Origin: Mesorhizobium sp. B2-4-15
Lineage (GTDB): Bacteria; Pseudomonadota; Alphaproteobacteria; Rhizobiales; Rhizobiaceae
Assembly: GCF_006658505.1 (NCBI RefSeq)
Contig: NZ_VFUZ01000010.1
Coordinates: 62,001-126,000, forward strand
Length of the DNA stretch: 64,000 nt
Direction: 5' to 3'
Shown: positions 1 through 64,000 of the stretch, piece after piece
Layout: each line of letters starts with the position of its first letter
Position numbering within the stretch: the stretch's first letter is position 1
Program-made: the position numbers and the translations under genes
Notes under the pieces: model-generated
Database searches by the model: none
The model's input: the letters and a program-made list of their open reading frames with translations, nothing else
Told to the model about the DNA's origin: nothing

Positions 1-1067
1 AGCTCTGGCACTGGATGTATGTGCGCGGCGTTTCCGACTTCGCCGGCATGTTCAACATCTCCAAGGATTTGCGCGCCGAACTGGACAGGCACTTCACCAT
101 CGCCCGGCCAGAGATCGTCGAGGAACAGATTTCTTCCGACGGCACGCGAAAGTGGCTGTTCCGCTTCCCGCCGCGCGGCGCCGGCCGGCCGGTCGAGATC
201 GAGACCGTCTACATTCCCGAGGAAGGCCGCGGCACGCTTTGCATCTCCTCGCAGGTCGGCTGCACGCTCACCTGCTCATTCTGCCATACCGGCACGCAGA
301 AGCTGGTGCGCAACCTGACGGCGGAAGAAATCCTCGCCCAGTTGCTCACCGCGCGCGACCGGCTCGGTGATTTTCCCGACCGCGACACGCCCGATGGCGC
401 CATCGTGCCGGCCGAGGGCCGCAAGGTATCCAACGTCGTCATGATGGGCATGGGCGAGCCGCTCTATAATTTCGAGGCGGTGAAGAAGGCGCTGCTGATC
501 GCCTCCGACGGCGACGGCCTGTCGCTGTCCAAGCGCCGCATCACGCTGTCGACCTCCGGCGTCGTGCCGGAAATCTTCCGCACCGGCGAGGAAATCGGCG
601 TCATGCTGGCGATCTCGCTGCACGCCACCAATGACGATCTGCGCGACCTCCTGGTGCCGATCAACAAGAAATATCCGCTCAAGGAACTGATCGCCGCCTG
701 CCGCGCCTACCCCGGCCTGTCGAACGCCAAGCGCATCACCTTCGAATATGTGATGTTGAAGGACGTCAACGATTCGCTCGAGGATGCCAAGGCGTTGGTC
801 AAGCTGCTCAAGGGCATCCCGGCCAAGATCAACCTGATCCCGTTCAACCCGTGGCCGGGCACCAACTACCAGTGCTCGGACTGGGAAACGATCGAGAAGT
901 TCGCCGACTACATCAACAATGCCGGCTATGCCTCGCCGATCCGCACGCCGCGCGGCCGCGACATCCTGGCCGCCTGCGGCCAGCTGAAGTCGGAATCCGA
1001 GCGCATGCGCAAGGTCGACCGGCTGGCGCTGGAAGCCATGATGATCGCGGGGCACGGCGAGGCGTGA
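1..1067 (+). CDS. rlmN: 23S rRNA (adenine-2503-C2)-methyltransferase RlmN, 5' end outside window
   Basis: Radical SAM enzyme that methylates C2 of A2503 in 23S rRNA and A37 of some tRNAs. The reading frame is open to the left edge and reads [10 protein letters not shown] before the first internal Met, which is the usual RlmN interior, so roughly 50 N-terminal residues lie outside the window. The [4Fe-4S] motif CTLTCSFC (CX3CX2C) is present, followed by the GMGEPLYN S-adenosylmethionine-binding stretch. The C-terminal ILAACGQL contains the cysteine that family members use as the methyl-carrying residue. The stop codon overlaps the GTG of the next gene, suggesting translational coupling. Confidence 0.95.
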
Positions 1068-1513
1068 GCCGTCTCGTCGCCGGGCTCAAGCGCATCGCCA
1101 TGATAGCGGTCGGTTATGTCGCCGCCGTGCTGACCTCGATTCTGGTGCCCGTGCTGCTGATCGCGCTTCTGGCAGGGATCGAGGATGACAACTGGTCCAT
1201 GGTCTTCGCGTTCGACTGGCTGGGTTCCTTCCCGCTTGCCGTGTTGACCGTGGCGGTCTGCGCGCTGCTGATCGTTGGGCCCGCGATCTTCCTCGCCGAG
1301 CGGCTCTGCCTGCGAGGATGGTTCTACTTCGCGGTCACGGGTGCGATCACGTCCATCGCGTTTGGCGTTTTTATCCCGGGCTCGGCCGGTGGATTTGTCT
1401 TCAATCCGGGCTTTCTCGGATTCCTGGCCACGGCCGGCACCGCCGCCGGTTCGGTCTATTGGCTTGTGGCTGGACGCAAGTCCGGTCACCTCATGCCGCG
1501 GAGTCCGCGATGA
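1064..1513 (+). CDS. small multi-pass membrane protein, function unknown
   Basis: About 149 residues starting at a GTG that overlaps the rlmN stop (GTGA). There are four hydrophobic segments: two near residues 10-35 and 45-70, then two in the second half. The order of hydrophobic helices, the N-terminal SRLVA and the C-terminal YWLVAGR resemble the next gene (NRLVA, YWLSAGR), so the two look like tandem paralogues. No catalytic motif is visible and no family name can be given. Upstream in-frame ATG codons lie inside rlmN and were rejected because they would encode an unrelated hydrophilic stretch. Confidence 0.7.
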
Positions 1514-1971
1514 ACCGTCTCGTCGCCTACATCGTCCGCTTTGCCATCATCCTGTTCGGCTACGCCGTCGCCTCGCTGGCGGCGAGCGCGTTCCTCAACA
1601 TCCTGTTCCTGGCGTCGCACGGCTATACGCCGGACCACACGCACCCGACAGCGACGGCTTCGCTGTATTTCTCAATTCCCTTCGTCGCCCTGTTCGTCGC
1701 CTATTTTGCCTTCATGCCGGCGGCGATCGTCATCCTGGTTGCCGAAATCCTCGGCCGGCGCGACTGGCTGTTCTATGCACTGTCGGGCGCGGTGGTCGCG
1801 GCCGTCTTCCTCGGCCTTGTCGATCAGGCCGGCGACACCACCTTCGCGGTCACCGGCACCAACCCGATCATGGCGGTGATCGGCGGCGGCATGGTCGGCG
1901 GCATCTTCTATTGGCTCAGCGCCGGGCGCTGGGCCGGAAGCTGGTGGCTGGGGGACGAAGCCAGGCCATGA
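1510..1971 (+). CDS. small multi-pass membrane protein, paralogue of the preceding gene
   Basis: 153 residues with four predicted hydrophobic segments and an HGYTPDHTH periplasm- or cytosol-facing loop between the first two. The start ATG overlaps the preceding stop (ATGA), so rlmN, the previous gene and this one form a coupled set. The C-terminal glycine-rich helix (GGGMVGGIFYWL) matches the position of a similar helix in the upstream neighbour. The function is unknown. A hydrophobic protein of this size without charged motifs could be a structural or assembly factor, but nothing in the sequence decides this. Confidence 0.75.
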   Translation: MNRLVAYIVRFAIILFGYAVASLAASAFLNILFLASHGYTPDHTHPTATASLYFSIPFVALFVAYFAFMPAAIVILVAEILGRRDWLFYALSGAVVAAVFLGLVDQAGDTTFAVTGTNPIMAVIGGGMVGGIFYWLSAGRWAGSWWLGDEARP

Positions 1972-1984
1972 TCCCGCCGAAGGA

Positions 1985-2026
1985 TCGCGCCAGCGAAAAG
2001 CGAAAACCGGTTTTCGCTTGAGATCC
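1985..2026. repeat. intergenic palindromic element
   Basis: Positions 1999-2018 form a perfect 20-nt palindrome (AGCGAAAACCGGTTTTCGCT), flanked by further pairing bases (AGGATC at 1981 and GATCCT at 2021). It lies between convergent genes and could act as a bidirectional terminator, but the sequence style is that of a dispersed rhizobial palindrome. Confidence 0.6.
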
Positions 2027-2044
2027 TGGCCAAACGGGAGGCCT

Positions 2045-2686
2045 CTACTTCGCCTGGGCGGTCAGGATCTTGAGAGCGAAGGCCGAGAAGACGCCAGCGA
2101 AAAGATAGTCGACCACCCGTGTGACGCGCGGGCTGGCCTTCATCGCCGCCGAGAACTTTTCCGCCGCCAGCACCATCGGCGCCGTTACCGGAATCGACAG
2201 CACGATGAACATGGCGCCGAGGAAAAACAGCTTTCCCGGCGCGTTCGGGTCATGCGCGGAGACGAACTGCGGCAGGAAGGTCATGAAGAACAGGATGATC
2301 TTAGGGTTGAGCAGATTGACGCCGAGCCCCGCCGCCCAACTGCGCAGCAGCGAGATTTGCGGCCCTGTCTTCTTCTCCGGCGAAAAGGCCGAGCCCTTGG
2401 CGATCGCCTGCCAGGCGAGAAAGACGAGATAGCCGGCGCCGAAGATCTTCAGCGCGAAGAATGCCATCGGCGAGGCGACGATCAGCGCCGAGACGCCGAC
2501 CACCACCAGTGTGGTGTGGATCAGCGTGCCGCACAGCGCGCCCCCCATCGAGGCGAAGCCGGTGGCGCGCCCCTGGCTCAGCGTACGCGACACGAACAAG
2601 GTCATGTCCGGCCCGGGCGTGATCGCCAGGATCACGGTGGCGATGGCGAACTGGATCAGCGTGGTGGTGTCGGGAATGAAGGACAT
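2045..2686 (-). CDS. LysE/RhtB family amino-acid exporter
   Basis: 213-residue inner-membrane protein with about six hydrophobic segments. The LysE signature near the N terminus (ITPGPDMTLFVSRTLSQGR, residues about 25-43) and the NPKIILFFMTFLPQF segment in the second half are typical. Family members export lysine, threonine or homoserine-like compounds by proton antiport; the substrate here is not decidable. The start MSFIPDTTT at 2686 is chosen because the 64 codons upstream in the same frame run through a dispersed repeat (2694-2805) and look non-coding. It is a single-gene unit facing the small membrane proteins. Confidence 0.9.
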   Translation of the reverse strand: MSFIPDTTTLIQFAIATVILAITPGPDMTLFVSRTLSQGRATGFASMGGALCGTLIHTTLVVVGVSALIVASPMAFFALKIFGAGYLVFLAWQAIAKGSAFSPEKKTGPQISLLRSWAAGLGVNLLNPKIILFFMTFLPQFVSAHDPNAPGKLFFLGAMFIVLSIPVTAPMVLAAEKFSAAMKASPRVTRVVDYLFAGVFSAFALKILTAQAK

Positions 2687-2693
2687 GCATGGC

Positions 2694-2805
2694 CCCAGAA
2701 CAGTCCCGGGAAAAGTGCGAAACGGCTTTCCGGGCGGAATTGCGTCAGACAAGGAGAGGAGACAGAACGGCTCGCCGTCCGTGAAACGATGGACCGCTCT
2801 GGGAA
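2694..2805. repeat. dispersed palindromic repeat, family A copy 1
   Basis: The copy contains the motif CCGGGAAAAGTGCGAAACGG, then a pyrimidine-rich arm pairing with it, GGAATTGCGTCAGACAAGGA and a second hairpin module. Related copies occur at 27978-28080 and 51830-51892, with a diverged reverse-oriented one near 61277-61327. Confidence 0.75.
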
Positions 2806-2814
2806 TGCGTGTGC

Positions 2815-3780
2815 CTATACAGGATGCGCGGCCATGGCGCCAGACACAGCAGGGCGAGCTGCGTCGCGCCACGCGCAAACCTGTTCAAGCCTGGCCTTGC
2901 CACCCCTCGGCCCATGGATGGTGACCGAGCGGGAGGCCGCCGCCACGGCAAAATCGAGTGCCTCGGCGAAGGCCTGCCCGCGCGACAGGCACCAGGTCAA
3001 GGTTCCGCCGAAAGTGTCGCCGGCACCGGTCACGTCGACCACCTCGACCGGATAGCCCCGCGTGCGAAGAATTGCCTCGCCATTGCTCGCCTCGGCTCCA
3101 TCGCTTGCCAGGGTACGAACCACCCATGAGATCCTTGCCGCCCGCATCCAGTCGCCAATGAGCGACAGATCGTCATGCCCGAAGGCGGTGCGAAAGCCCA
3201 CCTGGTTGAAGATGACGGCCTCGGCCCCGGACAGATAGGGCAGATCCTCCGCGCTGCAGCCGCCGACATCCAGGTCGAAAATCATGCGGCGCCCATGCTC
3301 GCGCAGATCAGCCAGCAATCTTGCCTGCGCAAGCACCTCGCCGCCGATCCGGCAATGCAGCCGGCGAGCGCGGTAGAGCGTCGTGTAGAGAAAGCCCGGT
3401 GCACGCAGCGCCGCCAGTGTCGCCGCTGGCAGCCACATCGGTTGCTGGCCCATTTCCACAGTCAGCACGATGTGTTCGCCGTCGACCAGGAAGATCAGGT
3501 TGCGCGATTCTGGAATGGCCGGATCGGTCAGCATATGCGCCACGCCGACATTATTGGCGCGCAAATCGGCGATCAGGCGCCGCGACAGCGGGCCGTCGTT
3601 CAGCAGCGATATGAACTCGGTTGCCCCGCCGAGGGCCGCATGGACGACGGCGGCGTTGGCGATCGACCCGCCCGCTTCGGCCGGCATCTCGGTGACCATG
3701 CCCTTGTCGGCGCGGCCCGGCCAGCGGTCGGCGGTGTAGTATTCGTCAAGCGCCACATCGCCGATGAAGAAGGCGGTCAT
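2815..3780 (-). CDS. PfkB family carbohydrate/nucleoside kinase
   Basis: 321-residue ribokinase-fold kinase, last gene of the seven-gene operon. The N-terminal half has the GGSIANAAV glycine motif that positions the substrate. The C-terminal half has PfkB signature 2, DVTGAGDTFGG, whose Asp is the catalytic base and whose glycines form the anion hole. Start MTAFFIGDVALDE at 3780 overlaps the stop of the cupin gene (ATGA). A longer in-frame extension lies inside the cupin gene and was rejected. The phosphorylated substrate is unknown. The context with an importer, a BtpA-like protein and a ureidoglycolate-lyase-like protein suggests a small polar, perhaps nitrogen-containing or ribosylated, compound. 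Confidence 0.9.
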   Translation of the reverse strand: MTAFFIGDVALDEYYTADRWPGRADKGMVTEMPAEAGGSIANAAVVHAALGGATEFISLLNDGPLSRRLIADLRANNVGVAHMLTDPAIPESRNLIFLVDGEHIVLTVEMGQQPMWLPAATLAALRAPGFLYTTLYRARRLHCRIGGEVLAQARLLADLREHGRRMIFDLDVGGCSAEDLPYLSGAEAVIFNQVGFRTAFGHDDLSLIGDWMRAARISWVVRTLASDGAEASNGEAILRTRGYPVEVVDVTGAGDTFGGTLTWCLSRGQAFAEALDFAVAAASRSVTIHGPRGGKARLEQVCAWRDAARPAVSGAMAAHPV

Positions 3781-4292
3781 GCAAGCGTTCCCTGGTTGGC
3801 GTCCGCGCGGACCAGAAGCGCCCCGCCCTCGATGGGAATCCAGGGGCTGGCGCCAAGTCCGCAGACCGCCATCCAGAAATAGGGCGTCGGGCGTGTCAGG
3901 CCCCGGCAGGCATCGTGCCAGACACCTCGATCCATCACCACCGCCTGGCCGGGTGAAATCACGAATGCCTCGATCTCGTCGCGGCGGGGCGCCGCCATGG
4001 CGGAAGCCGGAGCCACCGCCAGGACGATCGGTTGATCCGCGCAGAAGATGGCCTCTTCCGTGCCGGGGTGGCGTTCCATTTCCGTGCAATGCCAAGGAGC
4101 GGCTCCGCCGCGAGTCATGCCGAGATGGCCGCTGCCGCCGATCAGCGGCTTGTCGGTGAAACCGTCCTGCCAGCCGTCGCCAAGCGTCCAGACGACCTTC
4201 CGGTCGCTGCCGCCGACAAGGTCATAGACGGTGCCGAAGCGCGCGAACGCCTCGGCGGTCGCGGGGCGTGCCACGATATGATCCCGCGTCAT
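3777..4292 (-). CDS. cupin-fold protein related to ureidoglycolate lyase (AllA-like)
   Basis: 171 residues. The conserved run MERHPGTEEAIFC in the middle and PGQAVVMDRGVWHDA near the C terminus match the layout of ureidoglycolate lyase-type cupins, in which the His and Glu residues line the active site. True AllA releases urea from ureidoglycolate in purine degradation, but no allantoin genes accompany it here, so the actual reaction may differ. The start overlaps the stop of the BtpA-like gene (ATGA) and the stop overlaps the kinase start, so all three are translationally coupled. Assignment is at family level only. Confidence 0.75.
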   Translation of the reverse strand: MTRDHIVARPATAEAFARFGTVYDLVGGSDRKVVWTLGDGWQDGFTDKPLIGGSGHLGMTRGGAAPWHCTEMERHPGTEEAIFCADQPIVLAVAPASAMAAPRRDEIEAFVISPGQAVVMDRGVWHDACRGLTRPTPYFWMAVCGLGASPWIPIEGGALLVRADANQGTLA

Positions 4293-5029
4293 GCCGCGGC
4301 CCGCAGGGAACGTACGGCCCGCATGAAGCGCACGACATGGTCGGCTTCCATCGCGCCGGTATCCCGGTGATCGCGCTTCAGCCAGCTTCCCACGATCGCG
4401 CCATCGGCGACCGCCAATTGTTCGGCGGCATTGGCTTCCGTCATCCCCGCGCCAATCAGGAGAGGCACCGTTCCGCCGGTCGCGGCACGGAATCTCGCCA
4501 CCTTGCTCAGCTCCGTCGGCTCGCCGGTTGCGTTCGAGGTCACGACCAGCGCGTCACAACGGGCGGCACCGATCCGGACATCGTCGGCCTCCGGCCGGCC
4601 GGAAAGGACAGGCTTGTATTTGAAACGCACCCCGCCGAGCAGCAGCACCGGAACGGCGGCCCTGCGTGCCGCGAGTTCCGCCGCGAAGGGCGCATCGGCT
4701 TGCGGCGGCAGATGGCCGGCAACCGAATCGATCTGGACGAAATCCACAGGATAGCGGCCAGCCAGTGCAAAGGCCAATGCATCGTCGCGCAGCACGTTGA
4801 CGCCAATCCTGGCACCCAGGCCCAGTCCGCAGATGCGGTCAAGAGCGCGCTCGACATCGTCAGCGTCGCCGAAGTAGTTTTCGATCACCAGCCCATCCAC
4901 GCCCTCACCGGTCAGGATGCGCGCCTCTTCCTCGGCCTGCGCAAGCTTGGCCTGATGCCCTTCGCCGGCAAGATGCAGCATTGCCAAAATCGGCTTGGGG
5001 GTCGTGAAGGTTTCGCCGAAGCGGCTCAT
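4289..5029 (-). CDS. BtpA/SgcQ family TIM-barrel protein
   Basis: 246 residues. The N-terminal KPILAMLHLAGEG and the VDGLVIENYFGD motif are hallmarks of the BtpA/SgcQ family, and the C-terminal GAIVGSWLKRD resembles a phosphate-binding strand-loop of a TIM barrel. BtpA was named from photosystem I biogenesis in cyanobacteria. SgcQ homologues sit in sugar phosphotransferase or ABC operons in enterobacteria, and the biochemical role of that branch is not settled. Here it sits between a GntR regulator and an AllA-like protein with 4-nt overlaps, which fits an enzyme acting on a phosphorylated or imported metabolite. Confidence 0.85.
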   Translation of the reverse strand: MSRFGETFTTPKPILAMLHLAGEGHQAKLAQAEEEARILTGEGVDGLVIENYFGDADDVERALDRICGLGLGARIGVNVLRDDALAFALAGRYPVDFVQIDSVAGHLPPQADAPFAAELAARRAAVPVLLLGGVRFKYKPVLSGRPEADDVRIGAARCDALVVTSNATGEPTELSKVARFRAATGGTVPLLIGAGMTEANAAEQLAVADGAIVGSWLKRDHRDTGAMEADHVVRFMRAVRSLRAAA

Positions 5030-5853
5030 CTATGTTCTCCTGCACTTTGCTCGGTGGGGAGCTGCGCCATGTTGCGTCCCCAGCGCGTCGCGAATTTCAT
5101 CTGGACGGCGGGCGAGTAGACGATCGAAGTTCGTTCGACCAACCGGTCGTTGCCATCCAGCACGTCGCCGCTGGCGCAGAGGTAGCCCGGCACGTCCGGA
5201 GCCGTTGCGAACACCTCTTTCAGCTGCTCCGAGGGCGGCACGACCGTCAGCAGAAGCTCCGAGCGCATCGGATGCCTGCCATAGTCGCGGCGCAGCACGT
5301 CGTAGAGCGACTGCGCAGCGAAATCATAGCTTTCGATGCCGGGATAGAGTTCAAGGCTCAACCACGACTTGTCCACGTTCAGCCAGGTGACGGCCTCGCC
5401 ATTGGCGAGGCCGCGCGCCCGGACCAGATGCAATTCGCCATCCCTGACCTGATGCTCCAGCGTGCGTGTGACCGGACGCTGGCCTTGCCGGCGAGCCAGC
5501 TCGGTGAAGCTGCCGAAGTTCCAGATGCTGTGGCTGACCGGGCGGTGAGAAACGATCGTTCCACGGCCACGGATCTGCCGCACCAATCCCTCCGACACCA
5601 GCAGCGACATCGCGTTGCGGACGGTGGTTCGCGCTATACCGAACTGATCGCGCAGCTGGTTTTCCGATGGGATGGCTTCCCCCTCGGCAATATCCCCGCT
5701 CAGGATTGCGGCCCGCAACATTCGATACAGCTGACGGTAGAGCTGTTCCCCCGAATATGTGTCGAGCCGCAGCCGCGACAGGTCGACTTCAGGGCGGCCT
5801 GTCTCGGCGGAAGGATCGGCGGCGGAGGGATCGTGCGGATCAGATCGCGGCAT
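5026..5853 (-). CDS. GntR family regulator with UTRA sensor domain (HutC type)
   Basis: About 275 residues. The N-terminal winged helix-turn-helix spans residues about 35-100 (LYRMLRAAILSGDI, IPSENQLRDQFGIARTTVR, LVRQIRGRGTIV). The UTRA ligand-binding domain fills the remainder. Start at 5853 is preferred because GAGGA lies just upstream; an in-frame ATG at 5874 would overlap the upstream gene by 14 nt. The gene is inside the operon it probably controls. A near-palindrome of GntR style overlaps the -10 region of the operon promoter at 8466-8479, consistent with autoregulation by an imported or phosphorylated effector. Confidence 0.92.
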   Translation of the reverse strand: MPRSDPHDPSAADPSAETGRPEVDLSRLRLDTYSGEQLYRQLYRMLRAAILSGDIAEGEAIPSENQLRDQFGIARTTVRNAMSLLVSEGLVRQIRGRGTIVSHRPVSHSIWNFGSFTELARRQGQRPVTRTLEHQVRDGELHLVRARGLANGEAVTWLNVDKSWLSLELYPGIESYDFAAQSLYDVLRRDYGRHPMRSELLLTVVPPSEQLKEVFATAPDVPGYLCASGDVLDGNDRLVERTSIVYSPAVQMKFATRWGRNMAQLPTEQSAGEHR

Positions 5854-5860
5854 GGTTCCT

Positions 5861-6724
5861 CTACTTCTTTGCACCGTTTATCGTGAAGTCCTCGACGCCG
5901 GCCTCTTTCAGGCCATAGCGGTCCAGAATCCCGGCATAGGTACCATCTGCCTTCATGGTGTTGAGGGCCGCAAGGATAGCGTCGCGCAATTGCGTATTCG
6001 GCTTGGCAAGCGCGATGCCATAGTGGTTGATCTCGCCGACGGCGCCGATCTGATAGAACTTGCCAGGTTCCTGCTTCATCAGGTCGAGCAGTCCTTCCAG
6101 CCCGATGATCGAGGCCTGTGCACGCCCCTGGCGGATCTGCATGATATGTTCGGCCTGCGTTGGTATCTGGATGACGTTCATCTGGCTGTCGGCCGCACAA
6201 ATGCTCTTGCTCAGCTCCTCGGCCCAGGTAACCCAGCTGGTGCCGGTTGCGACCGCGATGGTCTTGCCGCACAGATCGGCCTCGGTCTTGACCGAGTCCT
6301 TCAGGTCGACAGCGGTATAAAAGACATTGCCGGTCTTGAAGTAATCGATGAAATCCAGCTGCGTCTGGCGTTCGACCTTGTCGGAGAATGCCGTCATGAT
6401 CAGGTCCGAACGTCCCGTGACGACCTGTGGAATGAGCTGCGGGAATTCGACGTTCTGGAAATCGGCCTTCAGGCCAAGCCGATCGGCGATGGCCTTTGCC
6501 AGATCGATGTCGAAGCCCTTGAGGTCGCTTGAGCCGGCATCGTTATATTCCATCGGCGGGTAGGCAAGGCTGATGGTGACATTGAGCTTGCCGGCGCTGC
6601 GCACGGCATCCGGCAGCTTGGCCGCCGCGGCTTCATCGGTCGCGGCCCGGGCCGGGCTGCACACAGCCAAGCCTAGAAGGGCAACAGAGGCAAAGTGCTG
6701 AACCAGCGAAAACGGTCGTGTCAT
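5861..6724 (-). CDS. amino-acid-type ABC transporter substrate-binding protein (family 3)
   Basis: About 287 residues with a Sec signal peptide (hydrophobic LVQHFASVALLGLAV followed by ARA cleavage context). The mature part has the SBP_bac_3 pattern: LNVTISLAYPPMEY near the start, LKGFDIDLAKAIADRLG, then DLIMTAFSDKVERQ and LCGKTIAVATGTSW. Start at 6724 (MTRPFS) has GGGAGA upstream; a start at 6739 would place this motif inside the gene. It is the periplasmic receptor for the adjacent permease and ATPase. The ligand is unknown. Confidence 0.93.
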   Translation of the reverse strand: MTRPFSLVQHFASVALLGLAVCSPARAATDEAAAAKLPDAVRSAGKLNVTISLAYPPMEYNDAGSSDLKGFDIDLAKAIADRLGLKADFQNVEFPQLIPQVVTGRSDLIMTAFSDKVERQTQLDFIDYFKTGNVFYTAVDLKDSVKTEADLCGKTIAVATGTSWVTWAEELSKSICAADSQMNVIQIPTQAEHIMQIRQGRAQASIIGLEGLLDLMKQEPGKFYQIGAVGEINHYGIALAKPNTQLRDAILAALNTMKADGTYAGILDRYGLKEAGVEDFTINGAKK

Positions 6725-6762
6725 TTTTAGTTCTCCCATTGTGAAAATTTGCGCGCCCTGTC

Positions 6763-7527
6763 TCAGGACAGCACGCGACTGAGGAATGTTCTGACCCGCG
6801 GATCACCGGGGTTGCTCAGAACCTGTTCGGGTTTTCCCATTTCCCGAATCTCGCCATCGATCATCACCAGAACGCGGTCGGCGACCTCGCGGGCAAAGCC
6901 GATCTCGTGTGTGACGACAATCATGGTGGTGCCGCCTCTGGCGAGGCCGCGCATCACCTCCAGCACTTCGCCCACCAGTTCGGGGTCGAGCGCGCTGGTC
7001 GGTTCGTCGAACAGCATCACGCGGGGCTCCATCGCCAGCGCACGGGCGATGGCGACGCGCTGCTTCTGCCCACCCGAAAGCCGCGAGGGATAGCTCGACG
7101 CCCGGTCGGCCATGCCGACTTGATGCAGGAGTTCCATGGCGCGTGCCTCCGCCTCGGCACGGCGCAGGCCACGCACGACCATGGGCCCCTCGATGACATT
7201 GCCCAGCACGGTGCGGTGGGCAAAGAGATTGAAGTGCTGGAACACCATCCCCAGCTGGCGTTGCTGGGCGCGCAGGCGGCGGACCGGCAGCTCGTGCAGC
7301 ACGCCGGCGCGCGGTTCGTAGCCCACGATCGAGCCGTCTATCCAGACATAGCCCGCATTCGGGACCTCGAGGTGGTTGATGCAGCGCAGGAACGTGCTTT
7401 TGCCGCTGCCGGACGGGCCGAGGATGCAGACCACCTCGCCATAGCTAACGTCCAGGTCGAGCCCCTTGAGCACCTCGTGGGTGCCGAACCGCTTGCGGAT
7501 GCCGACCGCCTTGACCGCGAGACTCAT
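6763..7527 (-). CDS. amino-acid-type ABC transporter ATP-binding protein
   Basis: 254 residues with a complete ATPase set: Walker [10 protein letters not shown] (residues about 38-46), Q-loop VFQHFNLF, signature LSGGQKQR, Walker [14 protein letters not shown] and switch His in VTHEIGFA. This is the HisP/GlnQ subfamily that energises polar amino-acid uptake. The start overlaps the permease stop by 4 nt, so the two are coupled. Confidence 0.95.
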
Positions 7528-8444
7528 GCTTCACCCGAAGCAATCGCCTGTCGCGACCGCGTCTTGAACCATTGCCGGCGGCTCCCAGCGCTGGCGGCGC
7601 TTTGGCCGAAATGGCGTTCCAGATAGAACTGACCGGTCGACAAAAGCGTGGTTCCGGTCAGGTACCAGATCGAGCAGACGAAAAGCAGTTCGATGACGGC
7701 GCCGTTGATGAAGTAGATCCGCTGCGCGGCGTTCAGCATTTCGCCCATGGCAATGGTCGCGGCGAGCGAAGAAAACTTGAGCATGCCGACGGCGCTGTTG
7801 CCCAGGACCGGCAGGATCAGCCGCAGGGTCTGCGGCAGGACGATCCGCCGCATCGTCTGGCCAGGGGTCATGCCCAGCGTGTTGGCCGCCTCGATCTGGC
7901 CGCGGTCCACGGACCCGATGCCGCCGCGCACGACCTCCGTGAGGTAGGACCCTTCATTGACGCCAAGCCCCAGGACGGCGGCAACAAAAGGGGTCACCAC
8001 GTCAACCATCCGCTCGTCAACCAGGCCTGGAATGTAAAGACGCGGAAAGACCAGCCCGATGTTGAACCAGATCAGGAGCTGCAGGAGCACCGGCGTGCCG
8101 CGAAAGATCCAGACATAAAGCCAGGCGGCAAACCTCAGCGTCGGGTTGGCCGCCGTGCGCATGATGCCGAATCCCAATCCAAGCAGGACGCCCAGGGCCA
8201 ATGCGCAGGCGGAGATCAACAACGTCCAGCCAAACCCGACGATAATGACGCGGGCGGTGAGGAATTGCCCGACCACATCCCACCGGATCTGCCCCATCGC
8301 GAAAGCGCGCACCAGCAGCGCCAGGATCAAGAGCCCGATCGCGCCGCTGATCCAGCGGCCAGGGTGGGCCAACTGGCGTCTCGGGGCATCGGGGCCTGGC
8401 AGGTCCGAGACTTGCAACCATTGGGAGGGTTTTGGCGTGGTCAT
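7524..8444 (-). CDS. amino-acid-type ABC transporter permease
   Basis: 306 residues with a hydrophilic N-terminal tail of about 30 residues, then five or six membrane segments. The HisM/GlnP motifs [15 protein letters not shown] and the EAA loop ([23 protein letters not shown]) that contacts the ATPase are both present. A single permease gene implies a homodimeric channel. It is the first gene of the operon, and the promoter and candidate operator lie just upstream. Confidence 0.94.
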
Positions 8445-8465
8445 TCTTCAAATGTCTGGTTAGGT

Positions 8466-8501
8466 CTACAACTTCGTAGTGGCGGCATTGCCGGCTGTCA
8501 A
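8466..8501 (-). promoter_or_regulatory. promoter and candidate GntR operator of the 2.8-8.4 kb operon
   Basis: On the minus strand TTGACA (8501-8496) and TACGAA (8478-8473) are separated by 17 nt, a good sigma-70 spacing. The near-palindrome CTACAACTTCGTAG (8466-8479) overlaps the -10 element, as expected for a repressor site. Binding by the operon's GntR protein is an inference. Confidence 0.5.
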
Positions 8502-8520
8502 GCGGCTATCAAGGCGCGAA

Positions 8521-8749
8521 GGCGCGATTGATGCGCCGCCAGGACAGGGGGGCGACTTCGGACGAGCAGTGTTTTGAGATCGCAGACCTGAAGGCGTGTC
8601 GCCTGGCTCCGGGGCGCTCCGGGGCGCGCCCGCATTGTTCAAGCCAGGTGCGCGTCAAAAAAGGAATCCAGCGGTCCGCAAAAACGGTGAGCCGCTGGAC
8701 CGCATGCCGATGCAGGATGCGCCAAGCCGCGCCGAACTGGAGGCTGGCG
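8521..8749. other. gap between GGDEF/EAL gene and ABC operon, no convincing gene
   Basis: The only clear structure is an imperfect stem-loop with 7-bp arms CCAGCGG (8668-8674) and CCGCTGG (8692-8698), which could terminate the minus-strand GGDEF/EAL transcript. A minus-strand open frame of 90 codons crosses this gap but overlaps the end of the neighbouring gene and shows no recognisable feature. Confidence 0.4.
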
Positions 8750-10807
8750 CTAAGCGGCAACCGGCCGATCGATCTCGGCAAGCGTGGGGACCGCCGCGCC
8801 GGTCAGCACGATCTGGTCGATTGGTTTGGGTCGGCCGAGGAAATAGCCCTGCGCCTCGTTGCAACCCTCGACTTGCAGGATGCTGAGCTGGACATGGGTC
8901 TCGACGCCCTCGGCGAGCACTGGAATGTCGAGGCTGCGCCCCAGTGTCAGCACGGCGCGGATGATCGCCTTGGCCTGCGGGCTGCGCTCGACATCGGCCA
9001 TGAACGAACGGTCGAGCTTGATCTTGTCGAAAGGGAACGAGCGCAGCGTGTCGAGCGAGGAATAGCCCGTGCCGAAATCGTCGATCGCGATCGTCACGCC
9101 CAGCGCCTTGATCTGGCGCAGCACGTGCAGCGTGCGAACCTTGTCGGCAACGATTGTCGATTCCGTCAGTTCGAGTTCGAGGCGCTTCGGCGACAGCCCG
9201 GTCTCGACCAGGATCTGGTGTGTGAGCTTGGCGAGGTCGGCGTGGGCGAACTGTGCCGGCGACAGGTTGACCGCGATCTTGTGGCCATTGTCCCAGGACG
9301 CCGCCTGGCGGCAAGCGGTGCGCAGCACCCATTCGCCGATCGCCAGGATTGAGCCATTCTCCTCGGCGATCGGGATGAACTCGGCCGGCGGGATCATGCC
9401 GTGCACGGGGTGGGTCCAGCGCAGCAGCGCCTCGTAGCCACAGGTGGCGCCGGTCGCGACCGAGCTCTGCACCTGATAGTGCAGCGACAGCTCGCCGCGT
9501 TCGATCGCCTGGCGAAGGTCGTTGGCCAGCGTGCGGCGCGCCCGCGCCGTCTCGTCCATGGCCGATTCATAGAAGCAGACGGCCCGCGTCACGTCGTTCT
9601 TGGCCCGGTACATGGCCAGGTCCGCATTGCTGACCAGCCTCTCCCGGTCGGCGCCGTCACGCGGATAGACGGCAACGCCGATGCTGGCGCCGGTGACGGT
9701 CTCGAAATCGTCGAGCCGCACGGGCTCGAACAACGATTTTTCCAGCCGCGAGACCAGGCCGATAAGATCCTTCTGGTCCTTGAAGCGCTTGATGGCGGCA
9801 AATTCGTCGCCGCCGAGCCGGGCGACGAACTCGCCGTCGCCGACGAGTTTCGCCAGCCTGCGGGCGATGATCTTGAGCGCCTGGTCGCCGGCCGCGTGTC
9901 CCCTGAGGTCATTGATTTCCTTGAAACGGTCGAGATCGATGACGATGACGGCGGTCATCGCATCCTGATCCTCGCGCGCACGCTTGATCTCATGGTCGAG
10001 GCGGTCGTTGAAGGAGACACGGTTGGCAAGACCGGTAAGCGCGTCGTTGAGGGCGAGATGCTGGAGCCGCTCGAAGCTCTCGAGCCGGCCGCGCTCGTCG
10101 ATCAGATAGCTGGCGAAGCCGGTGGCGGCGACGATCAGGCCGACAACGGCGACCGCGACGGCCATCGCTTCCAGGATATCGGGATTGGTGCCCGTGGTGA
10201 TGAAGGAGAGCGGCGTCACCGCCACCGCGGCCATTGCCGTGAAATGCAGGCCGACGATCGCCAGCACCAGCAGCCCGATGCCGAGATAGTGCGACCAGCG
10301 GTACGGCCGGCGCACCGCCTGGCCGATCGCGGCGGCGGAAAACACCATCGAGATCAGCAGCGACGCGACGACATAGCGGGCGTCCCACTCGACGATGCCG
10401 GCCACGTGATAGGCCTTCATGCCGGTATAATGCATGGCTGAGATCGCCAATCCGACAAGGCATCCGCCCCATTCCGGCACCAGACCGCGGCCTTTGTCCA
10501 GAGCAAGGCCGAAGCCCGTTCCGGTTCCGACCATGGCGATGACCAGGGATATCATGGTGAGCGCCGGATCGAAGGTGATCGGCGCACCGGGCTGGTAGGC
10601 CAGCATGGCGATGAAATGCGTACACCAGACCGAGGAGCCGGCCGCGACCGCGGCCAGGAACAGCCAGCCCCGCATCTGCACACCAACGGTTTTCCTGGCG
10701 CGGTCCAGCAGACCGATCGTCACCCAGCATCCGGTGACGCACATCAGCGCCGCCAGCAGAACGAGCCACAGATTATGCTCCGTGACGATACAGGATATAA
10801 CGCGCAT
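8750..10807 (-). CDS. MHYT-GGDEF-EAL cyclic-di-GMP diguanylate cyclase/phosphodiesterase
   Basis: About 685 residues. The N-terminal integral membrane MHYT domain (seven helices, residues 1-250) carries repeated motifs HFIAM, MHYTGM and HFTAM, thought to bind a metal and sense diatomic gases. The GGDEF domain follows, with an intact RLGGDEF active site near residue 332. The EAL domain has intact EALLRW (near 459), ELTES, DDFGTGYSSL, KLDRSF and AEGVET motifs. Both catalytic centres look competent, so net activity cannot be predicted. The ATG at 10807 was chosen over a TTG one codon upstream. It is monocistronic. Confidence 0.95.
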   Translation of the reverse strand: MRVISCIVTEHNLWLVLLAALMCVTGCWVTIGLLDRARKTVGVQMRGWLFLAAVAAGSSVWCTHFIAMLAYQPGAPITFDPALTMISLVIAMVGTGTGFGLALDKGRGLVPEWGGCLVGLAISAMHYTGMKAYHVAGIVEWDARYVVASLLISMVFSAAAIGQAVRRPYRWSHYLGIGLLVLAIVGLHFTAMAAVAVTPLSFITTGTNPDILEAMAVAVAVVGLIVAATGFASYLIDERGRLESFERLQHLALNDALTGLANRVSFNDRLDHEIKRAREDQDAMTAVIVIDLDRFKEINDLRGHAAGDQALKIIARRLAKLVGDGEFVARLGGDEFAAIKRFKDQKDLIGLVSRLEKSLFEPVRLDDFETVTGASIGVAVYPRDGADRERLVSNADLAMYRAKNDVTRAVCFYESAMDETARARRTLANDLRQAIERGELSLHYQVQSSVATGATCGYEALLRWTHPVHGMIPPAEFIPIAEENGSILAIGEWVLRTACRQAASWDNGHKIAVNLSPAQFAHADLAKLTHQILVETGLSPKRLELELTESTIVADKVRTLHVLRQIKALGVTIAIDDFGTGYSSLDTLRSFPFDKIKLDRSFMADVERSPQAKAIIRAVLTLGRSLDIPVLAEGVETHVQLSILQVEGCNEAQGYFLGRPKPIDQIVLTGAAVPTLAEIDRPVAA

Positions 10808-11113
10808 CAAGGATGGCCCAAGTCCGAGGATACTCGCGACGAAGCGAGCGAGGCTGCCCCGGCACGGTCCTGTGGGCCGGCGCAGCTCCGTCGGGTCTTT
10901 TAGCGACGGGGCATGAAAACTTGATTAAATGCGACAGCTAAATGCAGCCTTTGATTGCGGCAAGTTGTTTCCCTGGCCGGTGTTCAGCACCCAGCTACAC
11001 GCTGGATCAGCAGTCTGGCGCCGCGCCTGCTTGCTCGCTTTGCCGTTCCTGCTAAAAGGCGCTCCGACCATCCGTGATGCCCGGTCAGGGCGTCCGCCAT
11101 CGACGGAGCAGAA
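10808..11113. other. divergent intergenic region between GGDEF/EAL gene and argG
   Basis: This 306-nt gap must hold the promoters of two divergent genes. I see AT-richer sequence around 10915-10960 and the RBS-like GGAGCAGAA directly before argG, but no promoter pair with convincing spacing and no hairpin strong enough to call. A short open frame inside (10929-11186) overlaps argG and looks like chance. Confidence 0.4.
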
Positions 11114-12337
<1,224 letters not shown>

Positions 12338-12360
12338 TATCCGGGCTCGACGGGAAACAG

Positions 12361-12422
12361 AAAGCCGGCGCCGGCGCCGGCTTTCCTTACGACCCGACAA
12401 AAGCCCGGCGCATAGCCGGGCT
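12361..12422. terminator. two consecutive hairpins between convergent argG and transglycosylase genes
   Basis: 12361-12384 is a perfect 24-nt palindrome of GCCGGC units bounded by AAA and TTT. A second hairpin has arms AGCCCGGC (12402-12409) and GCCGGGCT (12415-12422). They lie between convergent stop codons and likely terminate both transcripts. Confidence 0.7.
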
Positions 12423-12445
12423 CTTGCTGCTGGACGAAGATCGGG

Positions 12446-13243
12446 TCAGTCGGCGTCGATCGCGGTCGCGATGCGGGCTATGGCCTGTTGATAGACGCTC
12501 GCGGAATTCCAGCCGGCAATGGCGCCCATATTCGCCTGCGCGCTCGCGCCGGCCTGCCAGCCATGCCCCTTGAGGAAGTTGGCGGTGGAGGCCAGCGCAG
12601 TGGCCTTGTCACGCAGGTTTCCGCTCCCCACGCCATATTTCAGGACATTCCCGGGCAGGAACTGTGTGTGGCCGATCTCGCCATGCATGGCGCCGACCGA
12701 CGAGGCGGTCAACGTTCCGCGATCGACCAGCTTCAAGGCCGCAATGGCATGCGGGTGAAAGTAGTCCGGACGGCGGCAATCATAGGTCAGCGTCAAAATG
12801 GCCGAGATCGTGTTCTGGTTGCCCATGGAGGCACCGAAGCCGGTCTCCATGCCCCAGATGGCGAGCAGCACACCCGGCGATACGCCATAGTTCTGCTCGA
12901 TCTGGTCGAACAACGCCGCGTTCGACTTCTTCAGCGCACGGCCCTTGGAAATGATCGCCGCCCCGCCACGGCGCTTCATGAAATCGTCCACCGAACCGCT
13001 GAAAGCCTTATGGATGGCGCGGTCGGCGGCGATCGTCCTTGTCGCGTAGGTCGCGCCGGCGAGAGCCGCCAGACCCCTCGAACCTACACCTTCGGCCTTG
13101 GCCTCCGCGGCAAAATCCTGTTTCCAGGTATCGAAGCCGGCGCCGTTCTTGCCACAGCTTGGCGCCGCCTGCGCGGTCGTCGCAAGCCCAAGCACAGCCA
13201 CCACCGCGGCCGCTAAAATCCTACCCTTGGCAAGAAATGCCAT
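12446..13243 (-). CDS. lytic murein transglycosylase, MltB-like (SLT_2 family)
   Basis: 265 residues with an N-terminal signal peptide (ILAAAVVAVLGLATTAQA), acting on periplasmic peptidoglycan. The region DTWKQDFAAEAKAEG and the motif WGMETGFGASMGNQN are typical of MltB-type enzymes, with the Glu of GMETG as catalytic acid. The later GHTQFLPGN segment matches the substrate cleft. AGGAG lies before the ATG at 13243; the longer in-frame start at 13303 adds a charged non-signal stretch and was rejected. No lipobox is seen, so the mature protein is probably soluble. Confidence 0.9.
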   Translation of the reverse strand: MAFLAKGRILAAAVVAVLGLATTAQAAPSCGKNGAGFDTWKQDFAAEAKAEGVGSRGLAALAGATYATRTIAADRAIHKAFSGSVDDFMKRRGGAAIISKGRALKKSNAALFDQIEQNYGVSPGVLLAIWGMETGFGASMGNQNTISAILTLTYDCRRPDYFHPHAIAALKLVDRGTLTASSVGAMHGEIGHTQFLPGNVLKYGVGSGNLRDKATALASTANFLKGHGWQAGASAQANMGAIAGWNSASVYQQAIARIATAIDAD

Positions 13244-13491
13244 GTTGTTCTCCTGGTTGCCTGATTCACGTCCCAGTTGCGAATTTGCCAGCGAAACGCA
13301 CATTTGTCACCGTCCGCGGCGCCGTGCTGGCGAATGCCGGGGAATTTACCTACGATCAAGTAATTATTGTGGCGAACGCGGCCGAGAGCCGGCTGATCCA
13401 CCTGCCGTGTTGCTGATTGGCGTCACCGTAGGGAACGACGTTTGAAGGCCCGCGTTTTCGAAGCGACACCTCCCCGCACGCCGAGACCGAG

Positions 13492-14589
13492 ATGAAACTC
13501 TTCGACTGCCCGCAATGCGGCCACCGCCTGTACTTCGAGAACGCCCGGTGTCTGAACTGCTCCAGCCGCGTGCTCTACGACCCCGAACAGGCGCGCTTTG
13601 TCCTGTCCGGCGTCGACGGCATCATCCAATGCACCAATGCCGATGAATGCGCCTGCAACTGGATGGCCGAGCCGGGGCGGGTTTTCTGCCGTGCCTGCGC
13701 GCTGAACCAGTTGATCCCCGATCTCTCGGTCGACGGCAACCGCCGCCGCTGGATCCGGGTCGAGGCGGCGAAGAAGCGTGCCGTCTATTCGCTGCTCGCC
13801 TTCGGCCTGCCGGTCGCGCCCAAGCATGCGCCCGCCGAGGAGGTGGGCCTGGCGTTCGACTTCCTTGCCGATCCGATCGGCGGCGGCCCCGGCGGCGAAC
13901 GCATCCTGACCGGCCACGACAATGGCCTGATCACGCTCAACGTTGCCGAGGCCGATTCCGCCGAGCGCGAGAAGCGCCGTGTCGAGATGGGCGAGAACTA
14001 CCGCACGCTGCTCGGCCATTTCCGGCACGAACTCGGCCATTACTACTGGGACCGCCTGATCCGCGACGATCCGCAAAGGCTGGAAGCCTTCCGCGCCCTG
14101 TTCGGCGACGAGCGCGCCGACTACGAACAGGCGCTGAAGACTTACTACGCCAATGGTGCCGCGCCCGACTGGCAGCAAGATCACATCTCGGCCTATGCGA
14201 CCTCGCATCCGTGGGAGGACTGGGCCGAGACATGGGCCCACCATCTGCACATCACCGACACGCTGGAGATGGTCCATGCGCTGAACTTCCCGCTTGGGCG
14301 GCTGGAGACGGTGGAGGCCAACGACTTGCCGCGGGGCGACACCGGCGGCCGGCTGCAGGCAGCCCCTTCCGAGCCTGCGAACAGACCCGAGCCTTTCGAC
14401 AAGATCCTCGCCCGCTGGCTGGTGCTGTCGGAAGCCTCCAATTCGATCAACCGCTGCATGGGTCTGCCGGATCTCTACCCCTTCGTCATTTCGGACGTCA
14501 CGGCTCGAAAACTGGCCTTCGTTCACGACCTTCTGACCGGTTTGCCGAAAGACGCGGGAACAAATCGTGAGTTGGCAACGGCGCTTTAG
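13492..14589 (+). CDS. putative zinc-binding metallopeptidase (zinc ribbon plus HExxH)
   Basis: 365 residues. The N terminus carries a zinc ribbon with paired cysteines (CPQCGHR, CLNCSSR) and more Cys pairs through residue 75 (CTNADECAC, CRAC). The central HELGHYYWD (about residue 180) is a gluzincin-like HExxH, and WEDWAETWAHHLH provides downstream acidic and His ligands. This layout corresponds to the DUF2248-type putative metallopeptidase family. The substrate is unknown, and no signal peptide indicates a cytoplasmic location. It is followed by a separate secreted protein gene. Confidence 0.85.
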   Translation: MKLFDCPQCGHRLYFENARCLNCSSRVLYDPEQARFVLSGVDGIIQCTNADECACNWMAEPGRVFCRACALNQLIPDLSVDGNRRRWIRVEAAKKRAVYSLLAFGLPVAPKHAPAEEVGLAFDFLADPIGGGPGGERILTGHDNGLITLNVAEADSAEREKRRVEMGENYRTLLGHFRHELGHYYWDRLIRDDPQRLEAFRALFGDERADYEQALKTYYANGAAPDWQQDHISAYATSHPWEDWAETWAHHLHITDTLEMVHALNFPLGRLETVEANDLPRGDTGGRLQAAPSEPANRPEPFDKILARWLVLSEASNSINRCMGLPDLYPFVISDVTARKLAFVHDLLTGLPKDAGTNRELATAL

Positions 14590-14652
14590 CCGGAACGCAT
14601 GCGCCGCTGCGCCGTTTTCACCGCCGAGGGACCATGAAAACGGAGAGAACCC

Positions 14653-15258
14653 ATGAAATCCCTGTTGTTTCCCGCGGTCGCCGGCATGTTGGCCGTGATG
14701 TCGGGTGCCGCGCTTGCCGACACAGCCGTCTCGGCCGTCACCGATCTCAACGTGCGCGCCGGCCCCGGCCCACAATATCCAGTCATCGGCGTGCTCGCCG
14801 CTGGCCAGTCGGCAACGCTCAATGGCTGCATCGAGAACAGCAAATGGTGCACCATTGCCGAAGCGGGCGGCCAGGGCTGGGTCTATTCCGACTATGTGAC
14901 GGCCGATTTCGGCGGCAGCCGGGTGGTGCTGACGCAGCGGCCGCACGGTTCCAGCGTCGCGATCGTCTCGCCGCCGGAAGACATCGGCAACTACTCGAAT
15001 GATTATACCGGCGCGATCATCTCCAGCGATCCGGTCGTGGGCGACTTTCCCGCGCCTCCGGCTGAAATCCGGACCTATGTCGATACCCACCGCGTCGACC
15101 CGGTCTATCTCGACGGCGAGGTGGTGACTGGCGCGACTTTGCCCGACACCGTCGAGCTGCGCACGATCCCGGACTATAAATATCGCTATGTCTATGTGAA
15201 CGGTCAGCAGGCGCTGATCGACCCGCAGACACGGCGCATCATGTACGTGATGCGTTGA
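14653..15258 (+). CDS. secreted SH3-domain protein with DUF1236
   Basis: 201 residues. Signal peptide at 1-22 (VAGMLAVMSGAALA). The bacterial SH3 domain follows (LNVRAGPGPQYPVIG ... GWVYSDYV, residues about 30-82), as found in cell-wall-associated proteins. The C-terminal DUF1236 part (YVDTHRVDPVYLDGEVV ... YKYRYVYVNGQ) is common in rhizobial secreted proteins. A role at the peptidoglycan or periplasm is likely. GGAGAG precedes the start. Confidence 0.88.
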   Translation: MKSLLFPAVAGMLAVMSGAALADTAVSAVTDLNVRAGPGPQYPVIGVLAAGQSATLNGCIENSKWCTIAEAGGQGWVYSDYVTADFGGSRVVLTQRPHGSSVAIVSPPEDIGNYSNDYTGAIISSDPVVGDFPAPPAEIRTYVDTHRVDPVYLDGEVVTGATLPDTVELRTIPDYKYRYVYVNGQQALIDPQTRRIMYVMR

Positions 15259-15437
15259 CATAGGCTTTCTCAAGCGGCCGCGACAACACCGCCGCTCGAG
15301 CATGCAGGGCCAGTCGATGTTTCTGGCGCGCGCCTGGATCGGAAGTGCAGGCGCGCGCCGCTCCTTTGCGAAATCGATTCCGGTCTTCAGGCCCATCGGC
15401 TAGATCAGCAGGTGATGGATTCGGCAAAGGAACCGTC

Positions 15438-16397
15438 GTGATATCTGACCCTGCCGCCTTCGAACGTTACCGGCATTCGCCAAACCACAAAACCACCTTG
15501 TGGCGACTGTTTTTCGGGACAGGGATCGTCGTCCTGTTCTGGGTGATATCCACCGCGATCGTGTTGGTTGGCGGGACCTATGCCTTGTTTACCTGGCAGG
15601 CTTCGAAGGGCGGGGCCGCGCCTGCCGGCGGGATGCAGGGTTTCCTCGCCTCGCCCATCGGCATCCTCGGCGCGCTTGGCTCCTTCGCCGGAATCTGGAT
15701 CGGCCTGTGGATCGCGATGCGCTGGGTCCATGGCGAACCCTTGTCGGCACTTCTTGGCAACAGCCGGCGTGTTTGCCGGCCGGATTTCCTCAAAGGGCTG
15801 GTCGCGGTGCTGATCACCTCGCTTATATCCGAAATCCTGCTCTACCTCCTGGAGCCCGGGATCGCGCGCGGCACGATTAGCCTGTCGTCCTGGTTGCTGT
15901 TCCTGATCCCGATCGTCGCGCTCACCTTGCTGCAGACATCGTCGGAAGAGGTGCTGTTTCGCGGCTACCTGCTGCGCGGTCTGGCCTACCGCTTCAGAAG
16001 CCCGTTCATCTGGGCGCTGCTGCCCGGCCTGCTGTTCACCGCGCTGCACTGGAGCACGAACTCATCCGCCGCCATCAACGCCTGCGTACTGGCCTCGATC
16101 GCCGCTTTCGCGCTGCTGCTGACGCTCGTGGTCTATGCCACCGGCAATCTGGGTGCCGCGCTTGGCGCCCATCTCGGCAACAATCTGACCGGCTTCCTGC
16201 TGATCTCGCATCAGGAAAGCTACAATTCCTTCGCCCTGTTCACCGCCACGCCGCTCGAAGGGTCGGGCTGGACAACGACGGACGCGGTTCTCATCGCCAT
16301 GATCGGCATCGTCAGCAGCCTGCTGACGATCGTCTTGCTGCTTCATCCCCGCTCGCCCCTCAGGGTTGCTGCTGACACAGCCGAGCCAGCCAGCTGA
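15438..16397 (+). CDS. CPBP family intramembrane metalloprotease
   Basis: About 319 residues, eight or so membrane segments. The CPBP (Abi) motifs are present: SSEEVLFRGYLLRGL (glutamates and Arg of motif 1), LFTALHW (His) and LGAHLGNN (His/Asn). The family includes CAAX-like prenyl proteases and bacteriocin-immunity proteins; no substrate is evident here. Start is taken as GTG at 15438 with AAAGGAA upstream. The longer frame from 15345 has a basic, non-membrane extension and overlaps a repeat-like region. An eight-codon ORF (15415-15441) ends over this GTG and may couple initiation. Confidence 0.85.
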   Translation: MISDPAAFERYRHSPNHKTTLWRLFFGTGIVVLFWVISTAIVLVGGTYALFTWQASKGGAAPAGGMQGFLASPIGILGALGSFAGIWIGLWIAMRWVHGEPLSALLGNSRRVCRPDFLKGLVAVLITSLISEILLYLLEPGIARGTISLSSWLLFLIPIVALTLLQTSSEEVLFRGYLLRGLAYRFRSPFIWALLPGLLFTALHWSTNSSAAINACVLASIAAFALLLTLVVYATGNLGAALGAHLGNNLTGFLLISHQESYNSFALFTATPLEGSGWTTTDAVLIAMIGIVSSLLTIVLLLHPRSPLRVAADTAEPAS

Positions 16398-16457
16398 CAC
16401 GGGCACGATGAAAATCTCTCGCAGGGCCGCCATACGCCTTGCTGCCCGGCCCTTGTC

Positions 16458-16622
16458 TTGACTCTTGCGCCGATTTCCTGTCTACACGCCTCGAATTCCG
16501 CGACGAGTATCCCTCCGAGCAAGCCGACCAGGACGCCGAAGCCTCTTTGAGGCCAAGTGCTGTAAACCGATCCTGGAGGCCAACACCCGGCAGCGCTGTG
16601 CGCCCCCGGGTGCTTTTTGGTT
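16458..16622 (+). promoter_or_regulatory. candidate promoter and hairpin leader upstream of ffh
   Basis: TTGACT (16458-16463) and CTACAC (16482-16487) are 18 nt apart. About 100 nt downstream, arms CACCCGG (16584-16590) and CCGGGTG (16606-16612) form a stem followed by CTTTTTGG, a factor-independent terminator pattern. This lies before ffh, so it is either the end of a short RNA or an attenuator. No 4.5S RNA core motif is present. Confidence 0.4.
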
Positions 16623-16715
16623 TTGGCTTTTGTTTGGACTGGGTTTTGCTTGGAGACGGGGCGCGAACGCATTACCTCTCGGGCACCATCCGGGTGTCAG
16701 GGAAAAGGACAAAGA

Positions 16716-18305
16716 ATGTTTGAATCGCTGCAGGAGCGCCTTGGCTCCATCCTGAACGGCCTCACCGGTCGTGGCGCGCTGTCGGAGGCTGATGTCTCGG
16801 CAGCGCTTCGCGAGGTGCGCCGTGCGCTGCTCGAGGCCGACGTCGCGCTTGAAGTGGTGCGCTCCTTTACCGACAAGGTGCGCGAAAAGGCCGTCGGCGC
16901 CGCGGTGCTGAAGTCGATCAAGCCCGGCCAGATGGTCGTCAAGATCGTCCATGACGAACTGGTCGACATGCTCGGCGCAGAGGGCGTCGCCATCGATCTC
17001 AATGCGCCGGCGCCCGTCGTCGTCATGATGGTCGGCCTGCAGGGCTCCGGCAAGACGACGACTTCGGCCAAGATCGCCAAGCGGCTGACCGAGCGTCAGA
17101 ACAAGAAGGTCCTGATGGCCTCGCTCGACACGCGGCGTCCCGCCGCGCAGGAGCAGCTGCGCCAGCTCGGCGAGCAGACCAAGGTGGCGACGCTGCCGAT
17201 CATTGCCGGGCAGAGCCCCGTCGACATCGCCAGGCGCGCCGTGCAGGCGGCCAAGCTCGGCGGCCATGACGTCGTCATTCTCGACACCGCCGGCCGCACG
17301 CATATCGACGAACCGCTGATGGTCGAGATGGCCGACATCAAGAAGGTGTCGAACCCGCACGAGATCCTGCTGGTCGCGGACTCGCTGACCGGCCAGGACG
17401 CGGTCAACCTGGCGAAGAGCTTCGACGAACGCGTCGGCATCACCGGTCTGGTGCTGACCCGCATGGACGGCGACGGCCGTGGCGGTGCGGCCCTTTCGAT
17501 GCGCGCCGTCACCGGCAAGCCGATCAAGCTGATCGGCACCGGCGAGAAGATGGACGGTCTGGAGGAATTCCACCCCAAGCGCATCGCCGACCGCATCCTG
17601 GGCATGGGCGACATCGTCAGCCTCGTCGAGAAGGCCGCCGAGAACATCGACGCCGAGCAGGCGGCGGCGATGGCCAGGAAGATGCAGTCGGGCAAGTTCG
17701 ACCTGAACGATTTGGCCCAGCAGCTTCAGCAGATGTCCAAGATGGGCGGCATGGGTGGCATCATGGGCATGATGCCCGGCATGGGCAAGATGAAGGACCA
17801 GATGGCCGCCGCCGGCCTCGACGACAAGATGTTCGGCCGTCAGCTCGCCATCATCTCCTCGATGACCAAGGCCGAGCGCGCCAACCCCCACATTCTCAAG
17901 CACTCGCGCAAGAAGCGCATCGCGGCCGGCTCCGGCACCGACGCGGCAGAGATCAACAAGCTCCTGAAGATGCATCGCGGCATGGCCGACATGATGAAGG
18001 CGATGGGCGGCAAGGGCAAAGGCGGCGGCCTGATGCGCGGCATGATGGGCGGTCTCGCCTCCAAGATGGGACTTGGTGGTTTGGGGGGCGGCATGATGCC
18101 CGGTGGAATGGGCGGCATGCCGGACCTGTCGAAGATGGATCCCAAGCAGCTCGAAGCGTTGCAGAAGCAGGCGCAGGCCGCTGGTCTCGGCGGCATGAAG
18201 GGTCTGCCCGGCGGCCTCCCCGGCGGTGGCCTGCCCGGCCTGCCTGGTGGCATGAAGCTGCCGGGCCTGGGCGGCGGGCTGCCCGGCCTTGGCAAGAAGA
18301 AGTGA
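16716..18305 (+). CDS. ffh: signal recognition particle protein Ffh
   Basis: 529 residues, longer than the usual 450-510. The N domain spans residues 1-90. The NG GTPase has G1 GLQGSGKTTTSAK (about 108-120), DTRRPAAQEQL, G3 DTAGRTH and G4 TRMDGDGRGG. The methionine-rich M domain follows (residues about 300-435), binding signal peptides and 4.5S RNA. The tail of about 90 residues is very rich in Gly, Met, Leu and Pro (repeated LPGLPGG-like units), low-complexity and probably disordered. It works with FtsY in co-translational targeting. It heads a unit with chorismate mutase and rpsP. Confidence 0.97.
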   Translation: MFESLQERLGSILNGLTGRGALSEADVSAALREVRRALLEADVALEVVRSFTDKVREKAVGAAVLKSIKPGQMVVKIVHDELVDMLGAEGVAIDLNAPAPVVVMMVGLQGSGKTTTSAKIAKRLTERQNKKVLMASLDTRRPAAQEQLRQLGEQTKVATLPIIAGQSPVDIARRAVQAAKLGGHDVVILDTAGRTHIDEPLMVEMADIKKVSNPHEILLVADSLTGQDAVNLAKSFDERVGITGLVLTRMDGDGRGGAALSMRAVTGKPIKLIGTGEKMDGLEEFHPKRIADRILGMGDIVSLVEKAAENIDAEQAAAMARKMQSGKFDLNDLAQQLQQMSKMGGMGGIMGMMPGMGKMKDQMAAAGLDDKMFGRQLAIISSMTKAERANPHILKHSRKKRIAAGSGTDAAEINKLLKMHRGMADMMKAMGGKGKGGGLMRGMMGGLASKMGLGGLGGGMMPGGMGGMPDLSKMDPKQLEALQKQAQAAGLGGMKGLPGGLPGGGLPGLPGGMKLPGLGGGLPGLGKKK

Positions 18306-18333
18306 GGGGCGCGCTGTGAACGAGGAAAAAGAC

Positions 18334-18642
18334 ATGGCGGACGCCCGCATTGTCCTGGCCGGCTATCGCGCTTCGATCGACAATATCGACGCCGCGCTCA
18401 TCCATATGCTGGCCGAGCGCTTCCGCTGCACCAAGGCGGTCGGCGTCCTGAAGGCGGAGCATGGCCTGCCGCCGGCCGATCCGGCACGCGAGCAGCAGCA
18501 GATAGCCCGTCTTCGCCAGCTGGCCAAGGACGCGCATCTCGATCCGGACTTCGCCGAGAAATTCCTCAACTTCGTCGTCCGCGAAGTGATCCGGCACCAC
18601 GAACAGATCGCCGCTGCCAACGGCGTGACGAAAACCGGCTGA
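18334..18642 (+). CDS. chorismate mutase, AroQ class
   Basis: 102 residues, all-helical. It converts chorismate to prephenate for phenylalanine and tyrosine synthesis. AroQ features seen: YRASIDNIDAALIHMLAERF (helix 1 with Arg/Asp), KAVGVLKAEHGLPPADPARE and the C-terminal FLNFVVREVIRHHEQI. Start ATG 18334 has GAGGAAAA upstream; a GTG at 18316 would also be possible. It lies 28 nt downstream of ffh and 51 nt before rpsP, an arrangement seen in rhizobia. Confidence 0.92.
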   Translation: MADARIVLAGYRASIDNIDAALIHMLAERFRCTKAVGVLKAEHGLPPADPAREQQQIARLRQLAKDAHLDPDFAEKFLNFVVREVIRHHEQIAAANGVTKTG

Positions 18643-18693
18643 CAACCAGCCACAATCTCATCAACGAAATCAGAGCTTTTAGGAGAGAAAGAA

Positions 18694-19092
18694 ATGGCAC
18701 TGAAGATCAGACTGGCCCGTGCGGGCTCGAAGAAGCGTCCTTACTACCACGTCGTCGTCGCCGACGCCCGTTCGCCGCGCGACGGCCGTTTCATCGAGTC
18801 GCTCGGCTCCTGGAACCCGCTGCTGCCGAAGGACGGCGAACGCGTCAAGGTCGACGCCGACCGCGTCAAGCACTGGCTGTCGCACGGCGCCCAGCCGACC
18901 GACCGCGTGCTGCGCTTCCTCGACGAGGCCGGCCTTGCCAAGCGCGACGCCCGCTCCAACCCGAAGAAGGCCGAGCCGGGCAAGAAGGCCCAGGAACGCG
19001 CGGCACTTCTGAAGAAGGCGCAGGACGACGCCGCTGCCGCTGTTGCGGCCGCAGCCGCCGCGCCGGCGGAAGAGGCCGCCACGGCGGAGTAA
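18694..19092 (+). CDS. rpsP: 30S ribosomal protein S16
   Basis: 132 residues. The conserved S16 core ([20 protein letters not shown] ... [11 protein letters not shown] ... LSHGAQPTD) fills residues 1-80. A Lys/Ala-rich tail of about 45 residues with a poly-Ala run follows, which is common in alphaproteobacteria. AGGAGAG lies 8 nt before the ATG. rimM, trmD and rplS, often next to rpsP, do not follow; a hairpin closes the unit. Confidence 0.98.
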
Positions 19093-19118
19093 TCGCTTCG
19101 CATCCCTAGCGGATACGA

Positions 19119-19144
19119 GAACGGCGGGCCTATGCCCGCCGTTC
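19119..19144 (+). terminator. hairpin after rpsP
   Basis: Perfect 11-bp stem GAACGGCGGGC / GCCCGCCGTTC with loop CTAT. It is not followed by a long T-run, but sits 27 nt after the rpsP stop and before the end of the convergent lipoprotein gene, so it may serve both. Confidence 0.65.
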
Positions 19145-19168
19145 TGCTGTCCGCGGTCCCAAGAGCGC

Positions 19169-19432
19169 TTAATAGCCGCTCGGGCAGCGGTCGATATAGA
19201 CCCGCCCATGGCGATCGCGGTACCGGCACTGGCCGCTTTCGCTGGCATGGCCGATCAGGGCGCCCGCCACGGCGCCGACAGCACCGCCGACGACAGCGCC
19301 CTGGACCGGATCCCCGGCAACGGCCGCGCCAACCGCGGCACCGCCAAGGCCGCCCACGGCCGCGCCTTTTTCCGTCTGCGAACATGCACCGAGCGCCGTC
19401 GCCAACACCAGAACAGTCAAGATCTTCTTCAT
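19169..19432 (-). CDS. glycine-zipper lipoprotein
   Basis: 87 residues. Signal sequence MKKILTVLVLATALGAC ends in a lipobox (LGAC), so the mature N terminus is a lipidated Cys. Residues about 28-65 form a glycine-zipper (GGLGGAAVGAAVAG ... GGAVGAVAGALIGHA), as in SlyB/OmpA-linked proteins that insert into or line membranes. The C terminus has two cysteines (CRYRDRHG, DRCPSGY) that may form a disulfide. GAGGAA precedes the ATG at 19432. The role is probably outer-membrane structural. Confidence 0.88.
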   Translation of the reverse strand: MKKILTVLVLATALGACSQTEKGAAVGGLGGAAVGAAVAGDPVQGAVVGGAVGAVAGALIGHASESGQCRYRDRHGRVYIDRCPSGY

Positions 19433-19561
19433 TTTGGTTCCTCTCACACGCGGGTCGCCGTCTCGCCGCCAAGCCCTTAACTCTCAGACGGCTAATTTGA
19501 TCCGAAAAGATCGAAGATCGAGGCACCGCGCGCTCGGACAAGCAGCGGCGTCCCACGCCGC

Positions 19562-20089
19562 TCATGCCTCGGTGTTGCGTTTCAGATTGGCGAGACCGGC
19601 CTCGAAATCCCTGCCGATCAGCGTGTCGAAATTCATGAAAAGGCCCATCAGCTTGGCGATGAAGGGCCGGCTGCCGCGCATCGCCCAACTGACGGCGGTG
19701 TTCTCGCCTGAGGGCACCAAGGTGAAGTCGACCGTGTTGTTGGCGCGGAACGGCTTCTCGAAATCGAGCTTGAGCGAAACCAGCGAGGACGGAACGGAAG
19801 TGACGATCTCCATGCGGCCCTTGCCGGCCTTGCCATTGCCTTCCCAGGCATAGGCGGCACCCTTGCCGCTTGCCGCGCCGGAGAGCGTCCGCTTCATATC
19901 CGGGTCGATCTTTTCATAGGGCGACCATGTCGGCCAGCGGCTGAAATCGTTGATCAGCGGGAAGATCGCTTCAGGCGGGGCTTTGATGGTGGCCGTGCGG
20001 GTGGTGACGAAATCATTCGGCCGTGTCGCGGCGTAGATGAGAACGGCGGCAATGATGATGACCAGGATGATGAGGATGGTGCTGAACAT
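19562..20089 (-). CDS. SRPBCC (START-like) family protein with N-terminal membrane anchor
   Basis: 175 residues. A single N-terminal hydrophobic helix (STILIILVIIIAAVLIYAA) is followed by an SRPBCC fold: ATIKAPPEAIFPLINDFSRWPTW, then YAWEGNGKAGKGRM and DFTLVPSGENTAVSWAM. Such proteins bind hydrophobic ligands. Start MFSTILI at 20089 is preceded by AGGAGAG. The longer frame runs back through the DoxX gene in another reading frame and was rejected. It is downstream of the DoxX-like gene with a 17-nt gap, so the two are likely co-transcribed. Confidence 0.88.
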   Translation of the reverse strand: MFSTILIILVIIIAAVLIYAATRPNDFVTTRTATIKAPPEAIFPLINDFSRWPTWSPYEKIDPDMKRTLSGAASGKGAAYAWEGNGKAGKGRMEIVTSVPSSLVSLKLDFEKPFRANNTVDFTLVPSGENTAVSWAMRGSRPFIAKLMGLFMNFDTLIGRDFEAGLANLKRNTEA

Positions 20090-20106
20090 TTTTCTCTCCT
20101 CCGGAA

Positions 20107-20517
20107 TTATCGGCTGAACGGGATCAGCGCGCGCACGCGGGGGTCGCGCAGATAGAGGCCGCCCCACAGGATGATGCCGAGATAGACGCCGAACAGCGTG
20201 TGCGAGAACAAAGGGTTGTCGACACGTACGTTGGTGGCGATGGCGCCGCCCATATAGGCGGTGAGCAGGATGGCGCCGAGCACCGAGGTGCGCGGCCATG
20301 CGTAGAGCGCCGTCGAGACCAGGCCGATGGCACCAAGCATGCGCGCGACATTCGGATCGGCCGGCCAGCCGAGCGGCACCATCGACTGGGTCACCACGTC
20401 GAGCGGCGGCAGCTTGATGGCGCCGTCGAAGATCATGAACAGGACAATGAGGCCGCTGAACACGCGACCGGTCCACAAGGCGCCGGACGAGACGGGCGCG
20501 GCTTCGGAAATGTTCAT
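20107..20517 (-). CDS. DoxX-like family membrane protein
   Basis: 136 residues, four hydrophobic segments: WTGRVFSGLIVLFMIFDG, MLGAIGLVSTALYAW, LGAILLTAYMGGAIA and LFGVYLGIILWGGLY. This is the DoxX-like layout, with an acidic residue after the first helix (FDGAIKL). Start MNISEAA at 20517 is preceded by GGAGGGAAG. It is paired with the SRPBCC gene downstream, a frequent combination. The function is not established. Confidence 0.88.
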   Translation of the reverse strand: MNISEAAPVSSGALWTGRVFSGLIVLFMIFDGAIKLPPLDVVTQSMVPLGWPADPNVARMLGAIGLVSTALYAWPRTSVLGAILLTAYMGGAIATNVRVDNPLFSHTLFGVYLGIILWGGLYLRDPRVRALIPFSR

Positions 20518-20648
20518 TGGTTCTTCCCTCCGGTTGGTTTGAGCCCTTTTGCGGGGTCGAACCAAGGACGCGGCATTGGGCGGCAATCCTACAGGGTCCT
20601 GGAGTCTTTTTGATCCGTCCGGTCGCGGGCGGCAAGCTGGACCGGATA

Positions 20649-21554
20649 TTAGGAGAAGTAGAACCTCTGAGCCGGGATCATCTTCGGCGGCGTCTCGCCA
20701 AGCGCCTCGAACACCGAGATTTCGCAGACGCGGCACAGGCCGTCGAGGGCAAGGTCGTTGGCTTCGGTGCCGAACGGATCCTCGAGTTCTTCCGAAAGCG
20801 CGTCGAGACCGAAGAAGGTGTAGGCGATCAGCGCCGTGAACAGCGGCGTTGCCCAGCCGGCGGTCGAGATCAGGCCGATGGGTAGAAGCAGGCAGACGAT
20901 GTAGGCCGTGCGGTGCACCAGCAGCGTATAGGCGAAGGGCAATGGCGTGCCGGCGATCCGCTCGCAGCCGGCCTGGATGGCCGATATCGACGCCAGTCTT
21001 TCATCCAGGATGCGGAAGCCGATCGCGTCGAGGTCACCGCCCCGGCGCTGGGCATTGGCGCGCCGGCCCATGCGCCTGACCATCTCGTCCGCCGGATTGG
21101 CGAAGCTTGCGGCCCGCTCCGCCTCGGCATCGATGAAGGCGCTGGCGTCTTTCACGCTGTCGATCTTGCGCAACTGTCCGCGCAGAAAGTGACAGAAGGC
21201 CAGCGCCTCCATCAGCAGGGCGCGCTGCTCGACCTGGTCGGGAATGAGGCTGGTGGTGGCGCGGGCCAGATTGCGGATTTCGAAGACCAGCGCGCCCCAC
21301 AGCTTGCGCGCCTCCCACCAGCGGTCATAGGCGGCATTGTTGCGGAACGAAAGGTAGATCGACAAGGTGACGCCCACCAACCCGAAAGGCGCGATGCTGA
21401 AGGCGCCGAGGTCGAGGTGAAACTGGCGCGCCACGACAAGAATGACCGCCGAATAAAGCGCGAAGCCAAGGATCTGCGGCAGGATGCGCGGCACCACGGA
21501 GCCGCGCATGACGAAGAACAGCTGCAGAAAGGTGGGGCGCGGGCGAACGATCAT
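20649..21554 (-). CDS. bestrophin-like (UPF0187) membrane protein
   Basis: 301 residues. Hallmarks of the bacterial bestrophin/UPF0187 family: RPRPTFLQLFFVMRGSV at the N terminus, LSFRNNAAYDRWWEARKLWG in the second helix region and a C-terminal acidic ELEDPFGTEANDL motif that in bestrophins forms part of a Ca/gating cluster. These proteins form pentameric ion channels. Start MIVRPRP at 21554 is preferred over 21773, which adds a hydrophilic tail. Confidence 0.9.
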   Translation of the reverse strand: MIVRPRPTFLQLFFVMRGSVVPRILPQILGFALYSAVILVVARQFHLDLGAFSIAPFGLVGVTLSIYLSFRNNAAYDRWWEARKLWGALVFEIRNLARATTSLIPDQVEQRALLMEALAFCHFLRGQLRKIDSVKDASAFIDAEAERAASFANPADEMVRRMGRRANAQRRGGDLDAIGFRILDERLASISAIQAGCERIAGTPLPFAYTLLVHRTAYIVCLLLPIGLISTAGWATPLFTALIAYTFFGLDALSEELEDPFGTEANDLALDGLCRVCEISVFEALGETPPKMIPAQRFYFS

Positions 21555-21736
21555 CGAAGGGCCTTTCACGGACCGGCGTCGGCCCTCAACTCCTGTATTG
21601 TGCGATCGGACAGATGCGCAAGCCCGGCCGCCAGCGACATCGCGATGTCGCGCGGTGTGCGGACTATCGGCATCCGGCAGTTGCGGATATTGAGGAAATT
21701 GCGCGGCGGTGAGGCATCCCTGTTCAGGCGAGAAAA

Positions 21737-22144
21737 ATGACCGGCGAGACCGATCTGAAAAAGCTGCTGGCATCGATGACGCCGGAATTGCTCGATGGCA
21801 CCTATGTCTTCGCGACGCTGGCGCCCGGCGTTCTCCGGCCGGAAGGCCTCGATCCGGTCATGATGTTTCGCGAGCGCGAGGGCACGACGTTGATTGTAAC
21901 TGAGATGGCCGCCCATATCACGGGGCTGGCCGCTTCATTCCGCTGCCGGATGATCACGCTGAACATTCACTCGTCGCTGGAAGCAGTCGGCTTCCTCGCC
22001 GCCATCACCGCGCGGCTCGCCGCCGCCGGCATGGGCGTCAATCCGGTCTCGGGCTTTTATCACGACCACCTGTTCGTCCCCGCGGACCGGGCTCGGGAGG
22101 CATTGGGGTTGCTGCGCCAGTTGGCCAGGGACAACGCAGGCTGA
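21737..22144 (+). CDS. ACT domain-containing protein
   Basis: 135 residues with two ACT-like segments: residues 10-60 (LASMTPELLDGTYVFATL ... LIVTE) and residues 75-130 (MITLNIHSSLEAVGFLAAITARLAAAGMGVNPVSGFYHDHLFV). This matches the small stand-alone ACT family (DUF2241/ACT_3 type), likely a ligand-sensing protein binding an amino acid. The target is unknown. It is divergent from the bestrophin-like gene, and a repeat element follows it. Confidence 0.85.
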   Translation: MTGETDLKKLLASMTPELLDGTYVFATLAPGVLRPEGLDPVMMFREREGTTLIVTEMAAHITGLAASFRCRMITLNIHSSLEAVGFLAAITARLAAAGMGVNPVSGFYHDHLFVPADRAREALGLLRQLARDNAG

Positions 22145-22179
22145 AATCAGCACCTGCGAACATAGGTAGGTGCAGGCCT

Positions 22180-22330
22180 TCCCTTCTCCCCTTGTGGGAG
22201 AAGGTGGCCGAGCGAAGCTCGGTCGGATGAGGGGTGCTCCAGAAAGCACCGATGTCTCATTCCTTCCAGCACCCCTCAACCGTCTCGGTGCTGTGCGCCG
22301 ATCCACCTTCTCCCACAAGGGGAGAAGGAA
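22180..22330. repeat. paired inverted repeat, family B copy 1
   Basis: Arm 1 (22180-22242) and arm 2 (22268-22330) are near-complementary, each holding a CTCCC-TTGTGGGAG hairpin core and a GGTGGCCGAGCGAAGCTCGG or complementary block. The whole can fold into one long cruciform. A second copy is at 23791-23944. Confidence 0.8.
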
Positions 22331-22425
22331 GAGAGGCGCCGAGCCCGCGACCGCGGGCCGCCGGTCGTCCGGCGCCCTCGCGGAGGGCCCGCCGCGGCAG
22401 CGGCGACACGGCCCGTGAGCGAAAA

Positions 22426-23460
22426 CTAAGCCGCCTTCTGCTTCGGCTGGATCAGGCCACGCTCGATCAGCAACTCTGCGATCTGCACGGCGTTCAGCGC
22501 CGCGCCCTTGCGCAGATTGTCGGAGACGACCCACATCGACAGGCCGTTGTCGACGGTCGAATCCTCGCGGATGCGCGAGATGAAGGTGGCGTCCTCGCCG
22601 GCCGATTCGAGCGGCGTGATGTAGCCGCCGTCCTCGCGCTTGTCCAAGACCTGGCATCCGGGGGCATCGCGCAGGATGTCGCGTGCCTCGTCGGCGGTGA
22701 TCGGCTTTTCGAACTCGATATTGACCGCTTCCGAGTGGCCGATGAACACCGGCACGCGCACGCAGGTCGCCGTCAGCTTGATCTTGGGGTCGAGCATCTT
22801 CTTGGTTTCGGCGACCATCTTCCACTCTTCCTTGGTGAAGCCGTCGTCGAGGAAGACGTCGATATGCGGGATGACGTTGAAGGCGATGCGCTTGGTGAAC
22901 TTCTTGACGTCGACCTGATCGGCGACGAATACCGCGCGGGTCTGGGTAAAGAGCTCGTCCATGCCTTCCTTGCCCGCGCCGGACACCGACTGGTAGGTGG
23001 CGACGACGACACGCTTGATGGTCGCGACATCATGCAGCGGCTTCAGCGCCACGACCAGCTGCGCCGTCGAGCAGTTCGGATTGGCGATGATGTTCTTGCG
23101 TGTGAACAGCGAGATCGCATCCGGATTCACTTCCGGCACGATGAGCGGCACGTCCTGGTCGTAGCGGAAGGCCGACGAATTATCGATGACCACGCAGCCC
23201 TGCTTGCCGATCTTCGGCGACCATTCCTTGGAGACGTTGCCGCCCGCCGACATGATGCAGATGTCGGTGTCGGAAAAATCATACTGGTCGAGCGGCCTGA
23301 CCTTCAGCGTACGGTCGCCGAACGACACTTCCGTGCCCATGCTGCGCCGCGAGGCCAGCGCCACCACTTCGCTAACCGGAAAGCCGCGCTCTTCCAGTAT
23401 GTTGAGCATTTCCCGGCCCACATTGCCCGTGGCGCCGACGACTGCAACCTTGAAACTCAT
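22426..23460 (-). CDS. asd: aspartate-semialdehyde dehydrogenase
   Basis: 344 residues, normal length. It makes aspartate-semialdehyde from aspartyl phosphate with NADPH, feeding lysine, diaminopimelate, methionine and threonine synthesis. The Rossmann motif VVGATGNVG opens the protein. The catalytic cysteine is in NPNCSTAQ near residue 130. The TYQSVSGAGK and RVPVFIGHSEAVNIEF segments are typical of the Gram-negative type. It is monocistronic, flanked on both sides by family B repeats. Confidence 0.97.
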   Translation of the reverse strand: MSFKVAVVGATGNVGREMLNILEERGFPVSEVVALASRRSMGTEVSFGDRTLKVRPLDQYDFSDTDICIMSAGGNVSKEWSPKIGKQGCVVIDNSSAFRYDQDVPLIVPEVNPDAISLFTRKNIIANPNCSTAQLVVALKPLHDVATIKRVVVATYQSVSGAGKEGMDELFTQTRAVFVADQVDVKKFTKRIAFNVIPHIDVFLDDGFTKEEWKMVAETKKMLDPKIKLTATCVRVPVFIGHSEAVNIEFEKPITADEARDILRDAPGCQVLDKREDGGYITPLESAGEDATFISRIREDSTVDNGLSMWVVSDNLRKGAALNAVQIAELLIERGLIQPKQKAA

Positions 23461-23515
23461 CGAAATCTCCTGTCCCTCTCCGCTTGGTTTGTTGGAGAAA
23501 ACCCGCCGGCCGATG

Positions 23516-23550
23516 CGGGTTCCGTCCCCCGGGCCGGACCCGGGAGAGGG
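23516..23550. repeat. GC-rich palindrome upstream of asd
   Basis: The stretch holds two CCCGGG blocks separated by CCGGA, flanked by GGGTTCCG and GAGAGGG. It is short and self-complementary, and resembles a fragment of a dispersed element. Confidence 0.4.
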
Positions 23551-23567
23551 TGGTTAGGCCAAGGGAA

Positions 23568-23717
23568 TCACACCGTTTTGGTGGTGGTTTTGGTGGTTTT
23601 CTTGGCCAAGAATAGGGTTTTGCCGGAACGAGGCGACGCGCCGACGCGCCCGGCCCGATGGTTTACATCGTGGCAGGGGGCATCGAATGCAAGAGGAGCC
23701 ATCGAGAGGCCGCGCAT
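23568..23717 (-). CDS. possible 49-residue hypothetical protein
   Basis: Open frame MRGLSMAPLAFDAPCHDV with a tail of Lys/Thr (KKTTKTTTKTV). The initiation context is weak (GGGATCG about 10 nt away), and the frame lies in the gap between asd and a repeat element. The Lys/Thr-rich ending is the only remark. It may be a chance frame; no function is proposed. Confidence 0.25.
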   Translation of the reverse strand: MRGLSMAPLAFDAPCHDVNHRAGRVGASPRSGKTLFLAKKTTKTTTKTV

Positions 23718-23790
23718 CGAAAAACGATCCCGTTCGAAGCGGGCTTTTACGCGGTTTGCGGCAGGAGTCAATTGGTCGCGCGACGCTGCT

Positions 23791-23944
23791 CTTCCCTTCC
23801 CCCCTTTGTGGGGGAAGGTGGCCGAGCAAAGCTCGGTCGGATGAGGGGTGCTCCAGCTTGGCACCGACGGCGATCCTTCCAGCACACCTCAACCGTCTTG
23901 GCGCTGCGCGCCGATCCACCTTCTCCCACAGGGGGAGAAGGGAA
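23791..23944. repeat. paired inverted repeat, family B copy 2
   Basis: Arm 1 (23791-23854) and arm 2 (23880-23944) repeat the design of 22180-22330, including GGTGGCCGAGCAAAGCTCGG and ATGAGGGGTGCTCCAG. The two copies differ by scattered substitutions, suggesting an old family. Confidence 0.8.
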
Positions 23945-24076
23945 AGCGGTACCTCTTGCCCTGTACAAGAGCGGCGCCAGGAAGTACGAACGGCCAAGAT
24001 TGTTTTGGCTGGCGCTGCGCCAGCCCCGGTATGTGCTCCATGATGAGCGCGGAACCCTGAATTCCGAAAGAACGAG

Positions 24077-25942
24077 ATGTCCAACTTCGAAGGGGTCGTT
24101 CCTGCGCTGGCACAAGCGCTGGAAAAACGCGGCTATGCCGAGCTGACGCCGGTGCAAAAGGCGGTGCTGGAGCTCGGCCAGTCCGACGCATTGGTGTCGG
24201 CGCAGACCGGCTCGGGCAAGACCGTGGCCTTCGGCCTCGCCATGGCGCCGACGCTTCTCGATGGCGCCGAACGCTTTTCCGGTGCCGCCGCGCCGCTGGC
24301 ATTGGCAGTGGCGCCGACGCGCGAACTGGCGCTACAGGTGACGCGCGAACTGGAATGGCTCTACGAGCTGACCGGAGCCACCGTGGCGTCCTGCGTCGGC
24401 GGCATGGACATGCGCACCGAACGGCGCGCGCTGGAGCGTGGCGCCCACATCGTCGTCGGCACGCCTGGTCGCCTGCGCGACCACATCACCCGCAATTCGC
24501 TCGACATGTCGGCATTGAAGGCCGTTGTGCTCGACGAGGCCGACGAGATGCTCGACCTCGGCTTTCGCGAGGATCTCGAATTCATCCTCGACGCCGCGCC
24601 CACCGATCGCCGCACCCTGATGTTCTCGGCCACCGTGCCGCGCTCCATCGCGACGCTCGCCCAGGGCTACCAGCGCGATGCCGTGCGCATCTCGGCCGCC
24701 GGCGAGGAGAAGCAGCACCTCGACATCGAATACCGGGCGCTCAGCGTCGCCCAGGCCGACCGCGAGAACGCCATCATCAACGTGCTGCGCTATTACGAAG
24801 CCAAGAACGCGCTGGTGTTCTGCAACACGCGCGCCGCGGTCAACCATCTCACCGCGCGCTTCAACAATCGCAATTTCTCCGTCGTCGCGCTTTCGGGCGA
24901 GCTCAGCCAGAACGAACGCAGCCATGCCTTGCAGGCGATGCGCGACGGCCGCGCGAAAGTCTGCATCGCCACCGATGTGGCGGCGCGCGGCATCGACCTG
25001 CCCAACCTCGAACTGGTGATCCATGCCGACCTGCCGACCAATCCCGAAACGCTGCTGCACCGCAGCGGCCGCACCGGGCGCGCCGGGCGCAAGGGCGTCA
25101 GCGCGCTGATCGTGCCTAACAGCGCCCGCAGGCGCACCGAACGGCTGCTGCAGAGCGCCAAGCTGACGGCGACATGGGCAAGCCCGCCCTCGGCCGACGA
25201 CGTCATGCGGCGCGACGACGAGCGCATCCTAGCCGATCCGGCCTTTGACGAACCGGTGAAGGAGGACGAGCGCGCTTTCATCGACGCGCTTCTCTCCAGG
25301 CACGGCGCCGAGCAGGTGGCGGCCGCTTTCGTGCGCCAGTGCCGGTCCAGCCGCTCGGCGCCCGAGGATCTGATGGATGTCGCGCCGTTCACGCCTTCGC
25401 GTGACAGCCAGGCGGGCGAAAAATTCGCCCGCCGCGACGAGGCGCCCAGCCGCCGTGATGATTTCGGCGCCAGTGTCTGGTTTTCGCTGTCGGTCGGGCG
25501 CCGGCAGAATGCCGAGCCGCGCTGGCTGATCCCGATGCTGTGCCGCGCCGGCGGCATCTCCAAGCGCGAAATCGGCGCCATCAAGATGCAGCCGGAGGAA
25601 ACCTTCGTGCAGATCGCCGCCGACTGGGCCGACCGCTTTCTCGCCGCGATCGGTCCGGACCGCAAATTGCAGGGCAACATCGCGGTCAAGCGGCTGGAGG
25701 GCACGCCGGACCTGTCGCGGGCCGGCTATCAGCCGCCAACCCCGGACAAGAAACCGCATCGCGGCAAGGCGCCGTTCGACCCGAGCGCACCGAAGCGCAA
25801 ATTCGAGAAGCGTGCACCGGCTTCAGCCGATCAGCGCCCGGCAGCCGCGCATGAGGCAAAGCCGTGGGCGAAAAAGCCCGGCAAGCCGAAATTCGAAAAT
25901 GCCGGTGCGCCAAAGCACAAGACGAAGAAACGCCCTTCATAG
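24077..25942 (+). CDS. DEAD-box ATP-dependent RNA helicase with DbpA-type RNA-binding domain
   Basis: 621 residues. Helicase domain 1: Q motif around FEGVVPALAQALEKRGYAEL, motif I AQTGSGKT (about 50), Ia PTRELALQ, GTPGRL, motif II DEAD and motif III SAT. Domain 2: ARGIDLPN and HRSGRTGRAGRKG (motif VI). A DbpA-like RNA-binding domain follows (ISKREIGAIKMQPEETFVQI, about residues 495-545). The tail is Lys/Pro-rich. It probably acts in ribosome assembly or cold-shock RNA remodelling. Confidence 0.95.
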   Translation: MSNFEGVVPALAQALEKRGYAELTPVQKAVLELGQSDALVSAQTGSGKTVAFGLAMAPTLLDGAERFSGAAAPLALAVAPTRELALQVTRELEWLYELTGATVASCVGGMDMRTERRALERGAHIVVGTPGRLRDHITRNSLDMSALKAVVLDEADEMLDLGFREDLEFILDAAPTDRRTLMFSATVPRSIATLAQGYQRDAVRISAAGEEKQHLDIEYRALSVAQADRENAIINVLRYYEAKNALVFCNTRAAVNHLTARFNNRNFSVVALSGELSQNERSHALQAMRDGRAKVCIATDVAARGIDLPNLELVIHADLPTNPETLLHRSGRTGRAGRKGVSALIVPNSARRRTERLLQSAKLTATWASPPSADDVMRRDDERILADPAFDEPVKEDERAFIDALLSRHGAEQVAAAFVRQCRSSRSAPEDLMDVAPFTPSRDSQAGEKFARRDEAPSRRDDFGASVWFSLSVGRRQNAEPRWLIPMLCRAGGISKREIGAIKMQPEETFVQIAADWADRFLAAIGPDRKLQGNIAVKRLEGTPDLSRAGYQPPTPDKKPHRGKAPFDPSAPKRKFEKRAPASADQRPAAAHEAKPWAKKPGKPKFENAGAPKHKTKKRPS

Positions 25943-26208
25943 GACAAGGCTGTCACGCTGCCTGGCCGCGCTCTCCTTCAGGCCGGCCTTGATGGCGGCC
26001 CAGCTTGCCGATGCCGTGTCGGCCGGTGCTGCCTTGCGATGCGCTCCACCAGCGATGATCGCCAGGCGTGATCGTCCGCCATCCTGCGGATCGCGGCGTA
26101 CCAGCCGGCCTGATCGTTGGAATCGATCGCCGGCATCAGCCCGCCGCTCGCCTCGATCAGCGACGGCGCGGTCGCAGTTTTTTGCGTGCATGTTGCAATC
26201 GTGGACAA
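25943..26208 (-). pseudogene. remnant of a glycosyltransferase (C-terminal fragment, frameshifted)
   Basis: On the minus strand one frame reads SLIEASGGLMPAIDSNDQAG then YAAIRRMADDHAWRSSL and IARQHRP. After a frame change it continues SWAAIKAGLKES. This is the style of the C-terminal end of a group 1 glycosyltransferase (substitution of the GT4 E-x7-E region then a helix). Neither frame has a plausible start, and the N-terminal three quarters are missing. The fragment stops at about 25940, directly against the helicase stop. The reading is based on pattern memory only. Confidence 0.45.
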
Positions 26209-26254
26209 CCTGTAGTAGCAGTTGGCATATTGCTACAGGATTGGGGGGCAGGGT

Positions 26255-26902
26255 GTGCGCGGAGCAGTGGTTCATTACGACCAGGATCAAGATTACGGGT
26301 ACATTAACGGAACCGACGGCAAGCGCTATTTCTTTTCGCGTACCGACCTAAGCCAGGAGATCCCCCTCGTCAGGGGAACGCTCGTCGAGTTCCAGCCGGA
26401 CGACGGCACGGCCCACAATATAGCCATGGCCGCCTCAACCACACCGTCGTCAAGCACCGGTCCACGGCCAGGCCGACCTGCCGAAAAGGGTTCCACGGGA
26501 CTGTGGGCCTATTTCGGGCGCACGGTGAGCGTGAACTATTTCAATTTCGATGGACGTGCCCGCCGCAAGGAATTCTGGGCCTTTTGGCTATGCTTTAATG
26601 TTGTGCTGGCGGCGCTTCTTGGCTTCGGGATACTCGTCAATCTGGCCATCAACGGCTTCGGCATCAATGCGGGTAGGAGCTCGATAGGATACCTGCCCGC
26701 CCTTATCTTCATGGCGGTATTCGGCCTGTCATGGATTGCGCTGACAGTGCGGCGTCTGCACGATGTCGGCCTGAGCGGCTGGCTTGTCTTGCCCTGCTTC
26801 ATCCCAATCATCGGTGGAGTGGCCGTGCTGGTCTTGGGGCTAGCGCCGTCTCAGGTCGGTGAAAACCCGTGGGGGCCGGTGCCGGCAGGGGTTGGGGTTT
26901 AG
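26255..26902 (+). CDS. cold-shock-like domain fused to DUF805 membrane protein
   Basis: About 215 residues. N-terminal residues 1-60 resemble a cold-shock OB fold (GAVVHYDQDQDYGYINGTDGKRYFF). After a linker rich in Ser, Pro and Gly comes a DUF805 unit (YFNFDGRARRKEFWAFWL, then membrane segments and VRRLHDVGLSGWLVL). DUF805 proteins are small membrane proteins of unknown role. GTG 26255 has GGGGGG 8 nt upstream; an ATG at 26222 is also in frame. GC is slightly lower than its neighbours. Confidence 0.8.
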   Translation: MRGAVVHYDQDQDYGYINGTDGKRYFFSRTDLSQEIPLVRGTLVEFQPDDGTAHNIAMAASTTPSSSTGPRPGRPAEKGSTGLWAYFGRTVSVNYFNFDGRARRKEFWAFWLCFNVVLAALLGFGILVNLAINGFGINAGRSSIGYLPALIFMAVFGLSWIALTVRRLHDVGLSGWLVLPCFIPIIGGVAVLVLGLAPSQVGENPWGPVPAGVGV

Positions 26903-27002
26903 AGGCCAGCCCCAAAAGGAAACGAGAATGTTTCTCAGCCGGAGAAACAAGGGTTAGTCACAGCTGAGATCCGCCGTTCAGCGTCGGAGTTGAAGATTCC
27001 GC

Positions 27003-27041
27003 TTGCATTATAGTCCGCGCGCAGATAATCTGTGCACAGAT
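27003..27041 (+). promoter_or_regulatory. promoter with palindrome for the SRPBCC-MarR pair
   Basis: TTGCAT (27003-27008) and ATAATC (27025-27030) are 16 nt apart. The perfect palindrome ATCTGTGCACAGAT (27028-27041) overlaps the -10 element. Because a MarR gene is in the same unit, this is a plausible autoregulatory operator. Confidence 0.45.
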
Positions 27042-27079
27042 CGATTTATCGATCGGACAAGACGGATGGAGGCAAGATT

Positions 27080-27508
27080 ATGTGGAGCAATGAGTACACC
27101 GCGATTTCCCCGCTACCGGCTCGCGCCATCTGGAATGCGCTCAAGGCTTTGCATGAAGGCCGCCTGACCTATGAAGGGTCGGATACCTTCGTGCTGCACG
27201 GGCCATTCGCCAAAGGCACCCGTGTCTCGGTGACCCCGGTGGGGCAGGACACCTTCGAATCCACCATCGTCGATCTCGTGGAAAACGTTACCTATGCCGA
27301 CCAAACCTCGTTCGGCGATACGACGCTGCTGTTCCGGCATACGCTGGTGCCGGTCGAAGGCGGCACGCAGGTGACCCATAGGCTCGAAATCTCGGGCCCG
27401 TCGGCCGCCGAGGTCGGACCGGAACTCGGGCCGCAGATCAGCGGCGATTTCGACACCTCGATGGCCAGGCTGTTCGAAGAGGCAAAGGAGTTGGCGAACC
27501 GTGGCTGA
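27080..27508 (+). CDS. SRPBCC family protein
   Basis: 142 residues. N-terminal SPLPARAIWNALKALHEGRL, the strand DTFESTIVDLVENV and the C-terminal helix GDFDTSMARLFEEAKELA fit the START-like fold, which binds small hydrophobic ligands. GGAGG lies 8 nt before the ATG. It overlaps the MarR gene by 8 nt. The ligand is unknown; MarR partners often sense aromatic compounds. Confidence 0.8.
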   Translation: MWSNEYTAISPLPARAIWNALKALHEGRLTYEGSDTFVLHGPFAKGTRVSVTPVGQDTFESTIVDLVENVTYADQTSFGDTTLLFRHTLVPVEGGTQVTHRLEISGPSAAEVGPELGPQISGDFDTSMARLFEEAKELANRG

Positions 27509-27959
27509 CGGACAGGACTTGAATACACGCTTCAAGGGCGGACCTTCGGAGAGCCCCGGCCTGCTGCTCTGGCGAACCACCATGCGCTGGCAGCGCGTCA
27601 TGACGGCGGCACTGGCGCCGCTCGACCTGACGCATGTCCAGTTCGTGCTCCTGGCCTCGGCCATGTGGCTCGGCCGCGATGGCGAGCCGCCCAACCAGGT
27701 GCAACTCGCCGCCCAGGCGGGGACCGAAGTGAAGATGACGTCGGATGTCGTCGCCAGGCTCGAGGCCAAGGGATTGATCGCACGCGAGGCGGACCCCAAG
27801 GATTCCCGCGCCAAGGTGATCCGCGTCACTCCAACCGGAGCGGCGGCGGCACAGCGCGCCATCGCCGCCGTAGAGGCCGCCGACGCGGCCTTTTTCGAAC
27901 CGGTGGACGAGGCGCGGCTCGTCGGCCTGCTGCGGCGGCTGGCCGGCGATATCCGCTGA
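27501..27959 (+). CDS. MarR family transcriptional regulator
   Basis: 152 residues, GTG start with AAGGAG about 10 nt upstream. Winged helix: LTHVQFVLLASAMWLGRDG, then NQVQLAAQAGTEVKMTSDVVARLEAKGLI (recognition helix and wing) and AKVIRVTPTGAAAAQRA. It is an intracellular repressor controlled by a small ligand. It probably controls the SRPBCC gene in front of it through the palindrome at 27028-27041. Confidence 0.9.
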   Translation: MADGQDLNTRFKGGPSESPGLLLWRTTMRWQRVMTAALAPLDLTHVQFVLLASAMWLGRDGEPPNQVQLAAQAGTEVKMTSDVVARLEAKGLIAREADPKDSRAKVIRVTPTGAAAAQRAIAAVEAADAAFFEPVDEARLVGLLRRLAGDIR

Positions 27960-27977
27960 GGCCGAGCCGCCCTTCGG

Positions 27978-28080
27978 CTAGGGCAATTCCAGGAAAAGTG
28001 TGAACGGTTTTCCGTCCGGAATTTGCGTCAAACAAGGAGTTAGAGCAGATTGCCGTTTCTGTGAAACGGTGAACTGCTCT
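27978..28080. repeat. dispersed palindromic repeat, family A copy 2
   Basis: The order of modules is GGCAATTCCAGGAAAAGTGT, GGTTTTCCGTCCGGAATTTG, CGTCAAACAAGGAGTTAGAG and then a hairpin AGAGCAG...CTGCTCT. The last bases supply the CTA complement of the leuB stop codon. Confidence 0.85.
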
Positions 28081-29182
28081 AAGCCAGGAACTTGGCGATG
28101 ATGGCGTCACCCATCTCGACCGTGCCGACCTCTGTCATACCTTCGGACATGATGTCCTTCGTTCGCAGACCGGCATCGAGCACGGCGGCGATCGCGCCTT
28201 CGAGGCGATCGGCCTCCTCGACCATGCCGAATGAATAGCGCAGGCACATGGCGAAGGACGCGATCATGGCGATCGGGTTGGCGATGCCCTTGCCGGCGAT
28301 GTCCGGGGCCGAGCCGTGCACCGGCTCGTACAGCGCCTTGCGCTTCTTGGTCCTGGCGTCAGGCGCGCCGAGCGAGGCCGACGGCAGCATGCCGATCGAG
28401 CCGGTCAGCATGGCGGCGATGTCGGACAGCATGTCGCCGAACAGATTGTCGGTGACGATGACGTCGAACTGCTTTGGCCAGCGCACCAGCTGCATGCCGC
28501 CGGCATCGGCCAGCATGTGGTCGAGCTTGACGTCCGGATAGCGCGCCTTGTGGGTCTGGGTGACGACCTCGTTCCACAGCACGCCCGATTTCATGACGTT
28601 GCGCTTTTCCATTGAGGTGACGTGATTCTTGCGCGTGCGCGCCAGCTCGAAGGCGACGCCCGAAATGCGCTCGATCTCGAACGTATCGTAGACCTGCGTG
28701 TCGATGCCGCGCTTCTGGCCGTTGCCGAGATCGATGATCTGCTTGGGCTCGCCGAAATAGACGCCACCGGTCAGCTCGCGCACGATGAGGATGTCGAGGC
28801 CTTCGACCACTTCCTGCTTGAGCGAGGAGGACGCGGCCAGCGCCGGGTAGCAGATGGCGGGGCGCAGATTGGCGAACAGCTCCATGTCCTTGCGCAGCCG
28901 CAGCAGGCCGGCTTCCGGGCGCACCTCGTAAGGCACCGCATCCCATTTCGGCCCGCCGACCGCGCCGAACAGCACCGCGTCCGCTGCCATCGCCTTTTCC
29001 ATGTCGGCATCGGAAATCGCCGCGCCATGCGCGTCGTAGGCGCAGCCGCCGACCAGGCCCTCGTCGGTGACGAAGCCGCTGCCGAGCTTTTCGTTCATGG
29101 CCGCGATCAGTTTCTTGACCTCGGCCATCGCCTCGGGGCCGATGCCGTCGCCGGGGAGCAGGAAAAGATGCTTCATTGCCAT
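28079..29182 (-). CDS. leuB: 3-isopropylmalate dehydrogenase
   Basis: 367 residues. It oxidatively decarboxylates 3-isopropylmalate using NAD, step 3 of leucine synthesis. Conserved features: PGDGIGPE (near 11), [11 protein letters not shown], the Arg and Tyr of [21 protein letters not shown] and [15 protein letters not shown]. The stop codon lies at the very edge of a family A repeat (28079-28081), so the last residues (AKFLA) are set by where the element begins. leuC is not in the window and leuD is 2.4 kb away. Confidence 0.97.
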
Positions 29183-29286
29183 GAAAACCGTCCCAGAAAG
29201 ATTTGAACCGGCGCTTTGCTAAACGCCAAGTGATTGCGGCGCAAGGGGATGACTGGTGCGAAGCACCAATCGCCTTGATCCTTCGC

Positions 29287-29441
29287 GCCCCCCTCTGGCC
29301 TGCCGGCCATCTCCCCCACTTGGGGGGAGATCAGACTTCACGCCGCCTTTCGCAATCTCGAACCTTGCAGGGATGCGCGAGGCGTCGAAACAGCCAATCT
29401 CCCCCCAAGCGGGGGAGATGCCCGGCAGGGCAGAGGGGGGC
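29287..29441. repeat. paired inverted repeat, family C copy 1
   Basis: Arms 29287-29332 and 29398-29441 share CCTCTGGCC-type and CTCCCCC-hairpin modules (for example GGGGGAGATGCCCGGCAGGG) in opposite orientation. They fill the leuB-VOC gap. Other copies are at 30338-30492, 58957-59106 and a variant at 39357-39500. Confidence 0.8.
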
Positions 29442-29479
29442 GCTGTCCCGCCGGCGTCTCGCGAGAAACCCGTGGGCGC

Positions 29480-29830
29480 CTACCGATGCGAAAGGATATT
29501 CACCAGCCTGCCGAAGGGATCGCGCACATAGAAGCGCCGAACGCCCCAGGGTTCGTCGGCCGGCCCGAATTCGATGACAAAGCCAGCCTTCTTCATATCG
29601 GCAAGCGCCGCGTCCACATCGTCCACCTCGATCGACAGGTCCGGCACCGGCGTGCCGGATCCGCCTTGCGCCATGAAGCTCACCTGCACATGCATCCGCT
29701 CCCCGGAGCCGTAGGTGGCGATCCAGCCCATGTCCATGAGCAGATCGAGGCCGAGCACGTCATGATAGAAGCGCTTCGCCGCCGCGATATCCTTTGTGGC
29801 GATGTTGGTTACGATGCGCCGGACCGCCAT
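29480..29830 (-). CDS. VOC family (glyoxalase/bleomycin-resistance-like) protein
   Basis: 116 residues. beta-alpha-beta-beta-beta modules: MAVRRIVTNIATKDIAAAKRFYHDVLGLDL and then PDLSIEVDDVDAALADMKKAGFV, ending in FYVRDPFGRLVNILSH. Metal-ligand positions in the family are usually His/Glu; here the end RLVNI replaces the common E, so metal-dependent activity is uncertain. No gene partner points to a substrate. It lies 12 nt from the RidA gene and may be co-transcribed. Confidence 0.88.
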   Translation of the reverse strand: MAVRRIVTNIATKDIAAAKRFYHDVLGLDLLMDMGWIATYGSGERMHVQVSFMAQGGSGTPVPDLSIEVDDVDAALADMKKAGFVIEFGPADEPWGVRRFYVRDPFGRLVNILSHR

Positions 29831-29841
29831 CGCTCCGCCCC

Positions 29842-30225
29842 CTATGCCGTTCGCCGCAGCGCCGTCACCTCGATCTCGATCTTCATTTCAGGCTTGTTGA
29901 GCTGGCAGACGATCATCGTCGCCGCCGGCCGGATGTCGCCGAACGTCTCGCCCAGGATCGGAAAGACCACGTCCACGAAGGCTTGGTCGGTGATGTAGTA
30001 ATGCGCCCGCACCACATCAGCCATGTCGAAGCCGCCATCCTTCAGTGCCTTGCCGATCGTCGCCAGGCAGTTGCGCGTCTGCGCCTCGACCGTCTCCGGC
30101 ATCGTCATGGTCGCATAGTCGTAGCCCGTCGTCCCCGACACGAAGCACCAGTCGCCCTGCACCACCGCGCGCGAATAGCCGGCGGTCCTTTCGAAAGGCG
30201 AGCCGGTGGAGATGAGTTTTCGCAT
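29842..30225 (-). CDS. RidA (YjgF/YER057c/UK114) family protein
   Basis: 127 residues. Core features: RAVVQGDWCFVSGTTGYD, TVEAQTRNCLATIGKALKDG and RAHYYITDQ, with a C-terminal TMIVCQLNKPEMKIEIEVTA. Canonical RidA deaminates reactive enamines/imines and uses a conserved Arg. The R at RAHYYIT is in the expected place. Start at 30225 (MRKLIS). The longer frame runs into a family C repeat and was rejected. It likely shares an operon with the VOC gene. Confidence 0.9.
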   Translation of the reverse strand: MRKLISTGSPFERTAGYSRAVVQGDWCFVSGTTGYDYATMTMPETVEAQTRNCLATIGKALKDGGFDMADVVRAHYYITDQAFVDVVFPILGETFGDIRPAATMIVCQLNKPEMKIEIEVTALRRTA

Positions 30226-30337
30226 GACGGACCTCGCGGGTTTGTTCAGGTCATCTTGCAGGCAAGAGGTCGATCCGGCCATGGGCCAAGCCGGTCGGAA
30301 TGACGGTGCAAACGCTTGTGATGTCGGCGGGACAGCA

Positions 30338-30492
30338 CCCCCCCTCTGGCCTGCCGGCCATCTCCCCCGCAAGGGGGGAGATCCCGCACTCGACAGATTT
30401 CGCTACTCTCCAGCGTTGCTGGAACGAGCGGAGCGCCGGATCTGCCGATCTCCCCCCTTGCGGGGGAGATGCCCGGCAGGGCAGAGGGGGGT
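30338..30492. repeat. paired inverted repeat, family C copy 2
   Basis: Arms 30338-30383 and 30448-30492 have CCCCTCTGGCCTGCCGGCCA and GATGCCCGGCAGGGCAGAGG as complementary ends, each with an internal short hairpin. This explains most of the 359-nt gap between the RidA gene and the hypothetical gene. Confidence 0.85.
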
Positions 30493-30584
30493 GGGCGGGA
30501 ACTCAACGGAATGGATTTCCACCACCACATCCACGACAGAGATGGGTGGAGGCCGTACGTATCCGATTGCCTTGTCGCAGAACC

Positions 30585-31514
30585 CTAATTCGGCGAGCCC
30601 AGCGCTTTGTCCAGCGCCTCCTTCACGTCGGCAGGCCATGTCGTCACCGCCGGCCATGCGTTCGGCTGGCCATTGTCGCCGCGGCGGGCGAAGTAGAGCT
30701 TTTGGTTGGCGGGGTCGACCGCCATGAAGCCGTCATTGCCGCCGCAATCATGCGGCACGCAGCCGCTGGCGTAGAAGGCGCCCGAAGCGGTCTTTTCCGT
30801 GCCGCCGCCAACCAGCAGGCTTGTCGCCATGTCGGGCAGGCCCTTGCCGAGCAGCTTTTCGGCTTCCTTGTAGACGGCCTCATTGTGGAAGGTGTCGATG
30901 ATATTGTCGTATTTCGACGGGTCGATATCCTTCCAGTCGGTGCCGGGCTCCGGCATGTAGGTCAGGTTGCCCGATGTGGTCAGCCCTGATGTCGGCGACC
31001 ACTGCAGCGCCGGCTTCTCATCCCCCGGCAACAGGTAGGGCACGAAATAGATGGCGTTGTCGGAGACAGCTGCCGGCGGCGCGCCGCATTGGTCCTGCTC
31101 GACAGTGGTGGTCTGGATTTTGCCGTCTTTCGGCTTCCAGACGATGACCTTGGCCGGGCCGCATTGATTGCCGCCGTCACCGACATCCACCAGCGCGACG
31201 TTGACATCGCCGATCTTGACGATCTTGTCAAAAAAAACGTCGTAGTTGCTGGCCAGTTGCTGGCCGTCATAGGACAGCACCTTCTCGCCATACTGTTCCT
31301 TCTGGGTGATGGTCAGTTGGCCGCCCTCGAACGGCACCGGCGCCTGCTGGTCGTCGTCGGTAGCGTCGGCGGCGTTCGTTCCCTGGCCGGCTGCCGGCTG
31401 ATCCATTGCCGGTGCCGGCTGCGCGGCGGGCGTCTGTGTCTGCGCGACCGCGCTGACGGCAGGCGGCAGCAACAAGGCCAGGCCGCAAATGCCGGCAAGA
31501 AGCGAACGTGTCAT
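30585..31514 (-). CDS. secreted hypothetical protein
   Basis: 309 residues. Signal peptide (LLAGICGLALLLPPAVSAVA). Then a Pro/Ala/Gln-rich linker (residues 25-55), and a globular part with FEGGQLTITQKEQYGEKVLSYDG. There are paired cysteines near 117 and 144 and again at C-VPHDC, which could form disulfides in the periplasm. The function is not recognised. A sequence ending DNGQPNAWPAVTTWPADV has no known motif. It is followed by a family C repeat and preceded by leuD (upstream on the same strand), with a 70-nt gap. Confidence 0.8.
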   Translation of the reverse strand: MTRSLLAGICGLALLLPPAVSAVAQTQTPAAQPAPAMDQPAAGQGTNAADATDDDQQAPVPFEGGQLTITQKEQYGEKVLSYDGQQLASNYDVFFDKIVKIGDVNVALVDVGDGGNQCGPAKVIVWKPKDGKIQTTTVEQDQCGAPPAAVSDNAIYFVPYLLPGDEKPALQWSPTSGLTTSGNLTYMPEPGTDWKDIDPSKYDNIIDTFHNEAVYKEAEKLLGKGLPDMATSLLVGGGTEKTASGAFYASGCVPHDCGGNDGFMAVDPANQKLYFARRGDNGQPNAWPAVTTWPADVKEALDKALGSPN

Positions 31515-31584
31515 GACTGTCCCTCCCTTCAGTCGCCGCGAACCCGGCCTGGGAGGCCGGGCTATCCGTTCCGGACGGTGCCGC

Positions 31585-32190
31585 TCAGGCCCAGGGGCGC
31601 TGTTCGGCGTTGCGCTTCTCGAACGAAGCGATGGCGCCGGCCTTCTCCATGGTCAGGCCGATGTCGTCGAGCCCATTGAGCATGCAGTGCCGCTTGAACT
31701 CGTCGAGGTCGAACTTGACGACGCCACCATCGGGACCCCGGATTTCCTTGGCTTCGAGATCGACCGACAGAGTGGCGTTGGAGCCGCGCGACGCGTCGTC
31801 CATCAGCTTCTCCAGGTCCTCGGGACTGACGGTGATGGGCAGCACGCCGTTCTTGAAGCAGTTGTTGTAGAAGATGTCGGCGAACGAGGTCGAAATGACG
31901 CAACGGATGCCGAAATCGAGCAGCGCCCACGGCGCATGCTCGCGGCTCGAACCGCAGCCGAAATTGTCGCCGGCGACGAGGATCTGCGCCTTGCGGTAGG
32001 CTGGCTTGTTGAGCACGAAATCCGGGTTTTCCGAACCGTCGTCCTTGTAGCGCATTTCGGCGAACAGGCCGGTGCCAAGCCCGGTGCGCTTGATCGTCTT
32101 GAGATAATCCTTCGGGATGATCATGTCGGTATCGACATTGACGATCGGCATGGGCGCGGCGACGCCGGTGAGCTTGGTGAATTTTTCCAT
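31585..32190 (-). CDS. leuD: 3-isopropylmalate dehydratase small subunit
   Basis: 201 residues. With LeuC it isomerises 2- to 3-isopropylmalate. Typical small-subunit segments: [37 protein letters not shown] and [16 protein letters not shown]. The catalytic Fe-S cluster sits in LeuC, which is not in this window. Divergent from a GNAT gene, with an inverted repeat in between. Confidence 0.97.
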
Positions 32191-32268
32191 GGCTTTGGCC
32201 CGTGTTTTCGTTGCGGGGATTTTGTTGAGGTCGGTTTACACAAAGCCGCGGGCAAATAAAAGGCAACT

Positions 32269-32304
32269 GTTTGTGCGCGCCGGCATTGGGGGTCGCGCAC
32301 AAAC
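32269..32304. promoter_or_regulatory. inverted repeat in the leuD/GNAT divergent region
   Basis: Perfect 11-bp arms GTTTGTGCGCG (32269-32279) and CGCGCACAAAC (32294-32304) flank a 14-nt loop. Its position between two divergent starts makes an operator or a stem-loop in the GNAT leader possible; neither is shown. Confidence 0.4.
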
Positions 32305-32342
32305 GGCTTCGAATTCATGGCCCGGTGGTGCACTCTGGCGCG

Positions 32343-32768
32343 ATGTCGGAAAACTCCCACGTCCTCTACGCCCGTGAAACTGGCCTCGGCGTTGCCGAAT
32401 TCCGCCGTGTGCTGGTGGACTCCGGCCTCGGCGAGATCCGTCCCGTCGACGACGCACACAGGCTGCAGGCGATGCTGTCGGGTGCCAATCTGGTGCTGAC
32501 CGCGCGTCTCGACATCGAAGGCAAGCCGCTGATCGGCATGGCCCGCGCCATGACGGACTTCTCCTGGGTTTGTTACATCTCCGATCTCGCCGTCTCGCAA
32601 GCCGCGCAAGGGCTTGGCGTCGGCAAGGGCCTGATGGACGAGGCGCGGCGGCAACTCGGCCCCTCCGTCGCCATCAGCCTGGTTTCCGTGCCCGACGCCG
32701 CCGGCTTCTACGAGCGCATCGGCATGAAGCGCATGCCGGACGCCTTCTGGTTCTCCCGCGAACGCTGA
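32343..32768 (+). CDS. GNAT family acetyltransferase
   Basis: 141 residues. GNAT fold: LIGMARAMTDFSWVCYISDLAVSQAAQGLGVGKGLMDEARRQ holds strand beta4 and the acetyl-CoA pyrophosphate loop (QGLGVGKGL). The later VSVPDAAGFYERIGMKRM is the typical beta5-alpha4 end. The substrate is unknown. It is close to the ArsR gene but separate from it. Confidence 0.88.
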   Translation: MSENSHVLYARETGLGVAEFRRVLVDSGLGEIRPVDDAHRLQAMLSGANLVLTARLDIEGKPLIGMARAMTDFSWVCYISDLAVSQAAQGLGVGKGLMDEARRQLGPSVAISLVSVPDAAGFYERIGMKRMPDAFWFSRER

Positions 32769-32818
32769 TTTTTCTCCTGTGACCGCATCTGGCCGGCAAA
32801 GACGCCCGATTTTGCCAC

Positions 32819-32847
32819 TTGACATGCAACCAAATGGTTGCATATTA
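32819..32847 (+). promoter_or_regulatory. promoter and ArsR-type operator
   Basis: TTGACA (32819-32824) and ATATTA (32842-32847) are 17 nt apart. The spacer contains ATGCAACC-AAAT-GGTTGCAT (32824-32843), a perfect inverted repeat. It lies 10 nt before the ArsR gene, so autorepression is likely. Confidence 0.6.
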
Positions 32848-32852
32848 AAGCC

Positions 32853-33173
32853 ATGAGCATGGATGCCGTCTTTCGCGCCCTGGCCGACCCGACACGCCGG
32901 CAATTGCTTGATAGCCTCCATGCCAGGAACGGGCAGACGCTGAACGCGCTATGCGCGGAGATGGACATGACACGGCAGGCGGTGACCAAGCATCTGGCAA
33001 TCCTGGAAGAAGCAAACCTCGTCACCACCATCCGCAAGGGGCGCGAGAAGGAGCATTACCTCAACCCGGTTCCGATCAACGAGATCGCCGAACGCTGGAT
33101 CGGCAAATTCGAGCGGGGACGGCTGACCGCCCTCAGCGACTTGAAGAAACGCCTTGAAAGGGACGAGCCATGA
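32853..33173 (+). CDS. ArsR family transcriptional regulator
   Basis: 106 residues. Helix-turn-helix: FRALADPTRRQLLDSLHARNGQTLNALCAEMDMTRQAVTKHLAILEEANLV, wing TIRKGREKEHYLN. No cysteine pair for metal binding is visible, so it is the type that pairs with SRPBCC (AHSA1) genes. The stop overlaps the SRPBCC start (ATGA). It probably binds the operator directly upstream. Confidence 0.93.
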   Translation: MSMDAVFRALADPTRRQLLDSLHARNGQTLNALCAEMDMTRQAVTKHLAILEEANLVTTIRKGREKEHYLNPVPINEIAERWIGKFERGRLTALSDLKKRLERDEP

Positions 33174-33616
33174 GCAACGCCTTCGTTTACGTGACCTACA
33201 TCCGCACCACGCCCGAAAAACTTTGGGAAGCGCTGACCGACCCGGAATTCAACCGGCAGTTCTTCCTCTGCTCCTATCAGGAGAGCGATTGGAAAGTGGG
33301 CTCCAGCTGGAAGCTGATCTTTCCCGACGGACGCGTCGCCGACAGTGGCGAGATCCTCGATATCGACCCGCCGCGGCGCCTCGTCATCAAATGGCGCAAT
33401 GAATGGATGCCCGAGGTGAAGGAAGACGGCTACACGCGCTGCACCTTCACCATCGAACAGGACGGCGAATTGATGAAGCTTGCCGTCACTCACGAGGCCG
33501 ATGGGCCGCACAGACTGATCGGGAATGTCGCCAAGGGCTGGCCGCTGGTGCTGGCCAGCCTCAAGAGCCTGCTCGAGACCGGCAAGGGTTTCGAGCGCCC
33601 GCCATCCAAGGCATGA
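33170..33616 (+). CDS. SRPBCC (AHSA1-like) family protein, ArsR partner
   Basis: 148 residues. N-terminal VYVTYIRTTPEKLWEALTDPEFNRQFF, KVGSSWKLIFPDG and C-terminal GWPLVLASLKSLLETG are the classic AHSA1/CalC layout. Such genes are usually controlled by an adjacent ArsR protein; the ligand is unknown. It is translationally coupled to ArsR (ATGA). Confidence 0.92.
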   Translation: MSNAFVYVTYIRTTPEKLWEALTDPEFNRQFFLCSYQESDWKVGSSWKLIFPDGRVADSGEILDIDPPRRLVIKWRNEWMPEVKEDGYTRCTFTIEQDGELMKLAVTHEADGPHRLIGNVAKGWPLVLASLKSLLETGKGFERPPSKA

Positions 33617-33658
33617 AGGATCATGTCACTACCGAAACAAACTTGTTCGGAGGCTTCC

Positions 33659-34150
33659 ATGATGCACGTTCCCACGGTGCAGAGCATGACCAATGGCGAA
33701 ACGATCATGGCATCCGCCGAGATAGAAGCGCCTGCGGAACGCATCTTCCGCGCGCTGGTCAGCAGGGAGATCGAGCAATGGTGGGGGTCTGCCGGCACCT
33801 ACCGGATGGTCCAATGGTCCGCCGACCTTCGCGTCGGCGGCTGCTGGACGGTTGTCGTCCGCACGTCTGACGGCAGCTGCCTGCCGGCGGGCGGCGAATT
33901 CCTGGAGATCGAAGCGCCGCGCCGGATCGTGCAGACGCGAGCTTATGCATGGGACCATCCCACGCTTGGCCGGCGGCAAACCACGGTCGCCTGGCTGCTG
34001 CAGCCTGTCGCCGCCGGCACGCGGCTCACCATTTGCCATGGCGGTTTTGCCGGCTTGGCGGAAGCCGCTGCCGAGCATGCCGATGGCTGGGCGCGGGTGC
34101 TCACTTGGCTGGCGGGATATTTTGACTCGCAAGGGCGTGCGGCTGCTTAA
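33659..34150 (+). CDS. SRPBCC family protein, second copy
   Basis: 163 residues. MASAEIEAPAERIFRALVSREIEQWWGS, then LRVGGCWTVVVRTSDG, IEAPRRIVQTRAYAWDHP and ADGWARVLTWLAGYF match AHSA1-like proteins. Start 33659 has GGAGG 5 nt upstream; 33623 is an alternative. It is 42 nt downstream of the previous SRPBCC gene and probably in the same operon, giving a regulator with two related binding proteins. Confidence 0.85.
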   Translation: MMHVPTVQSMTNGETIMASAEIEAPAERIFRALVSREIEQWWGSAGTYRMVQWSADLRVGGCWTVVVRTSDGSCLPAGGEFLEIEAPRRIVQTRAYAWDHPTLGRRQTTVAWLLQPVAAGTRLTICHGGFAGLAEAAAEHADGWARVLTWLAGYFDSQGRAAA

Positions 34151-34216
34151 AATAGCGCCCCGGCAGCGATGCGGTTCTGCCTTGATCTACACATCGGTCG
34201 AGCCACATCACCAGGC

Positions 34217-34957
34217 ATGACAAACCGCAGAACGTTCATAGGCACGGCGGGCTGGGGGATTTCCACGCCATACAAGGATGATTTCCCGCAGTCCGGTTCC
34301 CGTCTCGAACGCTATGCCACGCGGCTGCCCATCGTCGAGATCGACACGTCCTTCTACAAGCCGCATCGTCGCGAGACTTATGAACGCTGGGCAGGTTCGG
34401 TGCCGGAGCATTTCCGCTTCGCCGTGAAGATGCCGAAGACGATAACCCATGAGCATCGTCTCGTCGGCTGCGAAACGCTTGCCGATGTCTTTCTCCAGCA
34501 GGTCGAAGGCCTCGCCGCAAAGCTGAGCGTGCTATTAGTGCAATTGCCGCCGAGTTTGCCGTTCGAGCCGGACGTCGCGGGCGGTTTCCTCGACATGTTG
34601 GAAAAGCGGACCCAGACCAGGCTGGTCTGCGAACCGCGCCATCCCAGCTGGTTCGATGCCGAGGCGGAAGCGCTTCTGGCCGACCGCCGCATCGCGCGTG
34701 TCGCCGCCGACCCGGCGCCGGTGCCGGCAGCCGCGGTGCCGGGCGGCTGGCCCGGCCTTGCCTATTTCCGCTGGCATGGCGCGCCGCGCGTCTATTATTC
34801 GGACTACGATGCCGAAAGCCTCGCCCGGATCGGCTGACAGGTGCAGGCCGCCGCATCGGGTGCCGAGGTCTGGGGCATCTTCGACAACACGGCCAAGGGA
34901 CATGCGCTCGGCAACGCTCTCGCTGTCGATGAGATGGTTGCCCCGACTTCAGACTAG
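34217..34957 (+). pseudogene. DUF72 family protein interrupted by an in-frame TGA
   Basis: Frame from ATG 34217 (MTNRRTFIGTAGWG) encodes a DUF72 TIM-barrel-like protein with EIDTSFYKPHRRETYERWA, VKMPKTITHEHRL and LAYFRWHGAPRVYYSDY. A TGA at 34835-34837 follows LARIG. The same frame then continues for 39 more codons as QVQAAASGAEVWGIFDNTAKGHALGNAL, exactly the normal C-terminal end, to a TAG at 34955. The 206-residue product would lack that end. It may be a mutation, a sequencing error or a functional truncation. DUF72 function is not established. Confidence 0.75.
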
Positions 34958-35006
34958 GCCGAAGACCCTGGGACGCCTTGGCAAACTTCGATGATTGTCC
35001 CGTGCC

Positions 35007-36173
35007 TCAGATCACATTCAATTCCCGGAACGCGCGCCCTTCGGCGACACGCTCGTATCCGAACGGCGAGCAATCGATGGTCCGGTAGCCGCCATGGACG
35101 ATCAACTCGGCCAGCGCCTTGCCGACCGCCGGCGCCTGCTGCAGGCCGTGGCCGGAAAAACCGTTGGCGAAGAGGAAATTGCCGACCTCCGGGTGCGGGC
35201 CGATCACCGCGTTCTGGTCGAGCGTGTTGTAATCATAATGGCCAGCCCAGGCGCGGGTCGGCTTGATCGCCTCGAAGGCCGGAATGCGGGTCGCCAGCAC
35301 CGGCCAGATCACCTCTTCGAACAGCGGCCAGTCGACCTCGAAATCCCCGGGATTTGCAGGGCCGTCGCCCTCTTCCGACTCGGCGCCGCCGGTGAGATAG
35401 ACCGAGCCTTCCGGCCTGACATAGATGCCGGAGGGGTCGACCAGCAGCGGCATGTCGGCATATTTCTCACGCGCCTCGAAGACGAAGACGTTGCGCTTGC
35501 GCGGCTCGACCGGCAGCGCCAGCCCGGCAAGGGCGGCGACCTTGCCGGCATTCGGCCCGGCGGCGTTGACGACAATGCCGGCCTCCAGCGTTTCGCCATT
35601 GTCGAGGCTCACGCCGGTAACCTGGTTGCCCTGCCGCGCGATGCCGGTGACATCAGCCGTGATGAGATCGATTTTCTTGTCCCGCAGCGCCTTGCGAAAC
35701 AGCATCAGCATCGCATGCGCGTCGAACCAGCCTTCGCCGGTGCGGCCATAGGCGCCTGCGGCGATGCCTTCCGCCGACAGCCAGGGGAAACGACGCGTCA
35801 GCTGGCCGGCATCCTCGAAAAGGATGTCGGCGCCTTCGGCGACCTGCGCCTCGTGGTTGGCCTTGAGGATCGGCAGCCCCGCCTCGCCGGCAAGGATGAG
35901 ATAGCCGCCCTCGCGAAAGCCGATATCGGCATCGGAACCAAAAGTCTCCTTCAGCCGCCGGAACAGCTGCAGCGTGAATTGCGACAGGCGGATGTTTTCC
36001 GGAATTGAGAATTGCTGACGGATCGAGGCCATGGATAGCGTCGTCGCGGCATGGGAGAATTGCGGATCGCGTTCGATCAGCGCGATCGAGCCGGAAAACC
36101 CTTCCTCACGCAGATAGTAGGCGATCGAGGATCCGACGATGGCCCCGCCGATGATGACGATGTCGTAGCGCAC
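35007..36173 (-). CDS. FAD-dependent oxidoreductase, DAO family
   Basis: 388 residues. N-terminal FAD Rossmann motif IVIIGGAIVGSSIAYYL (residues 5-21) and ERDPQFSHAATTLS. The C-terminal half has YVRPEGSVYLTGG, and FANGFSGHGLQQAPAVGKALAELI near the end for FAD contacts. Family members oxidise amino acids, sarcosine or glycine-like amines; the substrate is not indicated by neighbours. It is monocistronic, and the neighbouring histidine kinase lies 39 nt away upstream on the same strand. Confidence 0.9.
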   Translation of the reverse strand: MRYDIVIIGGAIVGSSIAYYLREEGFSGSIALIERDPQFSHAATTLSMASIRQQFSIPENIRLSQFTLQLFRRLKETFGSDADIGFREGGYLILAGEAGLPILKANHEAQVAEGADILFEDAGQLTRRFPWLSAEGIAAGAYGRTGEGWFDAHAMLMLFRKALRDKKIDLITADVTGIARQGNQVTGVSLDNGETLEAGIVVNAAGPNAGKVAALAGLALPVEPRKRNVFVFEAREKYADMPLLVDPSGIYVRPEGSVYLTGGAESEEGDGPANPGDFEVDWPLFEEVIWPVLATRIPAFEAIKPTRAWAGHYDYNTLDQNAVIGPHPEVGNFLFANGFSGHGLQQAPAVGKALAELIVHGGYRTIDCSPFGYERVAEGRAFRELNVI

Positions 36174-36212
36174 GCTTTATGCCCTTTCCAAGTCGAGCCG
36201 CGGATCGAGAAG

Positions 36213-37814
36213 CTAGGCGGCAGGCAGGATAATCTCGAAGCGCGTGCCGCGCTCGCTGTCAACCAGCCGGATCATACCATCATGCGCTTTCAGGAGGGCC
36301 AGCACGATGCCGAGGCCCATGCCGGTGCCACCGGACTCACGCCGCGTCGTGAAGAACGGCTCGAAGATGCGCGCCCGGTTGCTCGATGAGATGCCGGCGC
36401 CGTCGTCGCCGACCAGCAATGTCGCCTTGCCGCCGGCGCTTGCGGCGGTGATCGAAACCAGCGTCGCGCCGTGCCTAGCGGAATTGTCGATGAGATTGCC
36501 TAGCACGATTGCCGCGTTTTCGGCCGATATGCGCAAGGTCAGATCGCCGCCCGCCTCGACGCGAACCGCCAGCCTGGTGTCGACAGGAAGCAGCGCCAGC
36601 GCCGACCTGACCGAGGTGCTTTCGCCGCTGGGCGCGAGGTTTTCGGCTCGCGCCAGATCGAGCAGGCGCCGGACCAGCAGGTTGAGCCGCCCTGCATCGG
36701 TAACGATGTTGTTGGAGAAGCGCCGCCGCTCGGCATCGTCCATCGCCGAGCCGGAATCGCGTAGCAGCTCGGCCGCGCCCTGGATCGCCGTCAGCGGCGA
36801 TTTGAGCTCGTGCGAGACATGGGTGGCGAAGGTCTGGATGCTGTCTGAGCGCGCTTGCAGCTTTTCCGCCATGTCGAGGAAAGCGGCGGAAAGCTCCGCC
36901 ATTTCGTAGGTGCCGTGATGGTCGAGCGGCCGGATCGCGTCACGCTCGCCGGCGGCGATGCGCTGGGTGCGGTCGATCAGCGCATAGATCGGCCGGCTGA
37001 CGGCGCGCAGGAACACCAGGCCGATGAGCAGGGTGCCGCCGAGGATGGCGATGGCCGCCAACGTCACCTTGCCGCGCTCGCCATAGAGATGCTTGACGAT
37101 GTTGTTGGGTGTCCGCGAGACATAGACCACGCCGGCGACATGGCCGTCGACGGCCACGGGCAAAGCGACGAAGACGCGCACCCTGGTGCCGCGGCTGACC
37201 GAATAGAGCGGCGGCGCCGGCTGGTCGGAAATGCGCAGCCGGAGCGCGCTGGCATAGCGGCCGTCAAGCGCGGCGCGCACCTCCTGGACCTCGGCCAGCG
37301 ACTGCCCGACCTCGTCGCGCCCGGCGATGACGACGCCCCGGGGATCGAGCAACCGGAAGCCGGCCAGCGTGGTTTTCTGCGTCGCGTCGAGAATGCCGGA
37401 CAGGCGCGTGCCGATCGCGGCGAAGGCGGGATCGGCGGTCGCTTGCATCGCCGCCGGCCTTGTCGGAAGCACATAATCCGAAGCCAGATCGAGGCGCGGC
37501 TCGATCGGCCGGTATGGCCCGTCGGGGTTGGTGTCCCGGCTCGCGCTTCCACCAGCCTGCGGCATCGGCGCGCCGAGCTTGTCCGGTAGAATGCCGGCGT
37601 CGCGCACCTCCTGCGCATAGATGGCGGCGATGGCCGCGCCTTGCGCGATCAGCTCCGCCTCGGTCTGGCGGATCAGCTGGTTCTCGTAGAGGCGGAAGAA
37701 GAACAGGCCGACCAGCGGCAAGGCCATCACCAGGATCAGGATGGCGACGACGACGGTGGCAAGGCGCGGCCGCCATTTGCGGCCGATCCATTTGCGGGAT
37801 GTCGTCAGCCGCAT
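36213..37814 (-). CDS. sensor histidine kinase, CreC-like
   Basis: 533 residues. Transmembrane helix near residues 17-38 (LATVVVAILILVMALPLVGLFFF), a periplasmic sensor part of about 220 residues, a second helix (LAAIAILGGTLLIGLVFL), a HAMP domain, the HisKA site ATHVSHELKSPL (phospho-His) and HATPase_c with NLIDNSARHG, GDDGAGI and GMGLGI. Start at 37814 (MRLTTSRK) gives a 10-nt overlap with the response regulator gene; a longer frame was rejected. It pairs with the adjacent regulator. Confidence 0.92.
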   Translation of the reverse strand: MRLTTSRKWIGRKWRPRLATVVVAILILVMALPLVGLFFFRLYENQLIRQTEAELIAQGAAIAAIYAQEVRDAGILPDKLGAPMPQAGGSASRDTNPDGPYRPIEPRLDLASDYVLPTRPAAMQATADPAFAAIGTRLSGILDATQKTTLAGFRLLDPRGVVIAGRDEVGQSLAEVQEVRAALDGRYASALRLRISDQPAPPLYSVSRGTRVRVFVALPVAVDGHVAGVVYVSRTPNNIVKHLYGERGKVTLAAIAILGGTLLIGLVFLRAVSRPIYALIDRTQRIAAGERDAIRPLDHHGTYEMAELSAAFLDMAEKLQARSDSIQTFATHVSHELKSPLTAIQGAAELLRDSGSAMDDAERRRFSNNIVTDAGRLNLLVRRLLDLARAENLAPSGESTSVRSALALLPVDTRLAVRVEAGGDLTLRISAENAAIVLGNLIDNSARHGATLVSITAASAGGKATLLVGDDGAGISSSNRARIFEPFFTTRRESGGTGMGLGIVLALLKAHDGMIRLVDSERGTRFEIILPAA

Positions 37815-38497
37815 CGGCCGAGCCGGAAGCCGACGCCGTGCACGGTCTCGATGACTTCGGGGCAACCCACCGCCGCCAGCTTGGCGCGGATGTTGCGGAT
37901 ATGGCTGTCGACGGTGCGGTCGGCGACATGGATCTTGCCGGCATAGGCACTGGCCATCACCGCGTCGCGGTGGAGCACATGCGTCGGCCGCGCCAGAAAC
38001 CCTTTCAGGATCGAGAATTCGATGCCCGTCAGGGCAAGCGGCTTGCCGTCGAAGCTGGCGCTATGACTGGCCGGCGCCAAGGCGAGCTTGCCGTGAGCGA
38101 ACTCCCTGTCGTCGATCGGTTCGGGCGCCGCCGGGCGGGCGCGGCGCAGGATGACATTGACACGGGCGACCAGCTCGCGCGGGCTGAACGGCTTTGTCAC
38201 GTAGTCGTCGCCACCCATTTCCAGGCCAAGGATGCGGTCTATTTCTTCGTCCCGCGCGGACAGGAACAGCACCGGCACGTCGGAACGCTGCCGCAGCCGG
38301 CGGCAGACCTCCAGCCCGTCCATTTCAGGCATGCCGATGTCGAGCACGACAAGGTCGGGCGCGCGCCGCTCGATCGCCTGCAGGGCGGCGGCGCCATCCG
38401 ATACGGCGGCTGTCTTCATGCCGGCCTTTTCCAGCGCGAAGCAGATCACTTCGCGGATATGCGGGTCGTCGTCGGCGACGAGGATATGATGCGGCAT
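37805..38497 (-). CDS. OmpR-type response regulator, CreB-like
   Basis: 230 residues. Receiver domain: acidic DDD near residue 9, phospho-Asp in LVVLDIGMPEMDG (near 53), LSARD and KPFSP lysine. DNA-binding winged helix in the C-terminal half (LTGIEFSILKGFLARPTHVLHRDAVM, RTVDSHIRNIRAKL). It is coupled to the kinase gene. The DUF4173-like gene lies 3 nt upstream, so all three form one unit. Confidence 0.94.
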   Translation of the reverse strand: MPHHILVADDDPHIREVICFALEKAGMKTAAVSDGAAALQAIERRAPDLVVLDIGMPEMDGLEVCRRLRQRSDVPVLFLSARDEEIDRILGLEMGGDDYVTKPFSPRELVARVNVILRRARPAAPEPIDDREFAHGKLALAPASHSASFDGKPLALTGIEFSILKGFLARPTHVLHRDAVMASAYAGKIHVADRTVDSHIRNIRAKLAAVGCPEVIETVHGVGFRLGRCG

Positions 38498-38500
38498 GGA

Positions 38501-39040
38501 TCAGCGGCCCGGCGCGAAGGGTTCGGAAACGGAGGGAATCACAGGTAGGGCCCTGGTGTCGAGATAGCCAAGCAGGCGCCAGTCGCGAAAGCTCCAGGCG
38601 CGCCAGTTTTCCAGGGCGCTGCGGTACCATCCCTCGTCGACGCCACGCAGTCTGGCAAGTTCGCGTGTAGCGCCGGCTCCAGCCGTCCTGCCCTGGTGAT
38701 CGAGGAAACGATCGAGCGCCGGAAACGCGCCCGGGCCGAGCGAGCGCAGGTACCAGACGTCGAGGGGGATGCCTTGTCCGGTCATTTCTTGGGAATGGTC
38801 GACATTGTAGGTGGCGATCGTTGCCGCGAAATCGATGAAGCAGCAGGCATAAAGCGTCGCCGATAACGTCAGAAGATTGGCGGACGAGAGCCATTCATTG
38901 GATTTTCCGAGCGCGATGCGGGCGATGATCAGGGCAAGCCCGGCCGCCACCAGCCCCATCCAGACGAGGCCGCGATACGCCAGTACGGCTGCGCCGAAGC
39001 GGTTGCCATGGCCCGGCGCGGCGGTGAACAATGACGTCAT
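38501..39040 (-). CDS. DUF4173-like membrane protein, C-terminal portion only
   Basis: 179 residues. Membrane helices at AVLAYRGLVWMGLVAAGLALII and LTLSATLYACCFIDFAAT, followed by YNVDHSQEMTGQG and LDVWYLRSLGPGAFPALDRFL. This is the C-terminal end of DUF4173/DUF4153-type proteins, which are usually two to three times longer. The 5' portion is missing; only a small unrelated frame precedes it. The protein may be a truncated remnant or a shortened but translated product. It is directly upstream of the two-component genes. Confidence 0.6.
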   Translation of the reverse strand: MTSLFTAAPGHGNRFGAAVLAYRGLVWMGLVAAGLALIIARIALGKSNEWLSSANLLTLSATLYACCFIDFAATIATYNVDHSQEMTGQGIPLDVWYLRSLGPGAFPALDRFLDHQGRTAGAGATRELARLRGVDEGWYRSALENWRAWSFRDWRLLGYLDTRALPVIPSVSEPFAPGR

Positions 39041-39201
39041 GACCTCTTCCCCAAGGCTTTCGGCCGATTTGTCGGCGGGCATTTGCGGATGAAAGGAATG
39101 AGGGTCGCCGCCGGCTGCGCGCGTGGCCGCTCGACCAGCCACCAGCCTTCGCTGCGCAGCCGGTAAGGCAGGGACCAAGGGAGTTTGACTGGCTTGTGCA
39201 T
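39037..39201 (-). CDS. possible 54-residue leader protein
   Basis: Frame MHKPVKLPWSLPYRLRSEGW to a TGA that overlaps the ATG of the DUF4173-like gene (ATGA). It is basic and has no membrane helix or known motif. Coupling to the next gene is the only argument for translation. It may be chance. Confidence 0.3.
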   Translation of the reverse strand: MHKPVKLPWSLPYRLRSEGWWLVERPRAQPAATLIPFIRKCPPTNRPKALGKRS

Positions 39202-39356
39202 GCCGCCTGTCTGGCAGGCCGGCGGGGAGGCGGCAGGGCGGATCCGAGGAGGTTTTCGGCAATCGCGTGCAGTTTTCGTGCAGGGTCGAGGCGACGTTTG
39301 TCGTTCGAAAAGCCAAGCAATTGGCTTTTCGTCCGCTGCGCGGACCACTTCTCAAC

Positions 39357-39500
39357 TCCCCGTATAGGGACGGGGAGAGGGCCGCTGTCGCGATCATTTC
39401 GCCAATCGCCTACGCTGAAGAACAAGCGCCGAGGCCGAAACTGCCCCTTTCTCCCCGTCCCTATACGGGGAGAAATGCCCGGCAGGGCAATGAGGGGCGG
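39357..39500. repeat. paired inverted repeat, family C variant
   Basis: Arms CTCCCCGTATAGGGACGGGG (39357-39376) and CCCCGTCCCTATACGGGGAG (39452-39471) pair with each other. The outer part GAAATGCCCGGCAGGGCAAT recalls the family C outer arm. It sits in the 530-nt gap before the citE-like gene. Confidence 0.7.
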
Positions 39501-39573
39501 CGCCAACTTCGACGTGGCTGGTGCCTGCCTCTCCACGCTTGCCTCGACCAGCCGCAACCGGCATAGATCGGGC

Positions 39574-40469
39574 ATGACGACCAAACCCTATCGCCCGCGC
39601 CGCTCGGTGCTCTACGTCCCGGCCTCCAACGACAAGGCGCTGGCCAAGATCGAGCAGCTTTCCTGCGATGCCGTCATCATCGACCTTGAGGATGCCGTCG
39701 CTCCGGCCGACAAGATCGCCGCCCGCGACAGGCTGGCCCGCATTTTCTCCAACCGCCCGGATGCCGACCGGATTGGCCGGCGCCGCGAGATGATCGTGCG
39801 CGTCAACGCGCTTTCCAGCGAATGGGGTACCGACGACCTGATGGCCATGGCGAAGGCGGAGCCGGATGGCATTCTGCTGCCCAAGGTCGACACGCCGCGC
39901 GACGTGCTCGAGGTTGGCGATGTGCTGGACGACAATTTCGCCCCCGACAGCGTGAAACTATGGGCGATGATCGAAACGCCCAAGGCCATGCTCAATATCG
40001 GCGCCATCGCCGAGCTTGGCCGCGATCCCGCCTCGCGGCTGGATTGTTTCGTTGCCGAACAAACGACCTGATCAAGGATACCGGCGTGCTGGCGATGCCG
40101 GACCGCCGCTATCTCATGCCATGGCTGATGCAGATGCTGCTGGCGGCGCGCGCCGGTGGCCTCGACATGGTTGACGGGGTGTTCAACGATTTTCGCGACG
40201 CGGAAACCTTCGCGCGGGAATGCGGGGAAGCCGCCGCCATGGGGTTCGACGGCAAGACCTTGATCCACCCGGCGCAGATCGGAGCGGCGAACCGCGCCTT
40301 TGCGCCATCCGCCGCGGCGGTGGCCGAGGCCCGCGCGGTGAAGGACGCCTTCGCGCTTGCCGAAAATGCCGGCAAGGGCGTGATCGCGCTGGACGGCAGG
40401 ATGGTCGAGCGGCTGCATCTGGCGCAGGCCGAAAAACTGCTGGCGAAGGCCGCCGCCATCGGCGCATGA
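39574..40469 (+). pseudogene. HpcH/HpaI aldolase / citrate lyase beta-like (CoA ester lyase), frameshifted
   Basis: N-terminal RRSVLYVPASNDKALAKI and VIIDLEDAVAPADK, IVRVNALSSEWGTDDL and WAMIETPKAMLN are typical. Frame 1 ends in LDCFVAEQTT and a stop at 40071. Frame 3 takes over as NDLIKDTGVLAMPDRRYLMPWLMQMLLAARAG and continues DFRDAETFAREC to 40469. The usual motif is VAGTNDL. A single missing G in GCCG-GAACAAAC near 40057 restores it. The enzyme would cleave malyl-, citramalyl- or citryl-CoA type esters. Sequencing error is a strong alternative to true decay. Confidence 0.8.
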
Positions 40470-40502
40470 TCCGGCTAACCTATTCACGACAGGACCTGAA
40501 CC

Positions 40503-40709
40503 ATGAAACTCTATCGATTTCTGACTGCCCCGGACGACGCCAGCTTCTGCCACAAGGTGACGGCGGCGCTGAACAAGGGCTGGCACCTGTTCGGCTCGCC
40601 GACCTACGCCTATGACAAGAAAGCCAAGACGATGCGCTGCGGCCAGGCGGTGGTGAAGGATGTCGACGGTCAGGAGTATGGACCGGACACCAAGCTCAGC
40701 GACTGGTAA
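40503..40709 (+). CDS. DUF1737 family small protein
   Basis: 68 residues. KLYRFLTAPDDASFCHKVTAALNKGWHLFGSPTYAYD is the DUF1737 pattern. The function is unknown. It lies 33 nt after the citE-like gene, possibly in the same transcript. Confidence 0.88.
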   Translation: MKLYRFLTAPDDASFCHKVTAALNKGWHLFGSPTYAYDKKAKTMRCGQAVVKDVDGQEYGPDTKLSDW

Positions 40710-40741
40710 TCGTGCGTGGCGCCGACACAGGCTGTGCTGAG

Positions 40742-40860
40742 ATTCAGGTCAGGCCGAGTCGAAAATGGTGGTGTCCGAGAACCGGAGCGGAGCGTACTTT
40801 CGGGTACGTGAGCACCGGAAGCGCAGGGGACCACCATTTGCAGGCCGGCCTCACCTGAAT
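40742..40860. repeat. long imperfect stem-loop, family F
   Basis: Outer arms ATTCAGGTCAGGCCG and CGGCCTCACCTGAAT pair, as do AAAATGGTGG and CCACCATTTG. The inner part GCGTACTTTCGGGTACGTGA makes a short hairpin. A related block, GGCCTGCAAATGG, occurs near 47846 in opposite orientation. Confidence 0.7.
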
Positions 40861-40871
40861 GTCAGCATAGC

Positions 40872-41294
40872 CTACTCGGCAGCTTCCTCGATCCGCTCCA
40901 TATCATCGTCCGACAGGCCGAAATGATGACCGATCTCGTGGATCAGCACGTGGGTGACGATGTCGCCCAGCGTTTCCTCGTTTTCGGCCCAGTAGTCGAG
41001 CATGGCGCGGCGATAGAGCGTGATGCGGTTCGGGCCTTCGCCGGTCTGCGGGTTCCAGCGTTCGGCGATGCCGCGCCCCTCGAACAGGCCGAGCAGGTCG
41101 AACGGCGTTTCCAGCGACAAATCGTCCATGATCTCGTCGGTCGGGAATTCGGCGATCTGGATGACGATCTCGCCGGTCAGCTTGCGAAACTCTTCCGGCA
41201 GATGGGCATAGGACTCCAGCGCCAGGAACTCCAATTCCTCCATCGAGGGCGAGAACTGGTCGTGCCAGGTACGGGTCTTGTAGATGCGGGCCAT
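40872..41294 (-). CDS. zincin-like metallopeptidase family (PF06262 type)
   Basis: 140 residues. The C-terminal VTHVLIHEIGHHFGLSDDDM contains HExxHxxG with the third ligand Asp, as in the minimal zincin fold. The N-terminal WHDQFSPSMEELEFLALESY and LLGLFEG are typical of this small family. No signal peptide, so cytoplasmic. Substrate unknown. Confidence 0.9.
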   Translation of the reverse strand: MARIYKTRTWHDQFSPSMEELEFLALESYAHLPEEFRKLTGEIVIQIAEFPTDEIMDDLSLETPFDLLGLFEGRGIAERWNPQTGEGPNRITLYRRAMLDYWAENEETLGDIVTHVLIHEIGHHFGLSDDDMERIEEAAE

Positions 41295-41437
41295 GCTTTA
41301 TCCTTTGATCCCGGCATATAGGCTTTCGGACGGGTCGAGGCAAATCGGCCGGTCGCCACGCCTGTGCCGTGTGGGCCGGAAGGAATAAATTCCTCGTGAC
41401 TCTGCTTGACTCTTCCGGCCCCCTCTGGAATCTATAG

Positions 41438-41452
41438 GAACATAACAGGAAC
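41438..41452 (+). promoter_or_regulatory. LexA (SOS) box of the imuA-imuB-dnaE2 cassette
   Basis: GAAC-ATAACAG-GAAC, which is GTTC-N7-GTTC on the other strand, the alphaproteobacterial LexA site. It lies 25 nt before imuA, with TTGACT (41406-41411) and TATAGG-like sequence (41433-41438) just upstream as likely promoter elements. Confidence 0.85.
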
Positions 41453-41476
41453 AATTGTGAGTGGAAGCTGACCGTC

Positions 41477-42529
41477 ATGGCGATGAACGCCGTGGCGCGG
41501 GAGACTGTTTTTGCCCTGCGCCGCCAAATCGCGAAGATCGAGGGAACGCTGCCGGAGCGCCTGCAGGCGCCAGCCGCGGCGCCGCTTGATGCCGACGCCA
41601 ACGCGATTGCCAAGCCCGATCTCACGCCCGGCGCCGATCTCACCATCGTCCGGCGCGGCAAGGCCGCGGCGTTGCCGGATGCCTTTCTGCCCATTGGTGT
41701 CGAGCGCCTCGATGCCGCCCTGAGCGGCGGCCTGCCGAAAGCCGCGCTCAGCGAAATCCATGGCCTGGAAACCCGCGATGCCGGGGCCGTCGCCGGCTTC
41801 GCCCTGTCGCTCACCAGCCTGATCCTCAAGCAGGCGCAAGGGCTGCCGGTGCTGTGGATCGGCACCACGGAAATCTTCCGCGAGGCGGGCTTTCCCTATG
41901 CCGGGGGGCTGCATGCCTCGTTCGGCATCGAGCCCGGGCAATTGCTGTTTTCCGAGGCGCCAAGGCTTCTCGATGCGCTGTGGGTCGCCGAGGAGGCCGC
42001 CCGGATGACGGCGCTCGCCGCCGTCATCCTCGAAATCCGCGGCAATCCGCAGCGGCTGGACCTGACCGCGACGCGCCGGCTGCATGCCAGGGCGATAAGT
42101 GCCGGCCGGCCGGTGTTCCTGCTGCGGCAGGCGGCCGAACCCGAACCGACGGCGGCGCCTGTCCGCCTCATCGTCTCGCCGGCGCCGGCGGTGCCGCGCG
42201 CCACGGTCGCCGGACCGCTCGCCGGCTCGATCGGCCGCCCCGCCTTCACCATCACCATCGGCAAGAGCCGCACGGCCCTGCCTGGACAATTCACACTGGA
42301 GTGGAACCCCGATGAACGCGCATTCGACGAAAGAAGGGGCGAAGAAAAACGGACCCAACGGACAGAGAATCCTGTCCCTGTGGTTTCCCTATCTCGCGGC
42401 CGAAAGGATCCTGCGGCAGCGCCTGGGGCGGTCCTGGCGTTCCCGGCCGTCGGCGGATCACCCACCGCTCGTGATCAGCCATCGCCAGGGCAACGCGCAA
42501 CGCATCTCGGCCCTCGACGAGCGGGCTGA
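41477..42529 (+). CDS. imuA: ImuA, SOS-induced mutagenesis protein
   Basis: 350 residues. RecA-like fold, residues 30-270, with LPIGVERLDAALSGGLPKAALSEIHG and VLWIGTTEIFREAGFPYAGGLH, ending near [12 protein letters not shown]. Family members act with ImuB and DnaE2 in DNA-damage tolerance, probably with RecA. The last about 70 residues are read in the +1 frame over the start of imuB (218-nt overlap) and are Pro/Arg/Gly-rich. They may be a read-through extension after loss of an earlier stop. The ATG at 41477 is one of two near Mets. Confidence 0.9.
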   Translation: MAMNAVARETVFALRRQIAKIEGTLPERLQAPAAAPLDADANAIAKPDLTPGADLTIVRRGKAAALPDAFLPIGVERLDAALSGGLPKAALSEIHGLETRDAGAVAGFALSLTSLILKQAQGLPVLWIGTTEIFREAGFPYAGGLHASFGIEPGQLLFSEAPRLLDALWVAEEAARMTALAAVILEIRGNPQRLDLTATRRLHARAISAGRPVFLLRQAAEPEPTAAPVRLIVSPAPAVPRATVAGPLAGSIGRPAFTITIGKSRTALPGQFTLEWNPDERAFDERRGEEKRTQRTENPVPVVSLSRGRKDPAAAPGAVLAFPAVGGSPTARDQPSPGQRATHLGPRRAG

Positions 42530-43949
42530 GGCGCTGCACCTGAAGCGCGACATGGGGATTGCCGATGCGCGCGCCATGCATCCGTCGATCGACATCGTCG
42601 AAGCCGATCCGGAAGCCGATCGCCGCCTGCTCGAAGGCCTGGCCGACTGGTGCGACCGCTATACCCCGCTGGTGGCGCTGGACGGGGCGGACGGCCTGTT
42701 TCTCGACGTCACCGGCTGCACCCATCTGTTCGGCGGCGAACGCGTCATGCTGGACGACATCCTGTCGCGCTTCTTCCATCAGGGTTTCGATGTCCGCGCC
42801 GGCCTTGCCCTGACACCGGGGGCGGCCTGGGCGGCGGCACGGTTCTGCGGCGACCGCATCATCGCCGGCGGCGAGGAGGAAGCGCTGCTCGCGCCCTTGC
42901 CGCTGGCCGCGCTGCGCATAGCGCCGGAAATCCGCGCCAGCCTGGAAAGCGTCGGCCTGCGCACGGCGGGTGCCGTTATGGCCGCCCCGCGCGCGCCGCT
43001 CGCCCGCCGCTTCGGCGCCTCCTTGCTTTTGCGGCTCGACCAGGCGCTTGGTCGCCTCGACGAGGCGGTCTCGCCGCGCCTGCCCGTCGCGCCGCTTTCG
43101 GTCGAACGGCATCTCGCCGAACCTGTCACCCTGACCGAGGACATCGAACGGCTGGTGGGCCTGCTGGCGACGACCCTGAAGACCGATCTCGAGCGCCGTG
43201 GCGAGGGCGCTCGCTCGCTGGCCCTGCTGCTGTTTCGCGTCGACGGCGCCGTCAGCCGCATCGCCTTGGGCACCTCGCGGCCGATGCGCGAACCCATGCT
43301 GATCCAGAAACTGTTCCATGAAAGGCTGGCCGCGCTCGAGCAGGACATCGATGCCGGCTATGGCTTCGACCTGGTGCGGCTTTCCGTACTGGCCGCCGCC
43401 GCTTTCGACATGCCGCAGACCGATCTGATAGGCGAGACGACCGATGACGGTGCCGACATCGCGCTGTTCGCCGATCGCATCCGCGCCCGGCTGGGCGAGG
43501 GCGCGATCCTGCGGCCGGTCGCCGTCGAAAGCCATCTGCCGGAACGCGCCGTCGCCATCATCCCTTTCACCGAGGCGCCGCGCCGGACCACGCCACCAAA
43601 GAGACCGGACAGGATGCAGGCGCCGATGACCATTTTCCCGCCGGAGCGGCCGATCCGGCTGTTCCGCGCGCCCGAGCCCATCGAGGTGCCGGCCACCGAA
43701 ATGCCGGAGGGGCCGCCGCTGCACTTCCGCTGGCGCCGCGCGCTCTACCGGGTGACGCGTGCCGAAGGGCCGGAACGCATCGCCGCCGAATGGTGGCGCG
43801 AGGCGCCGAGCGACGCTGCGATATCGACACGCGACTATTTCCGCATCGAGGATGCCGACGGCCGCCGCTACTGGCTCTACCGGCAAGGCCTTTACGGCGG
43901 CGTCTCGCGGATCGCGCCGCGCTGGTTCATGCATGGGGTCTTCGCATGA
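42312..43949 (+). CDS. imuB: ImuB, Y-family polymerase-like protein
   Basis: 545 residues. The N-terminal [21 protein letters not shown] replaces the catalytic Asp motif of true Y-family polymerases, so it is likely a non-catalytic scaffold. The palm/fingers/little-finger regions remain ([42 protein letters not shown]). The C-terminal [22 protein letters not shown] is typical of ImuB. It binds the beta clamp, DnaE2 and ImuA in the mutasome. The stop overlaps the dnaE2 start (ATGA). Confidence 0.95.
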
Positions 43950-46900
43950 ACGCGCTGACCGTCATCCCCTATGCCGAGTTCGGCATCCAGTCGAATTTCT
44001 CCTTCCTGCGCGGCGCCTCCAAGCCGGAGGAGCTGGTGGTCGCGGCCAAGCTCCTGGGCTTCTCCGCGATCGGCCTTGCCGACCGCAACACGGTGGCCGG
44101 CGTGGTGCGCGCCTGGCAGCAGGCCAAGGTCGAAAAGCTCGCCTATCACCCCGGCTGCCGGCTGGTCTTTGGCGACGGCACGCCCGATATTCTCGCCTAT
44201 CCCAGGGACCGCGCGGGCTGGGGCCATCTGTGCCGCATGCTGACGCAAGCCAATCTGCGCGACGAGACCGAAAAAGGCGCCACCCTTCTCCAGCGCGGCG
44301 ATCTGCTCGAATGGGGAGACCGGATATCGCTGGCGGTCCTGCCAGATCTGGCGGCGGGCGGAGAAGACAGCCTCGCTTTGCTCCGCCAGCTCAAGGACCG
44401 CTTCGGCAGGGCCCTGCGCCTTGGCGTCTCGCCCTGTTATGCGGGCAATGACCGTTTCCGGATCGAGCAGGCGGCGGCGCTTGCCGAGGCTGCCGGCATC
44501 CCGCTGATGGCGACCAATGATGTCCTCTACCACACGGCGGAACGCCGCCCACTGCAGGACGTACTGACCGCGATCCGCCTCAACACGCCGGTGGCCGAAG
44601 TCGGGCTGCAACTCACCGCCAATGCCGAGCGTCACCTGAAGCCGCCGCTGGAGATGGCCCGCCTGTTCCGCCGCCATCCGCAGGCGCTGGCCGAGACCTT
44701 GCGGTTCGCGGAAGAACTCACCTTCTCGCTCAGCGACCTTCAATACAATTACCCCGACGAGCCGACGGAATCGGGCCTTGGCCCGCAGGCCGAGCTGGAA
44801 AGGCTGGCGCGGGAAGGTGCGGCCAGGCGCTTCCCCGGCGGTGTCCCCGCCAGCGTCATAAAACGCATCGAGGAAGAACTCGCTCTCATCGAACGCCTGA
44901 ACTACGCGCGCTACTTCCTGACCGTCCACGACATCATAAAATTCGCCCGTAGCCAGAACATCCTCTGCCAGGGACGCGGCTCCGCCGCCAATTCCATCAT
45001 CTGCTTCTGCATCGGCATCACCGAGGTAGGCCCGGACAAGATTGACACACTCTTCGAGCGCTTCATTTCCGAGGAGCGCAACGAGCCGCCCGATATCGAC
45101 GTCGACTTCGAGCATGAGCGGCGCGAAGAGGTCATGCAGTACATCTATTCGAAATACAGCGCCAAGCGTACCGCTCTCGCCGCCGCCGTCATCAGCTATC
45201 GCGGCCGCTCGGCACTGCGCGAAGTCTCCAAGGCGATGGGCCTGTCGGAGGATGTCAGGGCGTCCCTGTCCGGATCGATCTGGGGCTGGTCGACCTCGGA
45301 ACTCGGCGAGAAGGAAGCCCGGGCCGGGGGGCTCGACCGCAGCGATCCCGTATCGCGGCATGTGATGGAGCGCGCCAACGAGATCATGGGCTTTCCCCGC
45401 CATCTCTCCCAGCATGTCGGCGGCTTCGTCATCACCAGGGACCGGCTCGACGAGATCGTCCCCATCATCAAGACGGCGATGGACGAGCGCAAGATGGTCG
45501 AATGGGACAAGGACGACCTCGACGCGGTGAAGATCCTCAAGGTCGATATTCTGGCGCTGGGCATGCTGACCTGCCTGCAGCGTGCCTTCACTTTGCTCAC
45601 GGACCATTATCCGAAGGCGCGGGATGACTATGGCCAACCCTATGTGCTGGCCACCCTGCCGCCGGAAGACAGACGCGTCTATGACATGATCGGCCGCGCC
45701 GACACGCTCGGTGTCTTCCAGATCGAATCGCGTGCCCAGATGTCGATGCTGCCAAGGCTCAAGCCAAAGGATTTCTACGATCTCGTCATCGAGGTGGCGA
45801 TCGTCCGGCCCGGCCCTATCCAGGGCGACATGGTCCATCCCTATCTGCGCCGCCGGCAGGGCAAGGAAGCAGCTGAATATCAAAAGCCAGAATTGGAGGC
45901 GATCCTTGGCAGGACGCTGGGCGTACCGTTGTTCCAGGAACAGGCCATGAAGATCGCCATCGTCGCCGGCGGCTTCAAACCGGGCGAAGCCGACGAATTG
46001 CGCCGCGCCATGGCCACCTTCAAGCGCACCGGCACCATCGGCAATTACCGCCAGCGCATGATCGAGGGTATGGTCGGCAAGGGCTACACGAAGGAGTTCG
46101 CCGAGCGCTGCTTCAGGCAGATCGAGGGTTTTGGCGAATATGGCTTTCCCGAAAGCCATGCCGCTTCCTTCGCCTTGCTCGTCTATGCCTCCTGCTGGTT
46201 CAAGACCTTCTATCCCGACGTGTTCTGCGCCGCGATCCTGAATTCGCAGCCGATGGGCTTTTATCAGCCGGCGCAGCTGGTGCGCGACGCGCGCGACCAT
46301 GGCGTCGATATCCGCGAGGTCGACGTCAATTATTCCGTCTGGGACTGCACCCTGGAAAAAGCACCTTTCGATCCGGCCCGCATCCTGCCGCGCCATGCCG
46401 AAATGCGCGGTGTCATCGAGGCGGATCATGCGGTGCGGCTCGGCTTCCGGCAGATCAAGGGACTTTCCCAGGAACGCATGGAGGCTTTCGTCGCGCGGCG
46501 CGGTGCAGGCTACGAAACCGTCCGGGACGTCTGGCTGCGCTCCGGCCTCGATGTCGGCGAGATCGAGAGGCTGGCGCAGGCCGATGCCTTCCGCTCGCTC
46601 GGCCTCGACCGCCGTGCCGCGCTTTGGCAGGTGCGTGCGCTCGACGGCAAGAGTGCGGCCGAAAAACTGCCGCTGTTCGACCAGCCGGCGCTGCGCCTGC
46701 GCGAACTGGAACCCGAGACGAAGCTGCCCAAAATGCCGCTCGGCGAGCATGTCATCCATGATTACCGCTCGCTCGGCCTGTCGCTGAAGGCGCATCCGGT
46801 CGCCTTCCTGCGCGAGCGGCTCGACCAGGCCGGCATCACCCCCAACGCCAACCTGCCTTCCGTGCGCGACGGCAGGCGGGTTTCTGTTGCCGGTCTCGTG

Positions 46901-47293
46901 CTGGTGCGCCAGCGCCCCGGCAAGGGCAATGCGATCTTCCTGACGCTGGAGGACGACAAGGCCGTCGCCAATGTCATTTTCTGGGAGAGAACCTTTACCC
47001 GCTTCCGGCCTATCGTCATGGGCGCGCGCTTCGTGAAGGTCAGCGGAAAATTGCAGTCGGAATCCGGTGTCATCCATATCGTCGCGGAAAAGATCGAGGA
47101 TTTGACACCCTGGCTGACCGTGCTGCTGGAGAAGGTCAGCGCGGCCGGCCCGCCTGCCACACGACACGCCTCCGGGAAAGGTCCGGATCGCTCCAGCCAA
47201 CCCGCACTACGGAACGCGCCGATCGGCCAGGACCTGGCAACGCTGTCGGAAGAAGCGGAAAGGGTCATACCCAAGGGGCGCAATTTTCAGTAG
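43946..47293 (+). CDS. dnaE2: error-prone DNA polymerase III alpha subunit DnaE2 (ImuC)
   Basis: 1115 residues. PHP domain at the N terminus ([23 protein letters not shown]). Polymerase core with the motif [17 protein letters not shown] and the catalytic Asp cluster in [15 protein letters not shown] (about residue 380). Also [17 protein letters not shown], and at the C-terminal end an OB-fold ([30 protein letters not shown]). It performs translesion synthesis under SOS control. The N-terminal frame to 43790 was trimmed because it lies in imuB. Confidence 0.97.
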
Positions 47294-47295
47294 CC

Positions 47296-47520
47296 TTACC
47301 TTCGTCATCCACGGGCGGAGCAGGAGCGAAGCGACGTCGCGGAGACCCGAGGATTCATGCCGTGACGTCTGGTAAAGAATGCCACGGTCCAGCATGGCTT
47401 CCCGAGAGGAAAGGCACCCGGCTTTGGCCCGCTTTCACATGTCACCTGTGTCGCGGCATGGATTCCAGGGTCTTCGCCACGCGCTTCGCGGCTGCTCCGC
47501 CCTGGAATGACGACGAAAAG
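47296..47520. repeat. dispersed inverted-pair repeat, family E copy 1
   Basis: Begins TTCGTCATCCACGGGCGGAG, has internal ACCCGAGGATTCATGCCG, and ends CCGCCCTGGAATGACGACGA. The start and end are complementary. A clearer copy is at 57288-57450. Confidence 0.7.
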
Positions 47521-47537
47521 GAGTGCTTCCGCGCCGT

Positions 47538-47786
47538 TCAGCTCGGTCCGCTCAGCCGTGGCGGCGTCACGGGCAAAACGTCTTCCGCCGACAATGTCCG
47601 CGCTTCCGAGGGCAGCATGATCGGGATGCCGTCGCGCACCGGATAGGCGAGCTTGGCGACCCGCGAGACCAGTTCACCCCGCTCCGGATCCCAGGCCAGC
47701 GGCCCTTTGGTCAGCGGGCATGCCAAAAGCTCCAGCAGCTTCGGGTCGACACTGACCTTCCTTCCGTCACGTCCATCCGCCGCCAT
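47538..47786 (-). CDS. Trm112 family (UPF0434) protein
   Basis: 82 residues. [18 protein letters not shown] has the usual CPxxK motif, with [24 protein letters not shown] as the remaining zinc-ribbon part. The metal Cys set is reduced to one in bacterial copies. Eukaryotic relatives activate methyltransferases; the bacterial role is open. A GTG at 47789 is an alternative start. Near the LON-domain gene. Confidence 0.9.
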
Positions 47787-47877
47787 CACGGCCTCCCCTC
47801 AACCAACTGCCGACCTGAGATGTATTGAAATTCGGGTGATGCCGGCCTGCAAATGGTCACCTGAATATCGGCACATC

Positions 47878-48549
47878 TCATTGCAGGCTCGAGCCAAAAT
47901 CCTCATTCTCGCGCGCCAGCGCCATTTCGGTGATGGCGATCAGCGTCTCGGCCCTTGTCTTCAGGTCAGCGGCCTCGAGCAGCGCCTGTTTCTCGGCCGG
48001 CCCGTAAGGCGCCATCATCGACAGCGCATTGACCAGCATGGCGTTTTCGGCGCGGCTGACGCTTTCCCAGTCGGCCTCAAGATCATTGGCTTGCAGATAG
48101 GCGCGAAACGCTTTGAGCAGCGCCGGCCGATCGATCTCGTTCGCCGCCTGGTCGTCACCGAGATCGGCCAGGAATGGCGCCGGCTTGACCTGGCGAAACG
48201 GCGTCTTGACCGTCAGCTCCTGGCCGATGCGGAACCGGCACACGCCCTGCAGCGAGATCAGGTAGCGGCCATCACCGGTCTCGGAAAAGGCGATGATGCG
48301 CCCGGCGCAGCCGACATTGCACAGCTCCGGCTCGCCATCCTCGCGCAGCGCGCCGTCGAGACTGGGCTGGATGATGCCGATGAGCCGCGAGCCGGCCACC
48401 GCCTCATCCACCATCTGCAGGTAGCGCGGCTCGAAGATGTTGAGCGGCATGCGGCCGCCGGGCAGCAAAAGCGCTCCCTCGAGCGGAAAGATCGGGATCG
48501 CTGACGGCAGATCCTTGGCGAGCCGGTAATGCGCGTTTCCCGCTTGCAC
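47878..48549 (-). CDS. LON substrate-binding domain protein
   Basis: 223 residues. IPIFPLEGALLLPGGRMPLNIFEPRYLQMV and GCAGRIIAFSETGDGRYLISLQGVCRFRI are the N-terminal domain of Lon, without the ATPase or protease parts. C-terminal helices contain SRAENAMLVNALSMMAPYGPAEKQALLE. GTG start with GGAGGAA upstream. It may bind unfolded protein or a partner. A frequent neighbour of thioredoxin-TPR and Trm112 genes in rhizobia. Confidence 0.9.
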   Translation of the reverse strand: MQAGNAHYRLAKDLPSAIPIFPLEGALLLPGGRMPLNIFEPRYLQMVDEAVAGSRLIGIIQPSLDGALREDGEPELCNVGCAGRIIAFSETGDGRYLISLQGVCRFRIGQELTVKTPFRQVKPAPFLADLGDDQAANEIDRPALLKAFRAYLQANDLEADWESVSRAENAMLVNALSMMAPYGPAEKQALLEAADLKTRAETLIAITEMALARENEDFGSSLQ

Positions 48550-48574
48550 CTCATTCCTCCGATCGCTTCACCCA

Positions 48575-48622
48575 ATGCATGTCGCCCAAAAGTGACCTCG
48601 GTCTTGGGAGAACGACATGCAT
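48575..48622. repeat. hairpin repeat, family G copy 1
   Basis: Arms ATGCATGTCG (48575-48584) and CGACATGCAT (48613-48622) enclose CCCAAAAGTGACCTCGGTCT. A diverged copy with GCCCAAAATGTGACCTCGG lies near 51380-51400. Confidence 0.6.
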
Positions 48623-48756
48623 AAAAACAAAGACATAGTGCGCGTCCACGCCCGATCCGCCTTTGCCTGCCAGGGCCACCGGCCCGCCGAAGCCAGTTTT
48701 CTAATCTGGCGCAGTCGGCGCCGCCCGCAAGCCCGTGCGACGAAACGGCCTCGGGC

Positions 48757-49764
48757 TCAGGAAAACAGCAGCGACGACAATTTGCGCCGGGCGGCCAGCG
48801 TCGCCTCGTCGGTCATGCCCCAGGCTTCGAAGAAACGCAGCAATTGCGCCTTGGCGCCGTCCTCGTTCCACGTGCGGTCGGCCTTGATGATGGCAAGGAG
48901 ATTGTCCGCCGCCGCCGTGCGCTCGCCCCGGGCGTTCTGGATCATGGCCAGGTCGAAGCGCGCCTGATGGTCGTTGGGATTGTCGGCCAGCCGGCGCTCG
49001 AACTCGGCCGGGTTGCCCAATTCCGCCGCCTGTGCGGCGAGCGCCATCTTGGCGCGCAGCGCGGCAAGCGCCGGCGCGTCCTTCTTGGCCTCGGGTGCGG
49101 TTGCCAGCAGCGCCTCGGCGCCTTCAACGTCACCGGCCCCGAACAGGATCTCGCCCAGTCCGGCGATCGCCTCGATGGTCTCGGGCGCCTGCGCCAGGAT
49201 GGCGTCATAGATGTCGGCGGCGGCCTGCATATCGCCGGCGTCGCGCGCCTCGGTGGCCGCGGCAATCGCCTCGGCCACGGCCGGCGCGCCATTGCCCTTG
49301 CCGCCGACCTTGTCGATGAACTGGACGATCTGGCTTTCGGGGATGGCGCCCATGAAGCCGTCGACTGGCTGGCCGTCCTTGAAGGCGATGACCGCCGGAA
49401 TCGACTGGATGCCGAGCTGGCCGGCGATCGAGGGGTGATCGTCGATGTTCATCTTGACCAGCTTGACCTTGCCGCCGGCCGCCTTGACCGCCTTTTCCAG
49501 CTGCGGGGTCAGCTGCTTGCAGGGCCCGCACCACGGCGCCCAGAAATCGACCAGCACCGGCTGGCGGCGCGATTCCTGGATGACGTCGGCCGCGAAGGCC
49601 GCGGTCGTTGTGTCCTTGATAATCTCGCCGGTTACAGGGGCGGCCGCCGCCTCCCCAAACGCGGCGTTTGCGCGCGCGGGTTCGGTTCCGCCATACTGCA
49701 CCGTGGTGGCATACTGGCCGCCATTGCTGCCGAATGACCCGCCAAACCGATTGTTGTCGCTCAT
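48757..49764 (-). CDS. thioredoxin-like protein with TPR tail (CnoX/YbbN type)
   Basis: 335 residues. A thioredoxin domain at residues about 50-155 has the redox site WCGPC in FWAPWCGPCKQL, and the cis-Pro in SIPAVIAFKDG. After it comes a helical TPR-like region (residues 180-330: AGDMQAAADIYDAILAQAPE, GLGEILFGAGDVEGAEALL, ARFDLAMIQNARGER). Unlike E. coli CnoX, both Cys are present. It is likely a cytoplasmic chaperone-redoxin. Start 49764 (MSDNNRF). Confidence 0.92.
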   Translation of the reverse strand: MSDNNRFGGSFGSNGGQYATTVQYGGTEPARANAAFGEAAAAPVTGEIIKDTTTAAFAADVIQESRRQPVLVDFWAPWCGPCKQLTPQLEKAVKAAGGKVKLVKMNIDDHPSIAGQLGIQSIPAVIAFKDGQPVDGFMGAIPESQIVQFIDKVGGKGNGAPAVAEAIAAATEARDAGDMQAAADIYDAILAQAPETIEAIAGLGEILFGAGDVEGAEALLATAPEAKKDAPALAALRAKMALAAQAAELGNPAEFERRLADNPNDHQARFDLAMIQNARGERTAAADNLLAIIKADRTWNEDGAKAQLLRFFEAWGMTDEATLAARRKLSSLLFS

Positions 49765-49849
49765 CTCGTCACCCTTTCGGTCGCGCCGCCGAACAGCGGG
49801 CCGGCGCAATGTCTTCAATTGGAAGTCGGTTTCGCCATCCATGTGGCGA

Positions 49850-50347
49850 TCATGCCGAGACTTTCAAGATAGCAGCATCATGCCCGGTTGCCTCGACGAA
49901 TCTGATGAGATCCGCCGCCGCGATCGATGTCGTCGCCTCATTGGTGAGCGGATGCGCGTTGATGACGGCATGTTCCATCAAATCCTTGTCGAGCACCAGC
50001 TTCACCCTGTTTGCCGTATCGTTGACGACGCCGAAGACGGTGACCGCGCCCGGCGTGACGCCGAGCAGTTCCATCAGCATCTCCGGCTTGCCGAAGGAAA
50101 CACGGCTGACGGCGCCTATCAATTGATGGATCTGCTTGAGATCGACGACGGCGTCCTCGCCGACGGTGACGAGGAAGAAATTGTCCTTTTTGTCCTTCAG
50201 GAACAGGTTTTTCGTGTGGCCGCCGGTAATCTCGCCGCGCAGCGCCTGCGAATCGGCGACGGTATGGAGCGGCGGATGGCGTTTTGTCGAAACGGCGATG
50301 CCGAGTTCGGCGAGAAAGGCAAGAAGCTCGGCTTCGGTCTTCGGCAT
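49850..50347 (-). CDS. YbaK/prolyl-tRNA deacylase domain protein
   Basis: 165 residues. The ProX/YbaK editing fold: HTVADSQALRGEITGGHTKNLFLKDKKDNFFLVTV with the conserved Lys, and GKPEMLMELLGVTPGAVTVFGV, then AHPLTNEATTSI. Family members hydrolyse mis-acylated tRNA(Pro) carrying Ala or Cys. It is monocistronic, with a tRNA-Gly gene nearby by chance. Confidence 0.92.
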   Translation of the reverse strand: MPKTEAELLAFLAELGIAVSTKRHPPLHTVADSQALRGEITGGHTKNLFLKDKKDNFFLVTVGEDAVVDLKQIHQLIGAVSRVSFGKPEMLMELLGVTPGAVTVFGVVNDTANRVKLVLDKDLMEHAVINAHPLTNEATTSIAAADLIRFVEATGHDAAILKVSA

Positions 50348-50561
50348 TGGGTTTCTTCTTCGGCTGGTTTCCAGCCATGCCGTTTACGGCCAATGAGGCG
50401 CCCGACACAAGACCACCGCGCGCCAGGGCGCACAAATCCACCCTTTGCCGGCAAGTCTTGCCGGCATCGTCACGGCGCGTCAAAAAAGGCTGCGATTTCC
50501 CTGTTGCAATCGCCGCGCTCTTCAGCCATATAGGCCCGGCTTGCGGCCAAGGGCCGTGTGA

Positions 50562-50636
50562 GCGGGTGTAGCTCAGGGGTAGAGCACAACCTTGCCAAGG
50601 TTGGGGTCGAGCGTTCGAATCGCTTCACCCGCTCCA
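50562..50636 (+). tRNA. tRNA-Gly (anticodon GCC)
   Basis: 75 nt including an encoded CCA. Acceptor stem GCGGGTG/CACCCGC, D-arm GCTCAGGGGTAGAGC, anticodon arm CAACCTTGCCAAGGTTG with GCC at the centre and T-arm with GTTCGAATC. Discriminator base T. Confidence 0.97.
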
Positions 50637-50663
50637 GTTTCCTCCCAGGGAATCAAGCATCGA

Positions 50664-50689
50664 AAAGCCGCGGCTCGCCGCGGCTTTTT
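50664..50689 (+). terminator. terminator of tRNA-Gly
   Basis: AAAGCCGCGG / CCGCGGCTTT with a CTCG loop and trailing T's, 28 nt downstream of the tRNA. Confidence 0.85.
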
Positions 50690-50806
50690 CGCTTTCTGGG
50701 CGGCGCTTCAGGGTGATTCCAGCTCTGTCGGTCACATAAGATTACAGCTCGGAACGCTCGCGGCTCCGGCTCGTTAGCCCTGCATCCCGTCCAATCCATG
50801 GAGACA

Positions 50807-51373
50807 ATGATGCAGAACATCTCCGGCAAGCGCGTCGCTATCCTTGCGACCAATGGTTTCGAACAGTCCGAATTGGAAGTGCCGCTGAAGAAGTTGCGCG
50901 AAGCGGGCGCGGAGGTCGATGTCGTGTCGCTCGAAAGCGGCAACATCAAAGGCTGGAACCACAAGGACTGGGGCCGCGATGTTCCCGTCGACAAGACCCT
51001 CGATCAGGCGCTCGCGGATGATTACGACGCAATCGTCCTGCCCGGCGGAGTGATCAATCCCGACCTCCTGCGGGTCGAGACGAAGGCGCTGGAGTTTATC
51101 AAGGCGTTCTGGTCGGCCAAGAGGGTCGTCGGCGCCATCTGCCACGCGCCTTGGCTGCTGGCGGAAACCGGTATCGCCAGGGGACGCCGGCTTACGTCCT
51201 ATAAATCCATCAAGACCGACGTCATCAATGCGGGCGGCCTTTGGGAAGACAGTGAAGTCGTCGCCGATCAGGGCCTTGTCACAAGTCGCAACCCCGGCGA
51301 TCTCGACGCTTTCTGCGACAAGCTCGCCGAGGAGATCAGGGAGGGCCTGCACGAGGAGAGAGCCGCGGCGTAG
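50807..51373 (+). CDS. DJ-1/PfpI family protein
   Basis: About 188 residues. RVAILATNGFEQSELEVPLKKLREAGAEVDVVS, then YDAIVLPGGVINPDLLR and the nucleophile elbow GAICHAPWLL with the catalytic Cys. PfpI-type proteins act as glutamine amidotransferase-like hydrolases or deglycases. Start: ATG at 50807 with GGAGACA directly upstream. A weak alternative is 50798. Confidence 0.92.
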   Translation: MMQNISGKRVAILATNGFEQSELEVPLKKLREAGAEVDVVSLESGNIKGWNHKDWGRDVPVDKTLDQALADDYDAIVLPGGVINPDLLRVETKALEFIKAFWSAKRVVGAICHAPWLLAETGIARGRRLTSYKSIKTDVINAGGLWEDSEVVADQGLVTSRNPGDLDAFCDKLAEEIREGLHEERAAA

Positions 51374-51379
51374 GTTGAT

Positions 51380-51425
51380 GCACCTCGCCCAAAATGTGAC
51401 CTCGGCAACGACATACGACAGGGCT
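51380..51425. repeat. hairpin repeat, family G copy 2 (diverged)
   Basis: Shares GCCCAAAA-TGACCTCGG and ACGACAT with the element at 48575-48622, but the outer arms are not perfect. Confidence 0.45.
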
Positions 51426-51541
51426 CAAGCTCGTCGCGCGAATCGGTTTTGGGGCCGGCGCGCTCGAGGCGGGTGGCTTGGGGTGGCGGAGCTGCCGGGA
51501 TGGCGCCATGCTCCGCGAGTTGCAAGGCCACGGGCCGGACT

Positions 51542-51742
51542 TCAGTGCTTGGCGTCCGCAGTGCGGCTGGTGGCATCCGCACCGGCCTGCTTTCGCCCTG
51601 CCGTCAACTTGCCTGATTCGAACTCTTCGACTGCCTTGTCCCAGCAAGCTTTCTCACGATCGGGCATCAGTCCTTCGCGTTCCCAGAGTTCGCGGGCCCG
51701 CTTCCCGATATGCGCTATGCGTTCTTCCTGGCTGATCACCAT
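51542..51742 (-). CDS. DUF2934 family small protein
   Basis: 66 residues. EERIAHIGKRARELWEREG and ACWDKAVEEFE are the DUF2934 pattern, a short helical protein of unknown role common in rhizobia. Start at 51742 has AAGGAA upstream. It lies after a family A repeat. Confidence 0.88.
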   Translation of the reverse strand: MVISQEERIAHIGKRARELWEREGLMPDREKACWDKAVEEFESGKLTAGRKQAGADATSRTADAKH

Positions 51743-51829
51743 AGCTGCGTTCCTTCCGGATTTTAAAAGGAGGCAACAGGACAGTGCGGGAAATGTTCCA
51801 CCACGGGTCGACTGGAAATGCCCGAGCCA

Positions 51830-51892
51830 GGCAATTCCAGGGAAAGTTTGAAGCGGTTTCCGTCCGGAATAGCGTCGAAACAAAGAGTTAGG
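51830..51892. repeat. dispersed palindromic repeat, family A copy 3
   Basis: Modules GCAATTCCAGGGAAAGTTTG, CGGTTTCCGTCCGGAATAGC and GTCGAAACAAAGAGTTAG match the first half of the copy at 27978, but the AGAGCAG hairpin module is missing. Confidence 0.8.
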
Positions 51893-51912
51893 GTCGCGAC
51901 CCCCGCAGATGA

Positions 51913-52716
51913 TCAACCGCCCCTTATTCCGTCCGCCTTGCGCAGCGACGCCTGGTGGACCAGCGATGTCCAGCTGTTGGTCGAAGCGAGATGGCAATAG
52001 ACCAGGACGAGCGCGCCTGATTTTCTCAGGTCGAGAAAGGCCTCGTCGCTCAATTTGTTGAATGCCTCCTCGTCGATCACCTGGAAATCGGTGAGGTTGA
52101 GCACTTCACCGCCTTCCAGCATCACCTTGCTCTGGCGCGGCGCGAACAGGCCGAGGGCGTCGATTTTCTCGACCATCTCGCGGGTGGCTCTGAAGTCGAT
52201 CTGGAACTGATTGCAGAAGGCGAGCGCCTGCTTGGTTGCCTCGGCCGGCTCTGCGCCGTTGAAGAATGGCGCGATCTTGTCTTCGCGCGGTGGTGCGACG
52301 GACTGGTCGACGACACGCTCGCTTGCCCGGTCGACACACAGCGCCAGCCGGCCTGCCGTGGTCGGGTCCTCGGCAAGGATGAAAGGATAGCGGCGCACAT
52401 AGGCGGGGACATAGTGCGGTGCCGTCCACCGGCCGTCGGCGTCGACGAACAGGTTCTCGCCCTGACGCACGCCGGTGATGATCACCGGCGCCTTGCCGGT
52501 GCCGATGAAGACGATCGGATAGGAGCGCATCGCCGCCGGCATTTCCGACGCCACCACCGGAAGGGCGTGCGCGGAGCGCGCGAAGGAAAAGTCGCTGCGC
52601 GCCGTGAGGCCGAGAAAACCGTGCCGCGCCGGGTTGAGCGCCTCGGGCCTCGAATAAAACAGCGGCATTGAAGCATCCGCCGGCGCCGCTGCCGTTCTCG
52701 CACCGCTGTCAGCCAT
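51913..52716 (-). CDS. SapC family protein
   Basis: 267 residues. MPLFYSRPEALNPARHGFLGL, HALPVVASEMPAAMRSYPIVF, NLFVDADGRWTAPHYVPAYVRRYPFIL and LTDFQVIDEEAFNKLSDEAF fit the SapC family. Some SapC relatives have been linked to S-layer or outer-membrane protein systems; the function here is unknown. Start 52716 (MADSGAR) follows a short Ala/Gly linker. There are no transmembrane helices. Confidence 0.9.
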   Translation of the reverse strand: MADSGARTAAAPADASMPLFYSRPEALNPARHGFLGLTARSDFSFARSAHALPVVASEMPAAMRSYPIVFIGTGKAPVIITGVRQGENLFVDADGRWTAPHYVPAYVRRYPFILAEDPTTAGRLALCVDRASERVVDQSVAPPREDKIAPFFNGAEPAEATKQALAFCNQFQIDFRATREMVEKIDALGLFAPRQSKVMLEGGEVLNLTDFQVIDEEAFNKLSDEAFLDLRKSGALVLVYCHLASTNSWTSLVHQASLRKADGIRGG

Positions 52717-53034
52717 CGTTCGGTTCCTCTTCCGCCGCGACCCGGTTGCGTCGGCCCGCTTATACGCGATCCCGCCGGGATCTGTTTTTCTGCGCCGATC
52801 TTCGGTCGGCAAGAGATCGTGCGCAGGATTGAAGTAAAGGCTCTACCGCGTTCCTCGCCACGACAAAAGCAGGCATGGCCGGATAATGCGGATTTACGCC
52901 GGGGTTTGCACCGCGTTGTGCGGCAAGCCCGCCTTGCGGCTATGGACAGCTTGCGGCGAAGCGGCGACATTGCCGCAATTCCGGAAACCAGGGAACCGGA
53001 AGCTGAACGCTCCAGGCAAGTCGAGGCGCATGGC
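52717..53034. other. gap between SapC gene and DUF6916-like gene
   Basis: This holds the divergent promoters. A plus-strand frame opens at 52819 and stays in frame with the DUF6916-like gene; its 72 extra codons are Arg/Glu-rich and unlike the conserved part, so I leave the start at 53035. I see no repeat or hairpin worth calling. Confidence 0.4.
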
Positions 53035-54844
<1,810 letters not shown>

Positions 54845-54847
54845 GCC

Positions 54848-55861
54848 ATGCCGAGACGGACCATGATCGAGGCGATCCGCGACGCCATGGATGTGTCGAT
54901 GGGACGCGATGAGCGCGTCGTCGTGTTCGGCGAGGATGTCGGCTTCTTCGGCGGCGTCTTCCGCTGCACGCAGGGCCTGCAGGCCAAATACGGCAAGAGC
55001 CGCTGCTTCGACGCGCCGATCAACGAATCCGGCATTGTCGGCTCGGCCATCGGCATGGCCGCGTACGGTTTGAAACCTTGCGTGGAAATTCAGTTCGCCG
55101 ACTATATGTATCCGGCCTACGACCAGCTGACCCAGGAAGCATCGCGGCTTCGCTACCGCTCCAACGGCGATTTCACCTGCCCGATCGTGGTGCGCATGCC
55201 GACCGGCGGCGGCATCTTCGGCGGCCAGACGCACAGCCAGAGCCCGGAAGCGCTGTTCACCCATGTGTCGGGCCTGAAAACGGTGGTGCCGTCCAACCCG
55301 CATGACGCCAAGGGGCTTTTGATCGCGGCGATAGAGGATCCCGATCCGGTGATCTTCCTCGAACCGAAACGGCTCTACAACGGCCCCTTCGACGGCCATC
55401 ACGACCGGCCAGTGACGCCATGGTCGAAGCATGAGCTCGGCGAGGTCGCCGACGGCCACTACACCGTGCCGCTTGGCAAGGCGGCGATCCGCCGGGCGGG
55501 GTCCGCCGTCACCGTGCTCGCCTACGGCACCATGGTCTATATCGCACAGGCCGCTGCCGAGGAGACCGGCATCGATGCCGAGATCATCGATCTCAGGACC
55601 CTTCTGCCGCTCGACCTCGACACGATCGTGGCCTCGGTGAAGAAGACCGGGCGCTGCGTCGTCGTGCATGAGGCGACGCTGACCTCCGGCTTTGGCGCGG
55701 AGCTTTCGGCACTGGTTCAGGAAAACTGTTTCTACCATCTCGAGGCGCCGGTGGCGCGTGTCGCCGGCTGGGACACGCCCTATCCGCATGCGCAGGAATG
55801 GGACTATTTTCCGGGACCGGCCCGCGTCGGCCGCGCCCTCATCGAAACAATAGAAGCGTAG
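54848..55861 (+). CDS. bkdA2: branched-chain 2-oxoacid dehydrogenase E1 beta subunit
   Basis: 337 residues. RTMIEAIRDAMDVSMGRDERVVVFGEDVGFFGGVF, then FDAPINESGIVGSAIGMA and EIQFADYMYPAYDQ. The C-terminal ARVAGWDTPYPHAQEWDYFPG is typical. It forms the alpha2-beta2 E1 with the preceding protein. Short spacing with E1 alpha and E2 means co-translation. Confidence 0.96.
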   Translation: MPRRTMIEAIRDAMDVSMGRDERVVVFGEDVGFFGGVFRCTQGLQAKYGKSRCFDAPINESGIVGSAIGMAAYGLKPCVEIQFADYMYPAYDQLTQEASRLRYRSNGDFTCPIVVRMPTGGGIFGGQTHSQSPEALFTHVSGLKTVVPSNPHDAKGLLIAAIEDPDPVIFLEPKRLYNGPFDGHHDRPVTPWSKHELGEVADGHYTVPLGKAAIRRAGSAVTVLAYGTMVYIAQAAAEETGIDAEIIDLRTLLPLDLDTIVASVKKTGRCVVVHEATLTSGFGAELSALVQENCFYHLEAPVARVAGWDTPYPHAQEWDYFPGPARVGRALIETIEA

Positions 55862-55878
55862 AGCGGGGGAGGCCTGAG

Positions 55879-57258
55879 ATGGGCGAACACATCATCAAGC
55901 TGCCCGATGTCGGCGAGGGCGTGGCCGAGGCCGAGCTCGTCGAATGGCACGTCAAGGTTGGCGACATCGTGCGCGAGGACACGGTGCTCGCCGCCGTCAT
56001 GACCGACAAGGCGACGGTCGAGATTCCGTCGCCCGTCGATGGCGAGATCCTGTGGCTGGGCGCCGAGATCGGCGACACCGTGGCCATTGGCTCGCCCATC
56101 GTGCGGCTGAAGGTGGCGGGCGAGGGGAATGTGAAAGCGGAAGGCGCGAAATCGCCGGAGGTTACGGCGACACCTACCCCCACCCCTAACCCCTCCCCAC
56201 AAGGGGGAGGGGAACGCGTTTCGGCTCCCAAGGTCGAAGCAAAGCGCGCGCCACCGTCATCCGCGAATCCAAGAAACGATGACGTTGGAGCGGCTGTGAC
56301 CGAATCCCCCTCCCCCTTGTGGGGAGGGGTTAGGGGTGGGGGTACTGCGACGGTGGGCGCGCCGCGCCCGGAGGGCGAAAAGCCGTTGGCGTCGCCAGCC
56401 GTCCGGCTGCGCGCGAAAGAGGCCGGCATCGATCTCAGGCAGGTTGTGGGAAGCGGCCCGGCCGGACGCATCGGCCATGAGGATATCGAGGCGTTCCTGG
56501 CACGCGGGCCGCAAATGGCCAAGGCATCGGGCCTTGCCCGCAACGATGCTGTCGAGGACATCAAGGTGGTTGGGCTTCGGCGAAAGATCGCCGAGAAGAT
56601 GACGCTGTCCAAATCGCGCATCCCGCACATCACCTATGTCGAGGAGATCGACGTCACCGCGCTGGAAGAGCTGCGCGCCGCGCTCAACAAGGAAAAACGC
56701 CCTGCCAAGGCGGGCGCGGAAAGGCCGAAACTGACGCTGCTCCCCTTCCTGATGCGGGCGATGGTCAGGGCGATAGCGGATCAGCCCCAGCTCAATTCGC
56801 TGTTCGACGACGAGGCCGGTGTCATCCATCAGCATGGTGGCATTCATATCGGCATCGCCGCGCAGACGCCGTCCGGACTGGTGGTGCCGGTGGTCAAGCA
56901 TGCCGAGGCGCGCGACATCTGGGAGTGCGGCGCCGAGGTCGCCAGGCTGGCCGAGGCGGCCAAGTCCGGCACGGCGACACGCGACGAGCTGTCCGGCTCG
57001 ACCATCACCATCACCTCACTCGGCGCCATGGGCGGTGTCGCGACGACGCCCGTCATCAATCACCCCGAGGTGGCGATCATCGGCGTCAACAAGATGATGG
57101 TGCGGCCGGTATGGGACGGCACGCAGTTCATCCCACGCAAGATGATGAACCTGTCGTCCAGCTTCGACCATCGCGTCATCGACGGCTGGGACGCGGCCGT
57201 CTTCATCCAGCGTATCAAGACGCTGCTGGAAACGCCGGCGCTGATCTTCGTGGATTAG
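55879..57258 (+). CDS. bkdB: branched-chain 2-oxoacid dehydrogenase E2 (lipoamide acyltransferase)
   Basis: 459 residues. The lipoyl domain is at 1-78 with lipoyl-Lys in VMTDKATVEI (K44). A linker of about 80 residues includes the in-frame repeat element (residues about 99-155: TPTPNPSPQGGG and SPSPLWGGVRGGG). The E1/E3-binding domain is at about 170-210 (ASPAVRLRAKEAGIDLRQV, GPAGRIGHEDIEAFL). The catalytic acyltransferase is at 235-459, with SFDHRVIDGWDAA (His near 431). GGGGGAGG lies before the ATG. Confidence 0.96.
   Translation: MGEHIIKLPDVGEGVAEAELVEWHVKVGDIVREDTVLAAVMTDKATVEIPSPVDGEILWLGAEIGDTVAIGSPIVRLKVAGEGNVKAEGAKSPEVTATPTPTPNPSPQGGGERVSAPKVEAKRAPPSSANPRNDDVGAAVTESPSPLWGGVRGGGTATVGAPRPEGEKPLASPAVRLRAKEAGIDLRQVVGSGPAGRIGHEDIEAFLARGPQMAKASGLARNDAVEDIKVVGLRRKIAEKMTLSKSRIPHITYVEEIDVTALEELRAALNKEKRPAKAGAERPKLTLLPFLMRAMVRAIADQPQLNSLFDDEAGVIHQHGGIHIGIAAQTPSGLVVPVVKHAEARDIWECGAEVARLAEAAKSGTATRDELSGSTITITSLGAMGGVATTPVINHPEVAIIGVNKMMVRPVWDGTQFIPRKMMNLSSSFDHRVIDGWDAAVFIQRIKTLLETPALIFVD
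56175..56344. repeat. perfect 38-bp inverted pair (family D) inside the E2 coding sequence
   Basis: Arm 1 56175-56212 and arm 2 56307-56344 are exact reverse complements over 38 nt, separated by 94 nt. Each arm has an internal hairpin around CCCCACAAGGGG. The pair is in frame and adds Pro/Gly-rich residues to the linker. Confidence 0.9.
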
Positions 57259-57287
57259 GTTTATGGATACGGACGCTGTCCCCTTAC

Positions 57288-57450
57288 CTTCGTCATCCTC
57301 GGGCTTGACCCGAGGATCCATGCCGCGACCTCGGCCGAGGCGCGCAGCACAACAGAATTCTGGACCGTTGCAACGCCTTGACGTAACGGCATGGATCCCG
57401 GGGTCTGCGCGCGTCGCTACGCTCCTTGCTCCGCCCCAGGATGACGAAAG
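57288..57450. repeat. dispersed inverted-pair repeat, family E copy 2
   Basis: Starts TTCGTCATCCTCGGGCTTGA with ACCCGAGGATCCATGCCG and ends with GCATGGATCCCGGGGTCTGC and CCAGGATGACGAAA. The ends are complementary; it fills the gap between the E2 and E3 genes. Confidence 0.8.
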
Positions 57451-57522
57451 TACGAACGCCTCCGCCAATCTCCAACATAGGCGCTGCGCTCCCAAGGCAC
57501 CGCGACCGATCGAGGTGCCAAG

Positions 57523-58917
57523 ATGAAAGAAATCTCCTGCAAGTTGCTCGTCATCGGTGCCGGTCCCGGAGGCTATATCTGCGCCATCCGCGCCGGGCAG
57601 CTCGGCATCGATACGGTGATCGTCGAGGTGGGCAAGCCGGGTGGCACCTGCCTCAATGTCGGCTGTATTCCTTCCAAGGCGCTGATCCATGCGGCGGAAG
57701 AATTCGAGAAGGTGTCGCACATGGCCAGCGGCAAGAGCTCGCTCGGCATCTCGGTGACCGCGCCAGTGCTCGACCTGACCAGGACTATCGCCTGGAAGGA
57801 CGCCATCGTCAGCCGGCTGAACAGCGGAGTCGCCGGCCTGCTCAAGAAGGCCGGCGTGAAGACCGTGCATGGCTGGGCGACATTCCGTGACGGCAAGACC
57901 GTCGAGGTGGAGACCGAGACGGGCATGCAGATGGTCCGGGCCGAGGCGGTCGTCATCGCCACCGGCTCGGCGCCGGTTGAATTGCCGTTCCTGCCGTTCG
58001 CCGGACCTGTCATTTCGTCCACCGAAGCGCTGGCGCTGGGCGAGGTCCCCAAGAGGCTCGTGGTCGTCGGTGGCGGCTATATCGGCCTGGAGCTCGGCAT
58101 CGCCTTCGCCAAGATGGGCGCCAAGGTGACCGTGGTCGAGGCCCTGCCGCGCGTGCTGGCGCAGTACGACGCCGAGCTGACCCGGCCGGTGGTCAAGCGG
58201 CTTTCCGCGCTTGGCATCGAGGTGATGACCGGCGCCAAGGCCAAGGGCCTGTCAACCAAGGGCGACGCCCTGCTGGTCGAGACATCGGACGGCAAGAACG
58301 CCAAGCTCGCCGCGGACAAGATCCTGGTGACGGTCGGCCGCAAGCCGGTGACCGAAGGCTGGGGGCTCGAGCAGATCGACCTCGACAAGGCGGGCAAGTT
58401 CATCCGCATCGACGACCAGTGCCGCACCTCGATGCGCGGCATCTTCGCCATCGGCGATGTCACCGGCGAGCCGATGCTGGCGCACCGGGCGATGGCGCAA
58501 GGCGAAATGGTCGCCGAGATCGTCGCCGGCCACAAGCGCGGCTGGGACAGGCGTTCCGTTCCCGCCGTCTGCTTCACCGACCCGGAGCTGGTGACGGCCG
58601 GACTGTCGCCCGAAGAGGCCATGGCCCAGGGCGAGATCAAGATTGGCATGTTCCCGTTCGCCGCCAACGGACGGGCGATGACCAAGCTTGGCGAAGATGG
58701 CTTCGTTCGCGTCGTCGCCCGCGCCGACAACCATCTGGTGCTCGGCATCCAGGCGGTCGGGCAGGGCGTGTCGGAACTGTCGACGGCCTTTGGGCTGGCG
58801 CTGGAGATGGGCGCGCGGCTCGAGGATATCGCCGGAACGATCCATTCCCACCCGACGCAAGGCGAAGGGTTCCAGGAGGCGGCGCTGAAGGCGCTGGGAC
58901 ACGCGCTGCATGTTTAG
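57523..58917 (+). CDS. lpdV: dihydrolipoyl dehydrogenase (E3) of the bkd complex
   Basis: 464 residues. FAD motif [12 protein letters not shown] (10-21), redox-active disulfide [13 protein letters not shown] (C43 and C48), NAD motif [13 protein letters not shown] (about 185) and C-terminal [10 protein letters not shown] with the catalytic His-Glu pair. It reoxidises dihydrolipoyl E2. It is separated from E2 by 264 nt containing a family E repeat, so transcription of E3 might be lower or independently initiated. Confidence 0.97.
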
Positions 58918-58956
58918 GTGCAGCAATGTCCTGCAGGTCCGTCCTCGGAGCGCGTG

Positions 58957-59106
58957 ATCTCCCCCCTCGAGGGGGAGATGGCCGGCAGGCCAGAGGGGGT
59001 CGGTTCGACGGGATGCGACCTCTAGCGACCGATAGAGGCCGGCGCTCCACGCGCGGGAACCCCCCTCTGTCGCCTTCGGCGACATCTCCCCCTCAAGGAG
59101 GGAGAT
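58957..59106. repeat. paired inverted repeat, family C copy 3
   Basis: Arms 58957-59000 (CTCCCCCCTCGAGGGGGAGA, then GGCCGGCAGGCCAGAGGGGG) and 59060-59106 (reverse orientation) lie between convergent bkd and saccharopine-dehydrogenase-like genes. Confidence 0.8.
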
Positions 59107-59114
59107 TACGCGCC

Positions 59115-60218
59115 TCAGCTCGCCAGCCGGCTCACCATTTCGTGCTGGGCGTAGGCGCGGCCGAAGCGGTTGGCGAGGAAGGCGTCCAGCGCGATCTCTT
59201 CCTGCTTGACGAAGCCGGTCGCCGGCAGGCTGCCGTCGGCCAGCATGTCGAGCACCGCGCAGATGCCGGACGCCGTGGTGATCTGGATGGCGCTGCGCAC
59301 GGTCTGGCCGACGCGCCGGGAATAGATCTTGTTGGCGTAGGTTTCCTGCAGCAGGCGGCCGTTCTTGCGGCCGGAGACGGTGACGAAGACGATGACCACG
59401 TCCTGCAGCGTTGCCGGCAGGGCGCTCTCGAAAATATCTTTCAGCACGTCGCGGCGGTGGCGCAGCCCAAGGTCGTTGAGCAGCGCCTTCATGATCGCGG
59501 CGTGCCCGGGATAGCGGATGGTGCGGTAGTTCAGCGTGCGCACCTTGCCCTTCAGCGTCTCGGCCAGTGTGCCGAGCCCGCCGGAGGTGTTGAACGCCTC
59601 GTAGGTGACGCCGTCGAGCGAGAACTCCTCGCGCTCCTCCAGCGGCGGCACTTCGACCAACTCGCCCTCGACGATCGCCTCGCAGGGCTCGCAATATTCG
59701 TTGATGACGCCGTCGGTGCTCCAGGTCAGATTGTAGTTCAGCGCGTTGGACGGGTATTGCGGCAAGGCGCCGACGCGCATGCGCACGCTTTCCAGCGTGT
59801 CGAAACGGCTGGCGAGATCGTTGGCGACGATCGAGATGAAGCCCGGCGCCAGCCCGCATTGTGGAATGAAGGCGCTCTTGGCGGAACGGGCAAGCTCCTT
59901 GACCCGCCTGGTCGAGACGACGTCCTCGGTGAGATCGAGATAGTGCACGCCGGCGCTGGCCGCCGCCTCGGCGATGCGCGTGGTAAGGTGGAAGGGCGCG
60001 GCGCTCAACACCGCGAACTTGCCGGCGAGCGCCGCCTCAAGCGCGCCGGGTGCTGCGATATCGAGTTCGAGCGTCTCGATGCCCTCAGGCACTTCGGTCG
60101 CGGCGAGCTGCGCCGCCGAGCGGTCGACGACGGTGACGTGGTAATCGCCCGTCGCGGCCAGCATCTCGGCGATGGTCGAGCCAATCTTGCCGGCGCCGAC
60201 GATAACAATGTTGTTCAT
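59115..60218 (-). CDS. saccharopine dehydrogenase-like protein (possible L-lysine dehydrogenase)
   Basis: 367 residues. N-terminal Rossmann motif IVIVGAGKIGSTIAEMLA, then LDLTEDVVSTRRVKELA and QCGLAPGFISIVANDLA. These match the Sdh/LYSDH type, which oxidises lysine or saccharopine. Start 60218 (MNNIVIV). It faces an Lrp/AsnC regulator, often a sign of amino-acid-induced expression. The exact substrate is unproven. Confidence 0.88.
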   Translation of the reverse strand: MNNIVIVGAGKIGSTIAEMLAATGDYHVTVVDRSAAQLAATEVPEGIETLELDIAAPGALEAALAGKFAVLSAAPFHLTTRIAEAAASAGVHYLDLTEDVVSTRRVKELARSAKSAFIPQCGLAPGFISIVANDLASRFDTLESVRMRVGALPQYPSNALNYNLTWSTDGVINEYCEPCEAIVEGELVEVPPLEEREEFSLDGVTYEAFNTSGGLGTLAETLKGKVRTLNYRTIRYPGHAAIMKALLNDLGLRHRRDVLKDIFESALPATLQDVVIVFVTVSGRKNGRLLQETYANKIYSRRVGQTVRSAIQITTASGICAVLDMLADGSLPATGFVKQEEIALDAFLANRFGRAYAQHEMVSRLAS

Positions 60219-60302
60219 GGTCAAATATCCCTGCCAATCCGTGTTTGTCGGGATGATCGCAGCTTGCCTGTCGAAAGGAAGCGTGGAATATGGCAAAGTG
60301 AA

Positions 60303-60316
60303 ACCTGTTTTCAGGT
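60303..60316 (+). promoter_or_regulatory. candidate Lrp-type operator
   Basis: ACCTG-TTTT-CAGGT, perfect 5-bp arms, between the divergent dehydrogenase and Lrp genes. The site lies 3 nt before the annotated Lrp start and would allow control of both. Confidence 0.4.
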
Positions 60317-60319
60317 AAT

Positions 60320-60769
60320 ATGCCGAGGGATTTCGTCGAAATGCTCAGTGAAGCCGAACAGGCCCTGCTCTCCCTGCTGCGCGCCAATGCACGCGCCTCG
60401 ACAGCTGAATTGGCGCGGCGGCTCGGCGTGTCGCGCACGACGGTACAGAGCCGGATCGAGCGGCTGGAACAGCGCGGCATCATCGCCGGCTATGGCGTCC
60501 GGCTGTCGCCGGACTATGAGCAGGGGCTGGTCCGGGCGCATGTGCTGCTCACCGTCACGCCAAAGCTCGCCGACAAGGTGGTGCGGGCATTGCAGGCGCT
60601 GCCACCGGTCAGGACGCTCCACTCGGTGAGCGGCAATTTCGATATGATCGTCATCGTCGACGCGCCATCGATCCGCGACCTCGACGCGCTGCTCGACCAG
60701 ATCGGCGCCATGGACGGGGTCGAGCGGACCTCGTCGTCGATCATCCTGTCGACGCGGATCGACCGCTGA
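60320..60769 (+). CDS. Lrp/AsnC family transcriptional regulator
   Basis: 149 residues. N-terminal helix-turn-helix: EMLSEAEQALLSLLRANARASTAELARRLGVSRTTVQSRIERLEQRGII. C-terminal ligand-binding/oligomerisation (RAM/ACT-like) domain: AHVLLTVTPKLADKVVRALQ, LHSVSGNFDMIVIVDAPSI. It is probably the amino-acid-responsive regulator of the divergent dehydrogenase. An alternative start is the ATG at 60341. Confidence 0.92.
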   Translation: MPRDFVEMLSEAEQALLSLLRANARASTAELARRLGVSRTTVQSRIERLEQRGIIAGYGVRLSPDYEQGLVRAHVLLTVTPKLADKVVRALQALPPVRTLHSVSGNFDMIVIVDAPSIRDLDALLDQIGAMDGVERTSSSIILSTRIDR

Positions 60770-60921
60770 ACGGCGGCCGAGGCTATGCGGTCCCCGGGCC
60801 GGTCGTGAACGGTTCTACCCTCTTACCGATTTGTAAGAACCCGGCAAAACACCGGTATGATTGACGCGGCAGTGTCGCACTTGAACCGCTGCGGCTGAAA
60901 TTGTTCCAAGCAAGGCCTGTC

Positions 60922-61071
60922 GTGTTCCGAAAGGTGGCTTTGACCGTACCGCGCAGTGCTCCCGTCTGGCCGAGCCGAGGGATCTGGATCACGACCAGCG
61001 TCGTCCTGCTGGCCATCGCCCTCCTGCTAATCGTCATGTACTACGGCTTCCATCCGCTCTGGTTCTGGTAG
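60922..61071 (+). CDS. 49-residue single-pass membrane protein
   Basis: GTG start with AAGG 6 nt upstream. Basic N-terminal part (FRKVALTVPRS), one strong membrane helix (ITTSVVLLAIALLLIVMYY) and an aromatic end (GFHPLWFW). No homologue is recognised. The open frame, RBS and clear topology support translation; the protein is too short to be found by a 60-codon search. A TTG at 60901 is an alternative start. Confidence 0.5.
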   Translation: MFRKVALTVPRSAPVWPSRGIWITTSVVLLAIALLLIVMYYGFHPLWFW

Positions 61072-61181
61072 TCGGCGGATGCCGTTCGACGGCTGCCACG
61101 TGGCCCGCGTCAAGCGCCGGGCGGCCCTGGTTCGCCTTGCGTCCCTGAAAACACTCGGCTCGAATGCCTGATCACCGCGTT

Positions 61182-61229
61182 CCCCTAGCCCGGATGGATC
61201 CGGGCTAGGGGAAGCCGGCGCGCGCCGGC
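61182..61229. terminator. tandem perfect palindromes
   Basis: CCCCTAGCCCGGAT (61182-61195) and ATCCGGGCTAGGGG (61198-61211) form a 14-bp perfect stem. Next is the perfect palindrome GCCGGCGCGCGCCGGC (61214-61229). They lie between the short membrane protein gene and the convergent DUF1344 gene. Confidence 0.5.
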
Positions 61230-61276
61230 AACAGTCAAGATCGCCGCCGGCTGGGGCTCCGGCCCGGAGCGGTTCA

Positions 61277-61327
61277 TGGTCTCACGGAAAGACGCTACGC
61301 ATCTTTCCCGGAATTGCTCCGGGTGAG
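61277..61327. repeat. diverged family A element, reverse orientation
   Basis: On the minus strand it reads CAATTCCGGGAAAG then a CTTTCCG arm, similar in order to family A, but other modules are missing. Confidence 0.4.
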
Positions 61328-61332
61328 AGCAC

Positions 61333-61587
61333 CTATTTAGCCGGCTGGATGCTCGATGCCGCCAGCTTGCCGGCCTTGGTCGAGTAGGTCACCACCACCT
61401 TCTCGCCCACCTTCAGCGTCTCGGCCTCGATGCCTTCCGGCAGGACGAAGGTCTTGCCGTCGGAAAGCGTGATCGAGTCGCCCTTCTTGTCGACACTGGC
61501 GATTGTGCCGGTGGCCGCCTTGGCGAAAGCGGCGGTTGAGGACAAGGCGGCGAGTACCATTGCGGCTGCGATAGCTGATTTTTTCAT
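61333..61587 (-). CDS. DUF1344 family secreted protein
   Basis: 84 residues. Signal peptide (AIAAAMVLAALSSTAAFA), then ATGTIASVDKKGDSITLSDGKTFVLPEGIEAETLKVGEKVVVTY, the DUF1344 pattern, a small periplasmic OB-like domain. Rhizobial genomes usually have several copies. The role is unknown. Confidence 0.9.
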   Translation of the reverse strand: MKKSAIAAAMVLAALSSTAAFAKAATGTIASVDKKGDSITLSDGKTFVLPEGIEAETLKVGEKVVVTYSTKAGKLAASSIQPAK

Positions 61588-61767
61588 GTTGTTCTTCCCG
61601 TTGGCTTGGTTGCGGAGCCGCCGGCTGCTGGCCGATGAGCGGCTCCCGTATCCGGGCCGTTTGGTCGCCGGATTCGTCTCTCCTGACGAGAGACGGATCG
61701 AGCCTAGACCGTGGAGTTTTCGATGATCTGGCCGCGGATTTACAAATAGGTAAATCGAGGTCCGGCT

Positions 61768-64000
61768 TCACAGGTCGCGCAGCAGTTCCGTTGCCTGTCC
61801 CGCCGATGGCCTGGCGGACAAAACGGCGGCAGCCACCGAAGCGGCGACGAGGCCGAGCACGGCTGCCAGATAGAGCCAGGGGATCGACAAGGCCTCGGGC
61901 GGCGGATCGAATACGCCGGTCAGCAGCTTGACCAGCATCCATGCCGTCAGCAGCCCCGAAAGGAGGCCGAACGCCATGCCGCCGACAAGGATAAGCAGAC
62001 CTTCGCCCCAAAGGAAGGCCGCGAGCTGGCGGGGTTTGGCGCCGATCGCGGCAAGGATGGCGAAAGGCCGGCGACGCTCGAAGAATCCCAGTGCCAGCAT
62101 CAGCCCGGCGGCGGCCGCGGCCATGACGACCGCAAAGCCCAGTTCGATTGCCGTCAAACCGCCAAGGTCGACCGCGGTCAGGCTCGAGCCGATGAGATGT
62201 GCCGCCTGGCCGATGTCGGCCACCTTCAGCGTTTGATCGAAATCGAGCACCGAAGAAGCCTGTCGCGCCAGCTCGGCGGGATCCGCCTTGGCCCGCATAA
62301 GCACATATTCGGATGCATCGGAGCCGGTCATGCGGGCGACATAGGCCGAATTGGCGACAAGGAACGAATCCTTTGGCGCTGTCGGAAATTCGCGGGCGAC
62401 GCCGATGAACTTGAAGGCCACGGGATGATACTGGTGATCCCTTGCACCGACGAGCCGCAGGTTGATCGTATCGCCTTGCTGGAGCTGGAAATCCTGCACG
62501 GTCTCTTCCGACACCAGGACACCGTCCGGCGTCGCGGCGAGCAGGGCAAGCGTGCCGGCGGCGCTGGCGCCGCTGAAATAGGCGTCGGAAAGACCTGTTG
62601 CGCGTCCGATGCGATTGGGGTCGATGCCATAAAGATCCTGCAGGTCGGCGCCGACATAGGCAAAACGATGTTGCATGGGTTCGGCCGCCGCCGCATCGGG
62701 CAACGAGGCGAGCGCCGCGAGGTGGGCTCCGGCGGGCTTGTCCGTCGTGCCGAAGACGGTGACGTCGGAGCCGTTGGTGAGCTCGGCGTCGATACGTGCC
62801 TGGGCATTGTAGGTGGTGTTGAAGATGGCCGTCGAGGTTGCGAAGGAGATGGCCAGCGCGGTCATCGCAATGCCGATCGTCAGGCGGCCCGATTGCCGCG
62901 ACAGGGCGGCCGATACGATTGGCGCCAGTGCTCCCGATACCGGGGCGACAATCAATCTCAGGAGCGTGCCGTTGCGTGCGATGACCGTGGCCGACAGCCT
63001 GATGGTCAGCAGCGCCATGCCGAGCCAGAACAGGGCGGGGGCGACGAACGCCTTGTAGTCCACGGCTGTCGCGGCCACGCCTTCGGGCGCAAGCACGATC
63101 TGGTATCCGGTGCTCGCCGATTGCCAGAAGACTAATCCCGCCGCGGCGAGCAGCAGGCCGTCCAGCCACAGGCGCTGCCACAGCGGTGGATGTGGCCGGC
63201 TCACGGTGCGCCGCGCCGCCATCACGGTCGCCCAGCGCGCGTCCCGCCAGGCCGGGTAGAGAAAGGCGACGAACCCGACCAGCAGTCCGAAGAAGGCGAC
63301 AAGAAGCAGCTTCGGCTGGTCCACGCCAAGCGCAGCGTCAAGGCCTGGTGCGGCCATGCCAAGGAGGAATACCACGGCCATGCCGAAGGCGGTTCCGCCA
63401 ATGGCGGCGACGGCGGCCTCCGTCGCGGACAGAAGCAATATGTCCCTGGCCGTCGCGCCGCGGACGCGAAGCAGCGCCTGCTCGGTGCGCCGGCGTTCCG
63501 CGCCGGACGAGGTAACGGCAAAGGTAAGCGCAATCGCCAATGCGATGCCTGGCAGTCCGAGGAACAGAAACAGCACGGAGGCGTACAACGCATCCTCTCG
63601 AACCGCTCCGAGGCGCGAGCCGAGATTATCGGCCACCAGGGCCTGGCCGGCGACTCTTGCCTCGAGATTGCGCTGCGCGGCAGTGACAAAGGTATAGGCC
63701 GCGACCGGATCCGGCGGCAGCGCCCCGTGCGCGAGCCGCACATGCAATTGCAGCCGGGCGGTGTCGGGGCGCGCCTTGGCCTGCGGGTCGAACGTTTGCC
63801 GCCAGGTCTCCTGCGGCAGGATAAGGACGTTGTCGGGCGGGGCCTGTGGCGCTGCCTGAGGCGGCAGACCGACAGCCTGGAACAGGGCGTCGGCGTCGGG
63901 CAGGTCGACCACGCCGGCAATCCTGACCTCCGCCGGCGGCAAACCCGTCCGCTGGATCGAGACCGTGTCGCCGGGGGCGACATGGAGGTTGGCAGCGGTC
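61768..64000 (-). CDS. FtsX-type ABC transporter permease, 5' end outside window
   Basis: About 744 residues visible. The frame is open to the right edge (reads APGDTVSIQ before the first Met), so the N-terminal part, probably with the first helix and periplasmic domain, is missing. Segments seen: VLFLFLGLPGIALAIALTFAVTSSGAERRRTEQALLRVRGATA with the FtsX cytoplasmic loop, LLLVAFFGLLVGFVAFLYPAW, LTIGIAMTALAISFATSTAIFNTTYNAQ and LGFAVVMAAAAAGLMLALGFFERRRPFAILAAIGAKPRQL near the end. This is the MacB/LolC-like architecture. The ATPase partner is outside the window. Confidence 0.88.
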   Translation of the reverse strand, partial: TAANLHVAPGDTVSIQRTGLPPAEVRIAGVVDLPDADALFQAVGLPPQAAPQAPPDNVLILPQETWRQTFDPQAKARPDTARLQLHVRLAHGALPPDPVAAYTFVTAAQRNLEARVAGQALVADNLGSRLGAVREDALYASVLFLFLGLPGIALAIALTFAVTSSGAERRRTEQALLRVRGATARDILLLSATEAAVAAIGGTAFGMAVVFLLGMAAPGLDAALGVDQPKLLLVAFFGLLVGFVAFLYPAWRDARWATVMAARRTVSRPHPPLWQRLWLDGLLLAAAGLVFWQSASTGYQIVLAPEGVAATAVDYKAFVAPALFWLGMALLTIRLSATVIARNGTLLRLIVAPVSGALAPIVSAALSRQSGRLTIGIAMTALAISFATSTAIFNTTYNAQARIDAELTNGSDVTVFGTTDKPAGAHLAALASLPDAAAAEPMQHRFAYVGADLQDLYGIDPNRIGRATGLSDAYFSGASAAGTLALLAATPDGVLVSEETVQDFQLQQGDTINLRLVGARDHQYHPVAFKFIGVAREFPTAPKDSFLVANSAYVARMTGSDASEYVLMRAKADPAELARQASSVLDFDQTLKVADIGQAAHLIGSSLTAVDLGGLTAIELGFAVVMAAAAAGLMLALGFFERRRPFAILAAIGAKPRQLAAFLWGEGLLILVGGMAFGLLSGLLTAWMLVKLLTGVFDPPPEALSIPWLYLAAVLGLVAASVAAAVLSARPSAGQATELLRDL

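Follow-up and report, generated by a model that had tools for sequence, protein, structure and literature searches.

Rickettsia palindromic elements (RPEs) are repeats of about 100-150 bp that occur in several families and lie in frame within conserved protein genes, as described in the excerpts consulted of three reports (PMC2229807, PMC10969869 and PMC3733652). According to the consulted part of a 2024 review (PMC10969869), in-frame palindromes are unusually frequent in Rickettsia, which have small intracellular genomes; the string 'rhizob' is absent from the main text of that review. The CGTC REPs have a CGTC head, a stem of 8-9 bp starting with AT and a loop of 4-5 nt, and REPs inside open reading frames are known from several species (both in excerpts of PMC3733652). 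In alphaproteobacteria, the CIRs consist of two self-folding arms with TA ends and a GANTC motif, and in the sections of PMC2229807 that deal with them they are said to be absent from genes and to carry stops in all frames. The enterobacterial elements RU-1/ERIC, RU-2 and RU-3 are MITE-like, carry open frames and occur inside genes, as far as excerpts of PMC2759123 and PMC2229807 describe them.

Here, a stretch of 64,000 nucleotides from Mesorhizobium sp. B2-4-15, referred to as the window, was analyzed together with related genomes. The results argue, with a probability of roughly 80%, that MITE/REP-like palindromes are captured and turned over in frame in free-living rhizobia, in a manner comparable to RPEs. 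This reading is directly supported by dispersed copies, by their in-frame position, by presence and absence among relatives, by several families occurring in one linker, by a clean empty site in an epimerase gene and by arms that are conserved as DNA and not as protein. No report of such captures in Mesorhizobium or other rhizobia was found among the matches listed in the literature searched, a weak negative with most subscription journals outside its scope.

The palindrome in the E2 gene and its dispersed copies

An E2 acyltransferase gene of 459 aa is located at 55879-57258 on the forward strand; E1-alpha-like and E1-beta-like genes lie before it and a dihydrolipoyl dehydrogenase gene after it. 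A repeat search of the window recovered the perfect inverted repeat that the initial annotation had described at 56175-56344, with arms of 38 nt each at 56175-56212 and 56307-56344 (both forward strand), 100% complementary and 94 nt apart. Pfam recognizes a Biotin_lipoyl domain (residues 6-77), an E3_binding domain (169-204) and the catalytic 2-oxoacid_dh domain (224-457). The arms correspond to residues 99-156 and thus lie, as had been claimed, in frame between the lipoyl and peripheral-subunit-binding domains. The left arm encodes TPTPNPSPQGGG; the right arm, its exact reverse complement, encodes PSPLWGGVRGGG. The gene had been named bkdB (E2). The Pfam domains bear out the E2 assignment but not the gene name: among these neighboring genes and the E2, only dihydrolipoyl dehydrogenase scores above an NCBIfam cut-off and the E2 is below every cut-off, so 'bkd' stays a name of the initial annotation. 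An AlphaFold2 model of the E2 (30 sequences) was poor, with a mean pLDDT of 50.5 and a lipoyl domain as low as the linker, and is uninformative on disorder.

Since the E2 linkers of relatives are generally Pro/Ala-rich, chance or codon bias might have made an inverted repeat out of a low-complexity Pro/Gly linker, or the repeat might be an assembly error, but the probability of this is negligible. When the gene was codon-shuffled 200 times and arms up to 250 nt apart were allowed, the longest perfect inverted repeat reached 15 nt (mean 9.7), against the 38 nt observed. Codon usage points the same way, as the Gly and Pro codons of the arms are rare in neighboring genes: GGC makes up 0 of 8 Gly codons in the arms versus 75% in these genes, and CCG 0 of 6 Pro codons versus 61%; the Thr and Ser codons are not unusual. 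An origin by chance or codon bias was rejected on these two grounds. In addition, the same sequence is found at intergenic sites and in the E2 gene of single-contig chromosomes, such as those of G090 and NZ_CP080525.1.

Each arm contains its own short hairpin (CCCCTCCCC / GGGGAGGGG) with a C-rich tail, and the unit is therefore a hairpin pair in inverted order. The arm reads TACCCCC...GGGGAGGGG, and the whole unit of 170 nt has TA at its start and at its end. The motif GAATC (GANTC, the CcrM methylation motif) adjoins the right arm at 56302-56306 on the forward strand. Of the 31 E2 linkers with this element, hereafter the A element, 21 have TA at both ends and 22 have a GANTC no more than 8 nt from the right arm, the window's linker being included in both counts. 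The A element has the terminal inverted repeats and the many non-autonomous copies by which MITEs are recognized. It also resembles the CIRs, compared by description and not by sequence, in arms that fold alone, TA at both ends, GANTC and an alphaproteobacterial host. In contrast to the CIRs, which are described as intergenic only and as having stops in all frames, A-type copies lie in frame in the E2 and in an epimerase. The A element lacks the CGTC or GTAG end of CGTC/GTAG REPs. With REPIN/RAYT (PMC3116915), it shares the arrangement of two REP-like hairpins in inverted order as one unit, but a RAYT-type transposase was not found in the host genome. The RAYT family (PF01797, Y1_Tnp) has 0 matches there, versus matches in 5 of 14 control genomes, and RAYT mobilization in the host was rejected. 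From RU-1/ERIC, RU-2 and RU-3, the element differs in sequence and host, and a swap of families at one site is not described in the parts consulted of the sources on them. An assignment to an Rfam family was also rejected, as the one match is below threshold and lies away from the element, at 58961-59102.

Within the window, the 30-nt arm core (at most 3 mismatches) matches only the two E2 arms, and shuffled sequences gave no match. In the host genome, a draft of 6.09 Mb in 61 contigs scored as 100% complete, it matches seven places, two of them in the E2, while the control gave 0. Intergenic copies exist, in line with the look of a dispersed element ascribed to the arms in the initial annotation. 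A looser hairpin core yielded 49 forward and 56 reverse matches versus 6 and 4 in the reversed control, counts in which a single palindrome may score on both strands. The other genomic copies share the layout of the E2 element but differ in their spacers. The 36-nt arm (at most 3 mismatches) is present in 32 of 99 genomes of the genus, and all controls were zero. G041 and G075 contain 75 and 67 arm matches, the next genome in the sample having 15, which suggests that the arm family recently expanded in these two. In a plasmid collection, eight records matched over at most 38% of the query, and no annotated features lay under the plasmid matches among those listed. When the encoded peptides were searched for in the literature, none of the matches listed was relevant.

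Further repeats are present around the gene. Intergenic inverted repeats of the CGTC type lie 3' of the E2 gene at 57285-57452 (inverted pairs 57285/57433 and 57307/57380) and are of the same type as the palindrome that replaces the A element in E2 linkers of other species. Five more inverted hairpin pairs of related but distinct types were observed in the window, at 22182-22328, 29285-29443, 30339-30491, 39356-39472 and 58950-59113.

Linker states in relatives and their history

The comparison of E2 genes covered 80 named loci plus those from 93 of the 99 genus genomes (all but G013, G019, G042, G059, G066 and G067), which together give 173 loci and 126 distinct genes, the window's included. 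The linker states were assigned by a fuzzy pattern, so that badly decayed copies are scored as none: 86 genes have no element, 31 have the A element, eight have another palindrome, termed B, and one has an A element with a broken frame. Three Microvirga genes are among those without a palindrome by this pattern. The initial annotation had named two observations that would speak against its reading, namely that no other copy existed in the genome or that all relatives, including distant genera, shared the repeats; neither was made, and its view of a mobile-like palindrome inside a coding gene is supported.

The A element ranges from Mesorhizobium to Pseudaminobacter (L076, with a decayed left arm) and Aminobacter (L086). 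In the gene with the broken frame (L210, G030:C1:6304400-6306400, in a 7.2-Mb contig), both arms are present and the frame is broken near the left arm, because of which the pattern itself scores it as none; it may be a real pseudogene or reflect a sequencing error at C/G runs. In two assemblies, G013 and G019, the E2 is split between contigs at the linker. The B element, found in eight linkers, reads CGTC-ATCCTCGGG-CTTGT-CCCGAGGAT in L049 and others. By eye, its CGTC head, 9-bp stem starting with AT and 5-nt loop agree with the description of CGTC REPs, as does the intergenic copy at 57285-57452. Five of the 31 A carriers (L013, L015, L031, L089 and L114) have a third repeat nested within their left arm, and no relative in the genus sample is nearer than L089, with 97% identity. 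This nested repeat is itself dispersed in 14 of the 19 genomes searched, with a control of 0.

In a tree of the E2 gene alone, built without the linker from 124 of the 126 genes (L017 and L210 dropped), the three states are interleaved and require at least 24 changes, a count that recombination inside the gene can inflate. In 500 shuffles, the mean was 34.7 and the minimum 29, indicating that the linker state partly tracks ancestry but changes often. Collapsing weak nodes gave 27 changes, not fewer. Well-supported sister genes differ in state, with L018 carrying A and L175 none (support 0.997), and L019 carrying A and L049 B (0.95). The 94-nt spacer between the arms (56213-56306 in the window, forward strand) evolves fast and is homologous in most A-type linkers. 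Among the core A linkers, spacers are alike (276 pairs, median z 6.3, 91% above 3), compared with a median z of 1.5 and 12% above 3 against genomic spacers, of which four copies were used. Most A linkers therefore appear to descend from one captured copy and to have been exchanged or replaced later. Spacer homology was not demonstrated for L055 and L086, and the signal in L171 and L173 is weak, so that more than one capture is possible. An alignable empty site for the E2 insertion was not found among the relatives, as the element-free linkers are too diverged to align.

The homologous spacers of the core carriers, the strongly supported sisters that differ in state and the occurrence of the nested repeat in five scattered species would also fit a history in which whole linker alleles were merely exchanged by recombination, with no recent insertion of a palindrome at the E2 linker. 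This is possible, at clearly less than even odds. The presence of the B family and of the nested repeat in the same linker requires at least two more insertions, and exchange at the E2 leaves the other affected genes unexplained. A recent sweep of a single linker allele was rejected, as the spacers have diverged (in an ungapped comparison over 30 nt, which may overstate divergence) and the arms have not.

Conservation of the arms at the DNA level

Divergence was calculated from 23 of the 31 A sequences and arm covariation from 24, gapped or very diverged arms being dropped. At fourfold sites (253 pairs), the arms differ by 0.075 and the gene by 0.294, meaning that the arms evolve about four times slower than the gene at silent sites. 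Across 41 gene windows of the same length, the lowest value is 0.139, still above that of the arms. The codon positions 1 and 2 give 0.070 for the arms and 0.061 for the gene. These figures show that the arms are conserved as DNA, with no sign of conservation at the protein level.

A functional role could account for this pattern if the arms were selected for a structure formed by the DNA or RNA, such as a hairpin in the mRNA that delays the ribosome between domains, so that the palindrome would be a working part and not a tolerated passenger. Silent-site conservation beyond all 41 gene windows would be expected from it, as would the extreme predicted RNA fold of the element (z -12), but every perfect inverted repeat of 38 nt folds this way. 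The two copies in the E2 are the sole arm copies (at most 3 mismatches) in G060 and G097, which also suits selection in place. However, the left and right arms do not covary in the 19 core sequences (42 mismatches versus 44.2 expected, p 0.21), on which ground compensatory pairing between the arms was rejected, and 86 of the 126 genes lack the element. Selection for structure is considered improbable.

Homogenization by other copies is a possible cause of the arm conservation. Gene conversion with dispersed members of the family would make both function and common descent unnecessary, and most carrier genomes listed do hold further copies. Over all 24 sequences the arms are coupled (60 mismatches versus 69.7 expected, p 0.006), mainly by one loop base (position 24), which the two arms share in 23 of the 24 sequences, a point in favor of conversion. 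On the other hand, G060, G097 and G015 have no arm copy outside the E2 (at most 3 mismatches) and their arms are still near the family sequence. Gene conversion is rated as unlikely, though less so than selection for structure.

In-frame capture in other genes and its significance

The host genome was scanned in 17 regions, a part of all looser-core places, which were picked before their genes were viewed and exclude the window's E2. Six of 20 element clusters lie in frame in recognizable genes, by family matches: a second E2, CobN, UvrD, a hydantoinase, an NAD-epimerase-like gene and, with a family match on one side only and hence probably, FtsY. Ten open frames over copies were scanned per genome; the four others of the host have no family match and are probably spurious. 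In G041, five of 23 clusters (20 regions) fall in recognized families, namely a sulfite-reductase-like protein, XdhC, an amine oxidase, a DNA ligase (TIGR04120, above cut-off) and a phosphonate-binding protein, the last with a match on one side only; the five other open frames scanned there have no family match and are probably spurious as well. A further hairpin was observed at 1991-2010 of L270 (G041:C1:218200-222200), in an open frame at the C-terminal end of a CobN-like reading.

The insert in UvrD comprises 58 residues where the solved homolog 3lfu has 4, and that in the hydantoinase 54 residues where 7hk5 has 11. A clean empty site is available for the epimerase: 30 loci were read in a search of 41 genomes, and the span between two conserved motifs is 94 residues in G000 (the host) and G020 and 27-34 in 27 other loci. 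The remaining locus, in G017, is cut by a contig end and partially matches the insert, which it may also carry. The epimerase is the only gene for which an insertion is shown against an empty site.

Other sites are occupied by different kinds of insert. Every one of the 30 UvrD loci read carries sequence at the same site, which is PLEGEVPAKRAEG-like in eight, ISPLEGEMSGRTEGG-like in five and SAEGRKPDRAS-like in 17. The second kind has a significant inverted repeat (15 nt) in L328. The first kind, which is the host's own, has none in L224 although it was located via the hairpin pattern, and the third has none in the four tested and is not termed a palindrome. Besides this UvrD insert of the host, those in linker 2 of the second E2 and in FtsY likewise had no significant inverted repeat when tested on their own. 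For the second E2, 30 loci were fetched, of which four gave no reading and one was another gene; judged by peptide, a repeat-like sequence occupies linker 1 in 25 of the 25 readable loci and linker 2 in 11. Also, CobN in L223 has a second, different insert with a 41-nt perfect inverted repeat. This insert and those of UvrD in L328 and L338 are of another type (ISPLEGEMSGRTEGG / SPLAGEMSGRTEGGG) that resembles the pairs at 29285 and 30339 in the window. The filled and swapped sites in UvrD and the second E2 indicate that the E2 linker belongs to a set of several sites at which such repeats are taken up, lost and swapped.

Based on these comparisons, the following course of events is proposed. 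The element would be MITE/REP-like selfish DNA made of two inverted hairpin arms, a variable spacer and TA ends, a non-autonomous unit that is presumably inserted by a transposase acting in trans. The survivors would be insertions that keep the frame at a tolerant site, such as the inter-domain linker of the E2. The E2 frame stays open because the two-arm unit has one stop-free frame, which encodes a Pro/Gly/Ser-rich, linker-like peptide. Most carrier linkers may derive from one old capture; the linker would later have been exchanged, lost, replaced by a CGTC REP pair or invaded by the third repeat, with recombination spreading or replacing the filled linker. The same process of capture would act on other genes of these genomes. 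Four points in this account are inferred: that a transposase mobilizes the element in trans, that the enzyme tolerates the block, that the peptide is expressed, and in which order the changes at the E2 site took place.

The comparison with Rickettsia drawn in the initial annotation holds in kind, as palindromic repeats of several families lie in frame within conserved protein genes in both. The present families are other sequences, likened to RPEs by description only, and the host genus is free-living with large genomes; in addition, one linker holds different families across species, and the silent-site conservation of the arms has been measured. The initial annotation understated the case, since the same linker hosts another family in other species, further genes of the genome carry inserts, and conservation of the arms is at the level of DNA and not of protein. 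A bolder version, which is tentative and rather unlikely, is that recurrent capture sites in conserved proteins swap selfish palindrome families in frame and that the captured arms come under selection at the DNA or RNA level, persisting in the gene after close intergenic copies are gone. If so, one stretch would be a palindromic element and a protein linker at once.

For annotation, such repeats are relevant as they make odd peptides inside real proteins, and in G013 and G019 the gene is split at the linker. The most interesting part is the DNA-level conservation of the arms inside a coding sequence. The presence, absence and swapping of repeats over about a hundred genomes offer a comparative system for the sites that accept selfish DNA, the neutrality of the encoded peptides and the silent-site conservation of the arms. 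With similar in-frame repeats in several conserved genes, selfish DNA has seemingly been made into parts of proteins repeatedly. The preferred reading would thus place an RPE-like phenomenon, with several families and genes including two E2 subunits, UvrD and CobN, in the large genomes of free-living rhizobia.
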